Assembly: GCF_003144195.1 (NCBI RefSeq) | Contig: NW_020290011.1 | Span: 248,001-312,000 of the forward strand | DNA from: Ceraceosorus guamensis | Taxonomy: Eukaryota > Basidiomycota > Exobasidiomycetes > Ceraceosorales > Ceraceosoraceae | Direction of reading: 5' to 3' | DNA: 64,000 bases | Shown here: positions 1 to 64,000 of the stretch, piece after piece | How positions within the stretch are numbered: the first letter of the stretch is position 1 | Layout of the letters: every line of letters begins with the position of its first letter | Notes under the pieces: model-generated | Seen by the model: only the letters and a program-made list of their open reading frames with translations | Told to the model about the DNA's origin: nothing | The model's database searches: none | Program-made: the position numbers and the translations under genes

Positions 1-2
1 CA

Positions 3-2042
3 CAACAAAGTGGACATGTGCTGCGTATCAAAGCTTCAGAAGATGCGAACACAACACCAGCGCAGCGTGTTCACAATCGACAGGAAGCTAGGACGCTTTG
101 TCCGGAGGCCAGCACATTTGCGACGCGAATCGACAGGCTGTGCTCCCAAGCACAACCTTCTGTCTTAATCTCACAGCTACCTCATGCTATGATGCTTATT
201 TCGGAGTTTTGGTATGAGGGCGAGACAACGACCCGAGACGGCCAGCAGCGTGCAGCTCAAGTCGATCTCGACACATTGGATGCCGAGGGTTTAACTCGCG
301 AGCAGCAGCTTCTCGCACTGATACCGCAAGCTTGTTCGCCAGGCGTCAAAATTCTGCTACATCAAATCCTCATCAATATCGACGCGAAGTCGACTGCGTA
401 TTGCAAGCCTCGCGATATAAGCCAAGATGTAGACATGACCACCACCCTCGGTCAGGTCGACGCTGGCACAGCAACACGATTTCGTCTCGCGCTGGAGGTG
501 TTCAGCGAGGAGCTGTACGAGCGCGGTACCGACCCCGATGAAGCAATCAAGCAAGCAAAGGTTCAGACTCGCAAGCTTCTGGACATCATGAAGCTTAGTC
601 ATGCCATCATCCTTAGCCAGCTAGATGCTTCACCAGACTGCTTCGTATGTCAAACCGACGCGTACGCCGCTCTAGCTGGCGCGGCAGGGGCCATCTTGCC
701 TGCATACTGGGCTGGCAGGAGCTCCATTGCCTGGATAGGTGCTCTACTGGGAGCTCAAAACAATGCAGGCATCTTTTTTGGTGCATTGACGCTCTCTGTG
801 CACGGACTCAGCCTGTTCTTCACTAGCGTCGCCATGCACCTCATTGTCAACACCTTGCACGCTCGTCGTGCTCGCGACGCCCTTTTAGAATCGGAGTACA
901 ACTCCATGCTCGGCGTCTCGAGAGCCGCTTTGGACCTTCAGTCGGAGCCTTTCGATATGATACGAGAAGAGGCGTTGAAAGACAAAATCTCAAGGAGCGA
1001 TTCACGCATCCTGAGTCCAGCAACGATCGATCACTGGAAGAAAGCGATACAAGAAGGTCTACACCGCGTCTCAGGCTCTCCGATCGCACTTCAGTACCAC
1101 AGACCGTCAAGCTTCTGGGCTAAGTGGCTGTTCGACGTGTGCCAAGTGGCGTGCATTCGAGCAGACCTGGCTCGACGGGTCTATGTAGGCTACGAAGGTC
1201 CCACGGAAGTCGGCAAGACAAGCACCTTAGCCATGGTCACCGCTGCTGATCCTAGAGTCTTTGCATCCGGCGATGCCCTAAGAAATCGCACGACCGAGAT
1301 ACAGCTCTGGGCGCGTGACTCGAGCCGTAGTGCAGCAGTGTACTGCGATTTTCCGGGCTCGGACGACCGAGACCAAGAGCTCCGCGAGGTCGCTGGTCTT
1401 TGCCGCGACATTCTCGATGTGATCATTTTTGTGGTGCCCATTACAGCTCAGCGTGGTCAAGGGAGGAAAAAAGTCATTCGAGAAATTGCAGACTACCTTC
1501 TTCAGCGCGAGAAAAGCAAAGATTTTCGTCCTTTTCTTATTCTGGCAGCGAAGGTCGATCAGCTCAGCTTCAATCGTAGCAAGAAAGAGGCCTTCGACGA
1601 GAATCTCGAAGCAAGCCGACAACAATTGGTAGCTCAACTCAAAGAAGAGATCCGGGGTCGCAATACCGAAGCTCTACCAGCCACGGTTGAAGAGAGCATT
1701 CTGACTTGGGAGGCTTCTCGAATTCAGAGCGGCAAGTCTCCAAGTCTTATCCACATCGTCAAGACGACGCTTGAAGACTCAGTCAAGCCTTACACGAACT
1801 GGGCTCAGATGAATTACAGCAGCGACGCGCCACTGGCTGATTGCCCCGAAGGCACTGATTACAAGATCGTAGAGACCGCCCTCCAGCATCATCTCTACAC
1901 GCTCGCCGAGCAAGGAGTCATCTGGGACATCGTCTCTCTCAGAACTTGGCTTGCTACCTTAGCCCCGGGTAGCGTTCCCGGCACAGGCCTTGGTCGACGC
2001 TCGAAGCGCCTACATCCCCCAACCTCCACCGAAGAAGACTAG
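3..2042 (+). CDS. Membrane-anchored P-loop GTPase-like protein (5' partial)
   Basis: The frame is open to the left edge with no in-frame ATG before about codon 63, so the true start or an upstream exon lies outside the window. It ends at TAG 2040-2042. About 680 codons are visible. Counting from the GTG at 18, two hydrophobic stretches (residues about 215-245 and 251-280) look like a membrane hairpin. A GTPase domain follows: G1 GPTEVGKT (394-401), G3 DFPG (444-447) and a G4-like AKVD (511-514). This fits a septin/AIG1/dynamin-like P-loop GTPase rather than an ATPase, since the x-K-x-D box confers guanine specificity. I do not recognise the exact family. It is followed about 1 kb downstream by the MACPF-like cluster. 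No intron is needed in the visible part. A role at an internal membrane is an inference from the hairpin. Confidence 0.6.
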   Translation, partial: QQSGHVLRIKASEDANTTPAQRVHNRQEARTLCPEASTFATRIDRLCSQAQPSVLISQLPHAMMLISEFWYEGETTTRDGQQRAAQVDLDTLDAEGLTREQQLLALIPQACSPGVKILLHQILINIDAKSTAYCKPRDISQDVDMTTTLGQVDAGTATRFRLALEVFSEELYERGTDPDEAIKQAKVQTRKLLDIMKLSHAIILSQLDASPDCFVCQTDAYAALAGAAGAILPAYWAGRSSIAWIGALLGAQNNAGIFFGALTLSVHGLSLFFTSVAMHLIVNTLHARRARDALLESEYNSMLGVSRAALDLQSEPFDMIREEALKDKISRSDSRILSPATIDHWKKAIQEGLHRVSGSPIALQYHRPSSFWAKWLFDVCQVACIRADLARRVYVGYEGPTEVGKTSTLAMVTAADPRVFASGDALRNRTTEIQLWARDSSRSAAVYCDFPGSDDRDQELREVAGLCRDILDVIIFVVPITAQRGQGRKKVIREIADYLLQREKSKDFRPFLILAAKVDQLSFNRSKKEAFDENLEASRQQLVAQLKEEIRGRNTEALPATVEESILTWEASRIQSGKSPSLIHIVKTTLEDSVKPYTNWAQMNYSSDAPLADCPEGTDYKIVETALQHHLYTLAEQGVIWDIVSLRTWLATLAPGSVPGTGLGRRSKRLHPPTSTEED

Positions 2043-3052
2043 CTTTTCCCTTCAGTTGCCTGGTCTCGTGACTGTGAACACATCGGCTCGCGCTCGCTCT
2101 ACTGTATATCGTGCTCTCTCCTGTCTCCTGTCCTTCCGCGTTGTGTCTCGCCTGATTTCCATCACATGTACCTACCATCTCAATCCTGTAGATTCTTGGA
2201 ATTGATGTCTTCGACTGCAAATTTGGATGACATGCAAAATTGCGAGCGGATGGCGCCATGAGTTGAATCAAGGATGCGAGCCGATTTCAAAACGCGATAC
2301 GCAGGTGGACACCAATCACAAACGCCTAGGACGCCCAAAGCCGCAGATCCATCCTTATGCTCCAGTGGTGAATGCCGATGCGCAACGCGAGACGCGCAGT
2401 GTGAGTGTAAAGACGGGAGTGTTGATTGCGGTCAGGGAGATTGTGCAGTCAAGAAGTGGCAGTTCTGCGCCTCGTCCTCGAACGCGTTCGCTCCAGCAGA
2501 GCCATGCAGCGTGGAGCGCGGGTCCAGCAGCGCGTGGCTTGGGACGCAGGCTTTGCTGCAGGCCGGCGCACCTCCCCGCGTTTGCGCAGTTGAGTGGCTT
2601 CAAGCTGCAGCTGGCCGAGCGGACCGACATGTCCCGCTTCCCAACCGTCACAAGGACCCGCAAAGCATGGAGCCTGCTGTGCTCTCACAGAGAGTTCGAT
2701 CTCCGACTGGATGACTACATCTTTTGGGTCAGTGCTTCCCCGAGGATGTGAATGGGAAAGAGTAGAATGGGCCCGGGGGCAAGGGACGCGGGAAGATGGA
2801 GCCCTGCTTCGAAGAGAGCGAGGATCACGCGTTCGGATGGTGGAGTCTTAACAAGGTGTATAGAGCCTTCAGAGCTTGGACCATCGCTGCCATGGACATT
2901 CCAAACCTCCATCCTGGCTACCGAAGCGAGCTATCGGATCTTGACCCATCATCACCTTGCTCGCAAAGCCCTCACTGTGATAGCGTACGGTGCTGCCAAT
3001 TCCACATCCAAACCGAAGCTCATCTGGCAGTGCCGCCGAGCTTCTGCCCATC
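2043..3052. other. Intergenic region between GTPase-like gene and first MACPF-like gene
   Basis: Open frames exist on both strands (for example 2227-2751 +), but their composition is Arg/Ser/Cys-rich, they lack recognisable domains, and they do not splice into the downstream gene. The stretch presumably holds the GTPase 3' end and the promoter of the gene starting at 3053. No TATA box was seen. Confidence 0.4.
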
Positions 3053-6000
3053 ATGAGTCTTCTATTAGCACCGTAGTGAGTCTGAGGAGGAGTAAAGGTG
3101 GAATGGCTGCCATAGCCAATCTATTCAAGCTGCGTGGAGGACAGAATTCAGCAGGAGGCCAGGTCTGAGACAGGATCACTAACTCGCCTTCACTCACTCT
3201 TTTGTTGATGGCAGCAACAATGCCATGCGCCTAGGTCAGGGGTGAGTCTTTTCCCAGCTTTCTTTGAAAGCAGCGAGCCATAACGCTAACCTCCAAGGTA
3301 TTGAATCTTCCAGTTTCAACTCCTTCACGCAACGAATATGCATCGACTCGGCTGTGGTAGTGAGCCCTCATCGGGCGGAAAATTTTCTCACCAACGACGG
3401 CATGACGATGCGCACACTGGCAGAGGCAAGTGGTATGCCCAGTCTTTGGACCACGACGGAAGAAGTGCTTCTGGACGAGTCGCGTCAAGCTGAGGCCGAG
3501 GCGGTGCGAGCTGAGCAAGTCAGAGTGAACAACGACGAAGAAGAGAAGATGCTGCCTGGCATGGAGCATTTCACCTCAGAGGAAAGGCTTCCACGCGAAG
3601 AGCTCATCCGCGCTCGAGCCAGACGAGAGGCTTCCAAATCCGATGTTGGAGTCTTTCCTCCTCCGCCACCATACGAAGCGCATCAAGCGAGCCTTGACCG
3701 AGACGCCAAAGCTCGTGCGGCCATGAAATCTTGGAGCGTGAATAACGTGGGGGGTCCGAGTCAGACGGTCACCTTCACAAGTCGCTTCGTCGACAATATG
3801 AGTCAGGTAGTCAAAGATATGGGCATATCTGCTAGCTTGTCCATCAAGTGCGGAACCATTTCTGGCTCGGGACGTGGATCGTTCATCCAATCCGACACCT
3901 TTGCTCAGTCTGATCTCAATTACTACATCTCGGTCAAGTGCGAAAACACGTCGATCAACTTCAAGGATCCGCTCGAATTTGCTCCTCTACCGCGCAGCGT
4001 CGTTCCGGACTCGGACTTTGCGGAAACGTACGGTGCGTAGCGCAGCGCTCGACCAGGCTTGTTCCACGACGCCTGAACCTTTTCTTGTTGGCCCCTTGCC
4101 CACCAGGCGATTCCTACATTTCTGGCTTCCTCGAGGGAGGTATCTTCGAGGCCATCGTGTCTTTCAAAGTGCTCAATACTGCCAAGATGCTAGACATCAA
4201 AGCGGCAGCCAGCGTGGCTTTCAGCAGTGGAGCACTCGACGTCAAAGCAGAAGCCTCGTTCGCCATGGCCAAAGCGAATCTGGCTCTGAACACCGAGACG
4301 TCGATTACAGCAAGATGGAGCGGAGGCGGGGTGATCAAACCACCAGATGAGCCTTGGACTATCGAGACGCTGATGAGAGCGGCAGTGCGATTCCCTCAGA
4401 ATGTCGCCCAGTGTCCGCAGAGGACTTACGCTATCTTGACCAAGTATGACCATCTCAGGAGCTACTTGGCGGACAAACCCGTCGAGCTCAGCAAACAGTC
4501 TTACGAAAACCTCACTTCCTACTCGGACGAACTGCTCGAGATGTTCATGGAGTACAAAGCTATGCTGGCTCGTTGCCAAGCTGATATCAGAGCCATTCTT
4601 GAAGGTACAAAACGTTTCAAGACCGCTCAAGTCTTTGCAGACGACGTCAAAGATCCCTTTCCAGCCTCAATTGATGGGCTCGAGGCTGCATGCACCGAGA
4701 TGCGACCACAGCTTGGAGCAATAGCTGCACGCATAGATGAGCTCTCTCACGACGCTTCTCTGCTCAGCTCTCCAGAGAACTTCACGAGTCCCATTGCATT
4801 TTGGCAGCGTTTGCCCGTTGTGGAAGATCCGGCTACTGCTGGAAAGCTCTCTTCTGCTCCTCTGACCGGCAAGAGGATTGGTAGCGCACCGCCTCAGCGC
4901 AGCCAGCCGACTGCGGATCCTGCACTTTCCGAATTGTGCGAAGAGCAGCCAGAAGAGCTGGGCTTGACCAAAGAGGAGGAAGTCGCGATGCTGGATGCCA
5001 TGTCCAGCGGCGCACTCAGAAACGCCGAGGATGGGACAACAGCTACGATAAAGATGAGCCGGCCTGTCGGCTCAAGAGAAGATGGCGTTCCCTTCTTTGG
5101 TTTTACGTTTGCTCGGAAGCACTTGGTTGTGCAGTCCATTGAGGCACACATAGGTGGCGGGGCGCTTCAGAGCTTGCTCGTGACCTACTCGAACGGTCTA
5201 CAGTGGCGCAAGGGAGCACCTATCACCACCTCACACATCAGACACGTGCTGGACGACTTCAGAGAATCAGAAGTCATCATTTCGGGATGGATCGAGTATG
5301 GCGCACCTGCGGACAAGTCAACCTCCGCTACCGTCACTGCTCTTGGTCTGCGGACGAGTGCTGGGCGAACATTGAACGCCGAAGCGGTCGACCAGCTGCG
5401 CTGCGGATACAGATCGAGACAGCTTGACGGCAAGCTTTTCACGGATCTGAAAAGATTCGAATTTGTCGCTCCTAGTGACGACGCTGCGCTTGTAGCCTTC
5501 TATGGCACCAGCCGTGAAGTGCACGAGAGCGAGAAATTCGAAGAGATGGTGGAAGTCACCGACAAAGCGTCTGCCGACAATGTGACTCCGGTTGCAAATG
5601 ACAGCAAAGAGGGCGCCAAGGCGGATGCGGCCACCAAGCAACAGAAAGTGGAACGTGTGATCAACAGACCTACAGGGATCCACCGCCTCGGCTTTGTGTG
5701 GAGCGAGCCAGGCGCACATGAGACCCGGTGCAAATACGCAATGAGCAAGACGCATCTTGTGGACGCATTGACCGACGCTGATCCAGTCGAGCCGGCTGCT
5801 ATGGCCAGCCTCTTGCCACAAGAGCGCAGAGCCCTGCTCACGCTGGCAGCACGCAGTTTGTACAAAGGCAAGCTAGTAGGAAGATCACTGATCTCTCGTG
5901 CTCTTCCCGGCGCACAAGGCAAGATCTTCAGTGACGTGGAGCTACTTCGCACCACCGCTTCGCAAGTGTATTGGCCTACCAAAATCACCTTTTTCTTTTC

Positions 6001-6340
6001 GACCTCGCATCTGTGTGGACTTGAGATGGGCTTTGGAAAAATGAAGATTGCCCGTGGAGAATGCGAGGGACAGAATGTTCTGCCTTTCGAAGTCAAGCTT
6101 GAGAAGACGGAGAGGGTGTCCGAGATACGTGTCCAGCGAGGGCCCGACGGCGTTCCTTCTGGGCTACTTATGCTTACCTCTGCAGGAAAGGCAACTCCAA
6201 TCAATTGGACGGGAGAGGACAAGGGAGGCCAGCTAAACAATCCTGACTCTCTTCGAGCACCGCAAGACCTCTTCTTGCAAGGCTTTTTCGGCATCGAGAT
6301 CGAAGACCAAATTCTCAACCTTCGCCCTATCTGGGCTTGA
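3053..6340 (+). CDS. MACPF-like protein with two jacalin-like modules (paralogue 1)
   Basis: Exons 3053-3075, 3215-3241, 3314-4032 and 4107-6340 give 1000 aa with phases that fit exactly. The N-terminus MSLLLAPYNNAMRLGQG is spread over a 23-nt and a 27-nt exon, and the same peptide and exon sizes occur in the three large paralogues downstream. Residues 256-268 (YGDSYISGFLEGG) match the spacing of the MACPF signature (Y/F-G-x-x-F/Y-x6-G-G). The next 150 residues hold conserved TETSI, WTIET and PQRTYAILTKY blocks. Residues about 590-790 resemble a jacalin-like beta-prism (it ends AFYG..RLGFVW), and residues about 885-1000 resemble a second one (GFFGIEIED). No signal peptide is evident. The gene converges on paralogue 2, 249 bp away. 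The coding frame looks whole. Membrane attack or carbohydrate binding is inferred from fold resemblance only. Alternatively the fold is unrelated and the motif spacing is coincidental. Confidence 0.75.
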
Positions 6341-6589
6341 CGTGCACTTGTTGCGACGAAGATGTTTGGCCCTCACTTCCGTAATTCATGACTTTCCGTT
6401 GATCTTTCAATACCTGTCATGATCAGCAGACATGCTTGGCATGCGTAGTGATCACATTCTCGCTCATTGGACACGAGAATGAGACATGCTTTATTTTTGT
6501 CATTGCATCGAAACACATCGAGAAGAAGAGGGGAAAATTTGACAAAGACACGCTTTGCAGACTACACTGCGTACGGGTGATGAAGAACC

Positions 6590-9500
6590 TTAGAGAGCAG
6601 CGATGAAGACGACTCCGACGGTGAGGCCCTTCTGTTCCGCCTCAAAGTCGAGCTTGACAGTATCGTTGGACACGGCTGTAGCGTTGCAAGCTCGGAATGT
6701 CGGGCCAGACGCGGAGCCATGGATCTCGTTGAAAGCCACAAAAGTCTTGCGCGGCTTGCGAACGAACTTGGCAGGCATGACTAGCTCCAGAGATTGCTTG
6801 GCGCTGGTCAATTGCACCTGCTTCGAGTGCGAATAAAAGAGCGCATTGGTCGTTTTGTATGAGTCTTTGACCTTTGCTTCTTGCTTCTCTGTTGGCTTCT
6901 GCTCAGCAGGCTTGGCCCCTGCTGCATCAGCTCTCTCTGCGCTGGTTGCACCAGCAGAAGTCGAGGCTGGCTGAGCAGCGGCATCCTTTGACTGCTCTTT
7001 TGGTTGTACTGGCTCTTCTTTCACGCCGCCTTCATCGTGTGCTAGCCAGCCAATGGTCATGGACTTGAAGCTCGAGCTCGCAGTGTCAGTGCCAGCGGAG
7101 AGTCTGAAACTCGAGGCGGACTCTTCGGAGGCAAACGCCTTAAGGGTGTAGTCTGTTGATGTCGCAGCGTAGTCGATGATCCAACAAACGATCTTTGGCT
7201 TGCTACCGGCTTTGAAGGGAAGCTCGAACTTGACAGTCTTGGAGGCAATAGGGGATTGGATGTCTTCAGCCTCGAAATGGACACTTCCTGCCTGGATGTG
7301 CATTACGTCGATTTCTGGCAAGACCATCCAGCTAGCAGCTGATGATTTCGTAGCGGCTGTGCCTGTAGGTTGAGCGTTATGATCCAGCGTGAAGCCGTCT
7401 ACGCCAGCTTTGGCCGACAGGTTGAAGGAAGGAGGGCTCTCGGCCCCTAGTGCTAACGTCGAAGGAGCGTAGATCAATTGAGGGATGCCAGGGAGGTGAC
7501 GATCGAATTTGACAAGCTTTGAGGTCTTTGCATTCAGCGCAATCGGCATCGACTCCCCGTTGACACTGCTACTCAGGCATGGTATGGTGTTCTCTTCATC
7601 GAAGACTGTGCTCTTCGAAATGGCTTGAGTCCAAACTAGTCCGAGTCGGTCAATGCCAGAAGCGCAGTTGCCTTGCGTCTCTGTGGACCGGCCCCAGAAG
7701 CCAGAGACGTATCCATCGCAGATCGGCTTTTCGAACTGCTGCATGTCGTATAGACTACTCCTTTCGCCGGTGTACGCCCACTGAATGGATCGACCCTTAT
7801 TGGTAACCAGATAAAGACCTACGACGCTTTGCACGGTCTCTCCATGGTCGGCGTCCACTTCGATGCGTGCAGAAGTGATCAACTCTCCGTAGCCGAGGCC
7901 TTTGAGCACCTTGCGCCATGGCTTTTCGGCTTTCGCGGCATCGCGTCTCTTGAGGTAGTCTTCTTCCGACTCCCCGTCTTCAATAGTTGTCTCCTGTTGA
8001 TGAGGAGGCTCGCCGTCTTTCGAAATAGGATAATCTTCGATATCGCCACCGATATTGACTGTCAGTCCGTCGAGATAGGTACACGAGAGGCACTGTAGGC
8101 AATCGCCAAGGATACCAATGGACACCTCGGTGATGATGGGCTCAGGTAGGTCGTAATCGAGGGTGCAGAAGGGCTGCCCGTCCGTAGTGCTGCCAACTGG
8201 TGCAGTGAGTCTAGTTGTCTCCGCAAGCTCGACATTGTCACGCTCAAGATCGGCAACCTTGATCTCTTCGGAATTGGACAGAATGAGTTGCGTCTTGCTC
8301 TGATCGAAGAGACGAGGAGTGATGTCGGCGCTGCCGAGCGCCGCCTTGGTACCATCCTCCGTAACTTTATCGTTAATCAGCTCTCCTGAGAGAGGATTAG
8401 AACGCAATTTGCGAACTTTGTACTCGACCGCCGGAATGAGAGCGGCAAACGAAGCGGGCCCAACGAAGCTCGGAGGCCTTTCTTTAGTAGCAGCAGCCGG
8501 ATCCCTAGTTATCAGATCAACCTCTTTGACGATGGCGCCCATTTGAGCGCGCATTTGAGTCTTCGCTTCTTCCAAACCTTCAAGGCTGTCCACGAATGGT
8601 TGCAAGTTGAGCAGTTCGACTGCTTTAGAAAGTGCTGGAGCGTTCTCCTGGCTTTTGGGCTCCTTGAATCTCTTGCGGCCTGCTTGTACATCCAGAATGG
8701 CAGTCCCAATGCGCTTGTACAGCGTCTTGTACTCAAGGTAGCAGTCCATGAGCGTGCCAGTGTACACGGCAGCATTCTCGTAGCCTATCTTGGAGACGGT
8801 CTTAGGACGCATGGCTACATAAGAACGTAAATTTTCATAGCGAGTCAGGATCGCGTGCGTCCTTTGCGGGAATTGAGAAGCCAGGTATGGAAAGCGTTGG
8901 GCTGCAGCGAGCAGCGAGTCAATGGTCCACTCCTCATCGTAGGGCTTGATGGAAGCACCGCCTGCCCAGCTGACCTGTATCGACGTCTCCGTGTTCATAG
9001 CAATGTTGCGCTTGGCAAGAGCAAGATTGCCGTTCGCCTCAGCGTCAATTCCTGTAGTCAGGACGACCTTGGCTTCGGCAAGAATATCGCTCTTCTTGAC
9101 GTCGTTGAGCACCTTGATGAGGACGACAGCGTTAAGCTCGCCGCCTTCAAGGAAGCCGGAGATGAAGCTGTCACCAAAACATTCCAGGTGCTCTTTGGTG
9201 CCTTCTTGAATGGAGGAAATCGGGTTGTACGCAAGAGCGTCCTTAAAATTCACGCTCGAGTTGACCACCTGCGGGCAGATTCGGAAGATGAGCGAATTGC
9301 AAGTGTTGAGTGACGGTCACTAGGACTCACCTTGACACTCAGGTAGAATTTGATGTCGGAATTGTGAAACTTGTCCGTGTTGACAAATGATCCACGCCCA
9401 GAGAGTCCAAAACTATCCGTCTTGACGCTCAGAGCTGCACTGACATTCATATCGTCTGCCACTTCACTCAGTTTGTTGATGAATTGAGCACGATAGCTGA

Positions 9501-10374
9501 CGATCTGGCTTGTTCCTCTGCTCTTCTCAACGGACCAGGCTTTGCCGGCAGGCCCCGAGTCGTCCCGCAACAGACCTCCATCTCGGCCCTTTTGGACCTT
9601 GTCGAATGCCTCGGCCTTTTTTCGGAGCTCTCCATCCGGCTTGAGGGTAGATGATGTCATCGCTTTTCCGGTTGCGGTGATATCCTTCGCGAGCTGCTTG
9701 TTGCGCTCCGCTTGTCTCGCTCGAGCCTCTGCCGTGCTCGCATCCTTTTGGGTTTGCACATCAGCAGCTGTGAGTGGCTCGCTGGAGGCATCAGGGACCG
9801 CGCTCTCAGCAGAAGCTTCAGCTGCCGTCTCGCCAGCCGGGAGTGTGGCCACAGCCGACTCCTCAGCCGTTCCATCGGAAGCAGGCAAAGTGTCACTAGA
9901 TTCAACCGGCTCTTGCGCAGGGACGTCCTCCGGTACCTCGTAATTTTGAGGCTGTGGAATCTCTTCATCGGCAGCAGGCTCCGTGCTTATCTCTGTCGGT
10001 GTACCGTCTTCGACGTACTCTCTCATTTGACGCCAGACGCTCGCCTTGTGCATACGCTGCGCAAGCATTCGCATGGTCGTTCCATCATTTGAGAGGACAT
10101 TCTCGGCGCGTGAGGGATCAATGAGGACCGCATCGTCTACGCAGATAGAGTGCGTGTACGAGTTGAAGCTGCGAGCAAGTCTGCGAGTGAGCGCCAACCC
10201 TTCACGGACCCTTACTTACTTTCCGCGGCCCATGCCAGGAATCGTTACACTCACCCTTGACCAAGGCGCATTCCATTGTTGCTGCACACACGATTCCAGA
10301 TTGCGTTTATCAGCGGATGATCGAACCTCAAGAGGTAGTGAGTATACTCACTAAGGTGCTAAAAGCATCGACAT
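6590..10374 (-). CDS. MACPF-like protein with jacalin-like and two H-type-lectin-like modules (paralogue 2)
   Basis: Minus-strand exons are 10374-10352, 10281-10255, 10168-9331 and 9268-6590, giving 1188 aa. The first two exons are again 23 and 27 nt and encode MSMLLAPYNNGMRLGQG. Residues about 95-210 are an Ala/Glu/Thr/Pro-rich, probably disordered linker. The MACPF-type signature FGDSFISGFLEGG begins at residue 327. A jacalin-like block spans about 670-845 (GFWGRS..IDRLGLVW). Two H-type-lectin-like blocks follow at about 960-1040 (LPFKAGSKPKIVCW to IGWLAHD) and about 1107-1188. The intron after SVK (9330-9269) is specific to this copy, while the intron inside the FGD motif of paralogues 1 and 3 is absent. 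This gene is convergent with paralogue 1 and divergent from paralogue 3. Domain names rest on motif resemblance, not on a search. Confidence 0.75.
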
Positions 10375-11770
10375 GGTGTCCAAGCTGATGGGCGCAAGAG
10401 ATCCGCCGAAGTGATGGAGACAGGGACGATTGAAGGAAAGGATCGAGGAGAGGATCCATACCGGAATGTGTCTTTCCTTAAGCCTCAGACTCCAGTGGTT
10501 GCTTGTCGAATTCGTTGTCGAGACGAGTCGCACGTCTGCGTCTTACCAAGGTCACGCATTGAAGCGCAGTCGGGCGCCCCAGTCATGGCGATCCCACTGG
10601 GAAACCAGACTTGCACACCCGCCGTACATGGTGCTGCGCGTTAAGGAGACGAGGGCATTATCTGGCTGCTCGTCACGCGTCGGCCCGAAGCCACATTTCC
10701 ACCATCTGTGGCTTTCAGATCCGATTGGCCGAGGTGCCTTTTTCGGAAGCAAAGCATGCTTGCAGGAAGCAGACTTCCCGCTGAATGTTGGTAAGCCAGG
10801 GGAACGTGCGTGGATGCACGACCGCGGGAAAGACGCGCAAGCCAGGCCTCGACGAGAGCCCAGATGGGCAGAATTTTGGCGTGAGGTCGAGTGCGGATGA
10901 GGCCTGTGTGGTCTGTGGTGTCGAGCGGAGAACAAGTGATCCAAGTGAAACAGCCAGAAAGTTGCAATTTCGGGAGCGTCGTCTTCTCGCGGCGGACAAT
11001 AAAGACGTGCTGCACCCACGGCCACGGGAAGATCTGCATGCACGCACAGACCCTTTGCACCGTGCATGTAAAGTTCAGAGTCCGATGCTGCAAGTCGGTC
11101 CCGCGAAAGGGGCGGTGGCTTGAAGTCGAGTCTGTGTGAGTGCCGCTAGTCACGAGTCGAGGCGATGAGAGGCTGGCTGTGGCGGTCACGGGTCTCGACG
11201 ACCATTTGTGATTATGGATCTCCTCTCTGACCGAGAAGCTGAGTCAATCTGCCTTACAGCACGACCCGACCTCCACGATAAGCGATACACTTTTCGACGT
11301 CGGCTTCACATGCAACAAAGCCCCACACCTCCCCGTGCCGGGTATGCGCCACACCTGCGAACCTTGTGTTCCCGAGCGGAGCATGCCGCCGCTGCTGCCC
11401 GAGGAACGGGGTTCGGAGGGAGTCCCACCTTGTAAGCCGAAGGGATCGAGCTCCTCGCTCTCGGGGTGGATCAAGCATGCTAGCTAGGAAAGAATGGCCG
11501 TGGCTACCGAGCTGGAGAGGTAGTCGTACAACGATACACCCCGACCGGTCGCAAGGTCGGAAAATTTCGCACTGGTGGTGCCAGATGGCCTGGGACGCAG
11601 CATTGTCACACACAGTGTGAGAAGAAAACGCGACGCCATGGCTTGCGTTGCTACTTCAACGGCGCTCCATCAATCGAAGTTCCAAGTCCTCCTACCACCA
11701 TCAGTCTTTGCATCCCCTTCCCACCTCTCCTGCTGGCAGACCTTGCCCAGCACCGGTCTCTTGAGCAACG
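10375..11770. promoter_or_regulatory. Shared upstream region of divergent MACPF-like paralogues 2 and 3
   Basis: About 1.4 kb separates the two start codons, so this must hold both promoters. Open frames such as 10552-11067 (-) and 10641-11189 (-) overlap each other in several frames and show no domain or splice logic. No TATA box, repeat array or RNA gene was recognised. Confidence 0.45.
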
Positions 11771-14700
11771 ATGGGTCTCCTGCTAGCACCCTAGTGAGTG
11801 ATGTTGTTGACTTCATCGTGGATGAATACCGCGCACTAAGTTCCCACCGCGTTTTACGCTTAGCAACAATGCTATGCGACTTGGACAAGGGTGCGTAAGG
11901 ACGTAACTTTCTAGCTGCGTGCTTGTCTCTGATTCGGCCATTGTCCCATGCGTCTCTCACAGGTTCAATTCGTATACGCACGAGATTTGCATCGATGACG
12001 CCGTGACCACCAGTCCTCTACAGTCCGAGAATGTCCTGACTAACGATGGCACGACGATGCGTCTTGCGGCGATGGTCCTCGGCAGATCCAGCGCTTGGAC
12101 GAAACAGGATCAGATTCTGCTAGATGTCAGTCGTCTCGCCTCAGCTCAGCAAGAACGTCTTGACAAGGAAAGAACTCCGCATGTGGAAGCTGTTGATGCT
12201 GCGAAGCCGACTGAGAGCAAATCAAACGAAGAGGCAGCAGAAGTCCTTGCCGACTTGGACGGCGTTCCAGCTGCACCAGTTGAGCCAGAGCTAACTGCGA
12301 CGGCTACCACAGAGTCTGCGTCGGATGAGCCCCTTGCAGCTCCCGAAGCTGCGCAAGCTGCAGCAGAGCTTGATGCCCCTCCTCCCACCGTGGAAGACAC
12401 CACCTCTGATGAAGTTCGAGCTGCACCAGCAGGGGACGCAACAGATTCCGCGGCAGAGCCACTTGCCGATGCTGCCCCTGGCGGTAGCCCTGACGGTCTG
12501 GGAAGCGAATCCTTTGACGCAATCCACAAGTCAGAAGCCGGCGACGCAGCGCCATCCACCGCAGAAGGCACAGCCTTGATTGAGCCATCCCATGCAGCTG
12601 GTGCTAAGCTAGGAAGCACTGCTGAAGAGAAGGCAGCAGAAGGTGAGCAAATTTACGCTATCCACACTCACCATCGTCCAGATTTTAAGTGAGGTAACTT
12701 CACCACTGACGCGTCTGCATCCATCTAGCTGCGCCCACCGCGGTAGGCGCGGAAGGCGAGGATGTCAAGCCAGACACCACCTCAAAGAAGGTCGGAACGG
12801 GAGCGGCTGAGGTTGGCGAGCTGTCACCAGGCGGTGAGAATGGCAGGCCATGCTAGCGCGCGAATAGCGTAACCACTGACCAAAATTTCTATTCATAACG
12901 GTGCTGCGACTGGCCCTCAAATTGTTGCTGCAGGCGTCGGTACTACTACAGCAGCCACGACTGGAGACAAGACAAGCGCCGCAGCAGCCGCGAAGAAGGG
13001 CGCAGCGCCACCAGCAGAAGACCCAGTAGCCAAAGCGAAGCGCGAAGCGGCGCAGCAAGCTGCTCTCAAGAAACAAATTGCTGCGGACCAAGATAAAGCA
13101 ATCAGGCGCAAGGAACGCGACCCTGCCATGGCCGATGCAGCCGACAAATTCAAGAACACGCTTGACCTCAAAGCAATGATTGAAGCTCACAAAAAGCTCA
13201 TTTTGGAAGCTGAGAAGTCACGAGAAAAGATGAACACGGCGCTTTTGAACAAGGGCAGGAAGACTATGATCTTCGACATTAAGAGCTCCAGAGGCGTGAG
13301 CCAGACCGTCATCTACCGGGCCGAATTCATCGACAAGCTCAGCGAGATCACCAATGATCTCGGTATCAGCGCCGCACTTTCAATCCAGAAAGGCTCCATC
13401 GGCGGCTCCGGGAAGGGATCCTTCATCGACACGGACAAATTCAAATCGTCTGACCTCAACTTTTACATCAGCGTCAAGGTAGTCAATCAGTCTATCAACT
13501 TTCGCGATTGCCTTGAGTACAACCCATGCGGCGATGGCATCGATGAGAGCAACTTTCGCAAGGTGTTCGGTGAGTCTTTCACCTGCTGCCCCGTTCCGAC
13601 AAAGGCTTGGTTGTCACTTCGCCTAGCGGACCCAGCTAACGCAAAGGCGGCCCCCCACTAGGCGACTCATTCATCAGTGGATTTCTCGAGGGCGGTGAGC
13701 TGACCGCTTTGGTCACTATGAAGGTTTTGAACACAAGCAAAGCGAGAGATATCAGCGTTGAAGGTGCCATCACCGTTGGAACTTCCAGCTTCGACGTCTC
13801 CGGCCAAGTAGCTTACAAGAGTGCTAAAGCCAACCTCGAGCTCAACACCGAGACCACCATCCAGGTCAACTGGCTTGGTGGAGGTGTCATCAAGCCTCCC
13901 AACGAGCCTTGGACCGTCGAGTCCCTTACTCGTGCTGCGGCGCGCTTCCCAGATCACGTAGCTGAGACGCCTCAACGGACCTACGCTATCCTCACTAAGT
14001 ACGAGTCATTGCGAAGTTTCCAAGCTCTGAAGCCGCCCAAACTCATCCCGGTAGCCTACGAAAATGCGGCATTGTACACAAACGAGCTGCTGGATGTCTT
14101 TATGAGCTACAAGGCCCTCTACAGTCGACTGTCTGTACAGATTGCCGAGATTCAAAATAACACCTCGAAATTCAGGAAGGCAGAGCTCGCTGGACAGCAG
14201 AAAGACTTAGATGATGGGATCAAGAAGCTGCGCGAGCAGGCTAAAAATGGCATTCAAGGTGCTAAGCTGATTCTTGACGGCACAGGAAATTGGAGTACTC
14301 TGTCACCGCTTCACAAGAAGCAGCGCATCGGCCTCTTTCCCCCTACTCTTGATGGGCTGGACGCTGCTCGTCAAGCCGTCCGTCTTCAAATGAACTTCGT
14401 CATCAATCGCGTTGAAGATGTTACAAAGAGGCCCGATCACGTGCTGTCGCAACCGGCAGAGGAGTTCTTATCGCCTTTCGCCTTTGAAACCCTTTTGCCT
14501 GCTCTGGAGCCAGCTCAGCGCTCCACCAAACGCACTTCACCCCTCACCGGAGAGAGAATGTATGTCAGCTCGCAAGAAGCCGAGAAGCAGCAAAGCGACA
14601 GTAAGAAGACGTCTCAGGATGTGAACGGTTCTTACGGAGATTTGTCAGAATGCTCTAAGCTGTGCTTCATCAAGCAGCCGACGAAAGGCGAGACGCTTGA

Positions 14701-16536
14701 CTACCAGCTGCAACTCTTCAAAGACGAAGTCAAGGGTCTAGAGACATTCCTTGCCGCGCGCGGAGATGGTATCGAGGAGAGCATTCGCCTAACTCCACTC
14801 ATCGGAAATCAGGAGACCGTTCCTGCGCCAGGTTCCTTGTTTAGCAGCTTGGATTTCGTCAAGCCTGGATTCTTGCTTAAGTCTTTGACCGTAAAGATGA
14901 ACGAAGGCGTCGTCTGCGGTCTCATTTGCAAATACACAAATGGGCTTTCTTGGAGGCGAGGCAAGACCGACGTGCCTAACGTGCAAGGCGCAACGACTTC
15001 CATTTCCCTCAAGCCAGATGAGCGCATCACGTCCATCGTTCTGGTGTCCGGCACAGAGGCGATTGATCGAGGAATCGACTCGATCTTGTCCCTCAAATGG
15101 TGTACGAATCACGGTCACTCTGGCGTTGCGGAGAGCGCGGAGACCAGAAGAGCGGGCTTTGGTCGAAGGATCATCAACGGCAGACCCTTTCACAAGATTC
15201 GAACAATCACCTTTGACTCTCCTCTAGAGCGCGGATACGTTGTCGGCTTCTGGGGACGCAGTGAGCAGACCGAAGATGACGCTGCCCTGTGGCGTCTCGG
15301 CATGGTCTGGGCGAATCAAAATCCAAGCGATGCTAAGAAAGATCCAGCACGGGATCAGAAGCAAGCTCTGGCACGTGCCATCGACGAAAAGAACGAGACG
15401 CGTCTCGAAGACGCACTGGCAGTGAAGAGAGCTTGGGATGACGACAAGCGCAAATCGAAGGTTGAGTCTGACGCAGCAGAGAAGAAAATCTTAGCCCTTA
15501 ACAGGGAACTTGCTCAAGCCAAAAAAGACGCTGCCACTGCTGCGCGCGAAGCTCTCGACCGCGAAGCCAAGGCTGCAGAGGCCGCCGCGGCTGCGCGAAC
15601 GACCGACCAGACAGAAGCAGACAGAAAACTCAAGGAAGAGGTTGAGCACAAGCGTGCAGAGCTTCAAAAACGCATCGACGAGCTTGAAAGCGTGAAAACG
15701 CAGCTCGAAAATGACAAGACGGATCTCGGAAAACAGCGCGAAGCTGCTGTAGAGCGTGGCAACAACGATGTTCGCACGAAGGTGGAAGAGAAGAGGGTTG
15801 AGCTGCAAAGACAGATTGACAACCTTACATCTGAAAAGAACTCTGCAGAGCAATCATCGAGGAGCGCTTCTCAGAGGAACCGAGAGCTCAATGATCAGAC
15901 TGAATTACTCAGGTACGTCCATGAAGCCGCATTCAGCCTCTTCGTGATTGCTGACTCTACATTTGGCTTTACCTCCCGTGACTCGTGTGTAGAATGATGA
16001 GATATGGAGCAAATTGTTGGCTGGTCATCGGCCCATGCTGGGTTTTCGACTGGCACGTGGGTATCAACAGACTCACAATCCACTCTGTTCATAGAGGGGC
16101 CAACCAACGCTGGCTTCTGCAGCCCGTCAGTGATGACGCTTACTGGATCAGGAGCTATGAAAATTGGAATGGCAGGGTGTGGTACCTTGCTACGGAAGGC
16201 AGCGACAATTATCGCGGCGAGTGCGCTCTAGCTTTGCGAGAAAATAACGGAGACGAATGGATCTGCCGCAAATCACCTCACAAGACTAACGCTGTCGAGT
16301 GAGTGCACGGGCGCACGTTTGTTGCCACGCCGCTGCAACGACTCACACACTCGCCTGACCGTACGCTATTCCTTACTCCTGACTCTCACCTACCTTTCAG
16401 ATTTGTGCTCAAGCGAGACCAAAGATACACAATCAGGTGGCCTTCCAACAGCCGCGAAGAGAGCGCCCAGGTCTACGCGTACAGTGGCAGCGACAAATGC
16501 GAGAGAGACGGTGTTGAGGTACATTACCCATTCTAG
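11771..16536 (+). CDS. MACPF-like protein with jacalin-like module, coiled coil and ricin-B-like tail (paralogue 3)
   Basis: Exons are 11771-11793, 11864-11890, 11963-12642, 12729-12833, 12934-13569, 13662-15912, 15993-16298 and 16401-16536, giving 1387 aa. The N-terminus is MGLLLAPYNNAMRLGQG. Residues about 95-330 are a long Ala/Glu/Pro-rich segment interrupted by two extra introns. The signature FGDSFISGFLEGG starts at residue 490 and is split by an intron as in paralogue 1. A jacalin-like block spans about 890-1041 (VVGFWGRS..RLGMVW). A heptad-rich coiled coil (about 1095-1240) follows, then a trefoil-like tail (about 1245-1387) with NQRWLLQPVSDDAYWIRS, typical of ricin-B lectins. The acceptor at 12932-12933 is the least certain junction. 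The coiled coil suggests self-association. This tail is unique in the cluster. Confidence 0.72.
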
Positions 16537-16785
16537 GCAGCTCTCCTGCCGCAAAGCTGTTCTTCCGCACCGTGGCTCATTTTGAAAGCAAATGCTCGTT
16601 CGCTGGTGCCTCTTGCGTGAATCGTCAATGTCGGACCAAGACCTGCCACGACGAACCGCGCTGTGACGCCCCGCCAAATTTGGTTGCAATGGGCGCGAAG
16701 CGTGTCTGTGAAACGCGTCAAAGAGCATTATGCTGAAGGCGAACGTCATGAATTGGGTGTACGTGTCACATGCAAACTGAGTACA

Positions 16786-19700
16786 TCAAATGGCCAGAAT
16801 CCAGGTAAGCCCAAGAGCCTTGACGCCTGAGCCTAAATTTCCGTACTCGAGTTGGAGCTCTGTGTTGGACGTGCCAGGTAGGAAAGCAGAAGTGAAGCTG
16901 ATGGGTCTATCGGGCAACGTGCGCAGCTCATTGACGCCCACAAAGTTGACCGTGGGCTTGCTCTCCAGACTAGGCTCCAGTTTTCGAATGCAGCGAGAGC
17001 TGCTGAAATCTTCGAAGCGCTCTTCGCCGCTGACAATGCTTGCGTTGGCCTTGTCTGTCGAGTGCGTATGTGCCAGCCAGCCAATGACCACTTTGCGGAA
17101 GATGACTGTTCCATCCGACGGCTCGAGAACCACGCGGAAGCTTTCGCTGGTGACCGAGTCCTTGACGATGGAGGCCCGAACATAAAGTTCTTTTCCGGGG
17201 GGCGATTGGTCGGGATTGACCTCGGCAGAAATGCTGCTGAACCAACACCTCACATCTGGCTTGACATCTTTCCCGTAAGCTTTGGGGAATCTGATCGGCT
17301 CTGCGCTGGGCTGCGTAGTGATCGAGCCACAGTGGACGTCGACCGTCTCAATTTCGGGCGGGACCATCCAGTTGACGAAGAGGGCATCCTGCTCCACGCG
17401 GGTCATGGTACCAAGCCTGAAGCCTAGCCGATCCACTTGGTCAATCTCGCCACCCATCACGAGTCCCTTCAAGTCGGTCTTGGCCTTCTCGGAAGACTTG
17501 AGATAGTGTGGGCCATGTATGAGCTGTTGTGGTACACCGAGCAGCTGCCCAATGGGATACTTGATCTTGCGAGGCGTTTTGCTGTTCACCCATTCAGACT
17601 TGGAAGTACCGAGCATACGATCAGACTGCGGACCCGCTTTCTTGTCTCCACTGACATTCCGCTGCCATGCCAAGAAGCAATGAATCAGCCCAGCACTAAT
17701 CTTGTCTCATCTCGCGACATGACTTACCTGGACGGCTCTGCTCCAAATTGGTGCGAGGCGATGCAATCCGTTAGATTCATCGCATCTTCCCCAAAAGCCT
17801 GCTAGAGCACCTCCACGGAAGAGAGTCCTATACTCGTATGAAGTTAGCTTTTGTCCATCGAGAAGAATGGAAGACGGGGCCAGCAGGCTGAGTTTCTTGT
17901 CGTCCGAGACCAGTATCTCGATGCCAACGATCTGTGAGCTGCCATCGCTGGGTGTTTCGAGAGACTGGACATTGATCGAGCCGACCGTCTGCTTTTGCGC
18001 ATCAATAGAACGGATGCAGTGGGACTCGGGGCAACGAGATACTTGTGCCGAGGTAGCTTCTTTGCCGTAGGTGCAGGTGAGACCGTTGTCGAAAGCTATG
18101 ACTAGCGATGCCAATCTGTCTTTATCGTCAGCTATAGCCCACACATCAGTCACGGTCGTCTCCGCTTGGGCAAAGTCGAGAGTTGTGAAGAGCTGACCAG
18201 CACTGGGATCGCCAATTGGCACATCACACTGATATTGTTGGGCAATGCCTTCGATAGCATACTCCAGCTCTTGCAGCTTCAGTTGCTCTTCGTGACTCAA
18301 AGCACCGAAGCGACTATTCTTGCTTGAGCGGCACAGCGAATCCTCCCCGACGGCTTGCTCGGCCTCAGCAGAAGGAGCGCTGGTCACATCTTGGACGTTG
18401 TTGATGCGCGGCAAGTCGAGAGGAGCCGCAGTCTTGCGTCGACGACCATCCTTCACGTCGACGTCAGGAACCAGGCTCGCAAATGATGCGGGCCCAACAA
18501 AAGGCTGCTGATGCTTAGGATCGACTGCTAGTTGAGGCTGAACGACCAGCGCCTCGACCTCTTGCGAGATCGCGTTCATCTGCTTCCTTATTCCGGCACG
18601 AGCGCTGTCTAGCCCGCTGAGAGTAGCAGGGAAGTACGTCAGACCAGCTCGCTTCAGTGATGAGGACAGCGGGGCACGTGTGTTGACGTCTGTCTCCACG
18701 ATGACCTTTAAGCCAGCTTGCACGTCGGCCAAGTCGCCAGTGATGCGCTTGGCGAGCGATTTATACTCCATGTATGCGTCAGCTAGCATGTTGGTGTAAA
18801 GATGCGCGAGTTCGTACTGGAGAGGGCTCAAAGCACGAGGCTTGAGTTCCTTGTACGATCTCAACAATTCGTACTTTGTCAAGATGGCGTACGTGCGCTG
18901 GGGATACAAGCCCACCAGTGCAGGAAATCTGGCGGCAGTCGCCAGGACAGACTCCACCGTCCATTCATCGTCATATGCCTTGACGTTACCTCCTCCGCAC
19001 CAACGGACAAATATCGTGGTGGAGACGTTGTTGGTCACGTTTTCTTCAGCCAGCTTGACATTGCCTTGCGCGGACACCTCGACAGGGCCAGCAGTCAAGG
19101 CCACTTTGGCTTCAGCCTTGATGTCCCGTTTCTTCGCTTTGTTATGTACCTTCATGCAAATGACTGCATTGAACTCGCCACCCTCGAGGAAGCCGGAAAT
19201 GAACGAGTCTCCGAAGACCTCGTTGAAAAGCTTTTCGTTGGTCATGCAAGAGCGCAAAGGATTGAAAGACAGGCAGTCTTTGTAGGCCAGAGTCGAGTTG
19301 GTGACGCGACAAGAGACGTAGTACACCAGGTCAGAATCGTAAAAAGTCTCGGCGTCGAAAAAGGAGCCCGAGCCTGACCCTCCGATGGCGTTGTAGCGGA
19401 TGGACAAGGAGCCTGAGATCGACATGTCGTCGGTAATCTCACTTAACTTGTTCACAAACTTGGCTTGATATTCCACATTTTGAGCTGCACCGCGAGCCTG
19501 CTCAGGCGTCCAGGGCAGCTCTTTCTCGCCATCTTGCATTTTCACGCCCATCGTCCCAGCGGCAACTTTGGCATCGTTGTTCGCGTGGATCTCGTCAAGC
19601 GTCGATTTGATCTCCTCGTGGCTCATCGCTTCCGCATTCTTCTTGGCGGCATCTGTGCCGCTTTTGCCGGCTGGTTCGGGCTCGGCTCTGGACTTTCGAA

Positions 19701-20181
19701 AAGCGGGTGGCGGAGTAGGCCCAATGACCTTCTTCTTGGCAGCGTTCTGGGGATGTGTTGGCAGTGGCTGGCTGACATCGTTCTTGGGCGTGGGAAGCTG
19801 AGAGGCGCCTCCATCCATAAGACCTCGCAAGCGCGGCAGGGCGCTGGTGCTCTTGCTATGCTCTGCGAGCATCTTCATCGTCACGCCCGCATTGTTGATG
19901 ACATTCTCCGGTCGCTTAGGATCCACTACTACGGCATCGTCGATGCATATCTGCTGTGTGTACGAATTGAAACTGAAGGCATCAGCGGCCGTAGCAGTCA
20001 GCATCTCATCTGATAGTGCTTCGAGCGTCGCCAAAAGTTGCCTCACCCTTGTCCAATGCGCATGGCATTGTTGCTGCGAGTATGAAAGGCCAACGTCAAG
20101 GATTGATGAGCGACTGTGTAGATGCGTTCCTGCTTCGCAGTGGAGAGCTTCGACTCACTATGGAGCAAGTAGCAGCGACAT
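16786..20181 (-). CDS. MACPF-like protein with jacalin-like and two H-type-lectin-like modules (paralogue 4)
   Basis: Minus-strand exons are 20181-20159, 20073-20047, 19972-17728 and 17661-16786, giving 1056 aa. The start peptide MSLLLAPYNNAMRIGQG is again encoded by a 23-nt plus a 27-nt exon. The signature FGDSFISGFLEGG begins at residue 270. A jacalin-like block covers about 620-757 (LAGFWGRC..HRLAPIW), and an intron separates it from two H-type-lectin-like blocks (about 870-963 ending VIGWLAHT, and about 985-1056 ending GLTWILA). It is closest in design to paralogue 2, which agrees with duplication of a convergent gene pair. It converges on paralogue 3 with a 249-bp gap, the same gap length as between paralogues 1 and 2. 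Confidence 0.76.
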
Positions 20182-20991
20182 TGCGCTTCAACGTCAAATG
20201 ACAGCGATCCAAGACGGTGTAGCTGCGATTCTGGAGGGGCAGAGGTAATGAGTGCTGGTGAAGGTGGGCAATGTTCAGGATCAAAGTGGATGCTTGTCAA
20301 AAGAGCAACGCGCAACTCTTTGCGTGGCTCGAGAGGGCGCTAGCGACCATTGTTCAACTGCTCGACCCAAAGGAAAAGGCAAGAAGCATTATGCCTACAT
20401 ATTGATTTGCCGTGGGAAGCTCAAGGAGGAACTTGCAGTGGCTGGCTCGTGCGAACGTTCGGCTCTCATGGTAGTCTCATCGGAGCGAGAGAAGTAAGGT
20501 TCGCGGAGTCGTGAGTCTGGAATCGGCGGGGAGCACGCACGCATGCACGCACCAACTTCGGGAGCGCAACGGGATGCATTGTGGCGAGGCGGATGCAATC
20601 TGCGCGTTTTGGTTCCTGCATGACGCTAGCGGGACCGTGACTCAAGACGTGCAGAGAGGAGCAAGCCCATCTGCATCTTGGCCGAGCGGGCCGAGAAGGG
20701 CGAGCAAGGTGTGGCTTGCGGAGACCTCCTCTGTAGCTGCCTGGGAGTCCGACCATGCGGCGTTGGCTGCCAAACTTACCAGTCTTGCCCTCTTTCGCTG
20801 ACGACTCGCAAGCTCGACTCCCTGGTGTGATCACTCAGCAAGTCCCACCTCGCGAACGGTGACAAATTCTGACTTGATCTTCGCGACTGGTTCCGACATT
20901 GCGTCCAGGACTTCGCGGACGGTGGGTGCCCTCGTGAAGCTAACAACCACCCTCACATAGTGAAGCGCCTCTGAGGCCAACACTCGACACG
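20182..20991. promoter_or_regulatory. Shared upstream region of paralogue 4 and the core-only gene
   Basis: This 810-bp stretch lies between two divergent start codons. Short overlapping frames on both strands have no recognisable content, and no clear TATA box or repeat is visible. Confidence 0.4.
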
Positions 20992-22182
20992 ATGGATCTC
21001 GCCATCCAAGAAGCCCAGAGTGAAGCCGCTTTCGAGTCCAGAAAGCCCTCGCTGGCCGAATTGGCCAGCAAAAGACTTCCAATCACGGTGCCCTGGAGCT
21101 CAGATCATCTGCTCTTTCCTGGTCAAACCTTTCACTCGAGTCTGTACAAGACGGCGGATCCTTGGTCCAAAGCTTCGCCTTTTGAAGATTGGACTGCGAC
21201 TGAGCTCACAAATGACAGCGATGTTGGTCAAATGATGTACCTCTGCGCTGATGGCGGCACCACTGGCACTTTCAAATCCGCAAAGACCCAGTCGACTGTG
21301 CTCAAAGAGGACCACGAGAGCTTTGGCTTTACCGCCACTGTCGATCTTGGCTTTTGCACGGCTTCCGGTTCGCTTCAGTACGATAGGAACATCTCGACAA
21401 ACGATGATGTGAGTCTTGACGAGATGTTGCGCCTCATTAGGAAAAATGCGGCGTCCTTTGACGGTCCTCTCTGTTGCACTTTGTAGAACATCAAGACTTC
21501 TGTTCGAGCGAGCTACCGATGCGGCTCCATCATCCTCCGCAGGCCCCCTGAGCTGAGCCAGGAATCTTCTCTGGCCCTCAAGTACGGCGAAGGCTTGACA
21601 GAATTTGAGGCCAAGTATGGAGACTACTTCATCTACGGCTACAATCTAGGGGCCGATAATGCGATGCTGGTGTCGACCAACGCATCTTCCCTGAGCACTC
21701 AAGAGCGCAAGACCCTCACCGTCAAAGCGGAATGTTTCCTCTTCGATGTCGAGTTCACAGAACATTTCGACTCTGCTTCATACTCTGCTTCGGCCGCTCT
21801 CAACATCACGGGATATGATACCCTGTCGGGCTCCATGCTCGACGAGCACACAAAATGGCAAGCTTCCACCTCCGTCGAATTTGACGCGGTTCAGCGAAGG
21901 AGTAGAACTTTGCGCCTTTTGGGCGACCAGCTTCCAAGTCGCGTGGAGGACGCCTGTGAGGAGCTAGGGCTGCGGTTAGGCCAAGGCAAAGCGAATCGTG
22001 CAGAATCGGCTAGGACCGGCCTCATGCAGGACTTTGCCCCCGTCGCGGGACTCGAGAAGCCGGTGGACCGAGCAACGTGCAGACGACTGATGGAGAGCAA
22101 CGTGATCGTTGAGGTAGTCTTGATGCCAGTCAAATCATTGCGGAGTGTGCAGGAGTGGATGTACTCAGACGACATCATTTGA
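20992..22182 (+). CDS. Short MACPF-like core protein without lectin tail
   Basis: Exons 20992-21408 and 21487-22182 give 370 aa; the intron has donor GTGAGT and acceptor TTGTAG. The motif YGDYFIYGYNLGA (residues 183-195) keeps the Y-G-x-x-F-x6-G-small spacing of the MACPF signature, preceded by FEAK as in many fungal MACPF-like proteins. Upstream blocks (SFGFTATVDLGFCTASGSL) parallel the sheet segment before the signature in the large paralogues. It lacks the MSLLLAPYNNAM start, the two small first exons and all lectin-like modules, so it is a distant relative rather than a truncated copy. It could act with the larger proteins or independently; nothing in the sequence decides this. No signal peptide is seen. 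Confidence 0.65.
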
Positions 22183-22414
22183 TTTCAGAACGCGAGAATT
22201 GAGCTCGAGTGTACAAAACGGAATTCGTATGCGATCTTGAGAGCTCTGGTCTCTCCGCCGCTTGTGTGACCCAGCATGTCGCTTGCACGTTCTGTGCACT
22301 GTCGTGGAGCTCCGATAGACGTCTGACACCTCAAGGAAGCGCGTTGCGATTCAGGATACGCAACGAAGGCGAGTCGTAGCTCTGAGTGCACGCTCTGCTC
22401 GATGGGACCGCGCT

Positions 22415-25400
22415 CTAATAGTCGTCGTCGTCGTAGTCGTCGTCGTAGTCGTCGTCGTAGTCGTCAAAGTCTCCGCCGGAGTCTGCCCCTTCCGACCATG
22501 CAGAGTCGTCTTGGAAGCCGTCAGATTCTTCTTTGGGCTCGTCGTCGTTTGGCTCTGTCTCCAGCTCTTCTTCTGTTGATTCGTGCTCATCCTCCGTCTG
22601 CTGTTCGGACTGAGAAAAGGAACTTGCGCTCGATTGCTCCTCTGCTGCTCCAAACTCTCCTTGCACGCCTTCTTCTGACCAAATCTCATTTTGATCCTCT
22701 CTTTCCCTGCCTGTCTCCTCCAATTCCTCGTCTAGTCCCCTGTGCATCCATTCGTTCTGACCCTGCGTTTCTTGCTCCTCCTCTACCTTCGACATTTGGT
22801 TCGCCTCTGCTTCCCATATCTCGCGCTCATCGCCAGCGTCATTCTCAGAAACTGCCTTCGACTCTTCCCCGCTGGCTGCCTCTGCCTCTTCGTGAGATCC
22901 GAGCTCGGAATCATCTCCCATCGAGTCGGGCGACTGCTCCTCCACAAATTCCTCCAGCTCTTCGTGCGATTCCTGCTCGGACTCTTCGGAGTCCACTTCT
23001 AGCTCTTCGTGCGCCTCTTCTTCGGACTCTTCGGAACCACTTTCGGACTCTTCCTCGGATGAGTCGGGTTCGAGAATGTGAATGTATTCATAGTGATCTG
23101 CGGCGACGAAGCTGTAGCGTAAGCGAAGCCTACCTTGTCTACCCTCGCCAGGAAGACAACAGACTCACGATCAAAGGGCTCGCCTTTGCGCTCCATGCCA
23201 TGGACGCCCAAAAAGCGTCCTCGAAGCTGCTCGAGCCAGAGTCTACCGGGTGGACTCTCTTCTCTTATCTCCTTCAGGTATTCCTCTTCTTCTTCACGGG
23301 TTTGCGGCATTGGTCGCGCTCTCAACCCGTCTTTACATATCTGCCTTTGCAAGGCGACCCACTCGTTGTAAATGGATTCGATCCTTGGCACGAATCTGTT
23401 ACGGCAATGGAGCACAAGGACAGCGTGCACCCCGGTCGAAAGTTGAGCACATAGGGCCCAGTCCGCGTTAGGTTGCCGGCACTCACTCGTCATGCACCTC
23501 CCTCGCTACCCTAGCAGCTTCTTCGATGTCGATTCTATCTTCGGGCTTCTCCGCCATCATAGCAAGAATTGCATCCGCCAGCCTGCGCGGAAAAGCTGCA
23601 AACTCGTCTTCTGGCAAGGCATAAGGGTTCGCTTCGCCTGACCAATACCCAATCGAATCTGGTCCTTCTTGAGGCAGCTGTGGCAGCTCTGCAACCGGTG
23701 TCTCCAATGTCTTGTCGAAACGCTGATGGCGAAGCGAGAAAAGGATCGGGGCTCAACACAGACTAGGGTCTCGTTGCGTCGGTCCAAGGTCGTGACAGCG
23801 CACCTCTGATCCTTTGCAGCTCATTAAGACTGATCGAATCTCATCCAGTTCAGTGAAAGACATCTTCTCGTTCAACAATCTTCGAGCGACGTAGTTTCCC
23901 ATAGCGTACACATCCCGCTTGAACCTGTCGAAAGGCACTTCCTCGTGGTGCTCATCTCGCATGCTATCTGGCATGTTGAAGAGATTGGATTCGGGATTGG
24001 CCGTCAAGTATGCTGCGTTCTCGGGTGTAGTGCACCATAGAGGCAGAACGCTCTTATCATAGCGGTGTGACACCTCAATTTGTGGCATAATTACCGGGCC
24101 CGCTGGGTGCACAATTTTGACTTTGCTTGTGAAGCTGGCGTAAGCAAGATTCGCGAACCACTGATTCCGAGCGCCGTTAAGAAGCAATATGATTATATTC
24201 GGAACTGTGTCTTAGATCAGCTTCTGTTGATTCTCTGCACTCACAAGCTTGGGTTCAGGTACTCGCGGATCGCCGATGGCCATTCTACTGCACCATGGCA
24301 GCCCGCATCTCGCTCGTTCGTCTGCCCGTTCGCCTGTTTCCGTGAGCCACTCTGCCCCGTGGGGAAACGCTTCGTTAGGCTCCAGAGGTAGCTCCTCTAC
24401 GATCAGCGGCCGCTTGCTAGACGCAGCGGAATGAGGTGGAGCAGGCGTCTGATGCGTCTTGTCGATGTACATGTATAAGAAGGTCATGTCTTCTCCAAAA
24501 ACGTTCAGAGAGATGCGATTCCGATGAAACCATGCCAGACCACAAATCGCGTCTTTGACTAGCTCCAACCTTCTGCGCATGTGGAGACTGGGAGGCAAAG
24601 GCAAGTGGATGCTCCGCTCGTCAGCCCACGGAATTGGGTGTATTAGGAGTGACGTATTGCATCCATAGTCCAAGAAATTGACGAGCGGAATCAAGGGGCA
24701 ATCAGGATCAAGTAGAAGATCTCTTCTGCGTTTCCACAGGTGTCTGAACAGACGCATCTGCTGCGAGTCCTCCTTTCCGACGCGCACGACATGGCGGTGT
24801 AGCTCCGGGCCGTCCAACTTGGTCGTCTTACTCTCCAGAGGGCGTGTCCAGCAGGAGCTGTCATAGCCGCGCCGCTCAGGGGCGGTCTCTTCTACCGAGA
24901 CGATCGCATCGATTAAATCAGCTTCAAACTGCAAGCCGCTCCGCTGCGCAGGTCTCTGCTCAAAGAGGCTGCCCTCGTCGGGGTAGCCGTTGACCCAGCG
25001 CTGTAAGGTCGTAGTGGGGAAATAGCCTGCGGTGTCGACGCTTCCGAGGGGGGCTAGACGCATCCCATCAAGCGTCATCAGCGTACGCGTCATTCTTTGG
25101 CGGACACTTGCGAGCGTCACCGAGAGGCCAGCTTGCGTGAGCCATGCCCTACTTACCGGTCCCGCCAAGTTCTCCTGCCATCGGCCACCAGCCGGTCAGA
25201 GATGGAGGATTCGACCACGCGTAATGCAATTCGAAGGCCAGTTCGCGACTTTTCCTCGTGAATCGCTCCAAGATGAATGCTGACCTGTAGCCATGCACTT
25301 GCAAGAATGGCTGAAGTGAGCGCAGGATGTCTTCTTTTGCGCTGTCCAACTCTTTGCCAACCAACAACGAAGGCCACAGATCCGGTTCGGGCTGAGGAAC

Positions 25401-25505
25401 TCTGGCCATCCATTGCGTGTAGTGCTCTTCGAAGATGCGCTCCCGAAGCTCAGCAATGGCGAAGGTACGCCCCGCCGCGCTTACGTGCAGGGCGCTTTCA
25501 ACCAT
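22415..25505 (-). CDS. Kinase-like protein with degenerate catalytic loop and acidic tail (copy 1)
   Basis: Minus-strand exons are 25505-25157, 25053-24245, 24160-23804, 23722-23487, 23395-23169 and 23097-22415, giving 886 aa. The fold of a protein kinase shows through: a hinge-like PLVNFLDYG, an alpha-E helix running into LAWFHRNRISLNVFGED (about 288-305) where HRDLKxxN is expected, an alpha-F-like DRFKRDVYAMGNYV (about 465), and a C-lobe end with LAMMAEKPEDRIDIEEAA. The catalytic Asp of HRD is not evident, so this is probably a pseudokinase. The last exon encodes about 220 residues of Glu/Asp/Ser repeats ending YDDDYDDDYDDDDY. The penultimate junction (23169/23097) was chosen because its phase gives the long acidic frame. 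A paralogue lies at 28671-31262. Confidence 0.65.
22418..22466. repeat. GTC-rich microsatellite encoding the acidic Asp/Tyr tail
   Basis: Repeated units of the type (GTC)n-GTA on the plus strand encode, on the minus strand, tandem YDDD repeats at the C-terminus of the kinase-like protein. Such tracts commonly vary in length between strains. Confidence 0.7.
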
Positions 25506-27218
25506 TCTGCTAATTTTGGTATCCCTTTCGCAGGGCGGTGCAGACGAGGGCCAACGGGTCGATCGCCTCGACTCAACCAGCGCACATGACCAACATCAAC
25601 GTTCACGCTCTTGCATGGTCGTCGTAATGATGCTCAGGGTGGTGTGTGGGAGCAAGGCAGGCAAGTCGCTGCGTAGTCGCGATCTTCAGCTTCGCTTCAT
25701 CGCTGCATGCATGCTGGATGGCGGACACGCACCGCTGCGCCCTGCTGCAGCTTCGAGCGGAATCGCTTTCGAGTGCGCCGTGCGGGCCGCCTGTCGTAGA
25801 CCTAGTCGCGAGTGAATGGCTTCAACCCCCTACTACTTAGGTTTTAATCCTACTGTTGGGGCCGTCATGGGGTCAATATCCTGCGACTATGGGGATGCTG
25901 GTTTGACCGCAAATGGCGCTCATGACACGTCGGTCCACCTTGGGCTGACCGGGGGAATGACACTCAAACTCGGAAAAATGTTAGTGAGCCTCTTGACCGC
26001 ACGCTACAGTTGAGGGCAACGCGACCCGCTCGTCCTCCCGCCAAAGTACAAGCAAGCCACCATGCAGTCGCGGGGAGCGAGCGCGCCATGCACGCGTCCG
26101 TCTGATCACGATTGCTGTGAATGGTAGTTGCCAAGGTCCACTGGTGGACCCACTCTGGAACGCAAGCAGTACATTGCTTGCCATTCGAGTCCTCCAGTTC
26201 ATACCTAGTCTGAACTTGCTGGATGTTCGGACGCGGGTGCAGCCCATGCGAATGCGACGAGCGTATAGGCTTCGCAGGCAGCTCCCGCTCGGGTCAGCGC
26301 AGTGGACTCGAGACCTCTGCGCCTCGGCCAGCATTCCAAAATGATCACCTGGGCGGATCCACTCCGCTCTCGAACAAGCGCTTCACCTCCAAGCTCTCAG
26401 GGATACAGGGTGATTTGTCTTGCGTTGAGCTTGGATCTGGGGTACGTAGCATGAGTCCGGTGTGGCTTGAACTTTATTTGTCACTGTGGGAACTACCAAG
26501 TGATATTTGCACCGTGTCATCAATCAGCGCATACGCCGACTCACTGCTCGTGGCTGCGAGGCAAGCATTCCACTCTAGGCTGCTCCCGGAAAATGCTACC
26601 TGCATTAGACGCTGGTGTTCCCAGGCTCGGCCCGAAAGTGGCCATAGCTACGTCGCACCATTCATATCATGCCATCTGTACTGGGCTAGCACCACTGCAG
26701 CTGAGTATGCCGACTTTTGAGGGAACCCATCCACCTCCCGCACATGCTGCAGTCGAGGCCCACCAAGCGATTCGTGCCTTTCGATGAAAACAAGCAAATC
26801 ACGCTTGCTGACTGACGCACGCTCGTAGCCGATATCAACTGAGCTCCTCAAGTGGCTTTTGCGGCTGGGCGGGAGACAGTCGGTGGCTGTTCTCGTGGCT
26901 GTGGCTGCTTCCCGACAAGAGAGCGACAGACGATACGTGGAAAATACGTAACAGCGCTCGAACAAATTGGGCCTCATCACTTGCTTCCTGACTGTTATTC
27001 ATCCGCAAGCAGGATGGATGGCTTAGAGCCCCTCGCAGCTGATACGCGCCCATGCTTCCTCCGGAAGGCTCATTGCCTGAAGGTATAAAATGACCACCGG
27101 GAACGTCTAGTCGTCATTGTGTGATGACAACACCTTCACCGCCCCAGATACAACAACCCCTCCCTCTCTAGCCATCTCGACAGCTCCCCTCCTCTGGTTC
27201 CCGCCCACCGCGTTCACC
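25506..27218. other. Intergenic region with a TATA box near its right end
   Basis: This 1.7-kb stretch lies between the divergent kinase-like gene and the small gene at 27219. Open frames here (for example 26223-26720 +) have no domain and no convincing splice partners. The only clear element is a TATA box at 27084-27090. Confidence 0.4.
27084..27090 (+). promoter_or_regulatory. TATA box
   Basis: The TATAAAA sequence lies 129 nt upstream of the ATG at 27219 in otherwise GC-balanced DNA, in the expected orientation for the small gene downstream. Confidence 0.55.
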
Positions 27219-27788
27219 ATGCCCGTCGCTAATACTGGCTCTGAACAGGTTGTCACGCCGGCACAGGAAAAGGCCGCCGAGCTCGTCTGGAAGAAGCTCA
27301 AAGCCCTACACGGCACTTTCTACCGGGCAGACCTGGGTCTGGGCCAAGCTGTCCTCAGCAACGGCAAGGTCCAGGTCAGGTCCATCAGCGATCTCACCTC
27401 GAAGTATGTTCAGCTCGACCAGACGTGTCACGTGCGCATGTCGCTACCCGAAGCTCTGAGGGCTTTAGGGGATGTCAGAAGAGCGTGGACCGACTTTGAC
27501 AATGGAGTTGATAGTCGCCACAAAAAGCTCATCAACGAGATTGCGACCTGTGCGAAGCTGGATCGCCAGACGAAAAAGGACTTGGAGCTCCAACTGCAAA
27601 TCTTGACGCACGAGTTCAGGTCCAATCTGGCACTTGCTGAAGCGGCCTTCCAGGAGGCGGGCCCGAACGCTCCTCAGAATCTCATCAAGCGCATGTGGCT
27701 CACAAACGCCGATGGAACTGCTGTGAAAGATCTGGGTTCTCCGATGGGCTACAAACCTAACCCCGACTACAAAAGCTGGGGGCTGTGA
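27219..27788 (+). CDS. Unknown 189-aa helical protein
   Basis: A single-exon frame runs from an ATG preceded by a CACC context to TGA. The frame stays open upstream to 27117, but there is no earlier ATG in that stretch in frame, so 27219 is chosen. The protein is hydrophilic and mostly alpha-helical, with a central segment rich in charged residues (about 95-150) and a C-terminal Pro/Gly-containing tail ending YKSWGL. No signal peptide, membrane segment or catalytic motif is visible, and I do not recognise the family. A TATA box upstream supports expression. It sits between two related kinase-like genes. Confidence 0.5.
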   Translation: MPVANTGSEQVVTPAQEKAAELVWKKLKALHGTFYRADLGLGQAVLSNGKVQVRSISDLTSKYVQLDQTCHVRMSLPEALRALGDVRRAWTDFDNGVDSRHKKLINEIATCAKLDRQTKKDLELQLQILTHEFRSNLALAEAAFQEAGPNAPQNLIKRMWLTNADGTAVKDLGSPMGYKPNPDYKSWGL

Positions 27789-28670
27789 CCTTCTTGGACA
27801 GTGAAATCCATTCGCGTGAGTGCTGAGTCTCGATGTTGCATCGCTGGCGCAAGTTGCGCAAGCTGATCTCTTGTATTCCAAATTGAACGCAACGGTCTGG
27901 CAGGCTCTTGGCTAGCGATGCTGAGACAGTAAAGCACCAAAGACAGTCTTGCGCGTGAGGGTGTATTGCTGTTAAAGTGGCCTTACGTACCGGCGCTTGT
28001 ACCGATCTCTTGGCTTGTATCTGAGGAATCGAAGACTGCAGAAATGCCAAGTTCGTCTCTCTCTGCTTCAGGATGTAAGTTGGTAGTAGCTGGCCGACTA
28101 GGACAGTCTGCGGGCTTTTGTTTGGCTTGCGAGCAGGACGTCCACCCGAGGCGTGAACGGCCAAGCGAGATACAATAATTCTGAAAGTGCAGGCGTGCTC
28201 TGAGCGTCAAGTGATTGATATTGAGAGGATGTGCTTTCTCGAGGAGTGCCTGAACCGATGTCAGACTCGCCATGCCAACAGGAGAGGTAGAGGTGTTGCG
28301 AATGTGGTCGTGTCATGTGTATTCGTCATACGTGAACAAGTACTGATCGCCGTTCATTGGACGATGAGACTACCTACATGGTACTCTAGCGCGTTTAGCG
28401 ATTTGCAGATCTGAAAGATGTCGACCCTTCTGAGCACATGACCTAGCTTACGACACGAAATCCTATCCACACTTTGACTCCCTGATCGATCCGAGGCCCA
28501 GGGATGACGAGTGTAGTCCTCGACGTAGTAAACAGGAGCGTCAGGGTCTGCATAGAGGTAAGGCTGAATCTCGAAAACTTCGAAGACAGACTGTTCGTCT
28601 GATAGATTGGCACCCGGGAAGTCGCCAGGACCGGCAAGACACGTCGAGCTCCAGCCTAGACCATCCGAAT
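27789..28670. other. Intergenic region without recognised features
   Basis: About 880 bp lie between convergent 3' ends. Short frames on both strands overlap each other and carry no recognisable motif. Nothing further can be supported. Confidence 0.4.
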
Positions 28671-31262
28671 CTACACCGATACTTGTTCTCCCTCGTCGCT
28701 GTCGTATTCGTCATTGTTAGAGATGTCTTTGCGCAGAAGGCGGCGGCAGATAAGCACCGAGCATTTGCTGCATAAATGTCGCCATAGCGGCGCACTCACA
28801 GCGTACATACTCATCGACCGCCGCTGCAACAGAAGAGTCAATCACGTCAAGATACTGCCCACGAAAATGCTCCAGCCACAGTCTGTATGGAGGCTCTTCC
28901 TCTCGGATGGTCTTAGCATACGCCGCCTGCTCTTCAGCCGTGCTCGGCATTGGCGCGGCCTTCTGGGCCTCTTTGGCTTCGACAGTCTGCAGCTTGATCC
29001 AGTCTTCATATATCGAGACGATCTTTGGAATCAGGCTGGTGCGATCGATCCGAGCGATGATGTTCACGCCCAGAACCAAGCGCTCTGGTAAGCGGACGCA
29101 GTATTGTAGAACAAAAGGTTCGCGTCCATCACAACGACTTACTCGTCATGCGCTTCCATTACTATCTTTGCGGCATCTTGAATCGATATTCGGTTTTTGG
29201 GATCCTCCTCTAGCATCGAGAGCGCCATATCCGCTAGCCTTCTCGGGAAAGCAGCGAAATCGTCATCGTCATCGGCGATTACTCCTCTACTGATCTCCCT
29301 TTTCAGCCCCCAACATCCGGTAGCATCTGGCCCAGGCTGGGGCAGCTGAGGCAGTTCATTGACGGGTGTGCGTAGTACTCTTTCGAACCGCTGCTCGTCG
29401 AGGCAATGAGGCGTCGATGTGATGTCAGTACTGTATTGGCATTCACTGGCCAGAGGAAAGGGACGCGGTGGCCTTTTGCGCACCTCGGAATGCTGAGAAT
29501 CGAGCAGACCCTTTTTGATGTCCTCTAGACTGCGCACCCGTGGCCCGCAATTCAACAATAGTCGGCCGACCAGGTCTCCCATAATATAGACATCCCTACC
29601 AAACCTGTCAAAAGGCATTGGCTCTTCAAGCGTTGATCGAAGGGACTCAGGGAGCTCAAATAGATTCGCACCTGGATGCGCATACAGGTAGGCTCGGTCT
29701 TCAGGCGTGGAGCATGCTTTCGGTATCACGACCAGGCCCGGATATTTCCCCTCGTACGGCATGACTTTTCGGCCTCCTGGATGAGCGTCTTTGACTTTGT
29801 CGGTAAGACTGGCGTATGGCATGTTGGCGAACCACTACATGAGGCGTGAGAAGGAAGAGGCCACATCAGCTATGAAAAGGGCCGTCGCTTTCCGCAATTT
29901 ACTCGACAAGCCTCACCAGCCTAGGACCGGGCACACGCGGATCTGCCGCTGCTGTGGGAGTGCACCATGGCAAGCCAGCTTTTCCGTGGTAGATGTCCCA
30001 GCCTGGCGTCAGCATCACCCATCCGGGACCAAATGGGAAGGGCTCGCTAGGCTCGATTGGTAGTGCCTCTAAAACTTGTTGGCTCTCTACTGGCGCCCCA
30101 GTGAAGCGACGTGAAGGGCGGCCCTTGCAAGCATACATCCACGTAAAAGTCAGGTCACTACCGAACACGTTCAACGAGATACCCGCTCGGTGTAGCCAGG
30201 CAAGGCCACACACTGCATCCCTGATCATCTCAATCCGTCTGCGCATGTGAAGGTCGTGGCGAGTCGGCAGACGGTGATCGGGGCCGTACGCCTGGGGGAC
30301 TGGGTGAATGAGAATGGTGCTTGCCAGTCCGTAGTCGAGAAAATCCACGAGCGGCACAATTGGGCATTCTGGGTCAGCGAGCAGATCTCGCCTGCCATGC
30401 AGCAAGTGCCTAAACAACGACAGCTGCTGAGAACCACGCGAATTTAGACGAAGGACCAGGAGTGGCTTGTCAGGTGACTCCGAGGCGCCGTGAACATTCG
30501 GACTATCGTCGCCCGGCTCTGATTGCCTTCGGGTAGATGTATCGCTGCTTGGTCTGGGATACTGAGTCGAGATGACAGCATCAAGCAAGTCCGCTTGAAA
30601 TTGCAGCCCTCCAACCGACGTAAGACAGCGCTGCCCGAACAATTTGCGTTCGTTGGCATGACTTCCGAGGTGTCGACGATCAAGATCGGTCGGTTGTTGA
30701 TTCTCGAAGTCAAGATTGCGAGGTGGTCCTGCACCGGATTTAAGAGATGTCTACGTTAGTGAAGCTCGACTCCATTGTAGAAGGACCGCTTCTCAGCCTC
30801 CATGGTGGCAGGCCCCTCACAACACGAGAATGTTGTAGAACCGGGGCTCTATGCTCCTAGACTTTACCAACATGGGCTCACGCATGAAACGCACTCACGT
30901 GGCAGTCAAGCATCCCGATATTGCGGCCGTTGAAGCAGGTCATGCGAAAGGTGTAGCTGGAATTTGAGGTCTTGGGGTCTTGCGATGTACCTATCAAGGA
31001 GGCAAGCTGCTCTATAGCCATGCACTTCGAGGAAAGCCCCCAAAGCTGCAAGACTTGCTTCTCTCTCCTCTACTAATTTGTCCGTGACCGAGAGCAACGG
31101 AAGCGTGTGTGGCTCGGGTTGCGGGATGCTGCGTAAAAAGAGGTCGTGATGCGCTCGGAAGATCTCGCTGCGAAGCTCAGCCAATGCAAAGGTGCGCGAT
31201 GCAGCGCTTTGCTCATTGTCAGGTTCCGTGGCCGAAGCCTTTTGTATGCTGAAAGGCGGCAT
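28671..31262 (-). CDS. Kinase-like protein with degenerate catalytic loop (copy 2; in-frame stop in exon 1)
   Basis: By analogy with copy 1, minus-strand exons are 31262-30899, 30728-29917, 29834-29484, 29390-29143, 29035-28800 and 28726-28671. Shared blocks include PLVDFLDYG, LAWLHRAGISLNVFGSDLTF in the catalytic-loop position (no HRD), FDRFGRDVYIMGDLV (alpha F) and LSMLEEDPKNRISIQDAA near the end of the C-lobe. Four intron positions and phases are identical to copy 1, including the GTGCGC donor at the end of exon 3. The tail is short and mildly acidic. With the only good donor at the end of exon 1, an in-frame TGA lies at 30908-30906, seven bases before it. Either an unseen donor is used or this copy is a recent pseudogene. 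The remaining about 560 codons are open, which argues for recent loss or a splicing solution. Confidence 0.5.
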
Positions 31263-31909
31263 TCGGAAAAGCTAAGAAATGGATGGCACCGAGCCGTGAC
31301 GATAGCCTTTCAGCTTTGTCGAGGACTTGCGCTTCTAGACTGAGCCGGGCTAGATGGAAGAGCTGAAGTAGAATCTGGATGCCATGCATATATGCTAGTT
31401 TGTTGCGCCCAAGATTGGCAAGCGGGCGAGGCTTGTGGTCCTTCTACTTCGCCCTAGGAGCATCTTCTCTTCGCGCCGGAGCCTGCAAAAGAATGAGTTC
31501 TGCACGCCGAGCGCTTTCTTGGGTATGCACTACATCCAGACGATGCTGTTCACGATTGCAGCCTGACGACCGCCTTCCCATCCAAAAGTAGAGCCCTGCT
31601 GGTAATCACTTGATCGGAGCGTCCATGCTGGCGGCTTAATTCTGGTGTAGGTACAGGAGTAGGTGGTGAGAGGCTGAAGCATGCATGCATGGCTGAACGG
31701 CCCGTGCGCAATGAGGTGATCTCGCCCTTTGTCTACATGCATGAACGAAGTGCGTGAGTGATGAACGAAACATGTCCTTACCTCCAACTTCCAGAACATT
31801 CTGCATGCAGGAGCGTCATATTTGGAGTCCATCCAACATGCGCGCAATTCTGATTGACACGCCACTTTAAATATTCTCCTCTCTCATATATTAGATCAAT
31901 CCTGATTAT
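31263..31909. other. Intergenic region without recognised features
   Basis: About 650 bp lie between the 5' end of kinase-like copy 2 and the 3' end of the small conserved gene. Short overlapping frames only; no RNA gene or repeat recognised. Confidence 0.4.
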
Positions 31910-32411
31910 TCAGTATTGATACACCTCGTCGTCTCCCTCTTCAAGCTTGCCTTTATTCTTGAGCTCATCAAGAACGCTCTTTATCCTCGCCGATACTTCC
32001 TGACCATACTTTTCCTTGTCGAGCGGACCTTCTCTAGGCTTCTCGAGGGGCGCATGCTGCAACCATGCAATCTTCCGAGCATTCTGCTGGGATGTCGCAA
32101 AAGACTTGATTGACTGAATATTGTCGTCGTTGAACGCACCGCCAAAGATGACTGCTCTGATGCGTTCCGCAAGGCTAATCGAATCATCCGTCAGAGCCTT
32201 CTGGATGCCCGTCTGTGCGTCCTGTTGGTCTGTGAACACTTGCACGACTGTATGGTGAGTGGTTCCAGACATGTCAGCTATCGACAGCGAGCGTTGGCAA
32301 GGTGGCAGACTTACCCTCGTATTGTGGGCGCAGAGCTGCTCGCACACCGTCAGCGATTTTAGCCGTCTTGCCGCACAGAATCACAGGAACGGTGCGGGTG
32401 GTAGCACTCAT
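31910..32411 (-). CDS. Small conserved fungal protein, 144 aa
   Basis: Minus-strand exons 32411-32315 and 32247-31910 give 144 aa. The start MSATTRTVPVILCGKTAKIA, followed by an RPQYE-VVQVF strand-turn-strand and RAVIFGG, matches my memory of a widespread uncharacterised fungal protein of about 140 aa with a Rossmann-like pattern (VVLCG near the N-terminus, RAVIFG in the middle). No catalytic residue can be assigned. The C-terminus is charged (KNKGKLEEGDDEVYQY). No signal peptide. The intron has donor GTAAGT and phase 1. A TCACGTGA palindrome lies about 250 bp upstream. Function unknown. Confidence 0.7.
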
Positions 32412-32866
32412 GCTGGCTGATCCTTCTGCTTGGCAATTCCCAAAGAAATCAAGATCGCTGAAATAAACGAACTACTGCCGTGTGCTGCTCGAATCCCTAG
32501 TCTAATTGCGCTCGCGGATGCGTCTATGCTCATCAGTCGCAAGGTGATGGTGGTGGTCGAATAGAGGATACAAAACCGCGACTCCGCCTCCACCTGCATC
32601 TGCTCATCGGGCAAATTGAATCGAAGGTGAGTCTGGTGCTTGCGCGGGCGCCTCTTGCGAGAGTCACGTGAAACTATTATTCAGCTTCGCTGACATCAAT
32701 AAGCACCCTCAAAACCTGGGACTCATTCAAAAGAATCGGACGACGCCAAATTGCATCTATAGCTATTCCATTCACAATTTTCGTTGATAGACAAGGTCTT
32801 GGAATGCTCCACAGTCAATCTCATAGGCGCGCCGCGCAGACCGCAAGGTAGTTGCGTAACGGAAGC
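32412..32866. promoter_or_regulatory. Upstream region with TCACGTGA palindrome (32664-32671)
   Basis: This 455-bp gap lies between the GPI16 stop codon and the start of the small conserved gene, both on the minus strand. It carries an E-box palindrome, TCACGTGA, of the kind bound by Cbf1/USF-type bHLH factors. No other element was recognised. Confidence 0.45.
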
Positions 32867-35622
32867 CTACCGCACAGAGACAGAGTCGCTGTACTTTCGG
32901 ACCAGATTATTGAGCGCACTGCCCGCTCCCAGCGCCACAAGCGTCGAGGAAAATATGCTGACGACGAGAGAGAAGCGCATGAGCCGACTGAGCATCGTGA
33001 ACCGAGCGCTAGAGTCGCTGACTCACATGCTGAAAAGCAAAGAAAGGGTGGTCAACGAACACAAAAGGAGCGATCAGCACGACTTGGGCAGCGGTAGATG
33101 CGTACAAGCTGCAGCAGAAATGGATACTTACACGCTGCAGAGGCATAGAGAGATGTGAGCACGGCGTCAGCTGCTGCATGTGGGCAATGGAACGAAAGGC
33201 TTCGACTCACTTGTAAGGCTGTCATTCGGCAACGTGGCCGGAGCAAAGAAAGCATAAACGTCAGCATCGAGAAGCGGTCCTTGACAAAGTAGCACCAAAC
33301 TTACCATCTGTCGCGTAGGAGACGCAACAACACGAGGCGCGAGGAGAGGCGAACCAAGTGATGAATATCAGCGCGCTTCGACGGCTAGCCCCAGCTTCCA
33401 CTCACAGAAAAATCGGGCACAGCAACTTCGAGCAGAGCTGGCGCAGTGTACCACCTCCTTCCCCACACCTCGTTGCCATCGTTAGGATTGCGCACACGCT
33501 CCACTATGACAGCGGGCGGCAAGTCAAATCCTCTATGCGCGTCGGGCGGGTGCTCCTCATATCTCATAAACGCCTTGTCGTAGTCGTACGTCAAGAGCAA
33601 GGTGCTAGCAGGAGGAACTCGGAGGAAAGCCTCAATACGCGACGGTCGTTCGCGCGTCGATGCCGCGCTGTAGGAGAGCGATAGTAAAGGATTCAACGTC
33701 TCTTCATCGGCAAAACGCACAATGTCCGAGGCTGACTCGTCTGCAAACATTGCGCAGTGAGCTCAGGTCAGCTGTGCTAGGGTAATAGCCTGATCTTGAA
33801 CCTCGGTGCACGACTCACCCCATTCGTCTAGCTCCAAAGTGGTGTTGAGCGAGTGCAGATACGGTCTAACAAACCAGGGCAACACGTCGTAATAGAGCAC
33901 GTTCCTCTCCCTTTTGGGATCGATATTTCTGAGCGTGAGCTGCACCCGTCCTCTTTCCTGACCCGCGCCGACGAAAGATCGTGATACAGAGAGCTCGGGC
34001 AGCGGTACGTTGTGCGCTAAGAAGCAAAAGAAATCAAGAATCGCGTCAGACTCTACCTCATCTATTCTCATACGATGGCAGACTCACGATGCGCGAAACT
34101 AGTCTCATCTCTCCAACGCATCTCCAGCTCAAAAGGCATGTCCAAAGCATTTAAATCGTACTCAAGCTTCTCTCCCCTCATGTATGCTTCTTTCGCTTCG
34201 CTCTTCGTCTCTTCTTGATCGTCTTGGCCACTTGCAGTCACAGGCCCCAAAGGCATCGGCTCAACGACAAATGCAGGTGGAGCCACGTCGCCGTCCTCGT
34301 TGAGTTCCACAGGTGCGTCAGCCGGTCGATGCACATGCAAAGTAGAGCTGCTAGCAAGCGGACAGCTCCTCTGCAAGGATCTTGAGAAGAGCTTCGTCAA
34401 GCTCCAATCTGAGGCGTTCGCAAAAAAAGGCATCAGCGCTATTGTCGCAACCTCTTGAAAGGGCCAAAGTTGAGCACTCACTTCTTCTCCCTTCGAATAG
34501 ACCCGTGTGCGGGCTAAAAACGACATTGACAGCGATGTTTAACTGCCAAGCTCCCTTGCCATCCTGGCCTCCCCAGTGCTCATCTCGGGCAAGTCGAACG
34601 GTCATTCCGCTGAAATCCGCCGCAGCAACAGCGTGTGGTTCGAGCAGGCTGGCGAGCCCAGCGTGGGCCGCGCAAGGCAAAAGTCCAAGCAGTGGCGAAA
34701 GGTTCTCTGTGCAGATGTTCTCGGAAGGTAAAAACGAGTGAAGTAATTTGGTTGACCGCTGCCCATCGGACGAGGTGGGGTGGCCCGGTGAAGATGATTG
34801 TGTTCGTGAGTGGATGAGGGGCGACACTATGGGGAGGTGGGAAGGAGAGACTGTCGTTCGTGTGTCGAGAGCATTGAGGGTGGTGCAGAAAAGGCCGGCT
34901 AGTGAAGCGGTGAGCCTTTTCCAGCCTACCATAATTTGCTCAGATGGTTGAGCGGCGGATTCCGTGGTCTCGTTGCTATCGTAGCCATGAAACGCGCTTT
35001 CGCATGAGTGGTGAGAATCTCGACGCATCTGTCTCGCAACAAGCAGAGCTTAAGCTCACCTCATTCCTCTCAAGCGAGCCCAAAGTTCCGCCCCACTGCC
35101 GACCATTCCCACATCTCCATGCACATGCATAGGGTGACCCCACTTGCCATAATCCCACGTTCCTCGGTTGATAGACAGCGCAATCTCCTCCGCTCTTCCA
35201 GCCTGCGCAGTATGCATAAGCGCTCGAGGAAGGAGGTTGTAGTGATTTGTGCTCCAGATGTCTTTGTAAACCTGGGATTCAAGGTCCGCTTCTCGAACGT
35301 TGAAAGAGAAGTGCGTGTGTACCCGGCCGTCTATCAAGGGCCGGATGGATAAGTGCTCGGCGTAGGCACCCTTTTCCTCCACATCACGCGACTGCACCAC
35401 TCCGAGTAATATCGTGATCAGGAAAAATCTCCACAGACCTCTGTGACGATGGCCACGAGAAGTTGACCGGCCAGCAGAGCTGGGATTCGTGGCGTCCACT
35501 TCTTCCTGCTTCTGCTCCGTCTGCTCCCGGACTCCACTTTGCACTGTAGCAATGTTGTCTCGACGCACTTCACCAGGCAAGACGGCCCCAAGCAAAAGCG
35601 CAGCGGCCACAGTGCCAGCCAT
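32867..35622 (-). CDS. GPI16: GPI transamidase subunit PIG-T/Gpi16
   Basis: This subunit of the ER-lumen complex that attaches GPI anchors is recognised across its length: LSIRPLIDGRVHTHFSFNV and NHYNLLPRAL near the start, ASLAGLFCTTLNALD, ENLSPLLGLLPC, NWSLTKLFSRSL then CPLASSSTLHV, MPFELEMRW, LPWFVRPYLHSL, the DKAF and HRGFDLP blocks, and DFS-MPYNVI before the C-terminal membrane helix. Exons (-): up to 35060, 34975-34482, 34408-34088, 34016-33819, 33740-33406, 33307-33305, 33218-33211, 33134-33132, 33029-33027 and 32957-32867. No ATG exists in frame between the MFS gene and the first conserved block. The nearest in-frame ATG is at 35622, inside the last MFS helix, giving 672 aa. The frame is continuous with the MFS gene, so a fusion is possible. 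A signal-like segment GLWRFFLITILLGVVQS precedes the luminal domain. Confidence 0.85.
32958..33405 (-). other. GPI16: Run of four microexons in GPI16 (3, 8, 3 and 3 nt)
   Basis: Between the exon ending at 33406 and the last exon beginning at 32957, four exons are needed: ATG (33307-33305), CCTTACAA (33218-33211), CGT (33134-33132) and CAT (33029-33027). Each is flanked by a CAG acceptor and a GTAAGT or GTGAGT donor. Introns are 98, 86, 76, 102 and 69 nt. Joined, they encode M-P-Y-N-V-I in the only phase that links DFS to the terminal helix IIFSSTLVALG. This is the most conserved motif of the family, which makes chance very unlikely. Confidence 0.85.
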
Positions 35623-37440
35623 GACACCGATGACAATTTTCCAGGTCTTCTCGTAATTCTGACGTGCCTGGCTCGGATCGTTGACCAATATATAACCACT
35701 GGCGATATTTCCTGCACAATAGCCTGTAAAGATGGATCCTGTGGCAATGGCTTGTTGAGTCTTGCCTCTGATTTCCGAGGAAGCTATGCCAAGAAGCATG
35801 ACGAAGGGCGCACCAAAGATGGGCAGCAGGAGGTACCCTGCGTATGGCACTGCCCGATCAGTCCAGTCCGAGAGCCAGATCATCAAGGCGCCTGCTATCA
35901 CTGGTAGACAGGAGAGGATGAGCAACAAGAGTCGAGTGCCTTGATACCGACGTGAAATGAATATGACTAGGTAGATCGAGATTGCCGTGACTGCTCCGCC
36001 AGGAGCTGAAATAAAAGAAGGATCGATGAGATACAAAAAGCATGACTCGGCATGCGCACATGGTGGCTCACCTTGGAGAGCAAGTGCTTCTGCTCCGCCG
36101 GATCGGAACACAGCCCGGACAAGGATGGGGCCAAAGACGGTCACGCTTCCATTCACAACTATTGAGAGAATGAGTGCAATGGTTCAGTATGTCCTGCTGC
36201 TCCCCTTGCATGAGAATTAGTCAAGCTGCTCACCGTAGATGAGAGTAGCTATAGCAAGAAATAGCCACATTTTGGGGTCTCTAGCCGCCCTTCTGATTTC
36301 TCTCACCGACCAATCGTCCTTCCAGTCCAGCTCCCCCGCACAATTTCTGAGCGGGTCTCCTTTCTCCGGTTCTAAGCGCTTGCTGAGCAGCTCCCTCTGA
36401 CCCTCGCTGAAGCTATTATATCCCGGTATAGCAAGAATGGGCTGTGTGTCTGGCGAAGGTGGTAAGAGCAGCGCAAAAAGCACGCCGAGCGCAATGGTGA
36501 ATGCGCCGGGAACCAGAAAGAGGATCATCCAGCTTTGAGGAAGTGATGTGCGCGTATGACCCAAGCCGTAGTTTGTCAGACCTGAGACGATTGAGAAAAC
36601 ACCTGTCGCTGAGCTGCAGATTGTAGCACGCGAGGTAAAGAGGTGGAGCGTAGGTTCAGGCAGAGTCATGAACTACATTCGGAGCTGGAGGAGAGACTGC
36701 ACATGCGCATCGCACTCACTACCAGAGGCCAAGTCGCACAGTCTGCTCTTCTCGCGTGTACCATCGACGTGTGACAGCGACGAAGCCAGGCGAGACTGAA
36801 GACTCCACAAAGCTGTGAGACGTAGCAGACGCAGCAAGCATGAGCGTCCTCTTCCTCTTTTTCCCGCTCTTAGCGCATCGAACCTACCCAAGGAAGAACC
36901 GCTGGGCGACCAATCCTCCAAAGTTCTGAATTGCTGGAGTGAGGAGCAGGATTCCACCCCAGACGACGATGCAGCTACCCAGCCAGACGTTGATGCGTTT
37001 GAAATGATTGGCGGCGAGAGACATGGGAAAAGCGCCGACTAGGTATCCCCAGTAGAATGCGCCGGAGGAAGTGCCATATTTGGTTCCGCCAAGACCCAAA
37101 GAAGGAATGAGATTGAACAGTGTTGCTGAGCCGAGCACGGCTTTGTCCTTCGGGGCGCGATTTGTGCATCAGAGGTCATGAGACGTGTTGAACAGGCGCA
37201 TACATCCACCCAAATCTCGGCTGAGGAGGCAGCAACGCGCTCAAGACTCACCCAAAATTGTAGGCCGTATGCGACAAATAGCAACGGCACAAGAAGCAAG
37301 TCTACGCGCAGCAAAAGAGTCCGAGGTGTACCTTGCACGTCATCCGCGGAGACCTTTTTGCTCGCTCGCTCCGTGCTCGCCCAAGCTGCTCCATCTTCGC
37401 TCTTGCCCGTGCTGGGTCGCGTACCGATTTGTTGGCCCAT
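35443..37440 (-). CDS. MFS transporter of the Dal5/allantoate permease type
   Basis: Minus-strand exons are 37440-37252, 37147-36888, 36812-36720, 36613-36234, 36158-36069 and 36005 onward. Family marks are the first helix LLLVPLLFVAYGLQFWDKAV, the Y-W-G-Y-L-V/A-G block after helix 2, RRWYTREEQTVRLGLWYSATG (helix 4 entry, read across two exon joins) and the last helix IVIGVMAGTVAAALLLG. About 12 membrane helices can be placed. Dal5-type carriers import allantoate, ureidosuccinate, small peptides or vitamins; the substrate cannot be told. The frame before 37440 is open but has no ATG, so a short upstream exon is possible. The reading frame continues past the expected C-terminus into GPI16 without a stop, so the right-hand limit given here is nominal. 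Confidence 0.8.
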
Positions 37441-38172
37441 CTGTGACCAGGAGAGGCGTCGCTTATGGGAGCTCTCTACGAGCGTTGAAGCTGGAGCTGA
37501 AGCTGAGTCATGAGCAAGGGACCTTGCCGCTTTCCCCGTTGCGAAGATTTCCGCGATAGCCTCTTGAAGCGCGAGGGTGAGCTGGCTGCAAGGATCTGCA
37601 ACGATCAAGTGGGAGGATTGGAGACTGAGGGCGCTGGATAATGACGAGGGATGCTTTCAAGAGCGCCCAGAAGCGAGACTGTGGTCGGACGAGACGAGGC
37701 CGAGGATCGAGGGTCAAAAGCGATCCCAATCGTGAATAAACAGTCGATCGATCGAGCTTTCTCATCGTGATCGATACCCGACCGTATCAAATCTCCGCGG
37801 ACTCCGCGGGCACGCCGTCAAACCCAGAAGAGAATTCTTGCTCCGGACGCGCACGGACGCGCTGATATCACGTGAATGCCGCCCGCGGGGCTGTGCAGGA
37901 AGTACGTGTACCTTTCTGATATGAGCTACAGGCAGGTTGAACGAACGTAAGCGCTCCATTCACGATTGCAAGCAATGAGTGAGAGCACAGGCGACTCATC
38001 CTGCTTTGCAACTACAAGGAGTTCTTGGGTGAACCACTGTGTCAGCGCACATACAAATTGTGCAAAGCGTCCCATCCGTCCTCTTTCCTCTCCTTCAGAG
38101 CACGCCATCCGACAACCATTCCAAACCTCACGCCTGATCTCAGAGTAGTCACCCTCCAGCAGGCCTGAAATC
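37441..38172. promoter_or_regulatory. Divergent promoter region with TCACGTGA palindrome (37868-37875)
   Basis: This 730-bp region lies between the divergent MFS and PPPDE-thioredoxin genes. It contains a TCACGTGA E-box palindrome about 300 bp upstream of the PPPDE start. Small frames here look non-coding. Confidence 0.45.
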
Positions 38173-40851
38173 ATGTCCACCACATCCGATATGGTCTCTT
38201 GGCCAGTGATGCTTTATGTCTATGACCTCTCGAATGGTATGGCTGCTTCCCTATCTCAGCAATTGACAGGTCGCTATTTTCCAGCCATCTATCACACGTC
38301 TATAGTCGTTCATTCTCGCGAAATCTTCTTTGGTCAAGGTATCGATATCGCAAGGCCGGGTCAGACACATGTGAGTGGACGTGTGACGTGCATGTATGCG
38401 CTATTTCGACTTGCACTAAGTTCAATGGGGATGTTCGCTTCCCGGAAAGCAGCATGGCGCACCACTGGAGACACACTTGCTGGGAGAGACATCTGTGGAC
38501 GAGCATACGCTGATGGAATTGGTGGATAGCATGAAGGAACGGTATTCCGCCCAAGCCTATCATCTTCTAAATTTCAACTGCAACAACTTCTCGGACGAGT
38601 TGGCAGAAATCTTGACGGGGCGAGGAATTCCGAGTCACATTACCAGTGAGTCGCACAGCCTCCTCGTGACGTCTGTGTATGCGCTTGGTACGCCATCTCA
38701 GCTGAATTGTTCGACTACTTCTGTAAATGTTCGGGTTCCCTCTTCTTCAGGTCTGCCTTCAGACTTCCTGTCCACGCCGTTTGGTCAGATGATGGCACCG
38801 CAAATAGACAGCATGTTCCGCGGACCGGCGCAGCGCTCCTCCTTCCCTCCTTCTCCAGCCAATCCCACGTCCAACAGCGCCCCACCGTTAGCCCAACAGC
38901 TACTACAGAATGTCGCGAATCAAGCAACAAGCGATCAAGCTGCACCTACATCTGCGTTGACGCATGTGGGCAGTGCAGAGGGCTTGAGGGAAGTTCAAGG
39001 CGTGGATGACGCTGGGCGGTTGGTTCGGACCAACGAATGCGCTGTGCTCTACTTCACAAGTGACGTGAGTGGGTCGTGCAACTCACATGGCGTGCTGCCT
39101 GTACTGGTCGACTGGTCTACATTGACCAAGCATCACGCGCGCTATAGACATGTCCACCCTGCGCCTTGGTCAAGCCGGTCATCGCTCGTGCAGCAGAGCA
39201 ATACTCAGCTGCATCCTCTGATCCTCGGCAAATCTCTTTCGGTCTCGTCAATGCCTCTCGTGCTTCCGGCTCTTCCGTATTTCAGACGTACGGAGTGAGC
39301 GTTACGCCCACCACTCTATTCTTCCTGAATGGCAACCGACGAGCAGAAGTCAAGGGAGCGGACGTTAGCGAGGTGCAGAGTCAGACGGATTTGCTGGCCT
39401 TCGAGGTGTGGCAAGGTGAGCCGCTATGCACAGTGTTCCGGATCTGCTTCTTCGCCTCAGCTAATTGAAGACGTCGCCTGTCATGCCATGATACCGCCGC
39501 CATCTGCGACGACCTGTCATAGCTCATCCTCACACGCAGATAAGGAATTTGGCTCCTTTGCCGGTTCCTGGCTCGCCAATCCAATTTAGCACCAAACCAA
39601 AGTTGGACGCACTTCTTACCAAGCTGGACTCCTTCGTTTCTGCGAGACTTCTGGAAGAGCTGGCCAGCGACGAAAAGACTACGCTATCAGCGGCACGGAA
39701 GAGCGTCAGAGAGCAAGTTGCTGCTTGGTTATCCAAGGTTGAATCAAAGCCTGCTCTGCCGCCAGGTCTGCTCGAGGGCTGGTCCGACGCGCACACCACC
39801 TTGCTCGCCCTGCTTCAGCCAGCGCAGATCTTTCCTCTACTGGATCTGCTCCGACTAGCGCTGCTCGATGCCCAATTTCTCTCCTCACTCAGCCGACCTG
39901 CGTCAAGACCTCACGCGGATCAATTGCTCGTGCGAACGTTTGAGCGCGTGTCTTCATTCACACAGGAAGATATCGCTTCGCCAAGCGTAAGAGCTACCAT
40001 GCTAACCTCGCTAAGACTGCTCTGCAACACATTAGCAGCGTTGGGGGACGAACCTGCTTTGGCAAGCATGCTCCTGGACAATCCAGCATGCACTAGCCTC
40101 ACCGCCCTACTCTCTGCTGGCCTTCTTTACGAAACTTCGAGCCCGAATTCGGACGCAAGCAAAGAAGCGGATCCCGTGGCTGGCATGCGAGCGGATCAAG
40201 GCATTGCGCTATCTGCCTCTTCTGCCGCCTTTAACTTGTTTTTGATCCTTTCTCGCACAAACGCCAGAGCAGGCTGGCTCAGAAGAGACGAAAAACCAAT
40301 TCCTCACCGTTTCATCCTCCATTCCGGGCAGAATGGAGCGGTAGAGAAAGAGCAGACAGTTGCGAGAGAGTGTGTACTGGATGGAGAATGGGAAGGCGAA
40401 ATGCTGACGGCGCTTTTGCATGCTGTGGTCAAGGCTTGCGAAACGTGCGAGGCAGAGAAAGAAGGCAACAGTTCGACTTTGACTGCATGGGCGGACGTGC
40501 GTGAGTAGGTTGGACGTTTGCCGTTCGCTCGGACGATCTCTCCGTTCGCGGAACACTATCTGATCCGACTTGACGATTCGAAACCTTTGGACTGACCCTC
40601 ACGAGCGTCTCATCCTTTACGTTTTCAAAGTGCACCGACAGATTTCAGCCCTCCTCTTGCTGTTGCATAAATCGCAGCACTGCGTTGAATCGCTCGACCC
40701 GCTGGCGCAAGTGTTGGAGGCAAAAGGTACGATCAGGCGTGTGGAGAGCTTGGCCAAGGGCTCCATTGGACGAGCGAATGTGGACAAGGAAGAGAAGAAG
40801 AGGTGGGAGAGCGTACGTGTTGGATGTGAGAAGTTGGGATTGATCCTTTGA
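38173..40851 (+). CDS. PPPDE (DeSI-type)-thioredoxin-PUL domain protein
   Basis: Exons 38173-38370, 38453-38645, 38751-39064, 39148-39415, 39523-40500 and 40631-40851 give 723 aa. The N-terminal PPPDE domain (about 11-135) has the catalytic pair His41 (IYHTSIVV) and Cys109 (NFNCNNFS), as in desumoylating isopeptidases of the DeSI class. A Pro/Ser/Gln linker follows, then a thioredoxin domain with the active site TCPPC (236-240) and the cis-Pro loop VTPTTLFFLNG. The C-terminus is a PUL domain (about 330-723) that starts with HPHTQIRNLAPLP, the armadillo-like fold that binds Cdc48/p97 in PLAA/Ufd3. This three-domain order is known in fungi. It suggests removal of ubiquitin-like modifiers linked to Cdc48 and thiol chemistry in the cytosol or nucleus. 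Confidence 0.88.
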
Positions 40852-41267
40852 ATTGACATGCGCTCCTGTTCAAAGCGTGGAGAGTGAGGAATTGTCATCA
40901 CACCAAAGTCAGAGACACCAAGTTGAATGCTCGTTTGTGAGGTACGCTCTTCGTGTGAGAGGGCAAAGAGTGGGAGGCTTTGTTTGCACGCAACTCACGA
41001 CCGTGACTGCCAGACTAATCACAAGCGCCGGTGCACACACGCGGGACGTGCCGCGCGCAAGTCTGGCGCGCCGCGCGTGATTGTTCACGATGGCCGACGC
41101 GCACGGTCCAGCAGAGGTCTCAAATTGCAAAGTCCGAGCCATCTCGACTCGCGAATGGAGCCTCTCACCACTCGTGACCCTCTAAGTCACGCGTCGTTAC
41201 TCACCACATCTGCTCCTCGATCCGCTCTTTCGACAAGTCACTAGACCAGGGACGGAACAAAAGCCAC
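40852..41267. other. Intergenic region without recognised features
   Basis: This 416-bp gap lies between two plus-strand genes and presumably holds the AP endonuclease promoter. It is GC-rich around 41040-41080 (CGCGCG runs). No TATA box or repeat was recognised. Confidence 0.4.
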
Positions 41268-43832
41268 ATGCATCCGCGCAAAAGCATCGCCTTGTTGCAG
41301 AGCGTTCACCTCATCGCAAACGCAAGTCGCGCGACCTTCAACAACGACCTTAGCCGCTCGAGCGCGCGCACGATCACAGCGTCGGCGACAAGGCTCTCTA
41401 ATACTGGCGCTATTCGTTTGACATCGTGCCACACGGGCTGCAACTCTGCCACACGCCATTCGTCCGACAACGTCCAGCGAATTTCAAGTCGCTCCTTGGC
41501 GCTGTTTGGGCGACGCCTTAGCAGTGGTGCCTTGACACGCAAAGACCCTCCTCGACCGCACCACATTGACTCTGCTCCTTCCTGGACAAGTAGACGCATT
41601 TCTGCAGAAAGGACGATGGCAGAAGAGGCCGAGGTGCAAGAGGGACAAGGTGGAAAGAGGCGCAGTGGACGAAGCGCAGTGAAAGCTATACAGAGTCAGA
41701 GTGGCCCAAAAGGGAAAAGAAAGGCTGCGAGCGAGGCTGATGCGAAAGTAAAAGCGAACCAGCTTGCCGCTTCTGATTCTGCGAGTGGACAGGACAGGAG
41801 AAGGAAGTCTAAGAAAGTGGATGAGAGCGAGAAGGGTGAAGCAGAGGAAGATAGCGAGCTTAGCAGCGCCGAAGAGGTGGCGCCAGTTCGCAAGAAAGCA
41901 AAGGTGTCCCAGAGCAAAGGCAAAGAGAATGGCGCCGTCGATGGAAAAGTCTCTCAAAAAGCCCGCGGCAAAGTTGCCTACGCTTGGCACCCTTCCGCTC
42001 CGCAAGGAGGGACAGCTTTGGATACTTTGGCGGACGAATCTTTGCCCAAGAATATGAGCTTGCCGGATGATTTGAAGTTGGACAGGGCGAGAAAGGAACT
42101 GCCGGAAGAGCAAAAGAGGATTGTGGTTTGGAACATCACTAGTCTGAACAGTGCGGAGAAGAAGGGAATGACGAGGTATCTGAACGAAGAGGATGCTGAT
42201 TTGGTCTTTTTAAGCGAGACGAAGGTCAGTGGTTTACATTGAGGCTCGAGACCTGGGAGCGCAATGACGTGGCACTGACTTGCATGGAGCGCTTCGTTGC
42301 GAACTTTTGATTTCCCTCTGAGTCATCCGCAGTGCAACGAGATTCCCACATTCAACTCGTTCAAGACGTTGTATCCTCATCAAACCTGGAGCGTCTCTTC
42401 AACAAAAGGTTACGCTGGCGTAGCTCTTCTGAGCAAGATGAAGCCTCTCAGCACCTCGACGACGCTCAAGCTTCCTCTAATAGACTCGTCCGAAGCACGC
42501 GCGGTGCATGAACACTTTGGCAGCGGTTTGCTTCAAGAGGTACCCGATGACGAAAAGATCGAAGAGGAAGATGTGTTTGCTTTTGCCAAGAATGCAAAAG
42601 AGGCACAGGCTTTTGAGAAGGATGTGGCAAAAGGAAGAATTGTCACTGCTGAATTCGAGAATTGGATAGTGGTTGGGACGTACGCTGTCAATGCTGGCGA
42701 AGGTGAGTCAGAACCTGGCAAGGTACCTCGCTGCTCGAGGGGCGGCATCCCTTCATCACTCGTGACCGTCGCGCCTTTTCCTCCTTCTTCGCACCCACAT
42801 CCTTGCCTCCTTCCCTCGTACGCACCCACGTAGGTCTCAAATCCCTCACAACAAAGCGCAAATGGTCAGCTGCGCTCTCTTCACACCTGCAGGCATGTCA
42901 AGCGCGAAAACGCACCATATGGTGCGGAGATTTGAACGTGGTGATGGATGCGAGAGATCTGAGCGCGGCTAGCAAAAAATGGAACAAATCGCCTGGATAT
43001 ACGGTTTGGGAATGCGAGGCGCATAGGCGGCTTCTCGGTAGGTCCGTAACGTCGACGAACATTGAGGCCAGCAAGAATGGTGATGCGGAGAAGGAGAATG
43101 CAGGAGAGGAGAAGAAGAAGGTTGCTTGGACGGACGTTTGGAGAGATTTGGTCAGTCTGAGCGGTATGGAGCAGATGATGAAGGCCATCGCTGATTGCCC
43201 AAATCCTCGTACTCTTTTCACAATTGCTACCTGCGCTCTTTTCAGCATCCCAACGACGTCGGTCATTACAGTGAGTCTGTTCCTTCTGATCAGGCTAAGC
43301 AGATGCGAATTTCTGATAGCCTCCCCGGTCCATGCTTGGCAGCGTTCTATGGCTTCAGAGGAGCTTGCAGGGTCAAAGGAATAGGTTGGAGATTGGATTC
43401 CTTCATACTGTCTCCCGGCGCAAAGGATAAAGTCAAGGCGTGCGAGATTCGTCACGAGGTGCGTTCCGTCGTCGTTCCTCTTGTCGCCGCAGCCTGGACT
43501 CGGATCAGGAGACTTTGCTCATCAAATCGCCCCGTGTGCTTTGCTAACTTTCAACATGCTTCACCACAAAATCCATCGCCCCGACGCCGATGCCGACGCC
43601 GATGCCGACCTTTCTGCTCAACGCCACACAATGCACGCATCGCCCAACTCGGACATCGTGCACTCTACCAGATCTATGGTGAGTGACGAGCATCTTTGCA
43701 CGGCTCTGCGAGCTCAGCCTACGCTGGTGTATGTCACTGACGCTGCGCTTTCGATGTCCGATCGATCCGCAACACCTTACTGCGGCAGGTGCGTCCGATC
43801 ATCTACCCATCTTTCTCGACGTGGAATGGTAA
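41268..43832 (+). CDS. ExoIII/APE1-type AP endonuclease
   Basis: Exons 41268-42224, 42333-42702, 42834-43150, 43246-43270 (25 nt), 43343-43458, 43672-43678 (7 nt) and 43789-43832 give 611 aa. Catalytic motifs of the Mg-dependent ExoIII family are present: VVWNITSLN (about 286-294), SETKC with the metal-binding Glu at 317, GYAGVALLSK, GDLN (474-477), GWRLDSFILS and GASDH (598-602). It would cut DNA 5' to abasic sites in base excision repair. The first about 110 residues are Arg/Ser/Thr-rich with few acids, like a mitochondrial presequence. They are followed by a Lys-rich segment and an internal MAEEAEV start (about 41617), so dual mitochondrial and nuclear forms are plausible. The 7-nt exon encodes I-Y-G of the family motif EIYGASDH. 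Two introns use GTCAGT donors. Confidence 0.88.
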
Positions 43833-44212
43833 AACACGGCAAGCCTGGCCGTCTTCGCACTAGTCCAGGCCTGCTCTCGCGAGCCGTCGAGTCTTGTGAT
43901 GCAACACATCCTCAAACCTCGCTACGCCATGACGTTGTGCCCTCGTGTTCGCATCTACACGATCTGCGCATTTGCGCGTGAGGATACGTTTTGGGCCACA
44001 GCTGCCCCCCCTGTCGTCTAGCCAAGCTTTGTTGTGCGAGCGCAAGCTGATAGAAGTCATGGTGCAAAGTGTGGTATAGATTGCGAAAATCAAATGCGAA
44101 AAAAAAAAGGTAAAGTGCTATCAAGCTACTACAGTAGCCTGGCCGATCGTCGCGTAGCAGAGGGCAGAAGGCCAAAAGCTGCAACGCACACTTGCCCTCT
44201 GCACGGGCCGGC
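43833..44212. other. Convergent 3' intergenic region
   Basis: This 380-bp gap lies between the 3' ends of the AP endonuclease and DUF1640 genes. It contains a short A-run near 44100. Nothing else recognised. Confidence 0.4.
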
Positions 44213-46698
44213 CTACACACTTCTTGCCTCCGCACCAGCATCCAAATCGTACCTCTCCTCCAATCCCAACTCCTCGCTAGTCTTGGGTCTAAGACTCAAT
44301 TCCCTGTTGTGTCCAGCCGCGCCATTCGCCACATTTGCAGAGTTTTGTCTACTTGCGCCCGCATTGTTGCCGCTGCTGCTGCTCCTGCTCCCACCACCAC
44401 CGCTCGAAGAGGAGCTGCGCGCTTCGTCGGCATTCTCGTCCGACTCCGAATTGACGGGCGCAAAATAGTCGGCTAGGAAGATGGTGGATATCACGATGAG
44501 GGCTATGCCAAATGCCAAACCTGTGAGGTGAAGAGTGGCGTTTCGTCAGCAACCATTCTCCGGCTTCTGCATGCTTGTCGCTCGGAGATGTAGTATTGCA
44601 AAAGATTCAAACGGGCAGCTCACCCAAAGCTCGTCTTGTAGCTCCCCATCGGATACTCTCTTCGATTTCCACCCTCAAATCTCCCAAGGAGATGGTGAAT
44701 CTGTTTTGCAGATCCTGAATCTCTTGCTCGAGCGCATTCGTATCCTGTTGCGACTCGGATTTCCTGTTGTTCATGTCCACCGCAATGCTGTAAAAAAAAC
44801 CTCAGGTCAATCAGTCATGGGCGTGACTTGGGCGTAGACGGCAGCGAGCAAGGCGCGCGCTCACTCGTGTTTCAACGTGTTGATCTCTTCTGTCATGCGC
44901 TGAGAAAGGCCATCCACTTCTCGTTGCAGTAGCGTGGTGATGCTTCGTAAAGCAGCAGCGTCCGATCGAGCCCTGACTTGCAGCTCCGTCCGAAGCTCAG
45001 CCAGCGCAGCGTTAAACAAGTACGCTTCCTTTCCGCGTAGCGGGGAAGAAAACAAATCATTGTCAACCCGTCGCTCAAGAAGACAAGAACGATGCCCGAT
45101 TACTCCGCGTATTTCGAATTTCCTGCTCTGCCTGTCGCAGCCATCGCGTCTCCGCTCTCTTTCCCATGCCGGGCCCGTGTGATCCAACTCCGACTCACAT
45201 TTTCAACCATGGTTTTGTTCAGGTTCCTCCTCAGCACCACTTCGCTTCGAGAATTGAGGAGAAATCGGGTAGCTTCCATGATAGCTTCCGCCGGATCATG
45301 AGGCCTTTGAACTTCATTCGAAGGCAATTGCTGTCTTTCCCCTTCTGACGAAGCCTGTTCCAGACCTTGAGCACTCGATGCGTGATCCAAGCTCTCTGAT
45401 GCCGGATGATGATCTGGCATAGACGAACGACGCTTGACCCACCCTGCACTCATCAATCTCTGCACGAAGGCATGGCTATCGAAAGGATGCACGAGGGTTC
45501 GAGGTTCGTGAGGATCCAATGCGACCGGTCTTTCCTCATCGTCCGCTTGTGATCTATTCAACTCTGAGCCCTTTTCGTTGATTGATTGACTGGCTTGACC
45601 TGTTGCCGCTGATTTGCCGAGCGAAGTCCCGCTAGATTGACCGTCGCGAGAGGTCCCGCTCGCGCCTCCCGTCCTAAATATCCTCGATCCTCCCGAAGAC
45701 ATGCCCACTCCCATTCCGAGACCTGCAACTGTATCCTCATTCGCTCCTTCGCCTTGTGTCTGCGTTGAGCCAGCATCAGACCTCGAGCCTGCCTTGAGTC
45801 CGCCTGACTTGGCGACGTCGGACAGAGCAGACGAGAAAGGTGAGCCGACAGGTTCGCCTGTTTTGAACGAGCTCGACTCGGCGCCACGACTAGAAGCATG
45901 ATCGGTCCTGTTGAGCATGACGCCGTCTACTGCGGGTATTGATGAAGAAGCGTCCTTCGACCCTTGGCTCTGGCTTTGCTGAGGGGGTACAGCGGAGCTG
46001 CTTGGAGATGCTTGGGCTGCAGATGGCGACGTTTGCGCTGCGGAACTAGAAGTCGTAGGAGCAGGGGCAGGAGAAGAGGCGGAATGTCTTTCCAGTCTTT
46101 CTTGGGCCATCCTCATCCTTCTCTTGAGCAGCTCTTCCGTGCTCAGCAGGCTGTCCGGGGCGGGTGTTGACATGGGAGAAGGCCCCGCAGTGGAGCTCTG
46201 CGCGCTCCCTGCGCTGACATTTGAGGACTGCGGAGCCTGTCCAGACTCGCTCCCTGCCGCTTCCGCCGAGCTCGACTTGCCGCTCTCCCGATAGCTCGCC
46301 ATGGATGGATCTCTTTTGTCAGTGATCCTCACACCTGACGAGGTTGAACTCTCAGCTTCCCCTTGTGTCTGTGGTCCAGTGTCCTGCTCTTGCTTCGCTT
46401 CATCTTTTCGCTTCACATTTTCCCTATCCGCCAGCTTCTGCGCTGACCCTGCACGCTGCAGCCAAGAGGCACTTGTATAGAAAGTTCTCCTCGGGCCGAT
46501 GTGAGAGCGATCGACCGTGCTCCTTGCCTCGTCCAAGCGCTTGGTGCTTACATTCGCCCTAGCAGCTGGCGATCGAGTAGGAAAGCGTGGCGCGGAAGCG
46601 CAATTGGACACATGCATGTGCCTCTTTTCCTTGGTGACAAAAGGTTGTCGTGTGCACGCTTTTGCCAAGCGTCGGGAGGCACTGCGTCCAGCGAACAT
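44213..46698 (-). CDS. DUF1640/MCUR1 (CCDC90)-like mitochondrial coiled-coil protein
   Basis: Minus-strand exons 46698-45199, 45073-44865, 44787-44624 and 44520-44213 give 726 aa. The conserved region begins with FDSHAFVQRLMSAGW and runs through AIMEATRFLLNSR, AYLFNAALAELRTELQVR, a long coiled coil (LLQREVDGLSQRMTEEINTL, then DMNNRKSE), and RVEIEESIRWGATRRALG into a membrane helix (about 625-643, LAFGIALIVISTIFLADYF). This is the DUF1640 family of inner-membrane proteins (yeast Fmp32, human MCUR1/CCDC90B), linked to respiratory complex assembly and calcium uniporter regulation. The N-terminus is Arg/Ser-rich with no early acids, a good mitochondrial presequence. A Ser/Gln/Ala-rich spacer of about 330 residues before the domain is unusually long. 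The second exon uses a TTGAG acceptor. Confidence 0.85.
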
Positions 46699-47471
46699 GG
46701 CGCCTTAAGGCAAGGCTCTAAGTCGGACTGCGCCTGCTCGAGGGCAACGCTAGCGATGAGCTGCGAGGTGATGAACTGCGTCACCTCTGAGGGCTTGCGA
46801 TCAGAACCGCGACCGATTGAGGATCACGGCGCAGTCTACTCCATTCGTGCGTGCAGCGCTTTATGAGCATGAAGTTGGTGTGGGAAGATGAGATCAACTT
46901 GGCAGGAGCTCAGTACAAGGCTCTTCGCATTCTTGATTGCTTCAACTCGCGACTCTGCTTAGCGCCCCTCATACATCATGGTTGGTGCGCTTTAGACGGA
47001 AAGCCTCACACGCGACACGTGACAAGATCTTGCCTGCGCGCCGAAGACGTCCCGTCCCAAATTGGGTTGGGCGGCCGTCATCGGCGACGGCTTCCGACTC
47101 GAAAGCACGAGCTATCCAGCATGCCCAAGAGGCACGCAAAGCAATGCAGCTCTCTGCTCGATCCTCGTGGTCCCCAAACGAAACCAGCTGACAAGTTTAG
47201 ATGTGGCGCAACATTCTTGATGGGACGTATATATAACCAGATCGAGAAAGACGATTATACGGACTGACCAGAGGCGGATGTGGAGACGCGCTTCAACGGA
47301 GAAAGCACGAACGAGAATCAAATGCGATCGCGAGGTGAAAATGGGTGATTGTGTTCGAGGAGGCAGAGCGTCTTTGCGATTCAATTGCTGTATCACGGGA
47401 TGAGGTCGAATGACAGAAGCTGACCATCAACGTGTCATGACCGGTGTCGCGTCGCTCTGAAAAAAAAAAAA

Positions 47472-47502
<31 letters not shown>

Positions 47503-47516
47503 CACCATGGCGAATC
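46699..47516. other. Intergenic region with TATATATAA (47228-47236)
   Basis: No convincing coding frame. A TATATATAA sequence is readable as a TATA box in either direction but is not clearly tied to a gene. The right part holds a poly(A)-(CA)n tract. Confidence 0.4.
47460..47505 (+). repeat. A29-(CA)n low-complexity tract
   Basis: Twenty-nine consecutive A residues (47460-47488) are followed directly by about eight CA units. Compound tracts like this are prone to slippage and to assembly error. It could be the tail of an old retroposed sequence, but no element body is recognisable on its left. Confidence 0.85.
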
Positions 47517-48123
47517 TCATGCCCGCCTGCGCGCGCAATGAGAGGTGGAATGAGCATTCGGCAGTCGTGAGTACCACATGGAGCGCGCACACAGAGTCGT
47601 TGCGGACCGATCGTGAATCATGAATGAGCAGGTGGCAACAGGCATCCCAAAGACTTTCATCCGCAGGTAGCGCCATATCCGGAGACCTTCATCAAGGTCC
47701 CTCCTTGCGCCATACTCAGCCATCCTGAGACCTTTGCGGTCAATTAAGCGATCAGCCTCGAGCTTGATGCTTGATGGATCTATTTTTGCCACCGCAGGCC
47801 CTTGCGCGGGAAGAGCTTCATACCCAATTGCACGAATCGGTGGCCTCACACTCTGTCGAACCTCTTCATTGACTGCGATATAAGGCTAAAGTCGCGAGTC
47901 TAAAGACAGCCTTACCCCGGACTGCATTCGTGATTGTATCGTCTTTCTTGCTCACACCTCTCTGATCCCATCTGGTCAAGCTTGAGCCCTCAGACAAGAC
48001 GAGCTGAATGTTTCCCTGAATGTTTCCCTCTTCATGTTGCAAGTTCATCATCCTGTGTGCTCTGCTGCACAGCAGAGCAACCTGTCTTGCCATCCGCTCA
48101 GCCGTCCAAGTCTCGACTTTCAC
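47517..48123 (-). CDS. Tentative unknown gene antisense to the start of the 48020-49274 gene
   Basis: Two frames, 48123-47917/47916 and 47872-47517, join in phase across a GTAAGG...CAG intron of only 43 nt, shorter than any other intron in the window. The product (about 187 aa) has a helical charged centre (IKLEADRLIDRKGLRMAEYG) that looks coding, but its C-terminus is Ser/His/Arg-rich and unconvincing. It overlaps the first exon of the plus-strand gene by about 100 bp, so at least one of the two starts may be wrong. Confidence 0.25.
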
Positions 48124-49274
48124 TCAACGCGCGCCGAGCATTGCTCGCCGAGGTGTGGGCAACGAAGCAGATGCTGTTCTTGGCGAGCATCTTGATCACA
48201 AGATTCATGGGCTCGTCTCACAATCCGACGACAAAAGGCATGCTCCTCTCTCGTATGCCCCCACTCCAACTTTGGGCGAACTCGACGATGCTCGAAAGCA
48301 TACGCTGTTAGTGAGCGATACCGGTATGCCGGTCTACAGTTGGTCGAGGGACCACCAAGACGAGAATGTTGGTATTCTAGCTCGGTCTGTTGGTGAGAGT
48401 ACCGCAAGGCCTAGAACTGACCCGCGCTCAAATCGTCCCTCGTGATGCGCAACTCTGCTAGCATGCCGAGCATCCTAATCTTCACAAAGTGTCGGTGCTA
48501 GCGGATAGTGCGGAGCCAAAAGATGGACTGATGGCGTACCAGGCGCATACCGATCCGACCGACCTCGTAGGCAGCATGACTCGTGAGCTCGGCGGGGATG
48601 CCGAGATCTACAGATCTCACATCGACGATTGGAGAGCGCATCAGCCCGCCGTGGGTGTGCAATTGCCCGCAGGCAGGAAACTTCGTCCCACCCTCTTTTC
48701 CAAAGCGTTCGACCCACCAGAGATGGGCCGCTATCGACAGACGGAGGTCGAGTTGTACAAGGAGAAATGGATGAGACCTGAAAAACTGATGCAGGACAAA
48801 GGGCGCATCCAGAAGAAACTTTGGCCGGATGAAGAGGTCATCAGCCAAGCTCACGCTAGTCGACGTCTCAAAGATGCGCAACAGCTTGAACGGATCAGGT
48901 CGGAAGACCCGGAAACAGTAGCGGTCGTTCATGATCGGCACCTTTCGACGGTTCAAGCTCGTCCTGTACACATAGAGCACGCACACGCTCGAATTTCCAA
49001 ACCCCAAAAGTCTTCGCCGACCAATCAAGCACAGGAAAAAGGCGTCTTGAAGCATCATCCCACCACGAAGCAGGACGACTCCGCGCAAGTGATCCGCCCA
49101 GCTCTGAGCACTTTTCGGGACGAGACGACGCGCTCGGAAGAGATCGCCCAGATGCACGAGTCCGAATCGAAGAAGCCGCGCAAGTGGCAATGGTACCACG
49201 GCGAATGGATGGTCAACGAGTCTGCCATGTGTCCACATTGCAAGCAGTGGCCTTTGCACGAGAGGAGAACTTGA
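48020..49274 (+). CDS. Unknown basic protein, possibly mitochondrial, with C-terminal CxxC
   Basis: Exons 48020-48392 and 48490-49274 give 385 aa. The N-terminus (about 1-45) is hydrophobic then Arg/Ser/Thr-rich without acids, compatible with a mitochondrial presequence. The rest is hydrophilic and His/Lys/Glu-rich, with no membrane segment. It ends in WQWYHGEWMVNESAMCPHC, whose CPHC pair could bind a metal or form a disulfide. I do not recognise the family. A 13-base direct repeat (TGAATGTTTCCC type) overlaps the proposed start codon. An equally long minus-strand frame (48498-49286) mirrors the second exon but reads as hydrophobic and Cys/Arg-rich, typical of an antisense shadow. Confidence 0.5.
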
Positions 49275-49490
49275 CTTCCAACGCACCCTTGCAGACGTCG
49301 TGACTGTGAATGCGGCAAAGGGACTTCACCAAGGGCAAATGCGCGGCTATCTGGACTGTGCGACAACTTACAATACGCAATGTTGGGCAGCGTCCACACA
49401 GGACCGAGTGTACGACTCGTGATCATCTCTTCGCCAAAATTCTCTGTTCTCTCCGTCTTCTTGTCAAATATCGAATTTCCATACACTCTT

Positions 49491-52400
49491 CTACTCTAAA
49501 TGCTCGCTCCTCCCGCACCCCAAGAATTTCCAGAGTGCTCCAGGATCCTTGAAATCGTGATGAATGACGGTGACGAGCCACTTGTTGTCGCCGATGGATT
49601 TCAGCAATCGCTGTGTTGGCGAGCCTTGCGGAAACAGCAATTCCCACTCTGCCCATATCTCGAAGGCTTCGTCCTTCAAGCACGCACAGAAGCAGTCGTC
49701 GAGGCGGGCGGATGAGGTGTGAGCATGTAACACTCGACTAAACAGAAATTCGAGGGAAAGCCGACGACAATACCCACACGCCAGGCTTTGAACGACTCTT
49801 CCTCGATAATCGTACTCTGCGCAATTTCTTGACCCGGGAAAACGCCCCACGTGACGGCATTCACAGCGTTGGCCTCGAGTGTCGTCTTGAAATTGCCCTT
49901 TGGGATGATTGCGGATTCAAGGTTAGGAAAGCAGGAAAACTTTCCTCCGATATTCCCATCAAAAGTGGGCTAGGCTCACCTTTTTATTGCCCGCTAGCAA
50001 GCCAACGAGCCCATCAGACTCCTCCTCCACTCGTCGACACAACGCCAGCATGTGCTCCTCGTCTACAAAAAATTCTACGAATGCCTTTTGAAAGATGTAG
50101 CCTCCTTTAGGTCCAAAGCCGAATGTAGGCTCCAACGAGTCGACACCATCAATAGCGGGTTGGGAGCCTACAGTCCACCATCCCTTTCCAATAGTTGAAT
50201 GATCACCCTCTCCTAAAGAAGCTGATGGAGCTCTGTTGAGACCCAAGAGCTCTTCTCGGATCGCTTGCGTCTCGTTCAAGATTGGGATGTCACACCAAGG
50301 AATAGCTTGAATCTCTCCCGAGAGGTAGGCCACGAACAGCGCTGAAATATCGCCTTCCGTCACCGGTGTACGCCACACCCTCAGCGCATCGGCAGGCTGT
50401 GATTGGATCAGGACACGGGCAGGGAGAGTGACAAAGAGATGCACGTCAGCATGGACGCAGCGGAGATTGAAGAACATTGAGCCAAGTTTTCGCTGCTCTG
50501 ACTCTACTCGCGGTCCTCGTCGCTCTGTGCCAACACAGTTCGAAAACTCGAAAACTCACCGGCACCTTCAAGCTGACGCCATAGCCATCTATTTCCCCAA
50601 AAGCCGGACTTCTGCTATCGCCATAGCGCCCATTAGTGAATTCGTCCCACAAGGCTGCAGGAGCAGAGACACTGAGGGAATCATTGAGGGTGGCATGAAG
50701 TTTTGGCACGCTAGTCGCGGAACCAGAATCGGCTGCGTTGGTCCCATTCGTGCCCGACGTGTCCTCTGCGAAGGCCGCTTCCTGGGTCTGAATTACCAGC
50801 AGCGCCATACAACAAGGCGACATTAGTAATTTTTCAAGGTTTGCATCGCAGCGCAAAAGTCTCCACAAGACTTACAGATGCTTTGTTGGTCGTTTGCGAA
50901 GGTCCAGCCCAGCTAAGGTCGTGCAAGATTCTTGTGACGCTCTTTTCTAGATTGAGCGTACACATGTGGAAAGCCGTATGATTTGGATTCAAGGTTTCCT
51001 CCACTGCACCTCTCTCCTCTCTTGACTTGACGCTCTCCCTCCACATCTGCCGGCACATTTCCCTGCTCCATTCTATTCCAACCTCTTTGACTCTGGCGTC
51101 GTCGTTCCTGACATTAATCTTATCCCTCTGCTCCTTTCCTTGAAATGCTGCTGCACCACTGCTTTGAGCACTCGCAATCTCTTCAGGTGTAGGATCCTCC
51201 AGTCTCCTTCTTAGTTCCTGCGGCACTTGGATCTTGCACAGACCGGTGATGCGCCTGAAGGAGGTGTAATTCTGGATTGGCATGACACCCGGGATGATCG
51301 GAATAGTGATGCCAGCAGCACGAGCCTTGGCGAGCCAGGAGTGGTAGAGAAAAACATCGTAAAACAGTTGCGTCACTATAAACGATGCGCCAGCTCGCTG
51401 CTTGGAAAGCAAAACTGGAATTTCGGCCTCTCCCGAAGGCGTCAAAGAGTCTGTGTGACCCTCGGGGTAGCCTGTGGTGCAGAAGCTGCGCGGTTGGAAG
51501 CCAGGTAGCTGGCAGTGCTCGTGCTAAAGGGACCACTCACCCGCCACCCCAATCGAGAACCAGTCTCCATGCCCAGATCGTATGTACCGGACTAGGTCTT
51601 CGGCATGTTGAAATCGATTGTCGGAAGGAGTCCAGTACTCTGAGCCTCGTGGAGGATCTTGTTTTCGCCGTCCATACAGGGAAAATTCTCAGGCACACTG
51701 GTGCACGTCCATGTCTCAACAATTTCCTAACGCCACTCACCTCCTCTTAAAGCTAGCAGGTTCCGGATACCGATCGCTCTCGCTTGCTAAAGGTGAAAGG
51801 CAGGACGACAGGGGCGGTCAGCCGGTGGATTTGACGTCAGGCCTGCCACCGCTCGACGTTCCTCCCTTGAGTCGCCGAAGAAGCGTACCCCATAGGCGCA
51901 ACGTGGATGTGGGATTTCTCTTGACCACGCATCCATGCCGCCACTCACCTTTAAGGTGACATCCAGCGCTTCTCTGCTGACGTTGGTGCACGTAAGATGC
52001 AGACAGCATTCTGTTGCCAATTCATCGTTGGCAGGAGCTTCAATGATAGCTTGAATCTCCCTTTCTTCTAGCGTCCTATTCCTGCTTTCTGCTTCCGAAG
52101 ACGGACTTTCCCACCTTGTCCAGTCCAAATCAGCGGGTCTGAGCAGTCCCTTGTGTACTCTGCCAGCAAGCACCATGCTGATATTTTGCGTGCTTCCGCC
52201 TGCTCCCCAAGTCACTTGCATCCAAGAAGGTCCGCATTGAGTTTTCATTCTCAATATCCGAGCATACAAGTTCTGTAGACCTGAAGATGTCTTGGGCGGG
52301 AAGAATTCGAGCGAGATGGCGGGTCGAGTAGAGGAGTGATGTGATAGAATGCTTGGAATGTGAGAAGGATGCGGGGAAGGAATTGATTTGGTAGCGGAGG

Positions 52401-52494
52401 ACGTGCCACTGTCGCTGTGAAGTGCCCCATTGCTGCTCCCAACGTGCGCTGGGATGGTTTGGGACCCCGTAGCGCTGCTCGTACCCGCCGACAT
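49491..52494 (-). CDS. MTHFR: Methylenetetrahydrofolate reductase
   Basis: Minus-strand exons 52494-51949, 51786-51741, 51657-51541, 51471-50876, 50787-50560, 50396-49980, 49900-49778 and 49673-49491 give 751 aa. The enzyme reduces 5,10-methylene-THF to 5-methyl-THF for methionine synthesis. The FAD-binding barrel shows SLEFFPPKTSSGLQNL (the catalytic-type Glu is residue 63), VTWGAGGST, LHLTCTNV, GIRNLLALRGDPPRG, VAGYPEGH, GASFIVTQLFYD and IPIIPGVMPIQNY. The C-terminal regulatory half typical of eukaryotes has WDEFTNGRYGDSRSPAFGE, EIQAIPWCD, NAVTWGVFPG and FEIWAEWELLFP. Length and order match yeast Met12/Met13. Introns are 65-163 nt; the GTGGGT donor after exon 7 is weak but in phase. A TCACGTGA site lies about 420 bp upstream of the ATG, a known class of site at yeast methionine genes. 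Confidence 0.93.
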
Positions 52495-53562
52495 TTTCAA
52501 AGTGGTTTCTCTCAGAGGTGTAGGCGATCACGATGCGTGCGATGCGCGCCAAGACCAAGCAAGCCTGAACGGGGGTGAGTGGGTGAGCGATGAGCTTGCG
52601 AACGTGATTCGATCTGATGTGTCGGCGGCAAGGGAGGTCATGAAAGCGTAGTATTGTCAACACTCCAGAGTTGGGAGTCAACCCTGCGGTGTGTCTTCTT
52701 GGTCCACCTTTTCACACGTCCTTCTGCTTCTGCCGTTTACGGTATTCGATGCGCATTCAGCAAGCGTGCTGATGTACTCAAGACTGTAGGTGGGGCGCTA
52801 GGCAAGCCACTCTTCTTCTTGCACGCCTGATGCATGCAGCAGCAGCTGCGAAAGTCCAAAAAAAAGCTCATCAACATCGTGTGACCCAAGAAAGCTAACC
52901 GAGGCGATCTGATCACGTGATGAACTTGCTCTTCTCTCACGATCCTTGATCGATGCACGACTCATCAAGTCGACTCTTCAACCTCTTGTCCCACGCTCTT
53001 GAGATCACCAATCGCGACGCAAGATTCACGAATGGTCCGAATGAAGCGTGAGTGAACGCCGAAGAATTTCGAGTCCAGGTAGGAGATCAAGGGCCCTCTC
53101 TGGCCTTCGAGAAGCATTTGGGTTATCCTCCAACTCTTCGGTAGGTCATCATTGTCAACAACAGACACCTTCTACGGAGATTGCCAGACTCGGTCGATCA
53201 TACATTAGACAGAATGGAGATATCTAAGGAGACCCTATACGCTCAGCAAGACCAGTGCCGAACATGTATGTGTGTTCGGACTTGGTTCAGACTTGGTAGG
53301 ATTTGTGCGCCTGGTGGCTTTGCGTGGATGGTGAGGGAGCGAGCACACAAAGATTGATCTCGTGCCGAAGTACTTGCTGCTTTCTCGTTGATTAGGCCGG
53401 ATCCTCCTTCAACGCGACGGAAAGGTGGCCATGCGAATCTTTTACGTCAATGACGACGAGTGACCGCATGATGTGAGCAGGTACTCAGCGGTTAATAGCT
53501 CGAAGAGCGTCAACATCCACTTACACGGTTAGGTTGTAGATCGCAGTGATGGTCGGTCGTGT
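52495..53562. promoter_or_regulatory. MTHFR upstream region with TCACGTGA palindrome (52913-52920)
   Basis: About 1.07 kb lie between the MTHFR start and the 3' end of the secreted-protein gene. It contains one perfect TCACGTGA palindrome. In yeast TCACGTG is the Cbf1-Met4 site of methionine genes, so methionine or sulfur control of MTHFR is plausible. Small frames (for example 52965-53168 -) look non-coding. Confidence 0.5.
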
Positions 53563-54096
53563 TCAGTCATGAGCTTCGACTTGATCGGTCGAACGGCGTT
53601 GCAAGGCATCGACTTGACTTCCGACGTTCTCCAAGGGGTCATCTCGAGCTTCATGCCGGTCCTCAGTACCCGATCCATGTAGTCGGCGAGACTCCAAGAC
53701 TTCTGGTGCTTGCAAGCCACGCCTGACGTGGCGCATGCTAGAAAGCAGAGCAGTGATGTGGCTGCCAAGGCTTCTTGGTACCTCTTTGCGTGCTGGAACG
53801 CTGTCGCCAATGACTGCTCTTCGCCAATTCTGGATGGCTGAGGCTTTCGTGTACTGAATAGCGCCAATCTCGGACGGCCTGCCACTCTTGGTAGGGGTGA
53901 TCTTAACCAGCTCGGTCGTCTCCTCGCGTTGGACGAGAGCAACGTCACGCTTGGCGTGATGCTCGATTTCGTGGCCAGAATGGTGGCCAAATCGCAGAGG
54001 CACGCCGTAGGGAGCGGCTTGGACCTGCGTCAGAGACGCCAACGTGGCCACAATGGCCAGGCTAGCTGTGACAATCAGCTTGAGTGTAGCAGGCAT
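53563..54096 (-). CDS. Small secreted protein with signal peptide
   Basis: A single-exon frame of 177 aa. Residues 1-27 form a clear signal peptide (a basic start, then LIVTASLAIVATLASL, cleavage after QVQA). A His-rich stretch and a Lys-Arg at about 49-50 (HHAKR) follow, which may be a Kex2-type processing site. The mature part has no cysteine, is charged and has no recognised domain. Size and features fit the loose class of fungal secreted proteins that includes candidate effectors, but nothing proves such a role. A TATATA sequence lies 250 bp upstream on the same strand. The C-terminal third is very charged and the true end could differ if an intron is missed. Confidence 0.5.
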   Translation of the reverse strand: MPATLKLIVTASLAIVATLASLTQVQAAPYGVPLRFGHHSGHEIEHHAKRDVALVQREETTELVKITPTKSGRPSEIGAIQYTKASAIQNWRRAVIGDSVPARKEVPRSLGSHITALLSSMRHVRRGLQAPEVLESRRLHGSGTEDRHEARDDPLENVGSQVDALQRRSTDQVEAHD

Positions 54097-55806
54097 GTTG
54101 GTGGAGACTGCAAAGTGGGACTGCTTGGTAGACCGTCGATATGCCGCAAGAGGCTCAAATGTGCAACGAGGAGATGGCGGGATACAGCGATGAGATACCG
54201 CTCAGGATTGCAGATCGAAGCCAAGGGATGTGGAAGAGACGCAGTGAGCTTGAGCGTGCGCAAATCGTATAGTAGATGAAAGCGCAGGAGGAGCTTGTTG
54301 AGGGTGTTGTGGGATCATTGCGAGGGGCGTCGATTTCAGGGGCGCTATATAGCACGCAGCCTAGGTTCTGATCGCCTTCACCGCAGGCGTGTTTGATCAT
54401 ACCTGGACGCATTGGCGCATTTGAGTGCCTGAATCATGCCACGAGGACACGGGCTTCGAGTCACGTAAAGGGTACCATGACGAAGAAAGCCTGTGGCATT
54501 GCAACCATAAGTCTGCTCAACCGGGGTGAGCTCATCCCATATGAGTAAAAGACTGTCTGTTGGCACTTTGTACCTCAGCCTGTCGGGCCAAAGGTAAGTA
54601 ACTCCATTGCCCTTCCTCGACTCTCGCAGTCCTTGCTAGGAGTTGGACAGGGACAGTGTGGTGGCTGACAAAGAGTGTTACTTCGGCGTCGTATTGCTAC
54701 TAGTCCTGCTTGAGTGGTGACGACGGCACGCAATACCGAAAAAGGACCCAGATCCTTTTCTATTGCGTCGCAAGGCCCTTCGTGGCAGAAGACTTCTGCA
54801 ATCAGCTCGGAGCGCTCGGAGATGGAAGGCAGAAGGTGTAGACGTGGCAGGGGCTTTGACGCGATACCAGTCAGGACGGATGTAGGATGTTGTCCTGATC
54901 ATGATCTCACGCGGCTGCATCGTGTCACTCGCTCGTTGAGAATGAGGCACAGGATGACGGCGGCGTTTGTGGCAGCGCAAATGGCGCTGTCTGCGCTCGT
55001 GAGCTCGGTCCTTCTCGTCTCTGACCCATACCCATCTTCAGGACGCCAATGACGATGTACTGCGAACTGCCGCTTGTTGCGACTCGATAAACCGAAAAGC
55101 TCACAATCCGAGCTGATGCCGAAGGCGCTGCATCACTGATCGCGAATCCGCGTCGCCAATCGAGGAGATCGCACCCATCGCGTCGTAGAGTGGCCGCTGC
55201 AAGGTTACAATGGCGTCAGTGGAAGGGCCGACGAGCAGGACAGTCGATAATCATTTGCGCGCGCTGGCGCATTGTCGGAAGTGGGCAAATTCCTTGCCTC
55301 GTTCTTGCGACGCCCAGTGGTCAATGTGCGCTGGCCGTGTGACCCGCTTGCAATGTGTTACGACCAGATAAAGCTAAGCAAAAGCCACCTTTGTGATTGC
55401 ATTGTAAGCATCTGATTCCGAACCGTTGCGGGGCGACGTGTAAATGCAGCAGCCGGACGCGTGCAATGCCTCGTCCAATCTGGACACAATCAAGGAGCAC
55501 TTAGCGAATTTCGGCTCCAGGTGTTGATTCGGGCGTACGCCTGATTCTCCAGACGCCGGAAAGGTGCGTGCTTTGGGGATACGAGCCGATAGCGCAGCAT
55601 AAAATCTGGGTATGCGACTCGAGACTATAATCCCAGTCGTCGAGTCGGTACCGGAGGCGGTCACCCGAAGCGCTTGCCGTGACATGGAGACCAGCTACGA
55701 AGGGCGCTGTTGGCGTGAGGTCACCGAGCACCTGTGACCGTACCGCACGGGACGCGTTAAAGGTATGCTCGTTGATCCGAGATGGTGCAAAAGAACGCTA
55801 GCATTT
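54097..55806. other. Intergenic region; weak unassigned frames
   Basis: A TATATA sequence (54346-54351, inside the palindrome CTATATAG) probably serves the secreted-protein gene. Minus-strand frames at 55501-55731 and 55374-55685 contain short plausible-looking pieces (RLRYRLDDWDYSLES), but they do not splice into a coherent protein that I can defend. The rest shows nothing. Confidence 0.35.
54346..54351 (-). promoter_or_regulatory. TATA-like box
   Basis: TATATA lies within CTATATAG, 250 bp upstream of the ATG of the secreted-protein gene. The spacing implies a 5' leader of roughly 200 nt if it is used. Confidence 0.4.

Positions 55807-64000: not shown

Follow-up and report, generated by a model that had tools for sequence, protein, structure and literature searches.

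Introduction

How can a conserved motif be encoded when 17 of its coding bases are divided among four exons of 3, 8, 3 and 3 nt? This question is raised by the end of a GPI16 gene in a 64,000-nucleotide stretch of the genome of the basidiomycete Ceraceosorus guamensis (contig NW_020290011.1, positions 248,001 to 312,000; hereafter the window, to which all coordinates refer). A preliminary description of this DNA proposed that four consecutive microexons spell the motif MPYNVI, which it called invariant. The reading favored here, which the sequence makes highly probable, is that GPI16 is present here as a single, intact copy, that its coding sequence is interrupted within 17 bases by five short spliceosomal introns of the ordinary kind, and that all four microexons are included in the mRNA.

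The GPI16 Gene and Its Neighborhood

Between about 35397 and 32867, the minus strand of the window encodes GPI16/PIG-T, a core component of the machinery for GPI anchoring, with the stop codon at 32869-32867. When the complete assembly (23.8 Mb) was scanned with the PF04113 profile, this locus alone was detected, in three exon blocks. The spliced protein gives a full-length match to Pfam Gpi16 at 393.5 bits (cut-off 27), and its matches to solved chains include GPI16 (3.4e-55) and PIG-T (4.2e-47). The exon chain was assembled by hand, guided by splice signals, and yields a gene with at least 10 exons. On the minus strand, an intron of 84 nt (34976..35059, GTGAGC...TAG) is followed by an exon at 34482..34975, an intron of 73 nt (34409..34481), an exon at 34088..34408, an intron of 71 nt (34017..34087), an exon at 33819..34016 and an intron of 78 nt (33741..33818). 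These introns were placed by their splice signals and the three exons by their frame and the match to Pfam Gpi16. The next exon (33406..33740), placed by its frame and the solved chains, ends in ...AVPDFS. That this structure reflects an assembly error or a decaying gene is hardly credible, and the least probable of the alternatives considered here: the exons outside the cluster are open, the Pfam match is strong, the PF04113 locus is unique and a 481-bp stretch covering the cluster occurs once in the assembly. Among named relatives, the closest to the GPI16 C-terminus are Acaromyces ingoldii and Meira miltonrushii (63% and 59% identity over the last 133 query residues), and Tilletiaria anomala shows 39% identity over 87% of the whole GPI16 query.

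On its upstream side, GPI16 runs without a stop into a transporter-like gene (35060-37168), within one stop-free frame at 36183-35062 of the minus strand. The MFS_1 profile matches 35060-37168 on this strand in three successive pieces, in the expected order, with E values of 0.00066, 0.0035 and 0.21, each under the curated cut-off. Because MFS_1 and Gpi16 occur together in a single chain in two database entries, P0027 (Parajaminaea phylloscopi) and P0024, it is possible that the two genes form a real fusion, or that a conserved neighborhood has been read as one gene.

Four Consecutive Microexons Predicted to Spell a Conserved Motif

Beyond the exon ending in PDFS, the coding sequence is predicted to continue through four successive very small exons, all on the minus strand. 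Cluster intron 1 (33308..33405, 98 nt, GTGAGT...CAG) leads to microexon 1 (33305..33307), ATG, which encodes Met. Cluster intron 2 (33219..33304, 86 nt, GTAAGT...CAG) is followed by microexon 2 (33211..33218), CCTTACAA, which supplies Pro, Tyr and two bases of the Asn codon. After cluster intron 3 (33135..33210, 76 nt, GTGAGT...CAG), microexon 3 (33132..33134), CGT, provides the last base of Asn and two bases of Val, and after cluster intron 4 (33030..33131, 102 nt, GTAAGT...CAG), microexon 4 (33027..33029), CAT, provides the last base of Val and two bases of Ile. Cluster intron 5 (32958..33026, 69 nt, GTGAGT...CAG) precedes the last exon (32867..32957), which holds the final base of Ile, the membrane segment IFSSTLVALG and the stop codon. 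Each microexon thus has CAG directly upstream and GTAAGT or GTGAGT directly downstream, in the places and with the borders given in the preliminary description, and the 17 coding bases lie within 281 bp, in agreement with its figure of about 280. If a microexon is taken to be an internal exon no longer than 15 nt that has splice sites of its own on both sides, all four belong to this class.

The predicted spliced sequence over the microexon junctions is ATGCCTTACAACGTCATC, and in the predicted mRNA ATGCCTTACAACGTCATCATATTT is flanked by GATTTTTCT and TCCTCGACG. The resulting frame reads ...LLEVAVPDFS-MPYNVI-IFSSTLVALGAGSALNNLVRKYSDSVSVR-stop. Of the solved chains, 9ub7, named GPI16, reads PDFSMPYNVII at this place, and 7w72, named PIG-T, reads PDFSMPYNVI; these are taken to be the yeast and human proteins, respectively.

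Splice Signals in and around the Cluster

Donor and acceptor matrices were derived from 75 self-trained GTRAG introns in a 264-kb sample, some of which must be false because control donor patterns gave 12, 23 and 16. Against this training set, the five donors of the cluster score 8.4-10.9 (21st to 73rd percentile), and any other GT in the stretch scores 2.4 or less; the stretch thus has no strong donor beyond those that the cluster uses. The acceptors of the cluster score 4.6-6.8 (21st to 68th percentile). Pentamers enriched before acceptors include ACTGA, CTGAC, GCTGA and CTGAT, and all five cluster introns contain a branch-point-like CTNAY site. In each, the next AG after this site is the used one, which leaves tracts of 28-66 nt free of AG. 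These sites, from cluster intron 1 to cluster intron 5, are CTGAT with its A at -61, CTGAC at -43, CTGAC at -33, CTGAT at -45 and CTCAT at -23, the first being unusually distant from its acceptor. In the four other GPI16 introns, an earlier AG follows both predicted sites in one case and one of two predicted sites in another.

Several unused AGs also score well. Those at 33109 (9.6) and 33171 (8.3) exceed all five used acceptors, and that at 33174 (5.8) exceeds two of the five. The AGs at 33171 and 33174 lie at most 40 nt from the donor at 33210, and the AG at 33109 could compete with the used acceptors and is a candidate for mis-splicing. RNA structure was also considered as a guide to splicing and was set aside: the fold of a 501-nt stretch is unremarkable and slightly worse than that of shuffled sequences (z = +1.26), of which 89 in 100 are equally or more stable.

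Chance, Exon Skipping and a Single Complex Intron

Runs of micro-exons can be spurious when proposed by aligners, according to the available part of one report (PMC10166558). The expectation by chance was estimated here by dinucleotide-preserving shuffles of the 448-nt stretch between the flanking exons, with the first donor and the last acceptor held fixed. MPYNVI arose in none of 100,000 shuffles under strict sites (GTRAGT/YAG introns of 45-160 nt) and in none of 3,000 shuffles when any GT..AG introns of 40-200 nt were allowed, and the real stretch has exactly one MPYNVI solution under either rule. The real stretch contains five GTRAGT donors; 82,633 of the 100,000 shuffles had only the fixed one, 69 had four and none had five. 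The scored sites of the real stretch can be joined into 142 chains, and in 16 of them the membrane segment is read in frame. Among these 16, the chain of four microexons has the top score (77.2) and is the sole one that gives MPYNVI, although chain scores are sums over sites and the ranking therefore favors long chains. No simpler coding region for this stretch emerged among these chains.

Taken together, the unique solution, the absence of the motif from all shuffles, the identity of the five strong donors with those used, the branch-point-like site and AG-free tract in every intron and the match to the solved chains bear out the proposal that MPYNVI is encoded by four consecutive microexons. 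At the level of DNA, the case for the four microexons is very strong for a finding made from sequence. Their inclusion in the mature mRNA is very likely, in view of the conserved frame that it would restore.

An alternative possibility is that, although the microexons exist, some of them are spliced into only part of the transcripts: skipping of 3-nt exons would produce a mixture of proteins that lack Met, Val or Ile immediately ahead of the membrane helix, as noise or as regulation. Such a mixture is conceivable because each 3-nt exon can be dropped without loss of frame: of the 16 ways to include or skip the four exons, the frame of the membrane helix is preserved in the 8 that contain the 8-nt exon and lost in the other 8. 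Chains with skipping also rank next (63.3, 62.1 and 60.9 vs 77.2), and variation by single residues is known from flatworm micro-exon genes (PMC7653826) and from RPS24 (PMC12686416), as far as the available portions of these reports describe it. The residues that would be lost are, however, conserved in most of the relatives seen, which makes this alternative unlikely.

It is far less probable still that the whole stretch is removed as one complex intron, stwintron-like or recursive, with no exon retained. The donors and acceptors are only 3-8 nt apart, which is near the zero-length case of recursive splicing, and nested introns are, in the text available, described as common in fungi. Loss of all four exons would nevertheless shift the frame before the membrane helix and eliminate the motif, and no intron lacks a full donor or acceptor of its own. 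A stwintron is defined, in the source as available, by an outer intron in which the donor, the branch point or the acceptor is split by an inner one, and five introns with complete splice sites of their own fall outside this definition. As for retention of single introns, cluster intron 1, 3, 4 or 5 would introduce an early stop, and retention of cluster intron 2 would shift the frame, which then reads on.

Conservation of the Motif in Relatives

Inclusion of all four microexons would yield a segment that agrees with the two solved chains, with algal proteins and with most of the relatives seen. A first protein search did not select for the motif because its words came from the first 500 residues; it gave seven matches, of which three have MPYNVI, three have FVYTNI or FCYMAI and one lacks the site. 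A second search, made with the C-terminal part, favors proteins that carry the motif. Across the 39 relatives from both searches, 32 carry MPYNVI, three carry MPYNV followed by V, M or G (one of these proteins ends there), three are divergent and one lacks the site. The word invariant, used in the preliminary description, was therefore too strong, given the three relatives that read FVYTNI or FCYMAI. DNA of the relatives was confirmed in no viral contig, and a near search of plasmids found none. In P0031, one of the 32 relatives with MPYNVI, a look-alike of the motif precedes the true site.

The divergent proteins, P0001, P0003 (Violaceomyces palustris) and P0004, read PDFS-FVYTNI or PDFS-FCYMAI and keep the Tyr. 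Their divergence falls exactly on the segment that is encoded by microexons in C. guamensis, with conserved flanks on either side, and may be either a real change or an error in the gene models. This pattern, together with the unused acceptors of higher score, speaks for the possibility that another route connects DFS to IFSS in C. guamensis, for example through a different short exon that yields a diverged segment of the FVYTNI or FCYMAI kind. The remaining 15 frame-keeping chains, however, shorten the motif or replace part of it by longer pieces, and none offers a substitute of the same length. The exact conserved residues arise only from the four microexons, and another route is accordingly quite improbable, more so than skipping of 3-nt exons though less so than a single complex intron.

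Isolation of the Cluster and Origin of Its Introns

Patterns with CAG acceptors, GTRAGT donors and set spacings were counted across the genome. The pattern CAGNNNGTRAGT occurs 576 times, vs 529 for its reversal. The donor-intron pattern GTRAGT-N60..90-CAG-N1..9-GTRAGT occurs 158 times, vs 150 reversed, and these counts include contributions from repeats; three of the 158 are in the GPI16 cluster. The same donor pattern gave 73 vs 184 reversed with GAC in place of CAG, and 114 vs 137 reversed with GCA. The first 100 or so places were listed for CAGNNNGTRAGT and for two of the three donor-intron patterns. The CAG count thus exceeds those of the GAC and GCA decoys but not that of its own reversal, and because these controls disagree, no clear excess of tiny exons is claimed for these patterns genome-wide. 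The GPI16 case therefore looks isolated. Within the window, CAGNNNGTRAGT occurs four times vs 1.05 expected; three of these are GPI16 microexons, and the fourth, at 28069, is in an apparently non-coding stretch.

A pattern for two microexons in succession has four matches genome-wide vs none reversed, and only GPI16 stands up. Two of the others look non-coding. The remaining one, L026, lies in a coding gene and can be read without a frameshift by assuming one intron of about 150 nt. At about 1500-1610 on the reverse strand of that locus, a 5-nt exon TGTCG could lie between two introns; it is doubtful because the single intron keeps the frame without it. A narrower pattern of the two-microexon type, which does not fit the spacing of the GPI16 cluster, had no match in the genome.

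Searched against the whole genome, the 481-bp stretch found only itself at E values up to 1, in a search that skips simple repeats. Introner-derived introns would have similar copies elsewhere, and this origin was set aside. Comparison of the GPI16 introns with one another gave p values of 0.05 or less in 5 of 36 pairs, which is too weak to count as kinship. In one of these five pairs, cluster intron 3 (33210-33135) and the intron at 33818-33741 share a stretch around CAGCTGAC...GCTCAC; their score is 28 vs a maximum of 26 in 300 mononucleotide shuffles, for one pair out of 36, and the resemblance may be due to chance or to a common branch-point context. The cluster probably originated from one exon cut by successive intron gains, with selection holding the motif.

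A Possible Mechanism and Its Significance

Tiny exons have been argued to be recognized through intron definition, and simultaneous removal of both flanking introns has been considered unlikely (PMC4674806, available portions). A comparable intron-definition model for tiny exons is called speculative by its authors in the part of the paper available (PMC8378409). The short introns and near-consensus donors of the GPI16 cluster are consistent with intron definition. Each cluster intron would be recognized alone, by pairing of its donor and branch point, and adjacent introns would leave in turn, since there is hardly room to seat U1 at a donor together with the acceptor machinery 3 nt upstream of it. 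With one flanking intron removed, a microexon would form the terminal bases of an exon of normal size, and splicing of the intron that follows could proceed normally. By analogy, stepwise removal through intron definition is likely in this cluster. The statement in the preliminary description that strict intron definition or stepwise splicing must operate is stronger than these published arguments allow. The complete proposal, in which a housekeeping gene has five constitutive introns in 17 coding bases, a single run contains three exons of codon size and removal is stepwise by intron definition, is probable, although less certain than the gene structure itself.

If this is true, few described cases would pack introns as densely as this stretch of GPI16, which would offer a natural substrate in which to measure the order of intron removal and how small an exon can be and still be recognized; the splicing intermediates could be distinguished by RT-PCR, so that the order would be measurable. 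A run of four exons, three of them of 3 nt, that is needed for a conserved part of the GPI transamidase would probe the limits of splice-site recognition directly. The cluster also raises a question of intron gain, with five introns in 17 coding bases vs about 1.3 kb for the four introns that precede them. Exons this small often escape gene finders and read aligners, and the GPI16 microexons thus also mark a blind spot of annotation.

Comparison with Known Microexons

The following comparisons draw on the available portions of the cited papers. In fungi, Fusarium CYP621A has a 1-nt exon and a Phanerochaete P450 gene has an 8-nt exon (PMC12940212). As in GPI16, the tiny exon completes a conserved motif in a fungal gene and was first recognized from protein conservation. 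Unlike GPI16, these genes have a single tiny exon per motif, and the 1-nt case is confirmed by reads (PMC12940212), whereas GPI16 has four in a row, three of them of 3 nt, predicted from sequence. Phanerochaete P450 genes have microexons of 6 bp and longer (PMC1184071), and Trichoderma Xlr2 has one of 20 nt (PMC11121469). In Arabidopsis, APC11 includes a constitutive 1-nt exon, for which the authors favor intron definition and stepwise removal; it shares an ultra-small exon with GPI16 but has only one, which was shown experimentally (PMC4674806). Plant peptidase M1 genes have adjacent exons of 5 and 12 nt in a conserved coding region, which were missed by annotation and attributed to gradual intronization (PMC8831610, PMC11096116). 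Both they and GPI16 have neighboring microexons in a conserved region, but in peptidase M1 these are two, larger and found in plants.

Runs of microexons are also known from animals. RPS24 has consecutive microexons of 3, 18 and 22 bp that are alternatively spliced; like GPI16, it includes a 3-nt exon in a run, but the run is alternative, has larger exons and encodes the C terminus of a human protein (PMC12686416). Flatworm micro-exon genes contain runs of microexons shorter than 70 nt and divisible by three (PMC7653826), and aphid bicycle genes contain runs of consecutive microexons (PMC9168663). These families consist mostly of microexons, whereas in GPI16 the run is one short stretch of a housekeeping gene and includes an exon of 8 nt. 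Flatworm micro-exon genes are delimited as having at least half of their exons as micro-exons divisible by three, in runs of at least four (PMC7653826); GPI16, with four of at least 10 exons being micro and one of these having 8 nt, lies outside this class. In the part of the literature searched, where flatworm and aphid genes were considered at the level of the family, no report was recognized of four successive exons that each have 8 nt or less. Single exons of 1 and 3 nt and fungal cases are already known, and the GPI16 cluster is an extreme variant of these known microexons.
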